A DNA stretch of 64,000 bases from positions 1,674,001-1,738,000 of the forward strand of contig CP085832.1 in NCBI GenBank assembly GCA_020809705.1, read 5' to 3'. How positions within the stretch are numbered: position 1 is the stretch's first letter; the number at the start of each line of letters is the position of its first letter. Below the pieces are notes generated by a model that did no database searches, had not been told where the DNA came from, and saw nothing but the letters and a program-made list of their open reading frames with translations. The position numbers and the translations under genes are program-made. The stretch is from Calonectria ilicicola. Its lineage: Eukaryota; Ascomycota; Sordariomycetes; Hypocreales; Nectriaceae. Below are positions 1-64,000 of the stretch, in pieces.

Positions 1-274
1 CGACCAAGATACAATCAACTTAATCCTCTGTACATCAATTAGAAAGTTAACTTGGAAATTTGTGGTTTGCATCTGAATAGCTAGAGTTTCAAAAACCAAG
101 TATAAGGATTTCCTTCCCCGTTGTCAGAGTTCGATCCAAACTGACACCAGAAAAAAACCTGACCCAGCACTCTTTCTATACCCAACACCAGGTCAACTCA
201 ATACACCATCAACCGATTTGTCCTCTCTCCTAATCATCTCCTAGACACACCACAAGCAGCCCAAATTGCTCACC

Positions 275-982
275 ATGGCGCCCGTTGACCACGTCGATCA
301 CAACCTCCTCGAGCGTACGATTTTACCTATCCCTCCTACTTTTCCTAGCTATACTCTCCTCATACTAACTAGTCTCGCAGAGCAGCTCAAGAACATTATC
401 CAGGATCTGTACCAGATCATGGTTCAAGTCTCCACCTACGACTCCATAGGACACTCCAGCAGAGATGTTCTTAGCAATGAAATGTACGCATCCACCCTCA
501 TCCTCTCATCCTCTCATCCTCTCATCCCCTCATCCCCTCATCCCCTCATCCCCTTAACCCCCCCTTCAAGCGTTCCGCCCTGCTAACTCACCCTCTCCAG
601 CAAAACCCTCTCCAATTACCTCCAAATACTGCACACATCAGCCTCGCCGCCAAACAACCTCCCCTCGGTCCCACCCGAGCTGCTCGAGTACGTCGACAAC
701 GGCCGCAACCCGGATATCTACACCCGCGAGTTTGTTGAGCAGGTGCGTTATGGCAATCAGCTTGTGTGCGGCAAGCTCCACGCCTTTGGTGACTTTCGCG
801 ACGTTCTGGCCGAGCAGATGATGCCTGCCATGCCTAAGCTGCGCGAGGATGTTGCCCACGTTGTCGAGGCCACCGGTGGCACCCCGCCGTACCGCTTGAT
901 GGAGCACAATGGTGTGTCACCCGCAGACAGGCCGGCGCCTTCAGCTGGAGCAAGTGGTTTGGCACCCGGCACGTCGGGTTGA
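275..982 (+). CDS. NUT2: Mediator complex subunit 10 (Med10/Nut2)
   Basis: Subunit of the Mediator middle module, which bridges transcription factors and RNA polymerase II in the nucleus. Read as three exons, 275-314, 381-483 and 601-982, giving 174 aa; both introns are GT-AG and the phases join. The conserved Med10 core is visible: an LKNIIQDLYQIMVQV helix near residues 17-31, the segment around SNYLQILHTS, and the YVDNGRNPDIYTREFVE signature near residue 75, followed by a helix and a disordered Pro/Ser/Gly tail. Length fits the family (about 150-200 aa). The start is the first ATG, in a good context (caccATGgc); an in-frame TTG upstream is ignored. Intron 2 holds an 8-bp tandem repeat. There is no gene neighbour on the right for 7 kb. 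Identification is by sequence signature and is confident; the exact exon 2 end is slightly less certain. Confidence 0.93.
497..552 (+). repeat. 8-bp minisatellite in MED10 intron 2
   Basis: Seven head-to-tail copies of CTCATCCY. The first three end in T and the last four in C, so the array probably grew by slippage from two variants. It lies wholly within intron 2 of the Med10 gene and makes a long pyrimidine-rich stretch before the acceptor at 600. Confidence 0.9.
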
Positions 983-3900
983 GCAGGAGGACAGATGGAA
1001 CATGGAATGACTAATGACGGAATGAGATGTCGCTTTTGTTGGGAACATGACCTCCCACAGGATTGTTGTATTTTATTTGGCCACTGTTTTGTTTGAAACG
1101 AAAATAATTTACTAATAAGAGATTCCAAATCACGTTAATAATTATAAGTCACTCCATAATTGTCACTGAATATTAATTATAACGAAAAGCACCCTTGATT
1201 GCTTCGACAACAAGCGAATTTTGCTCCGAATCATTACGACGACTGGGAATGATTCCCCCAAATAAATAATGTCTTTATCTATAATTATTTATATAATTAA
1301 TTTTTATTATTTATTTATTTTTATTTTCCTTTATTTTTGTTTCTTTGTTTTTGCAGCGCGCCCCTCAATTTTTTCCGCATCGTCGTCCTTGGAAGCTTTC
1401 AAATCACACCACATGCCAAGTTCAAGGTTGGCCAAAATGGCTTTATGTGCCTATTCTATTAGTCATGGCGTGAGGGTCCGGAACCACACATGGGTTCAAT
1501 TGGTCTGGTGTCACACTTCTCGAATCTCACCTTCAGCTGCATTTGAGCACTGGCTTCGTGTTTTGATAGCATCCGTCTGGGCTCAGCACTAGAGGCGATG
1601 GCCAGTCTGCTATTAAGCGGGAATATGACCCATGCAGGGAGTGGTGGGTTGGTTCAAAGTTTTTGGAGTGTTGGGATCTTCGTAGTTTATGCTGGTAGGC
1701 TTCGCCAGGCGTTGATCGCAAAGCCCAAGCAAGCGCGTCTCCTATCCCGCCATCACCAGTCGCTCAAAGTGGAGTCTTGCTGCCGCAGGAAATTCTCCAT
1801 GATTCTCTTTTTGTTTCATTATTTAGATACTCGCGGGTGGTGCCGGCAAGATCCTCCTTCCACCTCAGCTTTGCTTAGCCTTTTGTTGAGTTCAGTGGGC
1901 CGAACATAAGAAGTGTCGCTGAAAAATGGCTGCTCCTAGCTCTGTAATTTCTGGGCGTGGTATTCATTCAAGCTAGTGGATGCGAATTCAGGCAACATTG
2001 AAGATATGAAAAGTAAAAAAAGACAGAGTGCCAGCTGCCAGGATTCAACTCTTGACGTCCAACGCAACCCCGCAAGTAATGCTAATCTGAACTAGTGGGA
2101 ATATATGAGTAGGACACTACCAGGTGATCTGGAGACGTAATTAACCCATGAAGCATAAAATTTTCCTTAGCCTTTCAATGTCGCCATTTTAATTTAATTC
2201 TATTGTCTCAAAAAATCATCAATGAACTTCTAAGCGGAATCAATTCTGTCTTAGCATAGCACCAATATGAAGCTGGTTGTGATGACGGTGCTGCTTATTA
2301 TCAAGATATTGGTCAAAACCCGTCTGGAGTTAAAACTAGGACATCATTTAGACACGAGCACACGCCTTCTTCAGACCGTCGGATAAGAAATAGGTTATTT
2401 AGTAATACTATTATCTAAATTATTTTATCATATTTTTTATCATTGAACGCGAAAATTGAAAAGGAAAAAAGGATAGAAGACATTAGTTAGATCACAACCC
2501 ATTGCCACCCTGTAGGTTAGATACAAGCTCGCGACGACAAAGGAAGTTAGTCAGTTTCCGGTTGGGAAACTAGGCATGGCTACGAAATGACGTATAATTG
2601 CGCTAGGAATGGAAATTATTTGATGCTACCTTATTTTTAGGCACATTCAGGAAGCTAGTGATTCAACATGGTAAGGGGCCTGGATGAACCCTCTCGTGAC
2701 ACAATCTGGATATATCAAGAAACCCGGCTACTCGGCCAATTCGGCGAGAAGGATGCCCTATGAAAAAAAGTCCCAGCACGCATAAATACTCAGCCCCAGT
2801 GGGTTTCCCCTCTCATTATTCTTTCACTTTTTTTTTCTCCTCCTTCGCTTCGTTTCTTTCCTTGCCTTCACCGCGCTTGAGAATTAAGCTAGATTACTCA
2901 CTGCATAACCGGCCAAACCTAAAGGCTGACAAAGAATTGTGTCACCTCACGCGAGACGACATGGACGAGAGGAAAATAATGGCTTCCGTATAACAGACCG
3001 GTCATTCGGCTACAAAAAGCACCCACGATCAACGACTGAGGGTGTTCCTTGTTTAACGACAGAAACTCCGTCGGGCGACGCCATGACCCTGGGTGTGGCG
3101 AAGAGCTCACCTGCTCGGCAGGGATGGGATTCCTTGGCAGTCGATCATTTTGGAGAGTCCTTCCAGACACTAAACGCGCTCATACCAAAAGGTCCATTTT
3201 CTCAAAATGATTGCCTCCGCAAATTGCATTAGAGTTATGAGGCGGGTCTCAGTCCCCAATTCCCGAGTGGTTACGTCGTATATTCCCGTAACCTTGCTGC
3301 CAGCTTCGTTAGAGCAGATGGGTTTAGGCTTATATTGATTTGGCCTCGTTTGCAGCTTTTAAGCCTAGCTCCGAGGCAAAAGGCGCAGACACATGTTGCC
3401 GTTCCCGAAAAACAAAACACACACATTTGACAGGGCGCACTGCTTCCCCAATATGTCAGTGTTTTTTTTTCCGTTGGTGGCTTACGGAGCTGTGCCGAAA
3501 ATGCATCCATGCTGCGCCGGGTGGGGAAACCATCTATTCTTGTTCCGGCGGCCAACCGTAAGCCTCGATATTAGCCTCATTTCACCCGTCTGACAAGGCA
3601 ATGGTGTCAACAAAATCCTAGCAGGAGGAATAACACGCTTGCCGGGTCAGCTGTTTTCGGCAATCGTCTGGGTACATCACTTTTGGCGACCAGGATGCAC
3701 ATAAGTCGTTTCAAGTATTCGAGCCGTCCAATGGCAGGTTCTGCACCAGCTTCTGGACGGAGACTTGACGAAACATTGTCGGCCGCAAAAGAACGGGTTC
3801 GTTCTCCCCTCCACACTTTCTGCGGCCAAGACCACCAATTTTGTGTCACAGCCCCAATCGACCTACGCGTCATGCCTGTTCATCGATGTAGCATGTAGCA

Positions 3901-6900
3901 TCGAGCCATGTTCCGCCAAGAAAAAACATGCATAACTCGGCAGGGCGATTACGATACATACGCGTAGCGACCACGACGTTGATGGGTACGGAGCAGCGTA
4001 TCAACGTCGCAGAATCGAATTCCCAAACCCGAAATCGCCGAGAGTGGATAGGTGGCTCCGAGCGACAAGGGGCGGTCAGGTGACTGTTCCTATACGCGTA
4101 GGGGACGTGCTCAAATTGGGGAAGGGAAAAAGAGAGAGAACGGTCTTGTTCCGAAAATGGTGTCAGTACGAAAAAAATCGGGCTGATCTCACAAACGCGT
4201 ACTCGGGAGGCGTTGCCGAAAGCGGTACCGAGTGGTCCTGGCCTGAAACAAACAAAAAAAAAAAAAGGAAGGAAAAAAAAGATGCGCTTAGTCAGAAACA
4301 TGGGACGGGCTGGGAGATACCGAGACACTCCAAACCACCCATGTTTTTGCTACAATGAATCACCGCCAGGGCAAACTTCGCTATTCCAAATTGCCTATAT
4401 ATGCCGACTATTTCCCTCGGCACTTTTGGAACAATTTCTGAAAAATCTCCGGAAGGTGGATTAGTCATCCTTACACGGGACGTGCTGTGGCGATCCAGGC
4501 CAATTAGGTTGGCTCTTAGCCCGCTGCCGTCGTCCGTATTCACTTCCGGGATGGGCCCTACTCATTCCCACGGGAGACTTGGCACGCGTATTTGCGTGAA
4601 GCCCTACCCGTATTTTTTTTTAACGTTTGCAATGCTATCCACGTATCCAATTTACATCTACAAAAGCTGTCCGAATCTGATCGCCAGGGGGTGTGCGAAA
4701 GCGATCAGAATATAAAAAGAGCGGGAAAGGGGGGGGGCCAGCAGGAGGCAGTGCCGAGACACACGACGGTGCGCTCACGCTTGACGGTCAACACCCACAG
4801 GATCGTCTCGCCATACTTGCCGGGCATCCGATCTAAGGGAGGAGGAATTGTCCGCACAGGGTTCGCCCCCTTTATTTGAAAATAAGCATCATCTGGAACA
4901 TGGAGAATGAATGCAATGTGGAACCTGCTTCGGACTTTTCCTTGTCGAAACCCAAAGGATGAGGATGACCAAATCCCTCACTGACAGGGAATAAACTCCA
5001 TTGATGAGGATGATCGATACCGCCTTCACTGGGTCAGGTCCATTTTCATGGCACTCTCTAGAGCAGATCTCAATGAGATGGCAGCTAAGCCACCGCCCTA
5101 GGCAACGATATTTATGCAGTTCCGCGGGATCCGTGGAAGCGAGCGAAAGCGAGCGTCATGAACTTGTCATAAAATGCACCTTTGTCTCACAATGAGGAGG
5201 AAAAAAAAAAAGAAACAACAGAAAAAAAAACAAAACACAAAAAAAAGCTTCTTTTCATAGTAGGTTCAATGTCTCGAGCAAAAATCGTCAGAGGAGCAGC
5301 CCCTTACTGGTGGGTTCGGAATCCTGAGCCAGAAAGGGTGACATTGTACGCATTCTACAGGAATAAGGCCCGGCAAGGGTGGTCCAGGCGATCGACGGCG
5401 ATTCTAACAGACGCAAAAAGCCTAAAGCTGTCGAGCAGGGGGCTCAGAGGGCTTGTGACTAGGGTGCTGCTGGTCCCATTTCCCAAGGCGCCAAAAAGCT
5501 TGTTTCATGTTGGAATACGACAGACTGGGCCGTCCGGCCCGTCGCCGGGCCTGCACGTTGCAACTCGCGTGCCGCGGATGCGAGAGAGCCAATTGTCGTT
5601 TTGAAGGTTATTCGTAAACAGTGTGGAAGCATCGCATGTAAGTTGTGGAGGCGCAGCAGCTTAGAGATACGCGCGGCCGCCTTTGATGCTCTCATCAGAT
5701 GTGATGGACAGAGGAAGAGGGCGTTCTAGGCCAAGAATCGACCGTCGGCGGTTAAACTTGACACGGTTAAGCCGGGGGGAAAAGAGGGCCAAGATGCGGA
5801 CATTTTCTCGCCATGTTGTAGGGCGTGATGGCTCGCCTATGTACACCGGGGGGGGGGGCAGAGACGAGAGAGAACAGGGTGTTTCGGGATGTGGTGGGTG
5901 GATTTTTTTTGGTATCTCCCGGGGCCCTGGCCGACCTAATAAAAGCTTGGTGCGAGGCAGATTCAGACGAAAGAGAAAAAAGGTTATAGGATTCCTGAAT
6001 ACGCTTTTTGTCTATTCCTTTCTGCGTGGGAATAAGAGTGGCCGTGAGTGGGTAGATGTGATGCCATCCGCTAGCGAGAAACAAGAAGGTCCCAGCGCCA
6101 ACCGCAAGGAATTACATACACGGAAGTGAATACGACATGGGCGCCATCTTTTGGGCCGTTCCAGACGCTTCTATTTTCCGCTCGTTAAGATTGGAAGCTG
6201 GGGTATCCAGATGGGCTAGCCTCTCGCTGTGCTTCGGGGGAGAGCCAAAGGGGGAAAGGGTCTTGTGTGAGCGAGTGTGTCTGGGCTGGGCCCGTGGCCG
6301 TGGGCTGGGCTGGACTGGTTTTGGTTTTGTTGTCTTGTACGGCTCCGGCTACGGTTACGGCTAAGGCTATGGCAACGGGCGAGGTGTTGTTGGCCACCAC
6401 TCGGAGTCTCAATGCCGTAGTGGCCAGTGCCGCGTTCCGTGAAGCCGTGTTCCGAGGAGTATCAGTGCCAGGGGGCGGGGATCTCTGGGGGGGGGGGGGG
6501 AGGGGGCTCCTCATCGGGACCTCATCTCTGGGCGATTGGTGGTAGGGCAGGACGGGTGTGGTGCGGATGCGGTGCGGTGCGGATGCGGTGCGGTGCAGCG
6601 CAGGGGAATCATTTGATTTGATCATTTGGAGATTTAACATTAAGAGAGCACCCTACTTTTGACAGGGAGATGATGGAAGGATTTGGGGTGCATGGTGCGG
6701 TAGAGTTTTTGCTGCATCACGGCTGGCTATGCGTGTATTGTATGGAGATGGATGGATGATGGATGGGTGATGGATGGGATGGGGACGGGGACGGGGACGG
6801 GGACGGGGACGGAGGAGGGCGTGTGGAGGTAGGTGTGTGTGTGTGTCTGTGGGTGAGAGAGTGTGTGTAGTGAATGAATGAATGAGTGCATGCATGCATG

Positions 6901-8196
6901 CGTGTATCGTGTGAGAAGAAGAAAAAGAAGCAGAAGTAGTAAAAGTAATAAGTTGACAGCGGTGAGTAAGTGAGTGTGAGAGTGCATGTATGCTTGCAGC
7001 AGGGCTTGAGACAGAAAGACAGATAGGTAGGTAGGTAGGTAGGTGGTGCCAGCCAGTTGCAGCACAGCAGCGCATCAAGTTCCTCCGCGGTCCTCGCCTG
7101 GGGGAATACGTGAAGCAGCTGAATCAATCGGCTGTAAGGCCAGCCAGCCAGCTAGCCAGCAGGGCACTGCACCAGCAGCAAGCAGCAGCACGCAACCAGG
7201 GGGGGCGTCCAGCAGTGGGGCTCGCGCCCACATGTGTAGCTCCACCTCCCGGTCGTATCTTGCCGAGCCACACAGACCAGGACGTGAAAAGGGCCAGACG
7301 TGAGAGCAACAAGCTTTACGACACGGCCAATCAGGCGGGCGCCCACGGCTGGAAGGCACGTGTGGGGCGTGCTGTACTTCTGTATCCTGGGCCACCTCTG
7401 CTGGGCCCTCTGCTGGGCCCTTACCTGTGGCCCGTCGCCGACCTTGGCCTACCCTGGCGCTGGTGCCCTTTCTCCCGCTTAGGTTAATTGCCCATGCCCC
7501 AACACGAACTTTGCGGTACGCGCCAACCTATCGCCATGGTGCACAGGCAAGTACCCTCAAAACTAAGCCTCACTCATCTGCTTCAGGAATCCTTCTTTTT
7601 TCTTCTTGGCCGACTTGACTCTGCTTCTTTGTCTTCTTCCCTTTTTGCTTCTTCTTCTTCTTATTTTCTCTCCCTCCCTCTGGCATCCACCCCATCCATC
7701 TCCCCTGCATCCATCCATCCACCCATCTTGACTGTCAATCTATGATATATCGTATATACACTCTCTCCCGCCCATCGCTTGCTTGCTTCCCTCCCATCGC
7801 ATCCACCACCACTACCACCACCGCCTAACGCCCACGCCAACGCCAGCGCACACTGCTTTTAAAACGTCATACAATATTCTCGTTTCACTTAAAACAAACT
7901 TTCGCTCGCAATCGGCAATAATTATTCCCAACCACGGATGACCGGCATCACTCGCGCACTACTACCCTTACCTAGCTGCTGGACTACCGCGGGATCATGA
8001 CCACCCGCCGCCTTCGCCTCACCACCTCCCAGCTATAACCGCCAGCGCCCCATCCACTCACCTTGATTGTATTTTGTTTTACTTTTCCCAGCTGCGAGAG
8101 AGAAAAAAAAAACATCAGCCGTTTCAACGTTCGCCCGCCACTACCCAGATCGCGCCTTTCTTACCCTTGCCTTCTCCGCTTCCCTCGGGTTCCGTC
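983..8196. other. Intergenic, no convincing gene
   Basis: About 7.2 kb between MED10 and the Zn2Cys6 gene. The first part (about 1030-2760) is AT-rich with no reading frame of family character. The rest is GC-balanced with homopolymer runs (for example poly-A near 4254 and 5200, poly-G near 5850 and 6488) and a microsatellite cluster near 6550-7045. A stretch at 2775-2870 (ATAAATA followed by a CT-rich run) resembles a fungal promoter, but no long frame follows it. The last 500 bp before 8197 is CT-rich and probably includes the 5' leader of the regulator gene. Open frames here are short, overlap on both strands and lack domain signatures. Confidence 0.6.
6553..7045. repeat. Cluster of short tandem repeats
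   Basis: Several different simple repeats sit within 500 bp: GCGGATGCGGT-type units near 6566-6597, GATG/GGAT units near 6745-6780, about five copies of GGGGAC at 6781-6812, GT near 6831-6846, GAAT/GCAT units near 6880-6900, and GTAG/GTAGGTAG at 7024-7043. The strand is strongly purine/pyrimidine-skewed. Nothing here looks like a mobile element end. Confidence 0.8.
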
Positions 8197-9633
8197 ATGG
8201 CGCCTGCCGACCGCCCCGGCTCCGGCCATAGCCCCGGCCCCGGATCCAGCGCCAGCAGCACCGCGAACACTTCGACGACTGTCACGACGCCACCAAAGAC
8301 GGCCTCTGCATCTAGTAGCGCAGCCACCAAGTTGCGTCGTGCCCATCGCAAGTCGCGCAACGGTTGTTGGGAGTGTAAGCGTCGCCATATCAAGTGTGAC
8401 GAGGCCCGTCCAGCATGCAGCAATTGTGTCGTGAGCGAGCGCCAGTGCTCCTTTCCTCACAATGCCATCCCTAACCCTCACGTCAAGCCAACCTCGAATG
8501 GCTTCATGAGAGTCTCGCCTCAGCCGTCGGCTGCGTCCGTCTCTGGAATCATCAGTCCTGCCCGGAGCCCAGCAGAGAGCAATGCCAGCTCGACAATGTG
8601 CCCTCAACCACCGCTGCCCCCCTCTGCATTTGGCCAGCGTCCCTTCATCATTGACGACGCATCTCCGCCGACGTTGCCCTCATTCAACGAGTTCTTTGCT
8701 CGCTCTCCTCCGCCATCTACTGACGCTCTTCAACCTCCCGTTTTCACAGCCAAGCACCTCATCCTCTTACACCACGCTCAAACCGCCATGCCTTTTACCA
8801 CCAGCTTCATGCCTCCTCTCATCAACGTGGCAATAGAATGGGCTCACGAGTGCCCCTACACCATGGATCAGCTGCTCGCCTTTTCCGCCGATCACCTGGC
8901 CCTTCACTCCCCTGAGAGCGCCACTGTCCACAGGAGAACCGCTACTGAGCTTCAGACCCGTGCCCTCATGTGGTTTAACCGCGACAACCAGGAGAACCCC
9001 AGCCAGCCAAACGACGCCATCTGCGTTCCGCGATTCGTCTTTGCCTCGCTACTCAGTATTCACATGCTCTTTGAGACGCTAAATTACCATCGTTCAAGCT
9101 ACCACGCCTTTATCGACCGCTTCATCGAATCTACTCACCTACACCGCGGTGTCCGCACAGTCATCCGAGCCTCCTACAACCTTATCCTGGAATCTTCCAT
9201 GCGCCCCTTCCTAATTAGCATCCGAGAAGCCTCTGAATCCGACTACATTGGTGCCGAGTGCGCCGAGCTCGAACGCCTCATTGAATCCTCGGATCTAGCA
9301 CCAACTACCGTGACCGCCTGCAAGAGTGCCTGCCAGACTCTGCAATGGGCATTCAACATCCACTCCACTCTCCCACCCGAGGACAGCATCCATGCCGCAA
9401 CCGCCTTCCCAGTTCTTCTGAGCGCCGAGTACGTGGAGGCTCTGCGAAAGAACCGACCCGAGGCTTTACTTGTCCTGGCGTACTACGGAGTTTTGCTGCA
9501 TCGATGCCGCAAGTCTTGGATTATTGGCGATTCTGGAGCCTTCCTCATTCATCTCATTGCGGATTACCTGGGAAGCTTCTGGCAGGAACCTATGCGCTGG
9601 CCTCTTGAGGTCTTGAATAACGAACAAGGCTGA
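8197..9633 (+). CDS. Zn(2)-Cys(6) fungal transcription factor
   Basis: Nuclear DNA-binding regulator, single exon, 478 aa from the ATG at 8197. The same frame is open further upstream (to 8074), but the upstream part reads as leader, and the MAPADRP start is the first good ATG. Residues 57-84 carry the binuclear zinc cluster C-x2-C-x6-C-x6-C-x2-C-x6-C, preceded by a basic RRAHRKSRNG segment that typically contacts DNA. The first 50 residues and residues 90-200 are Ser/Pro/Thr-rich and disordered. The remaining 270 residues form the helical region seen in sterol-uptake-control (Upc2/Ecm22-like) regulators, ending in a conserved RPEALLVLAYYGVLLHRCR stretch and WPLEVL. The target genes cannot be told from the sequence. 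It stands alone, with large intergenic regions on both sides. The family call is secure; the Upc2-like label is a resemblance only. Confidence 0.9.
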   Translation: MAPADRPGSGHSPGPGSSASSTANTSTTVTTPPKTASASSSAATKLRRAHRKSRNGCWECKRRHIKCDEARPACSNCVVSERQCSFPHNAIPNPHVKPTSNGFMRVSPQPSAASVSGIISPARSPAESNASSTMCPQPPLPPSAFGQRPFIIDDASPPTLPSFNEFFARSPPPSTDALQPPVFTAKHLILLHHAQTAMPFTTSFMPPLINVAIEWAHECPYTMDQLLAFSADHLALHSPESATVHRRTATELQTRALMWFNRDNQENPSQPNDAICVPRFVFASLLSIHMLFETLNYHRSSYHAFIDRFIESTHLHRGVRTVIRASYNLILESSMRPFLISIREASESDYIGAECAELERLIESSDLAPTTVTACKSACQTLQWAFNIHSTLPPEDSIHAATAFPVLLSAEYVEALRKNRPEALLVLAYYGVLLHRCRKSWIIGDSGAFLIHLIADYLGSFWQEPMRWPLEVLNNEQG

Positions 9634-11341
9634 ATGAAGGGAGCACTTTATTTAAGACTCAAAACTAAACTAATCTCGCCATATCAGTGGCAAGGAACGA
9701 AGGAAGGACGAATTTGGCCTCATTTTGTCCACTCTACATCACGATGCACAACGACCATTGGAGCCGGCATTATACCCTTTCCCATGGCTTGGGGATAGTC
9801 CACGAACTATTGAAAGAGCTCGGATGCTCGCAGCCCAGAGCTAGGAGCTCGCAGGGGCCAGGCGAGCAATATCACCACACCCGGCGTCCGACCCAGTCGC
9901 ACAACCACAGGTTCCGGTTTTGGTTCCGGCCTACGAGGAGACACGCTTCTTCCCGTGATATGTGTAAGACGCGGTCCGGCCGGGTGTCGAGCTGTCACAA
10001 AACAGCAGATGAAGCACACACAACAACGAGGGCACAGACCAGGGGGGTCCGGGAATGGCCTCGCCTGGTTTCGTCAGGAAAAAGTGAAACCGTTATGATG
10101 CTCATTCGCACACATAACATATGTTCTAGGCCCCATCCACTCGAAACATTTTTAATGAATCACTGTAAATAGAGTTTATGAGCTGCTCGCGCCCATGCAC
10201 GTCCTCTCAAGACAGATACAGATACAGTCATGAAAAAAATAATTAAAAAGAAATTAGAATAATCCGTTGCTAGCCCCACTCTTCTTGACAGTGATTTCTT
10301 GACACATTGTTGACAAATGATTTACAATACACACCCCTGTGACTTGCTCACTTTCAGCAGCGCAGAACTCAACCGTCCCAAAACATCGGGTTGACTGTAG
10401 AAGAAATAAAATGAGCAATTAGAAGAATGGCTGATCAAAGTTCATGTATGAATTATTTATTTATACAACATTTCTTTATTTATGATTTGGCTGGAAGATA
10501 GCGGGCACAGGGGTAGAGGGAGTACATTCTTTCAAGGATTGTACTGCAGTGACACATTCATGCCAAGATGGGGAGGAGGTTGACTGCATTTCTACTTCAC
10601 TCGCAAAGTCTCGTCACATTCGGTTTGCTCGGTTCATGGCTATTCTTAAGTCAAAGTCTCTTAGTTTACGAGACACCTGCATAAAAATTCTCTAGCCTAC
10701 TCATTTCACTCATCCATCCGTCATCCACTCATCCAGCCAACTGCTGTCCGCCCACAACCAACCATCAACCTCTCTTAGGGGTTTCGTCCCTTTGCACCTT
10801 TTTTTAAATAACAAACGTAAAACATGTATTTCGTTCTCTTTCTTTGATTTATTCATAAAATAAGAAAAAAGGAAATGGGCCATCAATCAGAATCGTTACT
10901 TGTCTCCCTCCTTTCGTCATAGGGGCCGGCTGGATCGGCCTAGACCAACTCGCAGACAAGAGCTAAAGTAGGAAAACGCGGCAGAAAGGAGGACACGTTG
11001 GAGATTGGCACAAGGAGCCGAACGGTGGAAGCTGAGACTGGGGGAGGTCGACTATTGGCGAGGGGCAAAAAGGGACGCACCCCCTGGATGAGCGGTAGGG
11101 ACTCGTCTATGGGGTTTGGTATCATTACAGGAAGGAAATCGATCGAGGGCGAGGATCCAGAGACAGAGATGCCCAATGCCCGAAGGGGCACATGGACAAC
11201 CCATGATAAATCGAATGCTCAAAGACCATAGAACTCCCAGCCGTCCCCGACTGAGTCCTTAGCCCCTTCGTCAGGACCAGCGGCTGACGAGCTATTGACG
11301 TCCTGTCGAGGCACGAATTCGGTCCGGAGCTCTTCATTTAG
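9634..11341. other. Intergenic, convergent 3' regions
   Basis: About 1.7 kb between the regulator gene and the 3' end of exportin-1, which point towards each other. It contains AT-rich patches (10180-10500 and 10790-10880) that may include polyadenylation signals for both genes. No coding sequence was recognised. Confidence 0.6.
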
Positions 11342-14300
11342 TCACAGCTCCTCATCATCAAGTTCCGAGGGCTTGAGGAGACCGCCGACCTTTTGTCGTC
11401 GCTCCATGTCAGCAGCCTTAGCATCCCGCTCTTGTTGCTCCTTTTCGACAACGAAGAGCTCGGCATTGTCACCAGCAAACTCCTTGAGGGAGATGAGGAA
11501 GTCACGCATGTTCAGGCGGAACTTGTCATACTGAGTGTTGAGAGTGAGGAGACCTTCAACGAAAGTGGTGATTTGGGCCCTAGGATATGTTAGCATGTGC
11601 TTTGGAGTTCTATGCAGCAGGTTGTAGACATACGCTTGAAGGTTAGGGAAGGCATTCTGCAGGAGGTTAGCCACAAAGTTTGCCAAAAATTCCCTGTTGT
11701 TGGTGCCTGCTGGCGCCTGGTCAGGGGTGTAGATGGGGCCCTGGATCTTGGGCTGGGTGTCATCAGCGGGGTGGACAAAGTAGAAGAGCTTCATCAAAAG
11801 CATCGACTGTGTCTTGAAACCAGCCTTGTGATCGTTGTCAGTCACAACAAAGAATACATCCTGCAGAATGGTAACGAAGAATCGTTGGAAGAATGCGTTT
11901 GCAGTCTGCACATCGGTCTTCTCGGCAATGTTGTTAACAAGCTCCAAGCACATGTTAAGACCAGCAGCTTCAACATCGCGGTTGTCGTGCTTGAATGCCC
12001 AAGAGCATGAGTCAATAACAAACTTGAACTGGTTGTTGTCCAGCTTGAGCAGGGCTGCCATGTGGTTAGCATGCGAAGTAAAGATAAGATGTAACTCAGC
12101 ATACCTGGGAAACAATGAAGGTTGATAGCACGGAGCAAGTTGAAGAATTCAACTCGGTGTTCGGGGAACTCGGAAAAGTCCTTGTTAATCATGTCAAGAG
12201 TGCACTCAAACACATTTTGCATGATGGTGGGGACCTGGTCCTCCATCAAAGCCTGGTCCAGAATTAGCATCATATCAATAAAGAAACGGCATGAATAATA
12301 CTTACAGAAAGCTTCGTAATAATGGTGGAGCAGGCTCTCAGGACCTCAGCATCGCGAGCTCCAGGAACATTTCGGTTGTAGTCAACAAGGACAGAGTCCA
12401 ACAGGGGAGGGACCATCTGGGCACGGACAGCCTGGAGATCCTCGGCCTTGTCGACGTACACCTCGATGAGCTTCAAAATCTCCTTCTTGATAGTTCGCAG
12501 ACCTCGGACCTTGGGCATCTTGGTGGCGAGTTCACCATCCCGGGCTACAGCATCAGAGATAAGGCTGCTAGTGGCGTTGTACATCTGCAGCATGTCGTGG
12601 TAGATGCGACCGATTTGAGGGTAAAAGTAAGATCCAACCGAAGAGCAGGCAGACACGTTTGTCTTCATGATGTTGCCGATAACCTTGATTGTCTCGGAGT
12701 CTTGGAGGATAGAGGGGTTCATGGTGGCCTGTTTAATGATCTCATCCCAGGCAGCATTAGGGATAGCCATAAGATCAGAAAGAAGCCTCTCCTGCTGGTG
12801 CTTGTTGCCCTGAGCAGCAACCATGTAACCGCAAGCCTCGTAAAAGGTGTGAACCTGCTGGGGAGTCAAGTCACATGTGATCTTACCCATGTTTCTCACA
12901 ATCTCCTCAATGAAAGGCTCCTGCTCGCTAGGCTGAAGAGCGACGAAGTGACGACGACATTGGCGGGCGATCTTGATAAAGGTATCGCAAGCCATGTCCT
13001 GGACACCCTCGTGGGATTCGTGCATGAACTCAAACAGCTTGTTCACGACAGTCTTGAGGAACTTCCAGTGAGCCTTGAGGAAACGGGGGTACTGGCCGAC
13101 AATGTACATGATATTACTGGCGACGACGGCCTTGTTGTCCTTTCCGCGCTTCATTTCGGTTAGTCCAAGGAGATCCTTGATGACGGTGACAAGGAATCTC
13201 TTTTCTGTCTCCTCGTTCATGGCAAGAGAAATAGAACCAATGGCCCAGCAGAGGACGTTGCAGTTGTGCCATGACCACTCAGTTCCATCAACCTGTCGAG
13301 CCAACTTTTCGGTCATGATGTTCTCGGTGTCAACCACATCCAAGTGAGTGAGATAGACCAGACACTCTCGGATAGTCTTGTACAGCTGTACGGTGTCACT
13401 CTCCTTGACAAATTCTCGCACGATTTCACCCTCGTCGTTCTCGACAATCAAGACTTCTTCGGGACGGACCATCTTCTCGATCATGACAACTCGCAAGTTG
13501 GAAAGAACCTCGTTGTACTTGTGTTTTCTTAGAGGATAGTTCATGAGAAGCGATGGGTTGGGGGCACCGCTGCCCGACATGCCTCCACCAACGGCCATAA
13601 GAGGGTTGACGTCGGTGATAGGGAGCTGCTGCATCTCCTCGTAGAGCTCCTGAACCAGCTTCAGCCAGTAGTCAAGGCAAATCTTGAAAATTTCACGGTC
13701 ATCAATCTGCGAGATTCGGATGAGGTAGTAGTGGCCGTGAATGAGATAGTCCCGGTTAGGAAGGTTCTCAATAAGCTATTTCACACGTTAGTTTTCCGAA
13801 AAAATCCCAGCTAGCTCATCATTAATAAAACCTACGTTCAAGTGCATCCCGAAAAAGTTGCAGAGAAAGAGAGCCAGGTTTTGGATAAATTCCTGATCCC
13901 TCGAGTTGCTAGTGGGGTACGTTGACTTGAGGTCCAGCGTGACCGGGATGATGTTAGCGATGGTAGTCAGGACCTCAGTGAACATCTTGACAAGCTGCTC
14001 ATCATAAGAGTTCGGCTGTCCAGGTCCACCGGTCTGAAGACCACCAATCTCGGTGAGGCACTGCAGTGTGATGTTTCGGAACTCGGGAGTCGAAAGGAAG
14101 CGGGTTCGCAGGGTTTCAATAAGCGGAGTCTCGAAAATGTAGCCGAGGGGAATCCAGTTGCAGAAGCGGAGAAGGGTCTCAAGAGTGGCCTTGACCAGGC
14201 TGGTCTGGGTAGCGGTGTTGAGAACCTCCTGGCAGAGGTTGAAAATTTGTGAGAACTCGGCGCACATGGTCTGCTTGAGGTTGCGAGTCTTTGTCGAGGT

Positions 14301-15159
14301 CATCTGCTCAGCAGAGTAGTCGAACACCTCTTCGGAGAGCAAACGCAGAATGATCATGTTGTTCTCGCAGATGGATAGGTTAGAGTGGCAGGAAGAGATG
14401 ATCTCATTGATGAAGGTGGGCCAGTTGTGTGGCCACTCCTGCTTGAGGACGGAAACGAGGACGAGATTGAGCTTGTTGAGCAGAGTTTTTTGGGAGCGCA
14501 ACGACTCCTCCGTGCTTGAGCACTGGATGATGAACTGAACAATGAAGTTTCGGATTCCTAGAGGCAGCAAAATCAGCATAGACTCATACAGAGTGTAAGC
14601 GGATATACGGACCTTGGCACTGCTCCCGGGGGAGAACCTTCCACCTCGTCATGATGACATGGTCCAAAACCTGGAGACCCAAATCTGTCGAGGAAAAAAA
14701 AAAGTCAGTTCACCCGTATATAAGTTTTCGAGCACGTTTGTGATGTTGCGGTTGCTGTTGGAAGCTCGGAGCTTGGAGCAGGCAGCTGGAAGAGGAGCAG
14801 GCGGGGGAAAACGCACACTTGGTTTGGGGATATTGCGCGTCGGAGAGGATCTTGTCAACCATGAGCCAGGCATCGGGGTCTTCCTTGAACTGCGCACGCT
14901 GTTAGAATATGCCCCACGTTTGGAGACAGGGAGCTGAAGAGTTTTTCATACCTGGTTGAGGGCAGCCTGGGCGGCTTTTTGCTGCACGGGAGAAAACGTG
15001 GTCAGCTTCTCTTCAAGTTCTTCATGCGAGGCTGGCGCGCGGGGCCCAAAGGTGAAAAAAGAAATGGACGTGCGGGCAGCACCAAGGACATACCTGCTCA
15101 CCGCGACCTTCATAGAAGGAGCGGACGAGATTGTCCAGCTCGTCGATAGAGATAGCCAT
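11342..15159 (-). CDS. CRM1: Exportin-1 (CRM1/XPO1), nuclear export receptor
   Basis: Karyopherin-beta that binds leucine-rich nuclear export signals with Ran-GTP and carries cargo through nuclear pores. Read as nine exons: 15159-15094, 14981-14952, 14889-14817, 14684-14613, 14557-13836, 13775-12306, 12252-12105, 12054-11634 and 11579-11342. All introns are GT-AG, phases close, and the product is 1079 aa, the normal family length. It starts [20 protein letters not shown], has the CRIME-type N-terminal repeats ([11 protein letters not shown]), the central cargo-groove region ([36 protein letters not shown]), and the C-terminal [14 protein letters not shown] tail typical of filamentous fungi. 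The residue matching the leptomycin-reactive cysteine is Thr527 (codon at 13158-13160). Four of the introns fall in the first 90 codons, a common fungal pattern. Confidence is very high. Confidence 0.97.
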
Positions 15160-16780
15160 GCTGGACGGCGGGCGCACGGCGGGGAGCGTCTTTGCGAGAA
15201 TGCGGGCGGCGGTTGCGGTGGTGGCGGGCAAGGCGGGGGAGATGGTAGCAAAAGAGCCCCAGCCAAGCAGGGAAAAGAATCAAGACACGGCCGAGGTCGA
15301 GCGGCGCACGAGCAAAAGAGCGAGGAAGAGGGGAAAGGGCGCGGGCGCGGTCGTGGGAAAGTCGAACAAGCCGGGGGACACGCGACGAGGGGGAAGGAGG
15401 AGAGGAAGGAGGAGAAGAAAGGTCGACGTCGGTGAAGTGAGGTGAGGTGAGAAGAGATGGAGAGGTTTGGATGGAGAGCCGGAGAGATAACCTGCCAAGG
15501 CAAAGCCCCTCAGGCTCAGGCTGAACTACTGTTTGGCGGCGTCGTTGGCAATGGGCGCTGTAGTGGATAGTGGGGTGGCCGCTCAGTGGCCCAGGGCACT
15601 GTACAGGGCCGGGTTTAGTGGATTGGAAGGCCGCCCCGCCTGGCGACAAACAGCATAGGTAATAGCAACTACCTAACGGCAACATCAGGGAATCCACTGT
15701 GGTTCAAGGGCCGAGGTCAGCCAGTGGCCATAGCAGGCCCGTCAGGCCCGTCAGGCCCAGCGTTGTAGCAGGCTGGCCAGCACACGCGCGCACACAACTG
15801 AGCATCACATCCCATCCCATCAAAGGCTTCACCCTCAGCCCAGGCGAGGCGGGCGGCGGCGGGGACTGCGGACACTTGGACTTGCACACAAAGAGGGGAG
15901 CAAGCGAGCAGGGAGGAGGAGAAGAGGGGAGGGGCAATCTCCCCCCGTCACAAGTACCCGAGACCTTCTCCCACCACGCTGGTTCCGCGCCCCAGGTGAG
16001 CCGGCGACTTTTAACCCAGCAACCCGACACCGCTAATTGTGCGGTCTCTCGAAGACGCAGCCTAGCAACCATGACGCCGTGGCCCAGGTACCAGGTACAT
16101 GTGACGGAAATGCCGTTCTTTGTTCCCTTGCCTTGCCTTGCCCAACCTTCTGCTTTTGCTGGGTACATGCATGTTCATGCTCTTTGTCTGTCTTGCCGTG
16201 TCATGCCTTGTACCTTAAGTGGCCAATTCCCATGTCTGCGGATGGACAGAGCTCACATTTAAGTCCGTCGGGGCCATGGTTGCTTTTGCGCTGCGCAGCA
16301 TCACCCGCGCCGGCTCTTTGGACACACCACTGTCGTGTTCACGCAAGCTCCGTATTATTAATACCGGTAAGGCTGTTTCACTATGCAAACGCCATGCACA
16401 CCACACTCGCCTTGCCTAGCCAAGACTCCCTTTGTAAAGCCAACGAGACAAGCCCCCATTGTCATTGTCGCGGGTAGCAAAAGTCTTAACTCCAGCCACC
16501 ACACCCACAACCGCCACCGCCGCAGCTACGCGCGCGCTAGGCACATCCACGTCTGCAAATCATGCACGGTCCCTAGCTGCGAATATCGACCTAGTCACAA
16601 TCACCTTGCATCTCTTGGCACTAGTGTGACCAAATCATGTCTATCAAATATGTTTATATTTTATTTATTTGTATCTCGTTTATATCCCTTGCCGCCTGCC
16701 GTTCTAATTAGACAGATGTAGAACACTGATCATGACATCCAACCCCTTTTCGTCTAAGCGCCCGTTATCGTCGTCATCGT
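15160..16780. other. Intergenic, exportin-1 promoter side
   Basis: About 1.6 kb between the start of exportin-1 and the 3' end of the aminotransferase gene. A purine-rich stretch (15340-15480 on +) would be the CT-rich leader of exportin-1. A GGCCCGTCA unit is repeated near 15737-15761. No gene recognised. Confidence 0.55.
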
Positions 16781-18546
16781 TTAAGCCTTGTATCCAGACT
16801 CGGCCAGGGACTCCTGCAGAGCAGCAAGAGCCTTCTCAATGTGTCCACGGCTGGGGTCCAACTGTTCATGTCATGCATTAGCAACTTGCTCGCTTCGCTT
16901 CTTTTAAGTTATTCCAATTTCACGTACCGCGCTGACACCCATATGTCCAAATCGAATGTATCGGGTGGCAATCGCCTTGTGAATACCACCAGCAAACACC
17001 ACACCCTTGGCGCCCAGCTTGGGGAGGACATCGGCAATCTGGACGTTCTCGGGCAGGTAAATGGCAGTCATGGCGTGGGCCTGGTCCTCGGGCTTAGTGG
17101 CCACGACCTTCAGGCCGAGGTCAGCGACGGCCTTCTTAACCTTGTCAGAAATCTCGATGTGCTTCTGGAACTGCTCGGAGAGGGGCTTCGAGAGGATCTG
17201 AGTAAGTGCGGTGTGGAGGGCGTGGATGAGCTGGGGAGAAGGAGTGGCAAAGTATGAGGGCTTCTTGGCCTCGTAGTTGCGCATAACTATCACATGTCAG
17301 CAACGGCGCATATTCACCAACCTTTGAGGCGACTTACTGGGAGTCCAGTTCTTAAGAGAGGCAAAGTAGGCGGGGATAGGGGTCTTGCGGCTCTCGAAGG
17401 TCTGGACAGCACGGCTGCTGAAGAAGGAAATTGACAAACCGGCAGGGCAGCCGATAGCCTTCTGACTGGCAGTCACGACAACATCCAGACCCCACTCGTC
17501 AAAGGCAATCTCCTCGCAGGCGACACTGCAAACACCATCGACGACGATGAGGGTCTCGGGGGACACACGTCGGACAGTAGCGGCCAGGTTCTTAAGCTCG
17601 CTAAGGACACCGGTCGAGGTATCGACGTGGGTAACGGTAAGGACCTTGTACTTCTTCTCGGAAAGGGCCTTCTCGACATCCTCGAGCTGGGGGCGGCCAC
17701 CAACAACACCATCGAGCTTGGTCACGTTCGCGCCGTAGGTTCGCAGGCAGTCGGCAAAGCCATCACCGAAGTAACCAGTGCTGAGGACGAGGACATCCTC
17801 ACCAGCCTCAACCAAGTTGGCGGCAACAATATCCCAACCAAGGGTACCAGAGCCAGAGATGACGTAGGGCTGGGCGGCGGGGTCGGTCGACTGGAAGAGC
17901 TTACGGACGAGAGTAAGGGTCTCGCCAAAGGTGTTGACAAAGCCAGGGCCGACATGGCTCTCACTAAATAACGAACATCAATTGTTAGTGATGTGATGAT
18001 GGAATGGCAGGATAGAAGCAATCGTATGACGTCGTTGTCATGAAACAACAATGGGGCTCCATACCTGTAGTGGCTCATGGACTGGAGGACGGCATCGTCA
18101 AACTCGATGGGCCCGGGGATGAGCAGGGTGGGGTGGGGGGGCTGAGACGACATGGTGGGTGATGTAGAGAATTGACGCTGTTGCTGCTTGTGGGAAGAAG
18201 CTGGGGATGTCTGCGTTGAAGTAGTCGAGGGTGAGGCCATCAAATGTCCAGAGACGAGAGAGATCCTCCCCGCCGAGTCGACGGCGGAGGAGGGGCTCTC
18301 GGCGGACAGGTCCGGCTTGCGGGGCTCCATCAGGAATGCACTGTGATGCAGCCTGCTGCTGCGATTGAGTTGGGGGCGGGCTGCTGCCACGGCACTAATT
18401 GGACGCGCTGCACGGGCCGCGAATGCTGCTACGACACCACCACGTCTCGATCCTAGCACGCCTACCGCCGAAACGGTCGGTCGCTGCAACAGCGCCAGCT
18501 TCACTAGGACAGGCGTGGAGCCTGCAGAGGGCGCGGGCAAAGGCAC
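16781..18546 (-). CDS. AGX1: Alanine-glyoxylate / serine-pyruvate aminotransferase, possible mitochondrial presequence
   Basis: Class V PLP-dependent aminotransferase that converts glyoxylate and alanine to glycine and pyruvate. Exons: 18546-18065, 17963-17338, 17286-16928 and 16861-16781; phases join and the longest product is 515 aa. The catalytic core begins at MSSQPPHPTLLIPGPIEF (Met132, codon at 18153) and would give 384 aa, the usual family length. The PLP lysine is in TASQKAIGCPAG (Lys329, or Lys198 from the internal start), and substrate loops HVGPGF and GSGTLGWD are present. The 131 residues before the core are rich in Arg, Ala and Ser and almost free of acidic residues at first, ending RQFSTSPT, which resembles a mitochondrial processing site. 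Other in-frame Mets are at 73 and 103. The C-terminus (ESGYKA) is not a PTS1. The enzyme call is firm; which start is used is open. Confidence 0.92.
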
Positions 18547-19368
18547 CGAAGCAAATGGGTGCGCCGAGGTGGCAATGCCAGCGGGTAGGCTTCCGACTCC
18601 GGGGTGTCGGCGTCGGGTGTGCTGGATGCCAGCAGCGCAGTTCAGTGGACGACTCGGAAAGCGGCCGAGGGAGTGTGCTGTGCTGCGTGCGAATGGGTTT
18701 TGAGGGTTTATCCAAAGCGAGCGAGGGGGGGAAGATGGAGAGTGCTCCGCTCAGGAGAGGTGGGAGAGCAGGCAGAGCAGAAGCAGAACAAAACAGGCGC
18801 AGGGGATTTGTAAATAAAAAACAGGCGCCCCAGCGGTCTTCTGTGCTCTCACCATTTTCCGTGCCCACTTGCTGCGCTGCCGCTCGCGCCCCCTGAGCTC
18901 GCTCTCTGTTACCTCTTCTCCCGTCCCTTGTTTTCTCTGCTGTGCTGTGAAGCGTTGAGGACTGGGGCCGGTTCCGGCGGGGGAGCAATCTGTGCTAAGA
19001 AACAACCCCCCTCCCCTCCTCTCTTCCCCCACGATCCACTCGCTGCTTGGAGGGGCTCGACCTTCGGACCTGCGTCGGCATGTTGGTCCGAGGGCCTCTG
19101 AGCCTCGAGACGACGTCTAGTGTAGATGCTCGCCATCAAATCGGGTTCCAAGCCGATCTCTCAAACTGTTTCGAAGAAAGCGCTGCCTAAGCATGAGAAG
19201 GGATATCATTATAAAAGTAACTAGTAGTATACATGTATCATCATGAGAGGTTGCAGTCTGGTTGCTGCGCCGCCTACCCTAAACAAGAACGCCCAGCCAA
19301 AAAGGAATCCCACGCGGGGTGGCCTTACCATAACTCCCGGAGCCTCTTTGTTCTATATATCATCCATT
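18547..19368. other. Intergenic, aminotransferase promoter side
   Basis: About 0.8 kb between the aminotransferase start and the 3' end of the hydrolase gene. Purine-rich on the + strand near 18715-18790, consistent with a CT-rich leader for the minus-strand gene. No gene recognised. Confidence 0.5.
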
Positions 19369-20415
19369 TCAGGCAATCCCCATGTAGAATTTGAAGATCT
19401 TGGCCGCACCGTCTTCCCACTGAACGTCGTTTTGCAAGTGATGTCCAGCACCCTCGACAATCTCCATCTGCACACCCTCACCCTCGGTGTCAGCCCCCTC
19501 TCGATAAAACTCTGTGGTTTCCTCTGTCACCCTGGGGGGCATCAGCTTATCCTGAGAGCCTGACATGACCAGGACCTTTGTGCCGCTGGGACCCCCGTTG
19601 TTGACGTGTCGCAGCACCGAGCTTGCCGTTGCAAAGGGCTTCATCATGCTGAATGGCCACAGATAGCTCTCATACCTGTTCATTCGCTGCTGGAAGGGGA
19701 TCACCGATGACAGAGGGAACTGGTCACCGAAGAATGCACGCTTTGTGAGCATGGGGTGTGAGAGCGGCGAGTTGGAGTGCCATCCGTGGAGCATGAGACG
19801 GATGGTGAACCATGGGTCGAGCTTGGCCCAGTTCCAATATATACCCATGCTGTGACGATTTTCATTAGCGTCCGAGTCCCACGTTTGACTACAACTATAT
19901 TGTATGATTGATACTTACGACCCATAGGCTGGGACTGCACCTAGTAGTGCCAATCCCTTGACGTTGACCTTGCCCTCAGACAGGACGGCCTGGGCCAGGC
20001 CGCCGCCGCTAGAGTGACCAACGAGGACGACTTCGCTGCCCTCGCGGTTCTGTACCCATTCGATGCCGGTAACGAGATCCTCGCCGAGTCTCTTCCGCGT
20101 GGTCTGGAAAAGCATGCTAAAGTATGAGGGATACCACGAGTCGCCGTGGCCACGCAGGGAAATGGCGTAGCAGGGGACACCACGAGCGGCGAGGTACCGC
20201 ATGTACTCCGCCCAGACCCAGGCACCGCCCATGCCACCATGGCAGAAGAAGACGGGCGGACCAGCTGGTTCCTCTGTGGGCGTTGCGGAGAGCATCTCAA
20301 GGGTGCCCCAGGGTGTGTCAACCCAGTGGCGCTTGAGGCCTTCGGGGACGGGCGAAGGGTCGCCCGAAGGCCGGGAGTAGGAAAGCCACTGGTAGCTGAG
20401 ATGGAAGTTGAACAT
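19369..20415 (-). CDS. Alpha/beta hydrolase (serine hydrolase)
   Basis: Two exons, 20415-19919 and 19849-19369, giving 325 aa. The fold is recognisable: oxyanion-hole segment FFCHGGMGGA near residue 57, the RGHGDS loop at 88-93, the nucleophile elbow G-H-S-S-G with Ser135, the acid Asp266 in SGSQDKLMPP, and His292/293 in VEGAGHHLQND. A catalytic triad is therefore complete. No signal peptide is evident, although the first 15 residues are moderately hydrophobic. The substrate is unknown; the family includes lipases, esterases and haloperoxidase-like enzymes. A TATA-like element lies about 150 bp upstream. No functional link to its neighbours is visible. Confidence 0.88.
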
Positions 20416-20560
20416 TGGCGGCGGTGATGGGATGAAGCAAGTGTTTGGAGAGAGTTAGATAGAGGCGGTGTGAGGTATATGTATGTACGACTCGCACCGT
20501 TATCTTATTGCGGTGGTTTAGCGACGGGAAGAGAATCTCTGCCCAAACGTAGCCCTGCCC

Positions 20561-20570
20561 AATATATAGG
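20561..20570 (-). promoter_or_regulatory. Probable TATA element of the alpha/beta hydrolase gene
   Basis: Read on the minus strand this is CCTATATATT, about 146-155 bp before the ATG at 20415. Position and sequence fit a fungal TATA box; there is no other support. Confidence 0.45.
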
Positions 20571-21995
20571 GTTAGGAAGATCCAGCCCTCGGTTTTGCTT
20601 TCACGACGGCTACACACATGGCAATGGACAATCACACGTAACGGCCAATGCAGACCTTCATGGTTGCATACTACAACGTTGGCCATAAGCCTCAGCCATC
20701 AGCCTCTTTTTTTTTTATCCCGCGAAAATCGGTGCTAGATGGCAGCCCCGGAAGAAACAGGAACGCTACTTTCGGCGACCTAAAAAAAAAAAAAAAGCCA
20801 CACTAAGAGAATATTCACAGAGCAGTTTCTAGAGAAGCACGGAGAATCCCCTTCACAAACTCTGTCTTGCCGGGCTAATGTCCTAGTTGCATTGGTGGTT
20901 TATGAACAGTTCATCGGTGAGATTGAGTGGAAATGCTGATCCTGGTCGTGGGTCGCGGAATGTCCAGCCAGCTGTCTAGTTGAAAAAAAATGCGAGGTTT
21001 CGTCACTTTTTCCCCCTCGGCTGTGACTCACAAATGATACCTAATTATCCTCAAAAATGACATCCTTTTTTGAATTAGAATTTTGCTTACTTTTTGGCTT
21101 GTGAATTTGGACGGATGCTTGGATTCCGATGGTTTTCGTGGCTCCCGACTTTTAGCTATCATATGACTGGCTACAACACATCCCCATGCACTCAGCATCC
21201 ATCATGTCTCCTCTGAATTAGACTGTTCAGTACTATTATCGCCCAGGATCATTCCCATCAAATTCCCGACGGTTCCCGTCGCTGCATGGTCAGCAGGCTT
21301 AATTTTTGCAGTTTGTATTTACCGACACATTGGATTGCTCCACAGCACGCGAGCAGGGCTGAGCAAGATCTGGTCGAAGTGGCTTGGGGTGGGCTTTATG
21401 CCGAAATTTTCGTATTGGACCCGAGCTTGTAGGAATTTCCCGACTCTTTGCTCTTGTGACCGAGAATGTCCTCGCGGTTGATTTCCTTTTTCTTCTCCTT
21501 TGTTCTCTTCCCACTGTGGATTCAGACCGCAAGAAGAAACGGCAGGGCCCACAATGGCCCAAGGAGACATGGGGCGCCTTGGGAGACTGATCTGTTATTG
21601 ACCTAATTGGTCCTGGTCATGATGGGGATACCTCGTTTACGCGAGCAAAAAACCCCGCCAAGCTGATGCGTTGGCACGTCTATGGTTCTTTTTCAGAGAT
21701 GCGAACGGGTACACCTCCTCATTTGGGTGGGAATTCGTGTCCTTGTTTAGACCCAAAGCAAAATAATAACAACAAATATACTATAGACTAATAAAAAAGA
21801 AAATAAAACACAAAACAAACATAGATATATATAACACAAGCTGCATAATAGTCGTTCATATTATACATTTTTAGACTATTTTTTATTTATTTTCTTCGAA
21901 TACCATTTTTTTTTTTAAATAACAAAAGAACTATTTTTTTTCTTTGATATATGCCTCATCACTCATCTACTCGTCTGACACATTGATCCAAAACT
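20571..21995. other. Intergenic, AT-rich in part
   Basis: About 1.4 kb between the hydrolase promoter and the 3' end of PRMT5. Several A or T homopolymers (20707-20716, 20780-20794) and a strongly AT-rich stretch at 21755-21960. Short open frames near 21300-21590 overlap on both strands and have no family character. Confidence 0.5.
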
Positions 21996-24569
21996 CTACA
22001 TAAGGCAAGCGACTGAACGGCTGCTGCACAGCTCCGATGATCCAACCTTGATACGCTGTGATGGTCCTACCCAAGTCCAGGCCTCGACCAGCCACTCATA
22101 CCAAACCCGCGTGTCATCAGTTTGTCGCCACATGCTAACCTCCAACTCCGTATCAGCGGGGAAGTAGAGAGGTTTCTGTGAATTTTTTGTTAGCGATTCC
22201 ATAAATAGCGTATAAAAACACGAGTCAGGGTTGGTGTGTGAATTTAGAAGCTTACCTTGAGAGGGAAGAAGATGGGGAACCATGAGATCATGTCCTTGCT
22301 CTTGTCATCAATGCGCTCAGGGTGCGTGCTGATCTCGACCTTGGCACCATTGTTCTCGGCGATCTGTGACTCGTATAAAGTTGACTCAAAGTAACCGGCG
22401 AGGCCGTGGGTGACGCCACGGGTCCTGCATACGAAGGTGAGATGGCAGTATCGTGAGTTGTGATCATTGGCTCCCGCCGCACCAGCCATGCTGCCACCGC
22501 CACCGCCCACAACGCCTCCAGACCGGCGGGCCTCGACAGCCGCGAGGGTGGATTCGGGCACTGGGTGGGAAAACTCCCACGCTTCCTGAAAGCGAGGGTG
22601 AGTGGGCACCTTTTGCGAAACAAAATCAATAGCAAATAGGCGGACGACCCAAGGTGTCTCGAAAGCGTTGGGCTCAGTAGACACACGCGAGAGAATATCG
22701 GCGTGGATCTTGGGAGTAGATATGGGGCTGAAGTGTGCGGTGTAAGAGCTTGGGATGGAAATTCCGTGGGGCTTGGACAGCACATGCTGAATGCCGTCGA
22801 GACATTCGGGAGACAACTCGTTATCGCCAAACGAGCCAAGCAATTCAGAGATGAGGATATCGACCTTGCCGTACACAGGGCCGTCTGCAGACTCGGATAC
22901 CACGGGACCCTTCCAGGCTCGCATGTCAGTCTTGACCACCTTCACTTTGCCATCCCAGACCATTTCATTCTGGCGCAGCAGGTAGACATAGGCGTTGGGA
23001 TTCTTTTCCACAGCCCACATGTCGATGGCAACGCCAGCGTCCTTGGCGGCTTTAAGCGCACGAGTGACAAGGGGACCGCGGCCTGAACCGGCAACGGCTA
23101 CGACGACGGTACCATCTTTGGAAGTAGGCTTCTTTAATTCCTTCCACTCTGTCAAGGCCTCAAAGATGGCAATCTCATATTGGTTGTACTTGACAGGGTC
23201 GCCCTCAAAGACCTCGTAGGTGGCCGATTCAAGATTGTCGGATAGGGGTTGCAGGGGTGACTGGAGCCAGTCTTGAAAGCTGGTGAGGGTAGGACCCTCC
23301 AGAGCTGAGAAAGGAGGCTGCTGAGTCTCGAGCCATCGAAGGTAAGAGATATAGGGATTGACTTCGACGTTGGAACCTCGGACCTTGGGTGTCTGATTCT
23401 GGGCCTCGGCAAGACTGGGAAACTCATCCTGAGATAGAGCTCCGTCTGCGTTCTTGAGAAGTGACTGAGAGCCACTCTTTATCTGAGAAACATCGGGGCC
23501 AGCATCGCACAGCATGAACCATGGCGCATTCTTCAGGCGCATGTAGCTGAAAATGAGATCCTGGTGATGCTTGGAGAGCGCAGGATAGCCTCCCTTGTTG
23601 GTTTGGAAAATGGAGGGACTGAGGGACAGATAGTGTAAAGGCTCAGCAAACCAACGGTTTTGCAGGTCCTTTTCAGGCATTACCTGGGGTATCTGCAAAG
23701 CTGCGATATGACGCATTAGCGTGAGACGATAGGCATAGCTTGAGCAGATGTAAACATACCAACCAACAATCGAACATTGTAGTTGCAGAGGCTGCGCACG
23801 TGGTGCCACGAATCCCAGGCTGTGAAAAGATCGATCTCTTTTCCTTCAGCTTTTGGTGGTTGCTCTGGTTGGAGGGATGTGAGAGTCTTGATTCGGGATT
23901 CAAGTCCAGGTTCACGGTACATGGGCATATGGACAATAAAGGTCACCCGACCAGCAATGGTGAGGGCCTCATCGACAGCTCGGGAGTACTGAGCAAGACC
24001 TTGATTTCCGCCATTATTGGAGGCGTCGCGCAGAGGACCAGGGATTATGATGCTTCGGACTCCGCAAAAGTTTGCGTAGTTGACCTCGAGGTTCAAGACC
24101 TGGCGGGAGATGCTGGCGACAGTTGGGTTGGTCGAGCAGAGATCAATCCAAGGGCTGATGTACGCCGTGTACGTGTTGACGGAGGCGCTTGGGAACAGAC
24201 CAGTGTCCTTGGGCGTGAGAGGGGGCAAGATGGGGTCCTCACGTGCAGCCGTGGCGGTGGACGTGGGTTTGTGGCCCTCAGTCGCAAGAGTTGCAAGATG
24301 CTTTTCAACCAGAGCAAAGACCCGATCACGGAAATGATTGTTGGTGATCGGGGTCGTCACGAATGCAAGCTGTGCGCGGTCAATGGCGTCGCTCTTTATA
24401 TCAGCGATGGCTGTGTTGGCCAGCGACTTACACCATGGTTCAGCATATGGCCATACTGTACATCAGTGAGGGGCTCCTCACGGGTCGAATCATGCTGACC
24501 GATGTGAAAAGTTGGGTATTGGGGGCCGTAACTATCCGGCATGGAGAAGCCCGCGTCGTCGGAACCCAT
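21996..24569 (-). CDS. Protein arginine N-methyltransferase 5 (PRMT5/Skb1/Hsl7)
   Basis: Type II arginine methyltransferase that makes symmetric dimethylarginine on histones and Sm proteins and acts in cell-cycle control in fungi. Four exons: 24569-24432, 24369-23760, 23700-22256 and 22175-21996; phases close at 790 aa. The N-terminal TIM-barrel region includes VTTPITNNHF and SPWIDLCS. The SAM-binding motif is VAVAGSGRGP (Gly454-Pro459). The two catalytic glutamates are Glu535 and Glu544 in ISELLGSFGDNELSPE, with the family's exact spacing of nine. The C-terminal barrel ends VSMWRQTDDTRVWYEW and SVACLM, the standard ending. The start (MGSDDAGF) is the first ATG of exon 1. It is transcribed divergently from the Prp43 gene, 700 bp away. 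Confident. Confidence 0.96.
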
Positions 24570-25269
24570 TGCGTCTATTGCAGCAGAGCTGGTAAGGTTG
24601 CGTGAGTAGTGGCCTAGCAGAGACTGAGATTTCCGTGGTGGAGCAAATCACCCCGCCAAAGATTTGTGTGCTGAGTAGAACCTGGGGGGGCTGTCGTCCT
24701 GCAACGGTGAGAGGGGAAAGCAGAAAACAGGATTAGGTGACGGACAGTGTGAACTTGGTCACAGCTTAGACGGGCGCCTCGAGTGCAAACAAGTCCAAGG
24801 CCCGGTGTTGAAAGGGCTTCAATTCGCACAGGACCACTGATTTTCGTGGTGAATCTGAAGTGGGATGGAGGACCCTGAACATTATGCACAGTGTGCGCCA
24901 GTCGCTAGCACTTTAGTGGCTGATGGAGCTTGGCTGTGCGGACAAAGACGATGCGGTGGAGCAACAATGAAAAATAGGTTGACATTTTGATTTGGGTTGG
25001 GATTCTAATAAAATATTAACTTGAATCAGATAAAAGATGCTTGAGGTTCCTTTTGTCTCAAACTAGATGTGCACTTTGAAAGCGTGACCAATTGCAGAGT
25101 TCTCACACTGTACAGCCCGGCGTTCCTTATCGATAACAGATCCGCCGGGTCCCGCCAAAATTTTCTGGTAGGCAGGCACAGATGTCAACACAAACCTTCA
25201 GCCTCGCGCGCATCAACTTCGACTTGTTGGATTTCTTCTCTCGCCCTCCCATCCAATCCAACAACAAGA
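24570..25269. promoter_or_regulatory. Shared divergent promoter region of PRMT5 and PRP43
   Basis: A 700-bp gap between two start codons facing away from each other. It must contain both promoters. An AT-rich stretch lies at about 24960-25050; no clear TATA box. No open frame of gene character is present. Both products act in RNA metabolism (Sm protein methylation and spliceosome disassembly), but co-regulation is only a guess. Confidence 0.5.
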
Positions 25270-27694
<2,425 letters not shown>

Positions 27695-30600
27695 GACGCG
27701 TCGGTTCCAGGCCACCAGCGTACCGCGTCCAGTAAGACCCCGCACAGAGAAGCCAACATGAAGGGGAGGGGGGGGAGAGGACCGACACATGTGTTGACTC
27801 TCCCCGGTTGACACGCCTGCCACTGCTACGTGAGCCTCACATACAGCAACTTTCTCACCCTCGTCATGGACCCGCATAAACCAACCAGGATCGTCATGGC
27901 GGTCAAGGGGAGAAGAAAAAAGCAAGGAGACAAGGACGCGTTTCTCACCCCTCCAAAACACAGCTGTCAAAATGCACAATGCAGCTGAGTGGTTGTACTG
28001 TACTTTGGGGGTGCATTTCAAGTGACCAGTCATTCCTGACTGGAATTGCTCCCTCGTCTATCTCGCTGCCTACGTCGGTACCTGTCGCCCGTTGGCTGGG
28101 AGCCCCAGTTTTGTGTCCACTTTGTTATTGTTTTTTTGCTTAGGGTTGGCGGGCGTTGAATGCAACCCGCATGTTGTTGTTTTTTTTTTTCCTGCTTGCT
28201 AAGCCTCAGTCGGGATAGTGGTGGTGTTGGGCATTGGTTTTCACTCGTGCGCCTGCGTGCGGAGTATGCACCCGTTGAGGGAAGAGACAAGAGTAAAGAC
28301 AAAGATGGCATATGCAACCTGCAGACAAGACGTTGCGTTTTGGAATGCGCGGAGGTAGAATGTAAAAACGGAACAAGAATTATATCATTAGTTTGCTGTT
28401 AGAGGAAACATGGACCGAAAGTTGACGAGAAAAGACAGACGGGCTCCGCTTACATGACTACTCACCTCCCCAGGATGGAGACAGCATTCCCACCCAACCC
28501 TGGACGCGCATGAATCATGAATGTGCCTGCAGCCCACCGCTTCGGGCATTACCCTCTGGCAATATACGACATCTTCATCCGCCGAAGCGTCTCATATCGT
28601 CGATTGCGTTGCATAAGCTGGTCAAGGACCTACGATACTTGAACGGGGACCCTCTGCGAGCGCATCTTTCTGGCGACCCTGACCCTCTCTCCCACGTACC
28701 CCCCTCTGCCTCTCTCTCGCCATCATCCCCTTACCGTTCCATCCCCTTCCCGTCCTCGCAGGATAAGGAACTCGGGCCGTTGTCATCAGAGGCCCACCAC
28801 GGTCTTATAGGGCAGGACGGCGAGACGAGGACCCTCTCCGTAACCTTTGAGCGAAGGGACCACTCCGGTGGACGGGCTCGCTCGCTACGCATTGAAAGCG
28901 GGCAGGCAGTATCCGCAAAAAATGAGAAATGAAAGAGACAGGAAAAAGACGGTAAAGGGAGGGAAGAGACTTTGGCACCATAGCATACAAGGCCTAGCAC
29001 GAGCGCAAGGGCACATTGTCACATCACAGCAGGAAATAAATAATAGTGATAATAATACAGAAGCACTGCAGCGGTTAATGGCCACAGAAATGTACCCTTG
29101 CATCATTCGACGTTGATATTTGCTTCTGTTTTTGCTTTTTTTCGTCTCATCCAAGGGGTGCTTGCATCCGGGGACTGCAAGTCCACCTCTTCCGAGTCGC
29201 CGCGGGCAAACAAGAGGTCAAGGGGGACAGAGACGGAGGGGCCGGGTTGCTTCCATGTGGTAGAACGAGGCCAGGGTTGGACGAAGCGCAAGGACGGTTA
29301 ACACGGCTGGGGGGTGTACGGTGTATCTTTTTTATTTTTTTACCCATTTCCGCCTTTTTCTTTTTTTCGGTTCCGTTTTGTTGGGTGGCATGGTAGATGG
29401 GACAGGCAAGCTTTCGTGGAGAGGCGGGAAGATCGAAAAAAGCAACTTTTTGCTCTCCCCCGTGGACCCAGCCAGCAGGCTAACGACTGTCCCAAATTCC
29501 CGGGCGCCTGGGTAAGGGTAATGGGACGGGTAGAATGGAGTTGCCTGCCAGGAGAATGAAGAGGCACGGCACTGCATCGTGATACCCGAGCACATTAAAA
29601 AAAACCTAGCACTCACAAAACCGGCGCAGTGGGGTTGTGACAGGAAATGCAGAGGAACAAAAAGGCACAGCAGACGCACAAGCTGAAGAGCGGCCCTCGC
29701 ACCCTCCGCATCTTGGTACTCCTGCCGGATTGGCGGACACAAAGTGTCCGGCCCAAGTTTTGAGGCCCAACGACGGGGTGGGAAATGTGGCGGATGCGAG
29801 ACGCGGGGGAGGCGAACCAGAGGCTGGAGGAAGGGTTTGGGGGCCTGGGCGATGATCTATGAGTGGTGAGGCGAGTGAGGCAAAGCAACAAGGGCGACCG
29901 TCGAATCGGGATGTGATCTGGGAGTGCCAGTGACCAGGCCAGGTCGGACCGCTCCTCTGGAGGCAACAGACTCAAGGACAGGGCCGCTCCCGTGCGGCAG
30001 ATACGAGCTCAACCGCCATGGCGACGGCAGGGCAGCAGGGCAGCAGGGTAGCAAGGTAGGAGGAGCACGTGCAAGAGCCAATCCTGGTCCAGCAGGCAGG
30101 GAGACGATGCAGAATGAGTCTCAACAATCAAGAAATTTGGTACGGTGAGACTCTCGAGGAGAGGTGAGGGCGAGGGTGAGCAAAGCCAATGATTGTGGTG
30201 TAATAGCTAGCTGCAGGACGATCCCAAGATAATTGGCTGAACTCACAAATGAGCAACCGAGACCGAGTGCGAATGGACACTGGTTTTCCCTTGTCGATTC
30301 CCGTGTCCGCACTGTTATCTGATTCCTTTGAACATCTTGGGGGCTCAGATCCTCCATCCTCGCCGGTGAAGGACAATTTGAAGCTGCAGCTCGCTACCAA
30401 AAAAAAAAAAAAACGACCCACGCAATGAGCAAAGGTATCAATGGAATTATCGGAAATGTTTAAGGACCTCTCTCTGGACAGGAAACGAGCTTAAGCGGGG
30501 CACCGGGACGGGGCCGACAACTAGAACAACGTGATTCTGTCGTGGAACCCGTGGAACCCGTGGGACTTGGGACCCCATCGACAGGCTGCGGCCGGCTGAG

Positions 30601-33600
30601 GACACCGACCATATGATGAAGTCACAATATTGCATGTAAACCTGCCAGTGGTGAAATTGAAGGAGTAGAGGGAATGTTGTGATGGTGATCTTTTGTTGTG
30701 TTGCGAGGTGTGTCTGTGTACGCGCATGTAGTCGAGATTGGACTTGGCCGCGGGGCTTGCCAGGAAAACATATATTCGCGTATTATGGTGGCCAGCACTC
30801 CTATTCGAGAGGGGCGTGTAGAAAGGTAGGGTAGCTTAAAAAGCCTATATCGGTGCCCATGTCCGTGCCATGGCGGCGAACCAGTCTGTTTCCAATCCGC
30901 TACCAACCTGTGATATAAGACTGCGACCCCATCGCGTTGGAGCGGTAGTATGCAGGATACAAAGGGTTCACAGGATAAAGCCGACCGTTTCGGGAAAACC
31001 GGACGTGAGAGATGGTAATCCTTCTGTGGCAAAATCACGAGCCAAAAGAGACGGGATAGGCTGGCAGGCAAAAAAATGAGAGAGTGCTGTCGTGTTCCCA
31101 CATTGCTTGGTTGAATCACACTGTGCCGACCCTCGCTTCCCTCAAGACCCAGAATATCAACGAGGGGAGCGGGAATGATGACAAGCATGAGTAATGTTCA
31201 GACAAAGGTCCGTTCAGCCGGGACGAGAATTGACGAAGAAAAGATGGGGAACGTCGCCGCCGAAAGGCACCCTCTTGTTACAGGGCTCTTCCCAGCAGGA
31301 AAAAAAAAGCATCAACCCATCTGCGCACAATACAGCCTTTGCGCCCGGCAGGTTTCCCCTGCCTGGATGCTCTATTTGTAGGCGACTGAATGGTCCAAGG
31401 GCTGGCAAAGGATCATCAGAGCCCAGGGTCGATGCGCCGATGTGCTGCAGTGCGTCGATATTTTACGCGTCGTGTTAGTCGTGACGTCGGCACTGCAATG
31501 TACTACATTGTGTGCGTCTCAATATGCAAGTGAACAGGCCTGTAATGTCCGCAGCTGCATAAGACCGACTCAATGCTTTTTCTTTCTTTTCCAAATGCGC
31601 ATGTCTTTGCGAAGGCCCTTCTAGTAATCACCACTACCATGCCATGATGTGATGTGGGCAATGTCGTCTTGCTTCAAGCCGAGGTCAGCACGGGCTTGGG
31701 GCCAGACGCTTGAAGAAGTTCCCGATGATGCCGAAGAATCAAATGGAACTTGAGGGTCGAATTAACATAACATGCTATCGGAACAGCTGAATGAGATCTT
31801 TCGATGGGCACTGCTGCGAAGGTACCCTAATTGGAGACTGGGCATCTTCCCCGGCTCCCGCCGGCGGGATATTTTTTTGAGCCCTTGTCGGGAAAAAGCA
31901 AACTGCATCTCATCCAGTGTCCGAATCACAATCGATCAATCCCCTCCCTCGGAGGATCAGACTAAAGCACGACTTGTGTTCAATTATGATCCGGCAATTA
32001 TGCGTCCATCCATTGTTACCCACTTGTAGCACGACACCACAAGCCTGTGGACCAGACCCTTCCCCTCTCCCACTTCGTGTTTTTTGCTTTTTCTCATCGG
32101 CTGCTAAGCTAGCTAGCGCACTGGCATCACTAGCCATGTCTCAAGAAGCACTTTCAGCCTCAACCGCGATTCGTTTCTCCACAAGGCCCAATATGCGAAG
32201 TGGCGCCGGCTCGCAACTGTGGCACGACACATGGGACGACGACGGCAGATGAGTTATTGGTGCTGACTCTGTAGCTTCAGGTTGTTGCGGTTGCGCCGAC
32301 ACGAAACGGGGTCCGGTGGCTCCCCCCCGTCGACCGTCGAGCGAGTCCAAGCGACTATCCTGATCCACGACCCACGATGACCTGGCCCAGGCAGTTCGGT
32401 CGCTTGATGACGGCCGTCGTTGTAATTGCCGGCCTCACTCACTAACGCCTTGCAGTAGAGCAGCATCGTCTCGGGGAGGGGCGCAACGGTCGGGTGGGCT
32501 CCCACGAGCGAATCGACAACGGCCATGGGTTACGGTGCTTCCCCAGAGAAGCACACCCTGTCGATACCACCACCCTTGACTTGTCAACACTACCACCCTG
32601 TCAACCCCTGGTCAAACAACCTGTCATCCATCGTCCACGACCTCACGCCATTCTACCGGCCACTACGCCCGTTCCAGCTCTCGGCCCATGGCTCCACGAT
32701 TCGACATACGGACCACGACTTGCAAGTGAGGTGCTGTGCAGGCTTGCGGCAGCCATCCGATCGCTGGTCTCCCGCGCTGGGGTCAACGGAGGTCTCGTGG
32801 GAGTCGTTATGGTATTTGCAAAGCACAAGACTTCCCGTAGCGGTACCTGTGTCCGTGCTTTTCCACCCATGCTTGTGCCTGTGATTTGAGCTCTACAGCG
32901 CGCGCGCTCATACAACGCTGCCCCCCAAAAAAAACCCCAAATATTTTTTTTTTTTCGAAGTAGCTGCTTTTTAACTCCCAATCTCCTTCATCTCAATACC
33001 TGCCTGTGTAACATCGCTTGGAAACCATCTTGGCTTGCATGTTAGTTGTGTACCAGCGTTCAGCCACGTACCGAGCTCCGCGGGCACGGCAAATGACTGA
33101 GAGGCCACATTCAAGGCCGCCCAAAGGCTGCTGCTGTTTCAGAGCCCCTAGTTTCCCTTGCCATCCGTTAAATATACTCTGTCGCACACTCCCATACTCA
33201 CTCACACGCCTCTGCCATGGGGCATGGGTTCCCACCGGCCCTCTTCCGGAACATCGCAGGGGCTCCCTGTCTGTCACTGGTCTGTTCCCTTCACTCCATC
33301 GCTATACCGGCGGGGCCCCTTGGCTAAAGATGGCTCATGGCGCCCGGGGCCATCAGTCAATCCCATAGACAATCGGGGTGCGACGTCAACGGCCATCCAC
33401 CATCTGGATTAGCTGTCCCAAGACGTCAGCAGCGTCCGAGTCTATGTAAAGGCAATGGTACGCACCTTGATCATGCCAGGTCGTTCCCGCCTGGAGCTCC
33501 GCTCAGCCTGGGGATCCTTGACAACTTGACCCTCGCCCATAGCATCCGTGGTAGTACAAGAACATCGTTCGACCCGTTCCCCAACCTAGCTCTCTCTTCA

Positions 33601-33640
33601 TTCTAGTCATTCACAACCACATCGCTTGCTGCCAGCGGGT
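27695..33640. other. Long intergenic region, no convincing gene
   Basis: About 6 kb between PRP43 and the small cysteine-containing gene. GC is moderate and the sequence is unique in appearance, with homopolymers (for example 28178-28190 T and 30401-30414 A). Open frames (for example 28510-28932, 30622-31188, 32494-32889) are short, often overlap another frame on the opposite strand, and show neither domain motifs nor paired splice signals. A promoter or long non-coding RNA role is possible but not shown. Confidence 0.5.
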
Positions 33641-33644
33641 AGTT

Positions 33645-33654
33645 CCATATAAAG
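33645..33654 (+). promoter_or_regulatory. Probable TATA element of the small cysteine-containing protein gene
   Basis: CATATAAAGA about 130-140 bp upstream of the ATG at 33783, followed by a CT-rich leader that includes a CTC trinucleotide repeat (33737-33765). The arrangement is typical of an inducible, well expressed fungal gene. Confidence 0.5.
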
Positions 33655-33782
33655 ACGCCTCTTACCTCCTTGTTCCATCTTGGACATTGCCACACATCTT
33701 TCAATTCCTTCCTGATCACACTTCGAATACCTCTACGCCCTCCTCCTCCTCCTCCTCCTCCTTCTCCTCAATCGACACCACA

Positions 33783-34202
33783 ATGAGCGGCGCGGGTGGC
33801 TTTTACAAGTACCGATGCAAGTACTTCTATACTCATAACTGTCCCAACTGGGTTTGGGTGAATAATGCGCCTTGCGCATCATGTCTTGTAAGCTCCAACA
33901 TTTTTTTTTTTTTTTTGGCTGAAGGCGGAAAAATGAATTGTGGTTGCTAACGGAGGCTGTGTTAGGCCGATGGGCGGGACAACGAAGAACCCCCCCTACC
34001 GTCTTGGGGGCTTCCACGAGATATTGTTGTGCCCCGCGTGCTGGATGGCATCCTGCAATACACCCTAATGGAGCTCGTCGCTCCCATGGAGCCCGGCGAC
34101 GACTGGACACTCAGGGATAAGGCCAACCGACCACCGCCATCAATCCCTGTGACTAGTGCCATGCCAGGTATACCGGGGGTAATGTCACATCATCGTTTCT
34201 GA
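33783..34202 (+). CDS. Small conserved-type fungal protein with CX7C...CX2C
   Basis: Two exons, 33783-33887 and 33966-34202, joined in phase 0 by a GT-AG intron; 113 aa. The N-terminal 35 residues are aromatic-rich with four cysteines (12, 20, 31, 34) spaced CX7C-X10-CX2C: YRCKYFYTHNC, then APCASCL. This could bind one zinc ion or form two disulphides. There is no signal peptide. The second exon is acidic and Pro-rich (EPGDDWTLRDK). I recall similar short YKYRC/CPNW proteins annotated as hypothetical in Sordariomycetes, but cannot check. A TATA-like element and CT-rich leader precede it. Function unknown. The C-terminal 15 codons are less certain because a possible further donor (GGTATA) lies at 34167. 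Confidence 0.72.
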
Positions 34203-37200
34203 GACCCATCGAATATCCCCGCCCAACGAGTCCTTGCGAATCCTCGCGAACAGATGGGAGGCGAGTTCCTCTAAGAGGTTCGCCATTTGATGAGATTGGG
34301 AAATAATTTATCGGCGGCGCAAGGGCTGGGGAGAAAACAGAACTTGGGCAACAAAGCGTGCGACATGACACTTGGGAGAGGAAAAGATGGGGGTAGGGAT
34401 GAATCACAATGACAGTGGGGGGGACACCAACAAATTGCAAACTCTCTCGAGCGCCGACCAATGGACGCGCCACTTGGCGTGTGCAGTGTACAATTTTGTG
34501 TACAATCTCGGGGATTTCTGACAGGAAAAAACGCAGCAGACATTGGAAGGTTGCGATTGCGACGCTAAGTATTGGATGGAGCGCGAGATTGGTGGCTTAG
34601 GAACGACAAAAACGACCACAACCAAACAACCCCCCAGGAGATACCCATGCGCTTTTGAGTTGGCGGCTCTGGAGGACGGGGGACTCCATTCCGGACTGTT
34701 ATTTCTGTTGTATCTGGGCTCTTTTTGGGACGGCTAATTCCTGTATTTTTGGGCGCGCATGTGTGTCTTGTTATTTTCGGCACAGGGTGCTTATTATTTG
34801 ATATCTTTTTGGGTGGCATGGAGCCGGGAAATTGATTTCTTGAACATGTTGCACACGCATTCGGTTTACCACGGGAACAATGTTCCTCTAGAGGGGCATC
34901 TGTAGAGGGTCGCGTATAGCAACACCAGCCTGTTTTGGTGCAATGAATGACATGTGATTTGAGGCTCATGAAGGTCTCGGGACCGTACTCTGTGGCGGAC
35001 TCTGGCACTTCGGTGATCGGGCCAAGGTGCTCACCTCGAGGCATCAGATCAAAACCACCGAGCAGGGTCTGGGTCGTGAGATGTGGCGTGCCATCCGATA
35101 GCAGCTCGCCTGATGATCCCTGCTCGTCTACTTATCAGTGTGGTCTCGGTACCTGGAGGACGACCGGGTTCATCGGACGCTCGGATTGGTCGAAAAAGAG
35201 CTGCGCAAGGTCGAGTGAGAAAAGAAGGGTGAGATGGGATTGGATGGGCAATGCTCAAAGTGCGGCAGCTAGGGAAGCATGAGGGAACCATCGGGGATTG
35301 ACAAAAAGAGATAGCCATTCATCCAGCTGTGGTTGACTGCGACCCAATAGACCGGGGCCGCCGGGCGTGCCGTTGAGCACTGCTGAAGCTACTGTGCGAC
35401 GCCCCTCAGTTCGTGGTCCTTGGCGAGGGGATGTCTCTCTAGCGTAACGGCTTTGCACCCTGCGCCACGCGTCTGCTGGTTTGGCGTCGAAACATCTGAT
35501 GGAGGACCAGGGGTTCCATGAGAACCGATCCCGTGGTTGGACCAGATGGGACAGAGCTCATAGTGCGATCCCGATTATTGGTTTTTGATTCTGGTGATGC
35601 AACCAAGCCGGACGGGGGGATTTTGATGCGATTCGGTGCCCGATCAAGGGCCTAACTGCGTGCTTGCAGCAGCAAGGCGCAGTGCATCTGAAGGACAATT
35701 CAACAGTAGAGTTGACGATGCAATGCAAAGATAGTCAATTGTTGGGCCAGCTGCAGGTGCATTTGCTGGACGGGGCGTGGCATGGGCATGTGTGGAAATG
35801 CTGATGTCGTGAGATGGACATTGGCCGGCTTCAATGACGATGGACTTGCATTCCGAGGGCGCAATTAGTTCTGTGTAGTCCATCGACTCCATAGACCAGG
35901 CAGAAAAGGAAAAAAAAAACCATGCAACGGCAATGGGTCCCCCAGGCACGCTTTCCCACCGACAGGGATAAGCTCTGGAAGGCATGAACCCGCCCGGATG
36001 CGCCTTCGTCGATTGCGAGCGCCCTGATCAAGCAGATACTTGCCGCATGGGGTTTCCACGATGAGAACGAAGGAAGCCAAAATGAGATCAAGAAAAGCAT
36101 GTCAGCAATTGGCTTCGTATCTTGCTCCAGGCTTATTTGGCACCCCCAACGGCAACGGCATCGCTTAACTGTTCGAAACGAGCAAGCCGTCCAGCCAAGG
36201 CACTAATGACGAAATTTCCATTTTCATCATTGCTTGCTTGAGTTTTTTTGCTCTGGCTCCACCGCGCAAGTTCTAGTGCCCGCTCCTCGTTGCACTAGGC
36301 TCAGGCTCGCTCCATTCCACAGCGCACTTCGCCTAAGATACACGTCCCCGTCCGTCCCCGTCCGTCCCCGTCCGTCCCCCAAAAGCCCGCTAAACGTCCA
36401 CTATCCTCCACTGCCCGCCGCCACTGGCCACTGTCCACTGTACCAAAAACCGCCAGCGCTGGTTTAGCTCAGCATGGGTTCTCTTGACACATGCGCTTGA
36501 GCAAGCCACCCGCATCTACCACGTTTTGCCCCCCTTCCACTACTCTATCCATCCCCGTCGTCACGTTCGATGTTTCTCTTTTTCGTTCGACTTTCGCATA
36601 TGCAACATGCGCATCATCGGCCTCCGCCGCCCACTCTCTCTCTCTCTCTCAGCCTTCCCAAAGTCTGCTCCCCAATGGACCTCGCAGCGGCTCCAGTCCG
36701 TCTCAACAGAAGAGGCGCTGCCAGAGACGTTCACTTATACGAGGCCGCTATCAGTGCGACGCGGCCAACCCAACGTCGAGCGCCGCCGACAATTGTCCAT
36801 AACGAGCGATCGACGGAACCACCCGTCTACCAGCGGGATACCACGTCAGATTTGACTTTTTTTTTTTTTTTATTCGTGTCGGTTGGAGCAGACGGCCCCT
36901 CTTCCATCATCATATCATGCCTTCATGCTTTCATCTCCTTTTGCTTTTGTCCCAGTTTACCCCATTCACCTCCTCATGTGCTCCAATCCCCTTGTTTTCC
37001 TTCCAATTGCCAATCTGCCCTGGATCCCTGCCCTGCCCTATCCCATCCTTGCACAACCCCGGCGGACTTTACTATGCGCCCCGAAATCTGCATCAGACCA
37101 TTCCCCGTGGGCTCGTCCGTCCCGTTTGTGTCCACTCCCCGGTTATTCCATGATTCCCAAGCACCCAGAAAACCAACAATCGCATGGTCCCACGGCTTGT

Positions 37201-37893
37201 CCCCCATGGCTCGTCCCCCATGGCTTGTCCCATGCCATGGCCCATCCCCCATGTCCGCTCTACCTTTTACATACCATACTGCCCGCCCGTTCGACTTTCG
37301 CGTCTTCCAGAACAGGCATGGAACGATTCCCTTCCGAGTAAACCACCACCCCCTTTGCGATGTCGGCTATCGAAACTGTGCCAGCCACCGCACATGGCCT
37401 CCTGGCCTGCCCTGCCCTGCACCCATGCCCTAACCGCACCACTGTGGGCAACCGGTGAGCCGTTAGCGCCCGCCTATGTGCCTTTACCAGGAGTACTGGC
37501 CCCGTCTGCTGTGATGTATGTAGTAGCCTCTCGACGGGGCATGTACCGCAAGTGGAGAGCATTATGTCGCTCGACGCTCTTGTAGATGACGATGGGTACG
37601 GTACGGTACGGTACAACAACAAACACGGGTCAGACATCCGAGTGGATCGTCATGTCTCGGTGGAGAGGCGTTCACAACTATATTCTCACCTGCGAATAAC
37701 GGGAATAGCTCATATTATGTTCACGCCTATCCCGAACTGAGCCCGCCGAAGCACGGTAGTTCGACCAGGATGTGGAGTTGTGGCTCATGCCAGAACCCTT
37801 ACTAAAACATTTGTAACAACTAGGATTCCTAAGGTATCATTCTCACTCTTTTCTGCATTACCCAGGTAAGTGCCATACGGCACACTGACAAAA
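34203..37893. other. Intergenic with simple repeats, no convincing gene
   Basis: About 3.7 kb between the small gene and the 3' end of the APP1-type gene. Contents: a 10-bp repeat TCCGTCCCCG (about 3.5 copies, 36342-36380), a CT dinucleotide run (36635-36650), imperfect copies of CCCCCATGGCTTGT (37180-37255), and GGTAC pentamers (37595-37614). Pro/Ser-rich open frames at 36484-37585 occur in all three forward frames, which argues against real coding. Confidence 0.5.
36342..36380 (+). repeat. 10-bp tandem repeat
   Basis: About three and a half copies of TCCGTCCCCG in a row, in an intergenic region. Confidence 0.85.
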
Positions 37894-39584
37894 TTAACCC
37901 AAAGCAACAATTAATCCAACAATGAAAGCTCCAATCACCATTCCGAGGTTTGGACCAGCACCCCCCGGAGCCGCGTTGTCATCGTCTGATAGTCCAAACG
38001 GCAACCCCTGGTAGTCAAAGGTTACATTCTGCTTAATAGAGCTATTATAGCAATTCTGGTTTTCAATGTCCAGGTTCTTCAGGTCATCTGGCACCTTAAA
38101 GAACATGTAACGCGATTGCGGAATATCCTTGAAACCTTCTGTGTTGTATGGGAACTTGTCACCGGAGTCTGTTGCGCTTGTGTTGCGCAGGAATATGCAC
38201 TGCACCTGTCCCGGGTAGTCCTTGTACATTGCTGGATAATCCTTCATAACATCCGAGTTGCTCGTGTCTGCGACAAGGATAAAACGTCTATCCGGGAATG
38301 TTTGGAACACCTTGTCGAGAAGGAAACGTCGAATTGACAGCGTCGCAGATACGTCGGAAAAATTGAGGGGCCGCGTGTCAAACGACCCTAAAGGGTAGGT
38401 CTTGTAAATATATTCCATGTAGTTGCGCGTTGCCTGCTCCGGGGTGGTGGTGAGATAGTGAAAGTGCATCTCTGGGAGTGACGTTGACCAATTGGCGTAA
38501 ATTTCAGGCATATTCATCCAAGAGACAAATGGGCGCGCAAAAGTGTTGAGGAGACCTTCCTTGGGCTCATAGATTTTTGTCACTCGGAGGATATCATCAA
38601 TGTCCGAGATAATGGTGAGACCCTTTGGTGGGACAAGATAGGCCGTCGCATTGCCGCTGTTATTTTTTCCTTCAGCGTATACATTGATAGCCTGGATCCT
38701 TGAAGTCTGGTTTCCGGGGACGAGATATCCGCCGCTGGAACCAGTCGTGTTCTTGAGTGTGACAAATGTGTCAAAGTCTCCTTCTCTCGTCGTGTTGTAT
38801 GGTAGCTTGATCTTTTGGTCACCTCCTTTCTATAGTATAGTTGTTAGTTAAACCACAACTCATTCTCCCCCCACCCCCCTCCAAAAGTCACACAAAGTTT
38901 GAAACACTTACACCGCTAATCACGCTGCTTCCATTGGCTTCTTGGAAGTTGCTCACAAAGTCGACCGTCACGCTCTCGTCGTCTTGCTGCACCACGAAAA
39001 TGGACTTTGTCACGTTTCGAGCCTGGGCCTTGCCCGTGCTGTTGAGGTCATCCACCGAGGTGTCGATGAGGAAGATGTTGGCGAGGTCGTCAATCTTGCT
39101 CTGGCTGACGACGGGGATCTTGTACACGTTCCCGTGAACTCGCACGCTCCATCCATTATTGGTCCAGTTGGCATATGGCCTGCATCCGTGGTGGTTAGTG
39201 TCGCTGCGTCAAACAGCCAATTCACCAGACCCTGGTGAGGGACTCAACAACTCACGGAATGTTCAACACCTGTGTCGGCTGGGCAGCCAGATCTGTGCTT
39301 GAAATACCAAGCGACTTCTCGACCGCTGTCCCCGTGGGAAGGCCGTGGAAGTCTAGAATTCCCGAGTTTACCAGCGATGACACTTTGCTCTCCACATCGC
39401 TGACCAGGCCATCGACGTAGGTCTTTACATCATCGACAATGTTGCGCTCGGCTAGATCCGGGGCCGCTGTAGGTTCGGGAACTCGCACAAAAGCGGCGCG
39501 ATGCGCGGTGGGTTCGGCGACGGGTTCCGGAGCGGGAATGGCCATGGCCATGGGCACAATGCCCAGGAGTGCTGCTCGGAGCAT
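37894..39584 (-). CDS. Secreted, probably GPI-anchored APP1-type phosphatidate phosphatase homologue (DUF2183)
   Basis: Three exons, 39584-39256, 39179-38912 and 38829-37894; phases close at 510 aa. It begins with a signal peptide (MLRAALLGIVPMAMA), ends with a small-residue patch (NAAPGGAG) and a 17-residue hydrophobic tail, so it is likely GPI-anchored or held by one C-terminal helix. The catalytic HAD-like region starts SDIDDILRVTKIYEPKEG (Asp275, Asp277), followed by FARPFVSWMNMPEIY, FHYLTTTPEQ, and RRFILVADTSNSDVMKDY. These are the signatures of the App1 catalytic family, which dephosphorylates phosphatidic acid. The usual DxDxT has Ile279 in the last position. Many N-glycosylation sequons (for example NTT, NQT, NNS) suit an extracytoplasmic protein. 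The real start is ATG 39584; the frame upstream opens only at a GTG. Family call firm; enzymatic activity unproven. Confidence 0.88.
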
Positions 39585-42192
39585 GGTGATGAGGTTCTTG
39601 TGACTATTGTGCGATTCTAGAGACACCACATGGCAGAAGCACGCGGGAGACGGGAGACAAGACAGGGCAACAGCTTCTATTTCAACATCGAGGTTTCATC
39701 TGTCCATCCATGTAATATTTAACCTAAAATCAAGGAATGACGCACAGATTTAGCCGTGAGGCCTAAATCTTCCCCGATACTGCTGTGCGCGCTTGTGTGC
39801 TGGCAGGTTCCTGCATTCAGCTCTGACATCACCGCTCCGCGACCCTGCAATTGACTTTGCGTGATTGGACATTTTGAACACCCCACTTGACAACAAGCAT
39901 ACATGCAACCAAAACACTTTGGCGAATTAATGCGCCCTTCATTCTTCAGTCAGATTCCAACTTGAATTTCTTTATTTTCTACTTTGATTTCATTTTTTAC
40001 ATGCATCTACAAAGCTCCAGACTAGTCACGTCTTGGTCTTTGACTCGTGGGTCTAGTCTAGTGGTTTCACATCACAACATGACATCATCACTCTCGTCCC
40101 GTCTTACCTTGTGCCGTCTGATCCGGATGCGATCCCGACCATCATGCATAATAGCTTCAGAAACTTGGTTAATCGCAATTCGCCCTCTCTAAGTGGGGTC
40201 AGCCACAAAGTATCTAGATTCCGTCTTACCGTTGTGTCAGCCACTGAATGATGCGTCTTGACCGCAAGACCTGCCCAATATGTTAGCATAAGTTCCATCA
40301 AGTACAAGGAAAAGGAGAGACTTATCCCCTGCCGGCGGGGGGTTATCCTCCACACCATTTCTGGCGAGAGGATAACCAGGACTGCCTCATCCGATCCGGC
40401 CTGTCCAAAAGATCCAAACATAGTCAACTCAGCCTTGAACATTGGCACTCAGGTCTCTTCAATCAAGCTCGCAACTAAACCTCTTGGCAGCACCAGACAA
40501 GCACGGAGCTTTGACACCAACTCGAGATGGGTCCCGGCGCTACTTCGAATATCAATTGCAAGCCATGTTTCAGATAATGAGCGAACATCCAAGTCACAAG
40601 GCACTCGTGCGTTGTCAATTCCATCATGGTCTCGCGTCTTCGCAGATTTGATACCGCCGAAAGTCGAGCCGGTGCCTCTCACACCAGAGATTCAAGACAA
40701 GCTAAGCAAGCTCCTTCTGTTTGATTCGCGCTGCCAACAAGGACTAGTTTTTGTTTCCTCCCCATCGTGTTCAAGGAACAGCAAGGAGGGCATTCACGGG
40801 TGGACAAAATACATCCCTAAAAACCACCCTTTCATCTCAGACCATCCTTTTCAGGATGAAGTCGAGGAATCCGTCCGAACCATTTGGTACCGAACGGTGG
40901 ACTGGCGCCCCACTCAATTGATGGATTGCGACCATCGACTGGAGGTTAATGCGCTTGGTCAGGCCAGACGCGGAAGCGTCACACACCAATGGCTGTTGCC
41001 GGGGCGTGGTCATGGGAGCGACAGAGCCAGAAGAGAAGGCAGATGCAGCGAAGTTCAATCACATCCATGGTGCAGCTTCGAAGGACCGGGAGCTCTACCA
41101 GCCGGCAATAGTGGTCAGTTGATGAATTCTTTCCGTATGTATCCACGGCATCCCCGCTGCACCTGCTGGAACTAACCAGCAAGCGGTTCCGACAGGCGAT
41201 GACTCGGGAGTAAAGTGACAAAGAGTATGCAACTGACTGTTTGAAGCCATTCCGGGGCTCCACTTCTTGGCTGCCTGGGTATGATCGATTTCAACTACAC
41301 CGTCCAGACTCCACAGGGCCGACCACACCTCCATGACGGCCTACTCTTGACCAATGTTCGAGTTCCAGTAGAAAGGGCTGACGAGCGCCCTCGGGCCAGA
41401 GGATCTTACAGCAATGACTCATGGCACCTCTCTCTCGCGTACCACAAAGGTAACTGGAATGTCTTCCACGTCCGTCCGTCTACACAGCACCTCAAGTCAA
41501 TCGTCCTGCTTGTTCAGCGGGCGCGTCTCAACTCTCGGGCTTAGCTGACTTAGAAGACACTTCCAACGACAGAGCGCAAAGCTTGTGAACCAGATATCTG
41601 CTTAGGGTTAAGTTCCGAAACTCGTTCCCCCCGGCTAGGTTGGGTCGTCTCGCAATCAGACGGCAGTGTGAGCCACAATAATTCCCCTGCGGCATACAAC
41701 GAGGTCCTGATACAGGCTCGAGAGCGGCATATTGTGGGTAGGCCAACCTGTGAGGGGGTCTATAGTAGACATTCCTTTCGGAAAACGAGAGACGGAGGAC
41801 TGTGGGGGAGGCGTAACGCGTGTTGTAAGGTGAAGGAGCTGATGCACAGTCGTATTAAGAATCTCCAGGATGGTGACATGCGGGCATTTCGATGGGTCTT
41901 TCAGGCAAGAGTCGCGTCTCAAACGTAAAACCCAGGAATCGATCATAAACACGAATGGTTGATGGTGGAGGTTGAACTCGCGGTTCCCTGCCACCGAACG
42001 CGAAGACATGCAAGTCGCGGACCCACTTTCGGCATGGCAAACACGGTAGCACGTGACAGCGGCAAGTGTCTCACAGTGCGATTTACAGTGCTGTTAACAC
42101 ATGAAGACCCAAGCAGAAAGAACCAAAGAGAATAGCGCCTGACAAATCTTTTTGATTCCAACCTCAGATACTCTGAGGTCCTGCTGGGAATC
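39585..42192. other. Intergenic with unresolved open frames
   Basis: About 2.6 kb between the divergent APP1-type gene and the Rtp1-like gene. A forward frame stays open for 305 codons (40258-41175), and shorter frames (for example 40449-40682, 40104-40448 on the minus strand and 41281-41544 on the plus) also read like protein in places. None has a motif I recognise, and no splice model ties them together. Could hold a decayed gene; nothing firmer can be said. Confidence 0.35.
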
Positions 42193-45028
42193 ATGGCCAG
42201 CTCATCTTCTTTCAAGGCGCCCGCGCCAAAGATTATTGAGTCTCTCGTAGAAGCCGGCAAAAAGGCTTTTGATCCCAGCATTGATGCTGCTGCTCGTGCT
42301 GCTGGGGTGCAAGAATACAATGAACTTATTGAGAGGTAAGCAGGCTCACACGGCTCGCATCCCAACTCCCCACCCGTACTAACGAGTTTTCCCGATAAGC
42401 TCTGAGAACTGGGCTCTTCTTCCTGCTTTAAACACCCTCATCAAGCCCAATGTCCTCCCGTCATGGCTTCGAGACCCCTTGCTTCAGACACTTACCCTAC
42501 TGCCTCTGCGGCCGAATGGTGTGCGCGCGACTATGGAGTTTGTATTTTCTGTACACCCTAGCAATAATAGGAGTAACGATAGCTCGGAACCACAAAAACA
42601 AGGTGCCAGCATCACTCATGAGGCCGTGGCAGTTGCTACCAAATTGTTGTCATCCGTGCCAACAAGCCTGACAGCCGAAGCGTGGTTTGAAGGAATTTCG
42701 GACCAACTCCTCCGTTTAATGGATGGAGAGGGTGGCTTGGACCTTGCCAAGACTGCGGCACAGATTGTTGGTTATGGGATTCTTGGTAGGAAACAATACG
42801 GTGCACCAGGTATGATTCGATTAGTGATTGTTACTCTATCCACTAACAACCCAACAGGAACTGCCGGGTGGAATGCATTTATTCAACCTTTATTTGAGAA
42901 TATAAATCCTGCGCTCAAAAAAGAAGGCGACTCAATCACGATCAAAAAGGAGGAAGAGGAAGAGATTGTTGACCTGAGCCAAGACAAAGTTCTTGTCTAC
43001 CCTGGACCTCTTAAGATATCCCTCCAACGCCTTAGCGTGCTCCTTCTTTCAAACCCTTCATCGGGCCTGTACAAACGAGTTCTCCGCCCAATTATACCAC
43101 AACTCTGGATACTTTCTTCTTGGATTGACCCGTTGCCGTTGACGAAGCAGGATTTTGTAGAGCCTGCTCGGACACTCCTAAAAGCTTACCTACGACTTTT
43201 TGGCAACCCCGATACTGTTAACCCCATTGTTAAAAACCTTCTTAGCCAAGGGTCACCTGAATCTGCAGAGAAGTTTTGGAAGTATCGACTGACGGGGAAA
43301 GGAAACATTGAAATTATTGAACCCCGGGTTCTCAAGGGGCCCAGTATCGAGCTAAACTGGAATGAATTGGAGGAAAAGTCAACCACCTTTGTCAGCTCCA
43401 TCACCTCTTCCTGTACAACGGAAGAAGTTTCCTCCATCTTTCTGAGCCTCCTGAGAAGATGGATCAAATCTGCCGGTAAACAAGACGAGGATGAAAAATT
43501 GGACATTCGTATCCACGATGAAGATCAAGGCCCCGTGTCTCCAATCCAGGACCTAGCAGAGGTTACAATTCTCCAGAAACTCATGGAAAAGGTGCCAGAA
43601 AAACTGGTCAGCCATTTTGATCAACTTCTTGAGCTCGTTTGCCAAGTGTTCGAAGCCGATGCCAAATCGAAACTGGCAGACGATTTACTTGCAGTTGTTC
43701 TTAGTTTGCTCAACCTGGTTATCACAGCACCTACTTTCCAAAAGTCGCACATCAAACCAGAAGAACTTGAGGTAGTAGAATCGTCTTTGAGTCGATTGAG
43801 CAATTCGGATAGATCGCAGGTATCGCCTACTGCAAGGAATTTGTCAATGCTTCTGAAATATCGAGACGAGGTTGAGCAGCCTGATGAATTAACACCGGCT
43901 CCCAGCAACCGCCAAATCGAGGATCGAAAAACATACAGCCTGGCGATGAACTACATCACAGGGAGTGCTGATAATCCGCCTCCAGTTATTTCGGAAGGAC
44001 TCAATCTCCTATCAGGCCTGATTACGTCTGAAAGCCCAATTTTAGACATTACTGCAGTCACGGTGCTTCTATCAAACCTGATTGTAGAAAATGACGACTA
44101 CATCAATCTACGAGTAATTAAAATATTTACGCAGCTTGCCAACAAACATCCCAAGTCGGCCGTTCAAGAATTGCTTGACCACTACTTGGATGCTCAGGAG
44201 AAGTCAGCGACGGATGTGAGACTTCGATTTGGAGAGGCTCTCCTCCAAGTTATCCAGCGTTTAGGGGAGACATTTTCTGGTGAACTAGCACAACAAGTTA
44301 GTGAGACACTGCTCTCGATTGCTGGACGGCGTGGACACCGGGCAAAAACCATGGCTAAGCAAGTTCGCGAGGAGAAACTCCGGAAGATGAAGGAGAAGGG
44401 GAAAGGAAAACAAGGTGAGGACGCAGATGTTGGGGATCCGATGGACGAGGACGAAGACATAACAGAGGAAGAGAAACAAAAGAACGACATCTTAGCACAA
44501 ATTCTCCAAGGCTGGGAAAGCAAGAGAGGAAGCGAAGATGTCCGAATTCGGGCATCTGCGCTATCCATCTTTGGCACAGCAATCGAGACCAACATAGGAG
44601 GAATCGGCCCGACGTTGGTCTCGGCCAGCGTGGATCTTTGCATCAATATGCTTTCGATGGAGCGAGAGATGGAAACAGCTATTCTGCGACGTGCGGCTAT
44701 TTTGAACGTGCTGAGTTTTGTGAGAGCCCTTGATAGAGCCAAGGAGGCCGGAAGAAAACTTGGGTTTGGGCTCACAAACGAGAGCCGAGAGGACATTGTC
44801 AGGACCCTCCAATACGTGGCCGGAACTGATAACGATGGGCTGGTCCAACAACACGCCAACGATGTTATCGAAAGCCTGGAGAATTGGCAGATGAGCAGCA
44901 TTTTGCCGACGCAAACCCACACAGAGAGCCCGGGATTGACGAGTCTGGCCGGACTACACGTAAACCCCGGTGGGACTTTGGTGGATGCTGCTGGGCGACC
45001 GCGACCCAGGATTGAAGAGGTGGAATGA
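42193..45028 (+). CDS. Rtp1/Tango6-like HEAT-repeat protein (RNA polymerase II assembly factor)
   Basis: Three exons, 42193-42335, 42400-42809 and 42858-45028; the second intron is only 48 nt, a multiple of three and without a stop, so it can be mistaken for coding. Product 907 aa. It is built of helical HEAT-type repeats throughout. Two regions match what I know of the Rtp1 C-terminal domains: residues about 540-660 (ITAVTVLLSNLIVENDDYIN, RVIKIFTQLANKHP) and about 730-862 (RASALSIFGTAIE, ending QQHANDVIESLENW). Between them is a basic then acidic linker (EEKLRKMKEKGKGKQ, DPMDEDEDITEEEK). Yeast Rtp1 helps assemble and import RNA polymerase II; Tango6 is the animal homologue. N-terminal region weakly conserved. 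The name is a family-level inference. Confidence 0.78.
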
Positions 45029-48000
45029 GGGACGGGTTGAAGTGGGGAGGAGGCCTATGGGCATGGTGCTATCAAACATGATGGCAATCTCGTTAGCTTG
45101 CTCGATGGGATGCCATGGCTGGGACTGGTTGTACATAGTGATGCCATCTTGGGCTAGATACGAGCCGACAACTTGGTTATTGAATCAACATGTAACAGAT
45201 GCTAGCCAGGGAGCGTAGTCGAGATGGATAGCAATACCCGAGTGGCCAATGGTGCCCCGAGAGATTGGTCGGGGGTGGTGAGGCCTGGCAGCGACCCCGG
45301 CACTGCTCCTATACGAGGGGGGAGAGAGGGGGAGGGGTTGCGGAGAGCCGGGGGATCGTCGCCTGATCTCCTTGCTACCACACCGCGGACATGAACATCA
45401 TCACCGTAGTGGCTTAGACAGAGTCATTTATTTTATTTTTTATTGTATTTTGGTTTGATTTGATTTGGGGAGTGCCAAGCGGATCGGGCGGGTTTGTGTG
45501 TGTATGCTTGGCAGGCCCAGTACGAAATCTATCTAGTGGGCCAGGTGTAAATGAAATGGCGTTGAACGCGCAAAAGCATCTGGCTGGCTGGTGGGAATGG
45601 GCAATTTGCGAACGTGTAAGAGAGATGGGACGAAAAACAAAAAAGCAAGTGAAAACAAAAAAAAAAAATGGTTCGAAACACGATGACGAACCATGTTTGC
45701 TCTCCAGGGTGTGTGGGAGTTTGTGAGTGTTTGTGTGTGTGTTTGGCCACACGGGCCGAGTTCATATATTGATTGATATGAGGGTGTCGCCATCATCAAT
45801 CGTAAACCAATATGCGGGAACATATCAACCAAGGGTCCATTGTATGTGTTTTCATGTAGTAGCTACGGCGACACAGGATAACCAACATCAACGGTAATAA
45901 CAACAACAATAAAAAAAAAGAAAGGATCCATTTTTTGACAGATGAGATGAAGTGAGAGTGGTACGTAGGCCATCCAGGTATTGAGTCGGGGGGAGGCCTG
46001 CGAACAGGACGGGCAAGTCTTGGCAGAGCGAGTTTCTACGAGAGGATGTGAAGGGGTTCGGAGAGGCAGGCTCCGAGCGCTGATTGGCGGGCCAGGGCAA
46101 AATTGAGCCTGTGGCGGGCGGGCTCCAAACGGTCAATGGCGAGCACGGATTGGCGCAGTGGGGGCCGACGTCGTTATTCTGAGACGAAGCACGGACAGGG
46201 TCGCCTGCAAGGATCGGCGCTGAAACGACAAGGCCCCTGCCCACCGGCTCTGGCGGATCAGGGCCAGGGCCCAGCGACATGGGACGATGGATGGTGATGA
46301 TGGATCGAGAGGTAGTGCTGGTGGTGGTGGCTCATTAGGAAGAAATGAGTTCCAAGCGCTTAGCAACCTCACTAACCAGCTAGTTACATAGTTGTGTTAT
46401 TATTTTCATTTATTGCGCAAGCAGACAAGCAGACAGACAGGCAGACGCTGCCAGGGGGTTTAGGATCAGCCGCCATCATCGGTGGTGCATTGATCTTGGG
46501 TTGCATTTTAATCTTTAATTCGAGGGTCAGCGACTTACGACGAGAAGGTTTTTTCCCGACGGACGGGATGGGGAACAGGCGCACACACGCACAAGCACGG
46601 CGATGAGCGTGGGCGTGGGCGAGCACTTGGAGAAATGGCCCCTCCCTCCCCTCTCTCTCTCTCTCTATCCTCCCTTGTCTTCCCTGCAAGGGGATTGCCC
46701 AATCAGGAAAGTGCCCAAGGTGGCAAGCTGCGACGATCACTTGAGTTTAACTGACAAGAGCCTCGTATCAGAGAGACAACGAAAAAAAGAAAAGCAAGTA
46801 AGACAATTAACCAACCATAAACTTTTTTTTTCCCTTCACATCGTCGTCGGCTGCTGCAGTAAGAGTCTCGCTTACATGCATGCAATATCTGACAGTGCAC
46901 ATATATGAAGCATAGTTTTCACGAGATTGCCCTGGAGCGACCCTAATGACGCCATGAGCCGATTGTATCTAGACCTGCATGGGATGAGGTAAGCATTGTA
47001 ATTAACGGCAATGGAGGGATGAAATGCCATGTGCACGGTGGACCGCCGATTCATGGTTTTGCCTTGGGCGCTTCCCTCCAAGACCAGAATCGTTAGCATG
47101 GCTGGCATGTCCCCGGCGGTGGCTGAGCGAGCCGAAGTGACAACAGGACGCCGCTGATGGGGGAAGAAATGAGACATAATGTGGGAAAATTTTTTTTTTT
47201 TGGTCCGAGTGGCCGCGATCTGGCCCGTTCAAGATCGAGCGACAGCAGTAGCAGCAGTAGGCAAGGCAGGCTTCTAGACGAGGGGGGAAGAACTGGGGAC
47301 CAAGTTGTGCGCCTAGGGCGGCGCTAAGACCCGGGACCCGAGGTGATTAGAGTATTAAGCACGGGTCGCATGTGTTGGCTGGTACGTATGATGTGCAGAA
47401 AGAGTTTGCGTTTGATCAGCGTGTCGTTGGGTGTTGGGTGTGTTGGGTGACGGACAGACGAGGCGCAAGTGATGTGTGATGTGCGCTCAGCCTCGCGGTT
47501 GACTTGCAGTCCGGCTTCGGTAGCTCAGCTGCCGATCTACGCGAAGACCTGAAACTTCCATATTGGTGTTTGAGGGTTTGAGGGTTTCCGATCCCGCCAG
47601 ACTCCCGCCGTCTCGAGCCGCCCGGAGCGTCCTACGCCTCAGCCTCAGCCCAGCTAAACAGTGCGTTGCACCATTGTGCCTGTGGCGCTGGGTAGCTTTC
47701 TAGTGTTCTGTCGGATTCCGGCAGCAGGTCGTCACAGACTAAGGGCGGACTGGGCGGGCGTGCCGCCATGTTACAGGTGCAATTAGCGTGTGCTTTTTTG
47801 TCAAAATAGACTGCGCTGAGCCCGAAGGGGTATCCCGCCATGGCCAGATGATGTTGACCTGACATCAAGACAAGACGGCTCTGCTTCTGGCCCGTGATCT
47901 TTTTTTCTTCCTCTCTGTATTTCTCCGGGAAGGGATGACCTGTCATCATAGTAGAGTTGCACACGGCCGGGTCTAGGCCGGGAGGGTTAATATGGGCAAG

Positions 48001-50255
48001 TCCGTGGGATGTGGTTTCTTGACTCCCTTCTTCTCGGCAAAGCGCTGCAAGGGACCCGGGCCCCAGATGGGCGTCCGATCCGATTGGCATCCCACCAGCC
48101 ACAGCGGGCTTCTGAAGTGTGTTCTTTTTTCTTCTTGTTCCTGCAGTCAGCGTTGCACCAGGATGGCAGAGATGGGTCGTGGCGCTTGGCCTGTGTGCCC
48201 CTCGGTTCAGAGCGAGAGGGCTCGCATAGAGCGTGGCGGATGACTACAGGCCTTTGCTTATGGTGTGAGAAAATAGCGAAAGTGACAAACTGCACGGCGG
48301 CGGCCATGGCCATACAGGGCAGATGAAAGCACAGCAACCGAAGGCGTACTGCATGCATGCTGTAAAGCTTAGGCGTGTTCACTAACACACCAGCACCAGT
48401 GCTCACCAGTATTCTACAGAGCTGGAGCCCATTAAACAAGCGTGGCTGGCGCGGGCCACCGAGTGGGTGTGAAACGATTGGCCGACAGCTCGTCTCAGGT
48501 TTAGTCGGTACCTGCATCCTTGTGGTGACGTGGTGGCGCTAACGTTCTCCTTGATTTCGGCCGGGGGGCGAGGTGAGTGCTTTCTTTTACGGCAGGTCTC
48601 GACTCTGGCTGCATGCAGGGCAGACAGCATAGGACAGACAGAGAGAGCATAAGACAAAAAAGACACAGCAGCGGCCTATTGGAGCAATGCAGTGTGATTG
48701 ATGGCTGGACTATGCGCTAGCTCTGCCAGAGTCTGAGTCCTATGGTGCTTTCCCCCTTGGCGACGTGAGGTTGTGCAGCGTGCTGGTTCGCTGCTCTGCA
48801 AGCCGCTGATGCTGTGGTAGGGCGCGTACAATTAAAGAGCTCAGCCAATGCCGGGGCGCTGATGGCCAACGGCAAAAAAGCCATTAGGGTTAGGATAGAG
48901 TGCGTGAGTGAGTAAGTGATTGCTGCTGCTGTCGTACAGGACCCCGTAATAGACCCCTGTGTGTACCCGTTGGTTGCGGAAGGTATATCTCGGGAGGGGA
49001 AAAAATACACGGGACGCCACCGCAACACAGCATGCAATTATCGTAGAATAAAAAAAAACCAAAACAAAAAAACCGAAAACGAAATTGCAACTGCCGTGTT
49101 CCTTGGCATTACGAAGCCCCAATAACATGTTTACGCGCGTAGAGTACACTGCAGTGTTCCTTGCACACAGGCTGGAGCTGAGCAACCGCAGCTGGGGCAG
49201 CTGAGCTGGGCTGAGCTCTCGTCGGCTCCCTTGGCGTGCTACTGCTTGCTGCCTTTTTGGCTCTGTGCACCCCGGTCAGCAGGCATGCCCTTGGGCCTAG
49301 CCAGATGGGGCCTGGCTCAGGGGCCCTCGCCGGCGCCGTCCCGCAACGTTGACCTCTGGCCAGCAGCACGGTCGGCGTCGTCTCACCTTCCGTCGCTCGG
49401 CCCTTGGACTGGCCCTCCCGGCTGCCGGGGGCCCCCGCCTCCCAAGCTTGGCAGTTGGCGACTGAGGGACCCTCGCCACGCTCTAGCGGCCTCTCGTCCC
49501 GCTGACAGCCGCCTGCGCCAGCCAACGACATTGCTGTTCCTGGACAACACCTCCGAATAGCCCTCCCTGCCAAGGACTAGATCATGGATGAGATGGGGAC
49601 TGGATTGCTCACTCACCCCTTCTGCTCCCAGTATTGTTCCTCTCATCTCTCTCTCCCAACTGACCAGGTTGACGTGTTGCACACCGGCCTGTGGACCCTT
49701 TCCCCCCCACCCCCGGCTGAGCCGCTTGATTAAGGATCTTGGCCCAAGTCTGGCCGTCAACTCCCCCCAAAATGCCTCCCAAGGGGTTGCATGGGTGGTC
49801 CACACACACACCAGCGCGCAGTCCGGTGTTTGGTGTCTTCGAGTCCTGTTCCTGGATCAGCTGCAGCACTAAAAAAGGCTGAGGCGCTCCGACCACTGGA
49901 CTGGTGCACACGCCCTCTCTGGATTTCTCTTAATATCTACCGCTGTCGCCTCTGTCCCTCTCTTTTCCCTCCTCCAGTCTTGTCTATCGCAAAACCACAC
50001 TCTCTTGTTCTTTTTCTCAGTCTTTCACAGGCTCTTCCATTCTTTCCCTGGCCTTTGCCAACACACCGTTTTCCTCACACTTTCCAGCCTTTTTACCTTC
50101 GTTAGTGAAGCAAAACTGTGTCTTGCTCGCTCAACTCGCGCGGAATCGATTTCTGCCAAACCCCATTTACACGAAACCTGAACTGCATCGCATAGACGAA
50201 ACTCGCAAACAACCCTTCACACACAAGAAACCAACCACCAATCACATCTTTCAAA
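45029..50255. other. Long intergenic region, no convincing gene
   Basis: About 5.2 kb. GC-balanced, with poly-A or T runs (45657-45667, 46824-46832, 47190-47201), CT runs at 46648-46668, and a GT run near 45725-45745. Short frames on both strands overlap heavily and have no domain signature. The last 400 bp before 50256 is CT-rich and is very probably the promoter and leader of the secreted protein gene. Confidence 0.5.
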
Positions 50256-51509
50256 ATGAAGTCCGCTGTCGCTGTCCTCGGCCTGGCTGCCATTGCCAAC
50301 GCCTTTGAGTTCCCCAAGCACGCTCAGTACCACCACAAGCGTTCCAACTACACCGAGCCCGCCGGTACCTCTGCTGCCGCTGGCTCCGGCTCCGACTACA
50401 CCACCGTCACTGTCCTCACCACCCAGGTCCGCACCATCACGAGCTGCGCTCCCACCGTGACCAACTGCCCTGCCCGCCAGACTGCCATTGACCAGCTCCC
50501 CGCCAACCAGAAGCACGTTGTCTACGTCACTGACACCGTTGTCCTCACAGAGACTGTCTGCCCCGTCTCCGAGGCTGGCAAGGTCTCTTCCTCCGTCATC
50601 CAGCAGGCCCAGACTGGTGGCATCACTCCCCAGTACACCATCACTGCCACTGCCCCCGGCGCTACCACCACCCCTGCTGCCGCTGCCATTCCCCTCAGCA
50701 CTGGCTACTCCGCCCCTGTGACCGACTCTGACAGCTCTGGCGGCGAGAACACCTCCCTCACCACCCTTGTCTCCACCACCGTTGTTGACAAGACCCTCAC
50801 CCTGACCATCAGCAACCAGGTCACCACCACCACTGTCCAGTCCACCATTGAGACCACCGTCACTGTCCCCTGCTCCCAGGTCACCGACCAGGCTGTCAAG
50901 TCTGGCGAGGACAACTCTGGCGTCTCCCCCACCAAGGGCTCTGGCAACAGCTACGGCCAGGGCTCCTCTGCCACTGAGGACACCACCACCACTGTCACTG
51001 GCACCAAGACCATCACCATTACCCTGACCGTCTCCGACTCTGAGTCCACTGCTACTGGTGTCTCTGGCGGTGACAACAGCGGCCAGAACAACGGCTACGC
51101 CACTGCCCAGAGCACCCCCTCTGCCACTGGTGGCAGCTCCAGCGGTGAGAGCAACAACGGCTCTTCCAACGGCTCCTCCTCCGGCAACTCTGGCTCTGAG
51201 GGCTCTTGCGAGTGCAACGGTGCCACCGCCACCGTCACTGTTACCCAGCCTGCTTCCACTGTCTACGTTACCGTCGACACTGAGGCTGCTTCCACCACTG
51301 CTCCCTACTCCAGCGAGAGCACTGGCACCAACAACTCTGGCTCTGACGACTCTGGTGACGATGATGATGAGGATGATGACTCCTGCGAGGATGACATCAC
51401 CACCACCCTCCAGGCCACCGTCACCGTTGTCCCCTACCCCATCAACGGCACCACTGCCGCTCCTACCGGCTACGCCAAGCCCTCCGGCTTCGCCCGCCTT
51501 GTCCGATAA
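50256..51509 (+). CDS. Secreted Ser/Thr-rich cell-wall-type protein
   Basis: Single exon, 417 aa. Signal peptide MKSAVAVLGLAAIANA, then a short propeptide ending in Lys28-Arg29 (HHKR), a Kex2-type site. The mature part is dominated by Ser, Thr, Gly and Asn with repeated TTVT/TTTVT patches likely to be O-mannosylated. It contains the TSCAPTVTNCPAR element shared by many fungal wall proteins and an acidic run (DDSGDDDDEDDDSCEDD) near residue 365. There is no hydrophobic C-terminal tail, so no GPI anchor; it ends AKPSGFARLVR. Codons end almost always in C, a mark of very high expression; as a side effect a 434-codon frame is open on the opposite strand. A long CT-rich leader fits strong transcription. 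Exact role unknown; adhesion or wall structure is likely. Confidence 0.88.
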   Translation: MKSAVAVLGLAAIANAFEFPKHAQYHHKRSNYTEPAGTSAAAGSGSDYTTVTVLTTQVRTITSCAPTVTNCPARQTAIDQLPANQKHVVYVTDTVVLTETVCPVSEAGKVSSSVIQQAQTGGITPQYTITATAPGATTTPAAAAIPLSTGYSAPVTDSDSSGGENTSLTTLVSTTVVDKTLTLTISNQVTTTTVQSTIETTVTVPCSQVTDQAVKSGEDNSGVSPTKGSGNSYGQGSSATEDTTTTVTGTKTITITLTVSDSESTATGVSGGDNSGQNNGYATAQSTPSATGGSSSGESNNGSSNGSSSGNSGSEGSCECNGATATVTVTQPASTVYVTVDTEAASTTAPYSSESTGTNNSGSDDSGDDDDEDDDSCEDDITTTLQATVTVVPYPINGTTAAPTGYAKPSGFARLVR

Positions 51510-52606
51510 ATTCCTGGCCAAAAGTTAGCTTGTTCGTATATGCCTTCTTTACGTTGTACAAAGCTCAGCCAAGGCGGGAACTTCTAGCCATTGTCGGGGC
51601 GAAAAAATCTGGTGGAGGGAAGAAGGAAATCTGACTTTGGAACTCACTGGAACAAATGTATGACAACTTATTTTTTGTGTGACAAAACTTTTTTCTTATT
51701 TTTCTGGAAATAACAATTCAATGAGAATCATGACCCAATGTTCTGTCTTGCCTAGACTTATACAATAACTCAATTTTTTCTCGCGCCTTTCTGTCTCTCT
51801 TTCCCTCTTATGTTGAAGACTTGTACATCAAAGATGGACTTTTTATGTGATTGGCGTCTAAAGTGATAGACGGGATTTTTGGAATGGTTTACTAGGGGAA
51901 AAGGAGTTTCCCGCGTGTTTTCCCTAAATCATTGGACTGTATTTCTCTTTTGTCACATACATATTCTTCAGCTTGTACATATTTTGAATGAGATGTTTGG
52001 TTTGTGGTAAATTCCCGATGTGCCTTAGCCGTGAAGTTGAATCTGTAAACCAATTGAACTTGTTGTGACTCTCGATAAATATTAGTTTGCGTCGCATACC
52101 ACAGTCTAGCATGGTAATGATGCAGGGTCGGGTTTATTCTTAATTTCACACGCCAACATAACCTCAGAATAGCAAATAATTTTTTAAAAAGGATGCAAAT
52201 ATAGATGAATCTATGATCAGTATATTTGATGTGCATTTTCTCGTTTACCCTTCATAGCTGCGTGCAGCAGAGCCTTGAGAAAGTCGTTGAGACCGAAATG
52301 GAAAGGAAAAAAAACTCGATTGAACACCCCTATAGCACTAAACGAGGTTTCCGTACCTAATATACGTAACCAAACAGCCGGAATCAACACCCATGAAGAA
52401 TATCCAATGCTGTGACCCCATATCGCTAACTTGCCTTTGAACCCAAAGATGTATTAATGAGCCTAGATCCAGTAGATAGTTTTATCCAAACGCTTGGTCG
52501 TTGATGTAGATACCACTGGTAGTACTGGTATCAGCAGCTCTCCTAAAAACTTTTTTTTGCCGCATATAATCACTTCTAGAGTGAGGATAGAGCTAATTGT
52601 ACCCGT
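51510..52606. other. Start of the AT-rich segment, no gene recognised
   Basis: About 1.1 kb after the secreted protein gene. Probably includes its 3' untranslated region (AT-rich with TTTTT runs at 51670-51710). Composition becomes clearly AT-rich from here and stays so, apart from the argininosuccinate synthase exons, to about 60.5 kb. Confidence 0.5.
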
Positions 52607-53178
52607 TCATGCCGCACTAATCCTATCCAAGGATACCTTGGGGGCAAGTATGAATGAAACACCAAAAGTTATAAGAGTAAGACCAGGTGGTAGTAGTGTG
52701 AACAAGCCATACGGCTGTACGCTCCATATAATTGCAATCGAACCGATCGAAACAACAAGGATGATCATGAGAGTGAGAATGAACCTATTGAATAGATAAT
52801 ACTCAGCATCTTTCGCACTATTTGGACGATTTTCTTGTCTTTCTTTCTCTATTGGCTCAACACCAAGAATGAAGAGTGAAGCAATTTGGTAATCTAATGG
52901 AATGGAACTTACACATTGGCACGCTCATCCCCAATCGATTTAATTTCCTGCCGTACGTAGAATAAATATGCAGCAGCCCACAAAAAAAAGTTGCTATGTT
53001 TGGTTGAGTCACTATTCTTTTGTCAAGTAAGCTTTAACAACACGCACCACCACTCCATCCACGGCAAGGTCGTCGCTATGTTGGTCCGAAGTCCGATCCA
53101 AACAAAGACGAAGACAGCAGAGGCAGGTCCGAACCCGAATAGTTTGGGAATGGTGATAAGACTGGTAAACCCGGCCAT
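52607..53178 (-). CDS. Unknown small multi-pass membrane protein
   Basis: Three exons, 53178-53048, 52993-52915 and 52855-52607, separated by introns of 54 and 59 nt; phases join to 152 aa ending in TGA. Hydrophobic segments: TSLITIPKLFGFGPASAVFVF (about residues 5-25), FFLWAAAYLFY, ILTLMIILVVSIGSIAIIW and LFTLLPPGLTLITFGVSFIL, with a charged loop (KEIGDE-like, then IEKERQENRPNSAKDAE) between the second and third. I do not recognise a family. The frame is open for about 90 nt before the ATG (reading CPTIFSNTSFI), so an upstream exon is possible and the protein may be longer. Built like its neighbour, the argininosuccinate synthase gene: short exons, roughly 55-nt introns, AT-rich surroundings. 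Confidence 0.5.
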
Positions 53179-54087
53179 TATGAAGGAGGTATTAGAGAAG
53201 ATAGTAGGGCAGACTTTGGCTCTTGGATTCGTAATCGAGGTTTGTGGCTGGATCTGTCTGGTTCAATAGGGGCGAATTGGGAAGAGAGGTATCAAGATTG
53301 GCGATGATTTTGCAATGAAAAAAAAAAAGAAGAGCTGAGGGAGCTTGCCTCTTCAAATACCACTTGGCACCAAGGTTTGGACTAGAGGGTTAAGTATCGA
53401 GAACTGTGGACAGGGGTTTTTCAAAATGAGGCCTTCCGCAGCGCAGTGCATGAGCGGAGGCGATTGGTTCGTGTTGGTGCATCCACCAGCCTGGATCGCC
53501 CCTAACTTCCCCCTGGCAGATGCTATTGTGGTCAGCTTGTCAGCGTCTACAAGCTCCCAGCTCCCGACCAACAAAATTCGCAACTGGGAGCTTGTCATAG
53601 CGTAGCCCGCACCCAGATGGTTGTTAATGGAGAAAGCCGCGCAATGTGCCTGGACATGTCCCTGGACAACTCAAAACAAAGCCTACTAGAACACTCTTAT
53701 TGCCCATTAATCCAGAGCGTGGGTAAATCGCCAGTAACAGATGATGCTACCTTGGCCTATGCGATCATTCTGCAACCCCTTGGCGCAGTCCATTCCAGAA
53801 AAACTATCCGAGAGACGTGGTGGTGAGTGGGCTACAGGCTCTAGTAGGTTATTTGATGATGCGTATTAGTGACAACCACCCCTCCATATGATAGAGAGAT
53901 GACCCATGGTCATGGCCGGATCACAGCCGGATCGTCTCCACCTTACCGCCTTCTAGCCTGACCATACCGGCTCCGCCCCAATTTGGTTGCATTCACTGAT
54001 GTATGCCATTTTGGGTTTCAATCCGACCTAACCTTCTACTGATCCATGAGCATCTGGAACGAAAATTTAACTATTAGATAAAACCAT
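53179..54087. other. AT-rich intergenic
   Basis: About 0.9 kb. Small open frames on both strands at 53345-53605 and 53617-53826 without recognisable features. May include upstream exons of the membrane protein gene. Confidence 0.4.
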
Positions 54088-54588
54088 TCAATGTGCTATG
54101 ACGTACAATATCATCTTGTTTGTAGCCCCCTGTCTGTCTTCACTCCGACAGGAGATCGTAAGCACAAACGCGAAAGCTACCAGTCGTAAAAAAAATCTCA
54201 CAAAGGTCCGGAAACACAGCTTCGTGAAAGAATTCGATGGGATGCCGTATTTTAGAGAGTGCCATGGCCGTATATGCTAGAAGCGGAAGTAATCAACAGC
54301 ATACTGCATACCTTGGTCACAACGATGATTTTCATTGTAGATATGAAGCCCAAAATACCTTGCTTAGTGGCTCTGCGAATTAGTGATGCTTAAAAGGTCG
54401 ATTGTCATGATTACCGGGTTGGCCTCGATAAGCAGGAAGGGAGATGCATGTCTGATTCTGTTAAGCTTACCCAAGGTGGGTTAACGACACGCTAATGCCG
54501 TAGTCGCGTGACCTTTACTAGGAAGCACAATCCGGAAACCAAAATAAGGGCAATGCCGGTTATCACAACGCATACACTACGGAGGTCG
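54088..54588 (-). pseudogene. Spliced membrane-protein fragment or remnant
   Basis: Coding-like pieces on the minus strand that join in phase: 54588-54513 with one clear transmembrane helix (VCVVITGIALILVSGLCFLV), 54457-54415, a 14-nt piece (AGCCACTAAGCAAG), and a last piece ending in TGA at 54088 that contains the hydrophobic stretch RFFLRLVAFAFVLTISC. Introns between them have CTAAC/CTAAT-like branch points and AG acceptors. No start codon fits, because the 3' end of argininosuccinate synthase lies only 190 bp upstream, so this looks like a truncated gene. Family not recognised. Confidence 0.35.
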
Positions 54589-54774
54589 CTAGAACGGGAA
54601 CTAAGACCTATCAGAATATTTTTTTTTTCTTATTGCAGAGTGAATCAACTAATTTTTGCTAGTTGATAGAGACCAAACTGTGATGTCTCTCCTTTGTGCT
54701 CAATGCAACTGGGAGTCTGCACCTGCTATCCCTGGATGCGCACCACATGTCGCAAATGGAACAAATCCATATTT

Positions 54775-57700
54775 TTATTTGGTGAGAGGCTCACCATCCT
54801 TGATCTTCTGCTCGCCGTACTTCTTGAGGCGGATGGCCTGGATGGCGATGAAGCCAGTGGTGTCCATGGGGGAGAAACCATCAAGAGAGTCCATGGAAGC
54901 ATCCTCTTCAGAGTAGAGGTTAGAAGTCTCGCTGGATCGGCCAAGAACATAGACGTTGCCCTTGTAGGCGGACAATCTAACAACACCCGAAACAGTGCGC
55001 TGAGAGAACTCAATAGAGTTGTCAAGCTAAGAAAAAGAAACACAATTAGTGATCCGGGCTCATAATTAATTGGATGGGTTTTACTTACGAACTCGCGCTC
55101 GGGGCTGAAGTACATGCCCTGGTAGAGCAGACGGGACCAGGTAAGACTAAAAAAAAAAAAGTTAGAATCCAGATTCCTCTTGTGAAAATCGTTACTATTG
55201 AGATATGCCGAATAGATATGCTCTAGCCTCTCGGAGTATGAAGTAGACCGACCAAGTTCATGAGCTTGGGGCTCTTTGAGGCTGAAGCTAAAACCGAGGG
55301 CACCGCATTGCGCCGATTTGTGAAATAATGCAATGAAAAGCAAGAAAAGGAAAAAAAAAACCTACGTAACAAACTGGTCACGGAGCTGACGGAGGTTTCC
55401 ATCAAGAACAAGACCCTCGAGATCCAGATGGGCAAGTCGAGCAACTGCATATGGTCAGTGGGGCTTCCAAAAGTTTAAAGTGGGGCAACATACTGGTCAA
55501 ACCGGGAGTGCTAAAACGAAGTTCACATTAGCAAAAACACCAAAAGAAGGCAATCAAAGTGCATACTCGTAGCAACCACTATATAAATTAAAATTAGCAA
55601 ATATCAATTGAGAGACAACCACAAAAATTACCGGGACTTGAGGCCGATGAAACCTTCACGTTTGTCGTTAGCACATTATCATTGACTACATCATAGCAAC
55701 GTAAATACTTACGGTTCTCAACGATGTCAACTCGTCCAACACCGTTTTCGTATCCGATCTAGGGAAGGGTTAGGTGACATTTCGAAAATGAGCCTAGCAC
55801 ATCGAGACTGACCTTGTTGAGCAACTTGAATGATTCGATAGAATCAGTGACCTCCTGGTTGCCAAGAACAACCTTTGAGATCAGACTAACATCGTTGTGA
55901 GCTTATTCATCCTGATTGAATAGTAAGGGAACATACCCCTTATCGAAGTGGATAGAGAATTCAGTAGGCTCGTTGGGAGCATCCTTGGGGTCCCTAAATA
56001 ATGTCCGTTAAAAAAGAATTTCGTCCAAGCTCAGCGGTGAAATTACTTAGTTCTAGTCCAAAGATCCGCAGGGGGGGTGTGATCGGGATCCTCCTATTAA
56101 AACAGTCAGTATTGTATTCAATGTAAAGTGTTCAGACAAGATTTGGAACAAGGTATCCGACATACCAGAACACCAGCCTCGTAAGAGCAGTGAACGATGT
56201 TCTACAAACAAGTTAGCAACCAGGGAAAGTTTGCCGAACCCAACAAGTATCTCGTACGTCATCCCTATACACATTAGCAAAGGTATATCAATCTACCCCA
56301 AAAGGGCATTGACTTACATGGACCAAGGCTTCTTGGGGCTCTGAGACACTTCGATGTCGTTCTCAGCAGCGTACTTGAGGAGATCAGCGCGGCCCCTGAG
56401 GTTGATAATCAGTTCAGCGAAACATTAGCAGAAGAAGACGGGAGCGAACTGACTTGAAGCGCTCAATGAACTCGGGGATACGCCAGGGTGCCAAAATCTT
56501 AATGTCAGGCTTCAGCGTAAGGTAAGCAAGCTAGCAAGGTTAGCTTGGCCAGAGATGAGAAAAACCGTGGATTCAAGTACCTCGAATCGGACTTGGCTAA
56601 TTTGGGTGTTAGCAGGTGAAACCTTTTGTTTATATCGAATACTCACTCATTTCCTTTGCCGGTGCAACCGTGGGAGATCAAATCACAGTTGAACTTTTCA
56701 GCGACTCGCACCTGGGCCCTTGCGAGGACGGGACCGGTAGGATAGTTAGCAACGACTTTCAAAGAGTGTTATTTATTAACTCACGAGCGAGACTGGTGCC
56801 GAGAAGATATCTGGTTGGACATGTTAGAATGTGAAGGTATTTCGGGAAAAAAGTGGGGCGGGCTTCGCCGGTGTTGGCTATCACCACCTAGAAAGTGGCA
56901 GAAAGAACGTTCATGTTAAGGAAAAAAAGAATCAAGCTCACCGTTCTTCAAACGCACTATTACATTGTATAGCGCGGGCGACGACCTCGTCCACAAGCTC
57001 ACGTTGGAGGTTTTCGCAGACGAAAGCCTCGGCACCCAACTGGCTGGAGGTTAGATATAAGTCATTGGAAAACGCGGGGCCCACATGCCTTAAGAGCCTT
57101 TTTCTCAACAGCAGCAAAGTCTGCGATAAAGGTCAGTCATTTGTCATTTGCGAGCCAGTTAATTTATTGAGAATAACATACCTTCCTCCTGGCCGACATC
57201 ACCGATGAAGGCAACCTTAGATCTGTGTTAGAGCCAAGGTGATCCTGCCAATCCGTTTAGGATAACCTACCACTTGATATCCGCTCTTAATGAGCCATAC
57301 CAGGATCTATTCAAAGAGATGTCAGTGTCTCAATTGGTAGATAATAGAGGCGAGGTTCTCCGGCCAAAGGAAAAGAATCCACTTGGGCACCATAAGACTA
57401 CACTTTGACAGCTCTCGTCCCTCATCGAGCATCAATTCTGGGAATTAGGTCTAGATTTCCCTTCGGCAGAACAAGAATGAGCTCCTCCATTCATGTCTTC
57501 TTCAGGATACCCCGTTGCTTCGAATATGCTGGAGCTGCCCTTGTCTGTATCTCGGCTGTGGTCTTATGGTGCCCATTGGCTCATGGCTCGTTCGAGTGCG
57601 CAATGATGAGAATCAACGTACGGTTGAGGTATCGAGACCTCCGCTGTAAGCACTGTGTAATAAAGGAAAAGGAACTTGTTAGCAATGGCATCTCGGGAGC

Positions 57701-57854
57701 TAGATGTGATCAAGGCTTAGTGGTGGAGTTGGTGATGGCTTCGAATGCGGGGCTGCATTGGCTCCGGCACGTTGAGAAAAAAGAGAAAATGTGGAGCTGA
57801 TTAAAAAGATAAATGCAGGGGGGGCACTTACAGACAAACGCGACCCTTGGACAT
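54775..57854 (-). CDS. Argininosuccinate synthase with 22 introns
   Basis: Cytosolic ATP-dependent ligase that joins citrulline and aspartate, the penultimate step of arginine synthesis. The 414-aa protein is recovered only as 23 exons, starting at 57854, 57652, 57306, 57215, 57120, 57039, 56810, 56734, 56596, 56530, 56395, 56264, 56201, 56093, 55993, 55885, 55758, 55653, 55578, 55510, 55444, 55146 and 55026; all phases close and no internal stop occurs. Family signatures run in order: the ATP loop CLAYSGGLDTST, DVGQEEDF, RYLLGTSLA, SHGCTGKGND, VRFELAYLTLKPDIK, PWSMDD, YEAGVLEDPDHTPP, GLKSRGCY, LYQGMYFSPEREF, and GFIAIQAIRLKKYG. Length is normal. Oddities: exons of 7, 12, 16 and 17 nt, one GC donor (57088-57087), and one acceptor that reads CG instead of AG (56736-56735). 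The product name is certain; whether the gene is functional depends on that acceptor. Confidence 0.9.
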
Positions 57855-57939
57855 GATGAAGAAAGTGTCGATTCAAACGTGTTAGTACTCCTTGTGCGTG
57901 TGTGCGATGTACGAAAGATAATGGAGGGGTCAGGGCTTG

Positions 57940-58270
57940 TTAAATAAAATCCTGCCCCTCATCTGACTCACCGATAGGCGTGGATTTATCGCCCCGCATC
58001 AAGGCCTGCAAAAACGCTAATGACTGTGGCACCGATCTCGGCTGATGTGCGGCGCCTAGACTAACACGCTCAACGTCATCTTTAGTCCATGCAAAGCCTG
58101 CAAGGTCAGCAAATTTCTGCAAAGTCTAACGTCAAACACCGGTACGGGCGTGGGGCCTGAAGCCATTCGAAGCAGTATCCAATTCGGCAACTGAGTAGTT
58201 GATGGAAATACCATAGTCGAAGCCATTAGGGTAGTCCCGCCGGTTTACGGAGCAAGTCGGACAGTGATAG
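57940..58270 (-). pseudogene. Unresolved coding-like fragments
   Basis: On the minus strand, about 58265-58132 reads CPTCSVNRRDYPNGFDYGIS and on to a stop, and 58122-57940 reads KFADLAGFAWTKDDVERVSL and on to a stop at DEGQDFI. Both have the balanced composition of real protein, but they are in different frames only 10 nt apart with no usable intron between. Possibly the remains of a gene broken by a frameshift. Not assigned to a family. Confidence 0.25.
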
Positions 58271-59595
58271 CTTTCTGGACCTTCTTACCGCCACTAGAAC
58301 ATAAGCCCCTCGCATCGGGGGGGATGCACATCTGTCAAGGTCTAAGACAACCAAGCCTTAGCCACGTAGGTCCAACGAGCACGGGTCATTATTCCTTCGC
58401 TCTATTAAAGTAAAAGGAAAGGTCGGAGGAAGGAAGGATCAAGCCTCAGTTTCGTACTCAACAAGAACCTACATTTATTCTACCTGAGTATCTTACCCAG
58501 TATCACCCCGTTACAGCGACCTGGGTTTCAAGCATAGTGCCTACAACTACAACCGGAACGTTAATAACGGTCAAGCCATATAAAATGCGTTAGCCTTTTG
58601 CCGAATAGCTCTTGTAGCACATTACGTTATTCAAACCCGCAGAGCCAACGGTTTTTCGAACTCAGAAACAGTTCCACCTTCTACAATTGCGATTCACCGC
58701 CACTATTGCTAAACGACCTATGCTTTCTGCATGTTAGTCAACATGTTGCTGCGATTCACCCCAATTGCCCCGACTTTCCATGAAACCACGGTTGGACCAA
58801 CACTGAGGGGTTTTCTGCTGTCTAAAACATGGTCAAAATGATTAAAAAAAATAGAAAATAATTTATAATCTCATCATATGGGCAGCTGATCCAGATGGTT
58901 TGTCCGTGAATGTGGAGACAAGCGCCTTGCCTACGAGGAAATAGGTGGTGAAGTAAATCAGTGGTTTGCATGCCAACTGTCCGAGGGAAGCATAATAAAT
59001 AGATGCCAAAAAGCATGCGCTCATGTTTCAACTTTTCCAAATACCGAAAAATTATAGCTACGGAAATGGTTCGCGAGCTTAAGAAAGATTTAAGTGCAGA
59101 TAATGGGCAATGCTAGCACGTGAGCCCGGCTTCCAAGATGACACCAAGACAACAGGCGAAAATTCGAAGCGGACAATCGCGTGATCTGGTTTTTATGTTG
59201 CGTATTTTTAACGGGTGATCAAATCACCAGGGCTTGCTTGCGTCACATCAGACAAGCGTGTCGTCTGAAGCTGACATTGTTCGTGATGCGAGCACGGCAC
59301 GAAAGCAGCACATCGACTCAATTGATAGCACAACGGCAGTATTACTGATGTAAATAATTCAGTTAGTAGTATTGGGAATCTATATGATGAGATGACTTTT
59401 ATTTAGGTGTATAGGAGGAAATCATCAAGAGGCTCTTTTCCACCCAAAGAGGTACCAACATGCCCAAGCACAGCACATGAATTTCGAGTGGATTAAATTG
59501 AACCAACCAGATTAGATCGAACTAAAAGTGGGTTTAGGAGATTGAGTAGATTGAGGGCTCCTCTTGAGCTGTTTTTCCCATCCATCTTCTTCATC
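58271..59595. other. AT-rich intergenic
   Basis: About 1.3 kb before the tRNA-Arg gene. Short open frames only. Nothing recognised. Confidence 0.45.
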
Positions 59596-59737
59596 GGCCG
59601 CGTGGCCTAATGGCTAAGGCGTCAGATTTCGGTCTGTTTCGATTCTCTGAAGATTCCAGGTTAGTACATTGTCAACAATAAGCAATGTTTGAAATTAATT
59701 CTAACTCCTCATAAAGGTTCGACTCCTGGCGTGGTCG
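59596..59737 (+). tRNA. tRNA-Arg(UCG) with a 12-nt tRNA intron and a 57-nt insertion in the T-stem
   Basis: Removing 59633-59644 and 59660-59716 leaves a perfect 73-nt cloverleaf. Acceptor stem GGCCGCG (59596-59602) pairs with CGTGGTC (59730-59736); D-stem GCCT/AGGC; anticodon stem TCAGA/TCTGA; loop with U33 and anticodon TCG (59629-59631); variable loop AGATT; T-stem CCAGG/CCTGG around TTCGACT; discriminator G. The 12-nt insert sits after position 37, the canonical place for eukaryotic tRNA introns. The 57-nt insert interrupts the T-stem at its last pair. The A box is intact, and a complete B box (GGTTCGACTCC) is kept at 59716-59726. A T-rich Pol III terminator follows at 59739. Whether a functional tRNA is made depends on removal of the second insert. 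Confidence 0.85.
59660..59716 (+). other. Spliceosomal-type intron inside the tRNA-Arg gene
   Basis: Exactly 57 nt, beginning GTTAGT and ending CATAAAG, with a TTCTAAC branch-point-like element about 15 nt before the 3' end. It is inserted in a CCAG/GTTC context, a typical proto-splice site. Size, ends and branch site match the short introns of the argininosuccinate synthase gene 2 kb away. It does not match a tRNA intron in position or structure. Confidence 0.7.
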
Positions 59738-60286
59738 CTTTCTTTTTCTTTTTTTGCACTTTTTTTCCTTTCAGGTTGACATGTTATTCTGATATGTTGC
59801 ATCGAATCGTGTACTATGGGTTGTAGCACATCAATTTGAATTGACACGATTAGACCAACCAATCTTTCCCATGCCTTAGAATGACTCCGTATTTGAGCGC
59901 GTCTTGTCTCAAAAAGCTATCAACGTTGACGGCATAATCATTGAGAGGTTATCGACAAGTCTACCTGTGCTGAATTAAAAAAAAACCAGCCGCAGGCCGA
60001 CCAAGATTTCCCCAGAACCACAACGACGACAGACACAATCAGTACCCAACAAGTTCAATTGGTCTTCTTCATTTTTTGGAGTAAAAATATCGCCAGCTTA
60101 ATCCTCTTTGCGGTGCTATGTCAAAAAGAGAGCAGCGGAAAGGCGCATCAGGGATTGCAGTCAGAAGTGAAGATTATCACCAATTCATTAAATATTTTGG
60201 CTAGACAGCATGAGCAAAAAGATTATTTATCCCTTCATAAAAAAATTCAAACTTCCCATGCCGTGAATGTGCAAAAATAAAAGTTT
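59738..60286. other. AT-rich spacer between two tRNA genes
   Basis: About 550 bp including the Pol III terminator of tRNA-Arg (T runs at 59739-59755 and 59760-59766). A 73-codon forward frame (60059-60280) is lysine-rich and probably chance. Nothing else seen. Confidence 0.45.
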
Positions 60287-60365
60287 TGCGTCGTACGGAA
60301 CTCGAATCCGTGCCTCAACTTATCACAATGGAAGAGTTGAATCCTAACCCCTAGACCAACAACGC
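60287..60365 (-). tRNA. tRNA-Gly(UCC) with a short intron
   Basis: Read on the minus strand: acceptor stem GCGTTGT pairs with ACGACGC; D-arm GTCTAGGGGTTAGGAT; anticodon stem CAACT/AGTTG; anticodon loop with U33 and TCC, then an extra 7 nt (TTGTGAT) at the canonical intron site after position 37; T-arm ACGGA-TTCGAGT-TCCGT. Mature length about 72 nt. Both internal promoter boxes are intact. Anticodon assignment assumes the stem is caact/agttg; a one-base shift would lose U33. Confidence 0.8.
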
Positions 60366-60832
60366 TTTGGGATTGTTTCGTCAAGATTAAAGCAGCACTA
60401 AGGACCTATCGATGGATGCAACATTGGAAAATTCCATATTTTGAGCTGAAAACAAGCAAGATTTAGACAGAATATCACATGGACGGTGTTTACCGCTGTT
60501 GAAAAAGCTCAGGGATCCGATTGTCCTGATGGAGTGTGAGGCGGTGAGGGAGCGAAGTAACAAGATGGACAGGGGGAGGTTGCAAGGAACACAGCACGGA
60601 ACACAAAATCATTTCCAAACCGCAAATTGTTACAATCAGTAGCTGACAAGATGCATTCTCTTGTATTTGTACCATAACGTATACTTCGCCTATGTGTGCA
60701 GCCCCGTGGTATTATCCTATGCGCCAACCAATGCCTATCCTCCCATAGTACAAGATTACATATAGCTAACCCTTGTGCAAATCGATACCTCCCAATCATG
60801 TCATGTCATTCATATCAGGCGTCACGTTCCGT
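60366..60832. other. Intergenic, 3' side of the CENP-Q gene
   Basis: About 470 bp between the 5' end of tRNA-Gly and the stop codon of the CENP-Q-like gene. No gene recognised. Confidence 0.45.
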
Positions 60833-62713
60833 TCATCCAAAAATTACTTGCTCATACGCATTCTGGTCCAAATACCGCATCAACACGTCCTGCAGGGCCG
60901 CTCGGCTTTGTGTGAGCTGTCCGGTGATGCCCTCGCCCTGTTGGAGGTTGTTGCGGATACTATCGACGTGGCCAGACAACTGGAGCGCCAGGGAGTTCAG
61001 GTCTGGGTCATCCAAATCCTAGAGAAAGATTGGTTAGTATTCGCGTATTGATAGGGGTCATGCTGGGTTGCCTTATTCACCTTGAAAATATTCCCAGACT
61101 CTTCAGCGGTAATGATGGACCGATCTTGTGCATCCTGAGGAGTCGGTCGTGATGACGGTGCTAAAACATGTGCTTTCTTGGACCGTTCGTTGCGCTCTCT
61201 TGTCTGCGCCCTCGCACTCGCCTCCAGATTCCTCAGCTTGTCATAGTCGCGCTCCAACTCTTTTTCCATCCTGTCCCGTTCGCGCCGCAATAGCTCTACA
61301 GCATGTAATGCGGGACCCAGCTGTCTCTCCAGGGCATTGCGGCCATCGAGCACACTCTCAAAGTCAAGCTCCGCCGCACGTCCACCATCAGCATCAGCAG
61401 TAGGACGTCCAGGTCTGCCATTGCGACCGACTGATAGTGCAGGGGGGAAAGGCAAGCCGCGAGTTAGCTTGCGAGCCACGCGCCGAGCTACCAGTTGGAC
61501 GGCTGCCTCAGCGTGTTGGCGACGGTTGCGAGCGGTTGAAGTGCGCTGAAGCACGGGCTGCTGGGCAAGTGAGAGGATGGTCGAAGCAGCCGGGAAGGAT
61601 GCGCCAGACAGCGGTGCCCACTTTTCGGTAATAGTCGAGGATCGGATGCGGCGTGTTTGGGAGGCGACATGTAGATATGGCTTAGGAGGTGAAGGGGGTG
61701 CTGAGTCTTCTTCGTTTTCTGCGTCTTGGTTTTGGCTGGAACGGCGCCGGCCTCGACGTTTTGGCGCAGTGGTGTCTTCCTGTCGGTCCTGGTCCTGGGG
61801 TTGTTCCTCTCCATCGGCCTCCTGTTCTGCCTCTCCCTCCACATTTTCCTCTACCTCCTCCTCAGGAACTCCCTCTCCAGATTGACGGCGGGAAGTGGCT
61901 TTATCACTTTTGCGTCCTGCCGAGTTTCTTGCTCCTGGCCGTCTCCCGCGTTTCTTTGGCTCATTTTCATCTCGGTTTTCCGTATCCTCTGCGTTGGTCT
62001 CGGGTGGTGGTGGTGGCTGCTTCGTTTTCTTGGGTTTGCCAGCTTTGCTGCCCTTGTTCTGGACCTCTTCGTTACGCAGATCCTGTAGCGATGGGCGGCC
62101 TCGCTTCTTGCGCTGTGCTGGCTGAACGGTCTCGGCCTCTGGCTCGGCTTCGGGCTCCCTCGGGGGTTCCGGTTGCTGCTCCTCCTCTGGCTGTGTCTGC
62201 GCTTGCGCGGGCTTGCGACCTCTCCTGCGCGGCTGGGTTGCTTCCGGAACATCCTCGTCCTGCCCTCCTTGCCGAGAATTCTTCGCCCCCCTTGGTGCTG
62301 AATCGCCTGATCGCTCCACCTGTTCGGTCTCCTTGCTCTGTTTCTCTAGGGAGGGGCGGCCGCGTTTCCGCTTCGGCTGCGCGGGTTCTTCTGGTGCGTT
62401 TGGTGGCTCATTCTGTGGCACGGGTTGAGGATTGAGCGACGGTCGACCACGCTTACGCCGCGGCTGCTCCTCTTCAGCGGGCGCAGGTTCGACTGCATCT
62501 ATGCTCCTCTTCGGGCGACCTGGCTTCTTGGGTGGTGCTTCCTCGACGTCGGCCTCGTAGGCGTCTGGCTTGTCCGTCGACGCGGTCGCCTGTTTGGACG
62601 CGTTCGCGGGCCGGCCGCGTTTGCGCTTCGGATCTGGCGCCTATGAATTGAAAAGTTAGTCGTTTGTAAAAATGAGGAAAATTAATGTATTTGATATGTG
62701 TATCAATTACCAT
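60833..62713 (-). CDS. CENP-Q/Fta7/Okp1-like inner kinetochore protein with AT-hooks
   Basis: Constitutive centromere-associated network subunit (COMA complex) that links centromeric chromatin to the outer kinetochore. Exons: 62713-62711 (just the ATG), 62640-61081 and 61018-60833; total 582 aa. The ATG-only exon is proposed because the long frame has no ATG near its start, while CCCAATG directly precedes a GTAATT donor whose intron has GACTAAC and a TAG acceptor. Residues 1-300 are disordered and contain about eight KRGRP/RRGRKP AT-hook-like motifs (near 6, 33, 57, 91, 139, 179, 230, 295). Residues about 325-490 match the fungal CENP-Q pattern: TITEKWAPL, QQPVLQRT, RKLTRGLPFPPA, ALERQLGPALHAVELL and ERDYDKLRNLEA, a coiled coil. 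The last exon (DLDDPDLNSLALQLSGHVDS) continues it. Family call good; the first exon is inference. Confidence 0.82.
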
Positions 62714-64000
62714 TGGGAATATATGAACGCGCCAGTCGTAAAAACTAAAAAGCCAAAATTTCAATGCGCGATACTGGTGGTGTTGATGTTGATGTGAAGT
62801 TGTGGCTGGGCAGATGTCATGAAGTCTCAGAAGCTCTAGCTGTCAAGCCACAGTGGCTGACACCTACCCGAAAAGGATGGAGGGGCAATCCACGACCCCG
62901 CCTCAGTTTTAATGACCATGCCCATGCTCATGCCCATGTCAACGACGGCAATGAAGTCATCTACTCCGTTCTGATATAGGTGCGTCTGCTTGTAAATTGG
63001 ACCCCGACGTCCTGTAATCTCACTCCAATGGATTCGCATCCCGGATATCCCTCATGCCGCCTCGTCTGGCATGCACTGCTGCTCCGGCCCCTCCCTTTGC
63101 CTCCCCCGCATCGTCCCCATGACACCAGTTCTCGGTGCGCGCACGAGATTACTTGCCGGAATCCAACGGACGGTCGGATCCGGCACTCTCACCTGATTTC
63201 TACTCTTGTCTCGCAGAGGGACGCGGGATGGGAGCTACAGCTACGGGGCATCGCACTCACACCCGCAGGGATTCAAGCTTTGTGCTATCTGGGAAGTGCA
63301 TTACCAATTGTGCTCTGGGGTGTGCTTATCCGATGATGTGCAGATTTTTCGCACTCAATGCCCAGGTCGGACCCGTTGGCCAAGGCCATTGTGGCCGATG
63401 CCACTGTTTCCATGGTACAATGGCAAATGTGACCGAGGCTTCATCGTGTGAAGCTTCTAGTTTAGTCTGGGAGCGGCATGAATCCGACTAGTCGGCTTGT
63501 TGTCAGCCCGTCTTTGGTTGCCTTTCATGTGAAAGATGGCCTCAATCGCCCTTTACCCGTTGAGCTCTCGTCCAACTACCTGTCTAGTGGTATTTGCACG
63601 GCTTTACCACCTGTGGCGGCGTGGGAACTGAGTGATTTGACGCATTCCATCCAATGCCATGCAATTCTACGTCTAGGGTGAAATAATTGGGTGCAGGAAT
63701 TGTTGGGCCGTCTGCTCCTTGATATGCTACAAAATGGACACTATCGGGGAATCCGTCTCAGTCCCATGCTGGGGATCTTTGGCGTGCTCCATTGTCGATC
63801 CGATGCCCATCACCTTGTCCTTCTTTGTGACGGATCGATCTCCAAATAAGCCCTAGGGCTCACGATGCTACCCTGGCCAAAGGCTGTCAAAGACAATGGC
63901 GCGAATGCATGTGAAATGCCCACGCCAAACTACCCTGTACCACGGCCGAGCTGCGCAATGACGAATACTGTCCATTTTTGGGCCTACGGCTAGACCCCCC
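62714..64000. other. Intergenic to window end
   Basis: About 1.3 kb upstream of the CENP-Q gene. Open frames of about 118 codons at 62980-63491 overlap in several frames and show no motif. No gene recognised before the window ends. Confidence 0.45.

What the first reader, a model, noticed from the sequence alone, without database searches (positions are those of the whole stretch)
59660..59716. A spliceosomal-looking intron sits in the T-stem of a tRNA-Arg gene
Seen directly: taking out 57 nt with GTTAGT start, CTAAC branch and AAAG end, plus the ordinary 12-nt tRNA intron, restores a flawless 73-nt tRNA-Arg(UCG). The insert is at a CAG/G proto-splice site. Eukaryotic nuclear tRNA introns are known at position 37/38; a spliceosome-type intron within a Pol III gene is not something I know of. 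Inference: a freshly gained intron landed in a gene under no coding constraint, which would make it a snapshot of the gain mechanism. The kept B box means transcription could continue.
Basis: partly seen in the sequence, partly recalled or inferred. Interest (0 to 1): 0.88.

Follow-up and report, generated by a model that had tools for sequence, protein, structure and literature searches.

The report
Probable spliceosomal intron in tRNA genes
Two tRNA-arginine genes of a filamentous fungus carry, inside the T stem, a short insert that looks and evolves like an ordinary messenger-RNA intron, so making these tRNAs would need the spliceosome as well as the tRNA splicing enzyme; no RNA data were available to prove it.

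Summary
The insert is real: window 59660-59716, 57 nt, between T-stem positions 52 and 53 of a tRNA-Arg(UCG) gene, beside a 12-nt anticodon intron. It is not a lone accident. A second tRNA-Arg(UCG) gene, 1.84 Mb away, has a 53-nt insert at the same position and the same 12-nt anticodon intron. Both share all 73 mature bases with seven uninterrupted genes, but their flanks are unrelated and their insert bodies no more alike than shuffles. The inserts share what splicing needs: GTTAGTACA at the start, CTAAY 11-12 nt before the end, final AAG. The genome's two U6 genes each carry a canonical intron of the same size and branch distance. Best reading: a Pol III tRNA transcript processed by two splicing systems. 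"Freshly gained" is not supported: the insert probably predates the split of the two genes. Against: AAG instead of YAG, GT-AG ends follow from an AGGTT repeat, two sequences only, no RNA data, no relatives searched. Ten literature searches listed no spliceosomal intron in a tRNA gene.

The parts
59596..59632 (+). tRNA-Arg(UCG) exon 1 (37 nt: acceptor 5' strand, D arm, anticodon 34-36 = TCG, G37)
   Evidence: identical in the 9 genes of this isodecoder found
59603..59613 (+). A box (TGGCCTAATGG)
   Evidence: read from sequence; consensus recalled
59633..59644 (+). ordinary 12-nt anticodon-loop intron (37/38), identical in the second insert-bearing gene; 17 nt in the seven uninterrupted genes
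59645..59659 (+). tRNA exon 2 (15 nt, ends CCAG, T-stem positions 49-52)
59660..59716 (+). 57-nt T-stem insert read as a spliceosomal intron (donor GTTAGT, acceptor AAG)
59701..59705 (+). CTAAC branch-site-like element; branch A at 59704, 12 nt before the last base of the insert
   Evidence: second copy CTAAT at 11 nt
59716..59726 (+). B box GGTTCGACTCC spanning the 3' splice junction
   Evidence: consensus recalled
59717..59737 (+). tRNA exon 3 (21 nt)
59743..59755 (+). T-run Pol III terminator (TTTTTCTTTTTTT)
   Evidence: role recalled

Best explanation
The insert is a short U2-type spliceosomal intron at T-stem position 52/53 of a working tRNA-Arg(UCG) gene. Pol III transcribes the interrupted gene from its intact A and B boxes to the T-run terminator; the insert itself has no run of four T. 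The spliceosome removes the 57 nt (GTTAGT donor, CTAAC branch, AAAG acceptor) and restores the T arm. The tRNA splicing endonuclease then removes the 12-nt anticodon intron, since it needs a folded tRNA body. Shown: anatomy, second copy, exon constraint, drifted insert with shared splice signals, canonical-looking introns in both U6 genes. Inferred: Pol III transcription, removal by the spliceosome, the order of the two reactions, and function of the mature tRNA.
For: (1) Second gene, L002 (C8:3569331-3569480): same insertion position, same 12-nt anticodon intron, 73 of 73 exon bases identical, 53-nt insert. (2) Ungapped flank identity is near chance (upstream 13 of 50 and 91 of 300; downstream 20 of 50, T-rich, and 87 of 300). 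The insert bodies from position 10 to the branch site are no more alike than shuffles (fraction reaching the score 0.73), whereas the whole inserts are (0.005), because of their ends. (3) CTAAY within 5-35 nt of the end in both inserts has a chance probability of about 0.025 (CTRAY 0.036, YTRAY 0.10). (4) Both U6 genes have GTAAGT/ACTAAC/CAG introns of 55 and 58 nt with branch-to-end distances 12 and 11; the tRNA inserts have 57 and 53 nt and 12 and 11. (5) None of these four introns of Pol III genes has TTTT, whereas 10 of 17 inferred coding introns do. (6) The exons equal those of seven uninterrupted genes. (7) S. [quoted passage not shown]
Against: No RNA data. The acceptor is AAG in both copies, while all but one acceptor of fungal U3 introns share YAG (PMC5832005 section 11); among 17 inferred coding introns the -3 base is C 9, T 5, G 2, A 1 (a noisy set). 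GTTAGT departs from GTRWGT at one base, and the base before CTAAY is T, not R. Without the first 9 and last 3 bases the inserts, branch region included, align no better than shuffles (0.47), so the kept branch region rests on the motif alone. L002 has an upstream AG 7 nt after its branch A. GT-AG ends follow from the AGGTT repeat. Only two sequences carry the insert. Exon identity could in part be kept by gene conversion. No related genome could be searched.
Confidence: 0.68

Rival explanations
1. The two interrupted genes are dead tRNA copies: an old insertion inactivated the ancestor and neither product is ever matured. They persist by chance, or for the promoter (TFIIIC binding) alone.
For: Seven uninterrupted genes make them dispensable; splice signals are below the best consensus; no expression data.
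Against: All 73 exon bases are unchanged in both copies, although flanks and insert bodies have drifted to about chance level. Gene conversion would have to renew three exon pieces of 37, 15 and 21 nt while leaving the distinct 12-nt intron and the insert between them. Boxes and terminators are intact.
Confidence: 0.14
2. The insert is an ectopic tRNA-type intron removed by the tRNA splicing endonuclease and ligase, as a review ascribes to the atypical introns of the red alga Cyanidioschyzon merolae.
For: C. merolae tRNA-Ile(UAU) has introns at 12/13, 37/38 and 53/54, next to the site seen here (PMC9602550, passages). A relaxed bulge-helix-bulge form can be drawn for L002 in the GT-AG register and for the window copy in another register (85 of 2000 shuffles of the window insert give one). 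Many ectopic introns of the Guillardia nucleomorph have no defined motif either (PMC3978253, passages), so its absence does not exclude this.
Against: No strict form in either insert, and no relaxed form in the GT-AG register of the window copy. The test is weak: both anticodon introns, the positive controls, also failed it. What the two inserts share are donor, branch and acceptor letters. The review says the recognition by eukaryal endonucleases has co-evolved with position 37/38.
Confidence: 0.1
3. The insert stays in the RNA, giving a tRNA-like RNA with another role, or is removed by some other nuclease.
For: Not excluded by sequence; the T stem can pair across the insert in the predicted fold of the window copy.
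Against: Folds are unremarkable (z -0.92 and -1.36) and differ between the copies; the body is not conserved.
Confidence: 0.08

Closest known systems
Spliceosomal introns in U6 snRNA genes (S. pombe; both U6 genes found in this genome)
   Same: Pol III gene interrupted by a short GT-AG intron with a CTAAC branch; 55 and 58 nt here against 57 and 53 nt in the tRNA genes, same branch distance
   Different: Host RNA is a snRNA and not a tRNA; here the U6 introns carry the B box inside and have GTAAGT/ACTAAC/CAG, whereas the tRNA inserts have GTTAGT/TCTAAY/AAG and the B box spans the junction
Ectopic tRNA introns of Cyanidioschyzon merolae (53/54 in tRNA-Ile UAU) and of the Guillardia theta nucleomorph
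   Same: An intron in the tRNA body besides 37/38; in C. merolae the anticodon intron is removed last, the order inferred here
   Different: A review treats those as bulge-helix-bulge introns, though the C. merolae paper says little is known of the mechanism; here donor, branch and acceptor letters of an mRNA-type intron are shared
Spliceosomal introns of fungal U3 snoRNA genes
   Same: Non-coding RNA genes with ordinary GT-AG introns; genomes with intron-bearing and intronless paralogues (PMC5832005)
   Different: Not a tRNA; acceptors there are YAG in all but one
Canonical nuclear tRNA introns at 37/38
   Same: Present in the same genes (12 nt; 17 nt in the seven others)
   Different: Position, length and signals; the tRNAscan-SE 2.0 paper states that eukaryotic tRNA genes are limited to one intron (PMC8450103, passage)

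Membership tests
U2-type spliceosomal intron | GT...AG ends | tested here: met
   Both inserts, in one of 6 possible registers; not independent of the AGGTT repeat
U2-type spliceosomal intron | Donor fits fungal GTRWGT | tested here: inconclusive
   GTTAGT in both: one departure (consensus)
U2-type spliceosomal intron | CTRAY branch site 6-36 nt before the acceptor | tested here: met
   CTAAC at 12 nt and CTAAT at 11 nt (range)
U2-type spliceosomal intron | YAG acceptor (a strong preference, not absolute) | tested here: not met
   AAG in both copies; 1 of 17 inferred coding introns here also AAG
U2-type spliceosomal intron | Exons constrained, intron body drifting, splice signals kept | tested here: met
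   two sequences only, and the branch region is not significant in the alignment test (0.47)
U2-type spliceosomal intron | Removal by the spliceosome via a lariat | not testable with these tools
   No RNA data
Ectopic tRNA intron of the endonuclease type | Bulge-helix-bulge motif at the exon-intron borders | tested here: inconclusive
   Strict motif in neither insert; relaxed motif in the GT-AG register of one; both positive controls failed
Functional tRNA-Arg(UCG) gene | Cloverleaf, anticodon, A and B boxes, terminator | tested here: met
Functional tRNA-Arg(UCG) gene | Expression and aminoacylation | not testable with these tools
   No RNA data

The most novel reading that the evidence does not exclude
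A nuclear tRNA whose maturation needs two unrelated splicing machines, the spliceosome for a T-stem intron and the tRNA endonuclease for the anticodon intron. It is kept in two dispersed genes over a long time, which makes supply from these genes depend on spliceosome capacity in a fungus whose U6 genes are also intron-bearing.
Probability: 0.62. Interest if true: 0.85.

Novelty: new variant of a known kind. Interest (0 to 1): 0.74.

Why it matters
Spliceosomal introns are treated as features of Pol II genes, with U6 as the best known Pol III exception, and tRNA introns as the business of a protein endonuclease (recalled). A tRNA gene with both kinds would show that the spliceosome can define an intron inside a short, highly structured Pol III transcript, and that such introns can be kept in genes with no coding role. 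Gene finders would tend to miss such genes: ARAGORN as run by the tRNA tool missed both, and with introns allowed it called the window gene with a false 54-nt anticodon intron and missed the second. Similar genes may therefore sit unannotated in public genomes (inference).

Tried and rejected
Fresh gain or a mobile, introner-like element: searching the genome with the insert gave only itself at E<=10, and the second insert has a different body. One search did not find the second insert either, so a diverged source copy could be missed.

Other interrupted tRNAs in this genome. CTAAY or CTGAY followed by AGGTTCRANYCC gave 10 and 8 rows (17 sites; controls 11 and 6). Two are these genes; the other 15 sites were all fetched, and none matches any Rfam family at E<=1 or ARAGORN. 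The donor-side pattern TCGAACCT..ACNNACC gave 43 hits (controls 162): 30 were read with flanks, and by eye only the window gene is a tRNA; of the 13 others one is L002, one lies in L088 (no Rfam match) and 11 were not checked. TTGAACCT..ACNNACC gave 63 hits (controls 148); one lies in L076, 62 not checked. Position 51/52 gave 23 hits (control 1), about 20 of them by eye one repeat family; 4 were fetched, 0 match Rfam. Position 53/54 gave 14 hits (controls 31), none fetched. A whole-genome RF00005 search scored only 63 of 2542 candidates and did not list either interrupted gene, so tRNA genes interrupted elsewhere could be missed.

Endonuclease motif test: uninformative, because the positive controls failed.

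Relatives: no fungal genome collection is held. Exon 2 plus donor gave 0 matches in genome contigs and viral contigs; the uninterrupted T arm gave 0 in viral contigs, so that collection says nothing. The species was not identified: the CRM1 fragment best matches PDB 4fgv, which I recall to be from Chaetomium thermophilum; 5.8S rRNA was not found.

Literature: ten searches, judged by titles and abstract starts of lists that were in part capped, showed no paper on a spliceosomal intron in a tRNA gene; neither phrase "spliceosomal intron(s) in tRNA" occurs in any held paper. The library holds open-licence papers only. Canzler et al. 2016 on fungal U6 introns is not held; I saw only its title in a reference list.

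Full report
What is there. The window lies on contig 8 (C8:1674001-1738000) of a 69.9-Mb, 12-contig genome. An Ascomycota-type telomerase RNA gene in the window and the CRM1 fragment point to a filamentous ascomycete; the species was not identified. At 59596-59737 (+) lies a tRNA-Arg(UCG) gene interrupted twice: a 12-nt anticodon intron (59633-59644) and a 57-nt insert (59660-59716) between T-stem positions 52 and 53. The 73 remaining bases fold as a full cloverleaf that ARAGORN names tRNA-Arg(tcg). Rfam recognises the interrupted gene at 37.8 bits against 55.1 for an uninterrupted copy.

It is not a one-off. The own-genome search, with the extra regions fetched, gave a second gene, L002 (C8:3569331-3569480), with an insert at the same place, and seven uninterrupted ones. 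All nine have the same 37+15+21 exon bases. The seven uninterrupted genes have a 17-nt anticodon intron (one with a single change); the two interrupted genes share a different 12-nt one. So the two interrupted genes are probably sisters, and the insert probably predates their split. Two further genes with another T stem (L040, L041; UCG by eye) have no insert. Copy numbers are lower bounds.

How the insert evolves. The two genes have unrelated flanks (ungapped identity 13 of 50 and 91 of 300 upstream, 20 of 50 and 87 of 300 downstream; no BLAST match outside the gene better than E 0.27). The insert bodies between position 10 and the branch site align no better than shuffles (fraction 0.73), yet the whole inserts do (0.005), because of their ends: GTTAGTACA in both, and a final AAG. 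Both also have TTCTAA(C)TCCT near the end, but without the first 9 and last 3 bases the alignment is not better than shuffles (0.47), so that region rests on the motif: CTAAY within 5-35 nt of the end in both has a chance of about 0.025 (all). Constrained exons, shared splice signals and a drifting body are the pattern of a spliceosomal intron. If the genes were dead, 73 exon bases would have had to survive unchanged, in three pieces, while the flanks and the insert body drifted.

The cell's other introns in Pol III genes. Both U6 genes found in this genome are interrupted, at two different sites, each by a canonical-looking intron: 55 nt (GTAAGT, ACTAAC, CAG; L072 1486-1540) and 58 nt (GTAAGT, ACTAAC, CAG; L073 1555-1612), each with a B-box-like stretch inside. 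Taking them out gives the conserved ACAGAGAAGATTAGCATGG region. The tRNA inserts have the same size (57, 53 nt), the same branch-to-end distance (12, 11 against 12, 11) and, like the U6 introns, no TTTT that might stop Pol III; 10 of 17 inferred coding introns of this genome contain TTTT. The SRP RNA gene aligns over its whole length without an intron. In S. pombe the U6 intron is removed by the spliceosome from a Pol III transcript (PMC8917221, passages), so the needed reaction exists in fungi.

What weakens the reading. The acceptor is AAG in both copies. Fungal U3 introns have YAG in all but one case, GTRWGT in 88 of 136 canonical donors, and RCTRAC in 129 of 138 (PMC5832005 section 11). 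The tRNA inserts have AAG, GTTAGT and TCTAAY, so they are off-consensus at three points, though 1 of 17 inferred coding introns here also ends AAG (the set is noisy and was selected by coding continuity, donor and branch pattern). GT and AG at the ends are not independent evidence: AGGTT stands at both ends, the insert has six registers, and any insertion duplicating AGGTT would give GT...AG. In L002 another AG lies 7 nt after the branch A. There are only two sequences and no RNA.

Mechanism (inferred). Pol III initiates from the A box (59603-59613) and B box (59716-59726, completed by the last G of the insert) and stops at 59743-59755. The spliceosome reads GTTAGTACA, the branch A at 59704 attacks, and AAAG is cut so that CCAGGTTCGACTCCTGG is restored. 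The tRNA endonuclease, which needs the tRNA body, then removes the 12 nt. In C. merolae the anticodon intron also comes out last (PMC9602550, passages).

Rivals. Dead copies (0.14), an ectopic endonuclease intron as in C. merolae at 53/54 (0.10), or an RNA that keeps the insert (0.08). The bulge-helix-bulge test does not separate them, because the ordinary anticodon introns failed it too.

Novelty. Spliceosomal introns in Pol III genes (U6) and ectopic tRNA introns (C. merolae, Guillardia nucleomorph; PMC3978253, passages) are both known. A spliceosomal intron in a tRNA gene did not appear in my ten literature searches (listed under Tried and rejected), and the tRNAscan-SE 2.0 paper says eukaryotic tRNA genes are limited to one intron (passage). 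I rate it a new variant of a known kind. The claim of a fresh gain is rejected: the insert is shared by two long-separated genes, and no near-identical source copy was found.

Noticed in passing
L072 1486-1540 (C1) and L073 1555-1612 (C3): Both U6 snRNA genes found carry a spliceosomal-looking intron at different positions, on either side of the ACAGAGAAGAT box, each with a Pol III B box (GGTTCGAATCC / GGTTCGATTCC) inside the intron.
   Followed up: yes
window 60287-60365 (-): ARAGORN as run by the tRNA tool calls tRNA-Trp(CCA); with introns allowed it is tRNA-Gly(UCC) with a 7-nt intron.
   Followed up: partly
window 40337-41821 (-): Telomerase RNA gene of the Ascomycota family, 313 bits.
   Followed up: no
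G000, for example C2:7620660-7620691 and C12:80932-80963: A dispersed tRNA-like or SINE-like repeat with CTAATTTTTCAAAAGGCCGAGGGTTCGAACCC makes up about 20 of the 23 hits of one pattern scan, by eye; two sampled copies match no Rfam family at E<=1.
   Followed up: partly
L003-L008, L039 against L001, L002: The anticodon intron of tRNA-Arg(UCG) exists in two unlike forms, 17 nt in seven genes and 12 nt in the two interrupted ones, with identical exons.
   Followed up: yes
window 59768-59777: CTTTCAGGTT, an acceptor-like motif after a T-rich tract, lies about 30 nt downstream of the tRNA gene; possibly chance.
   Followed up: no
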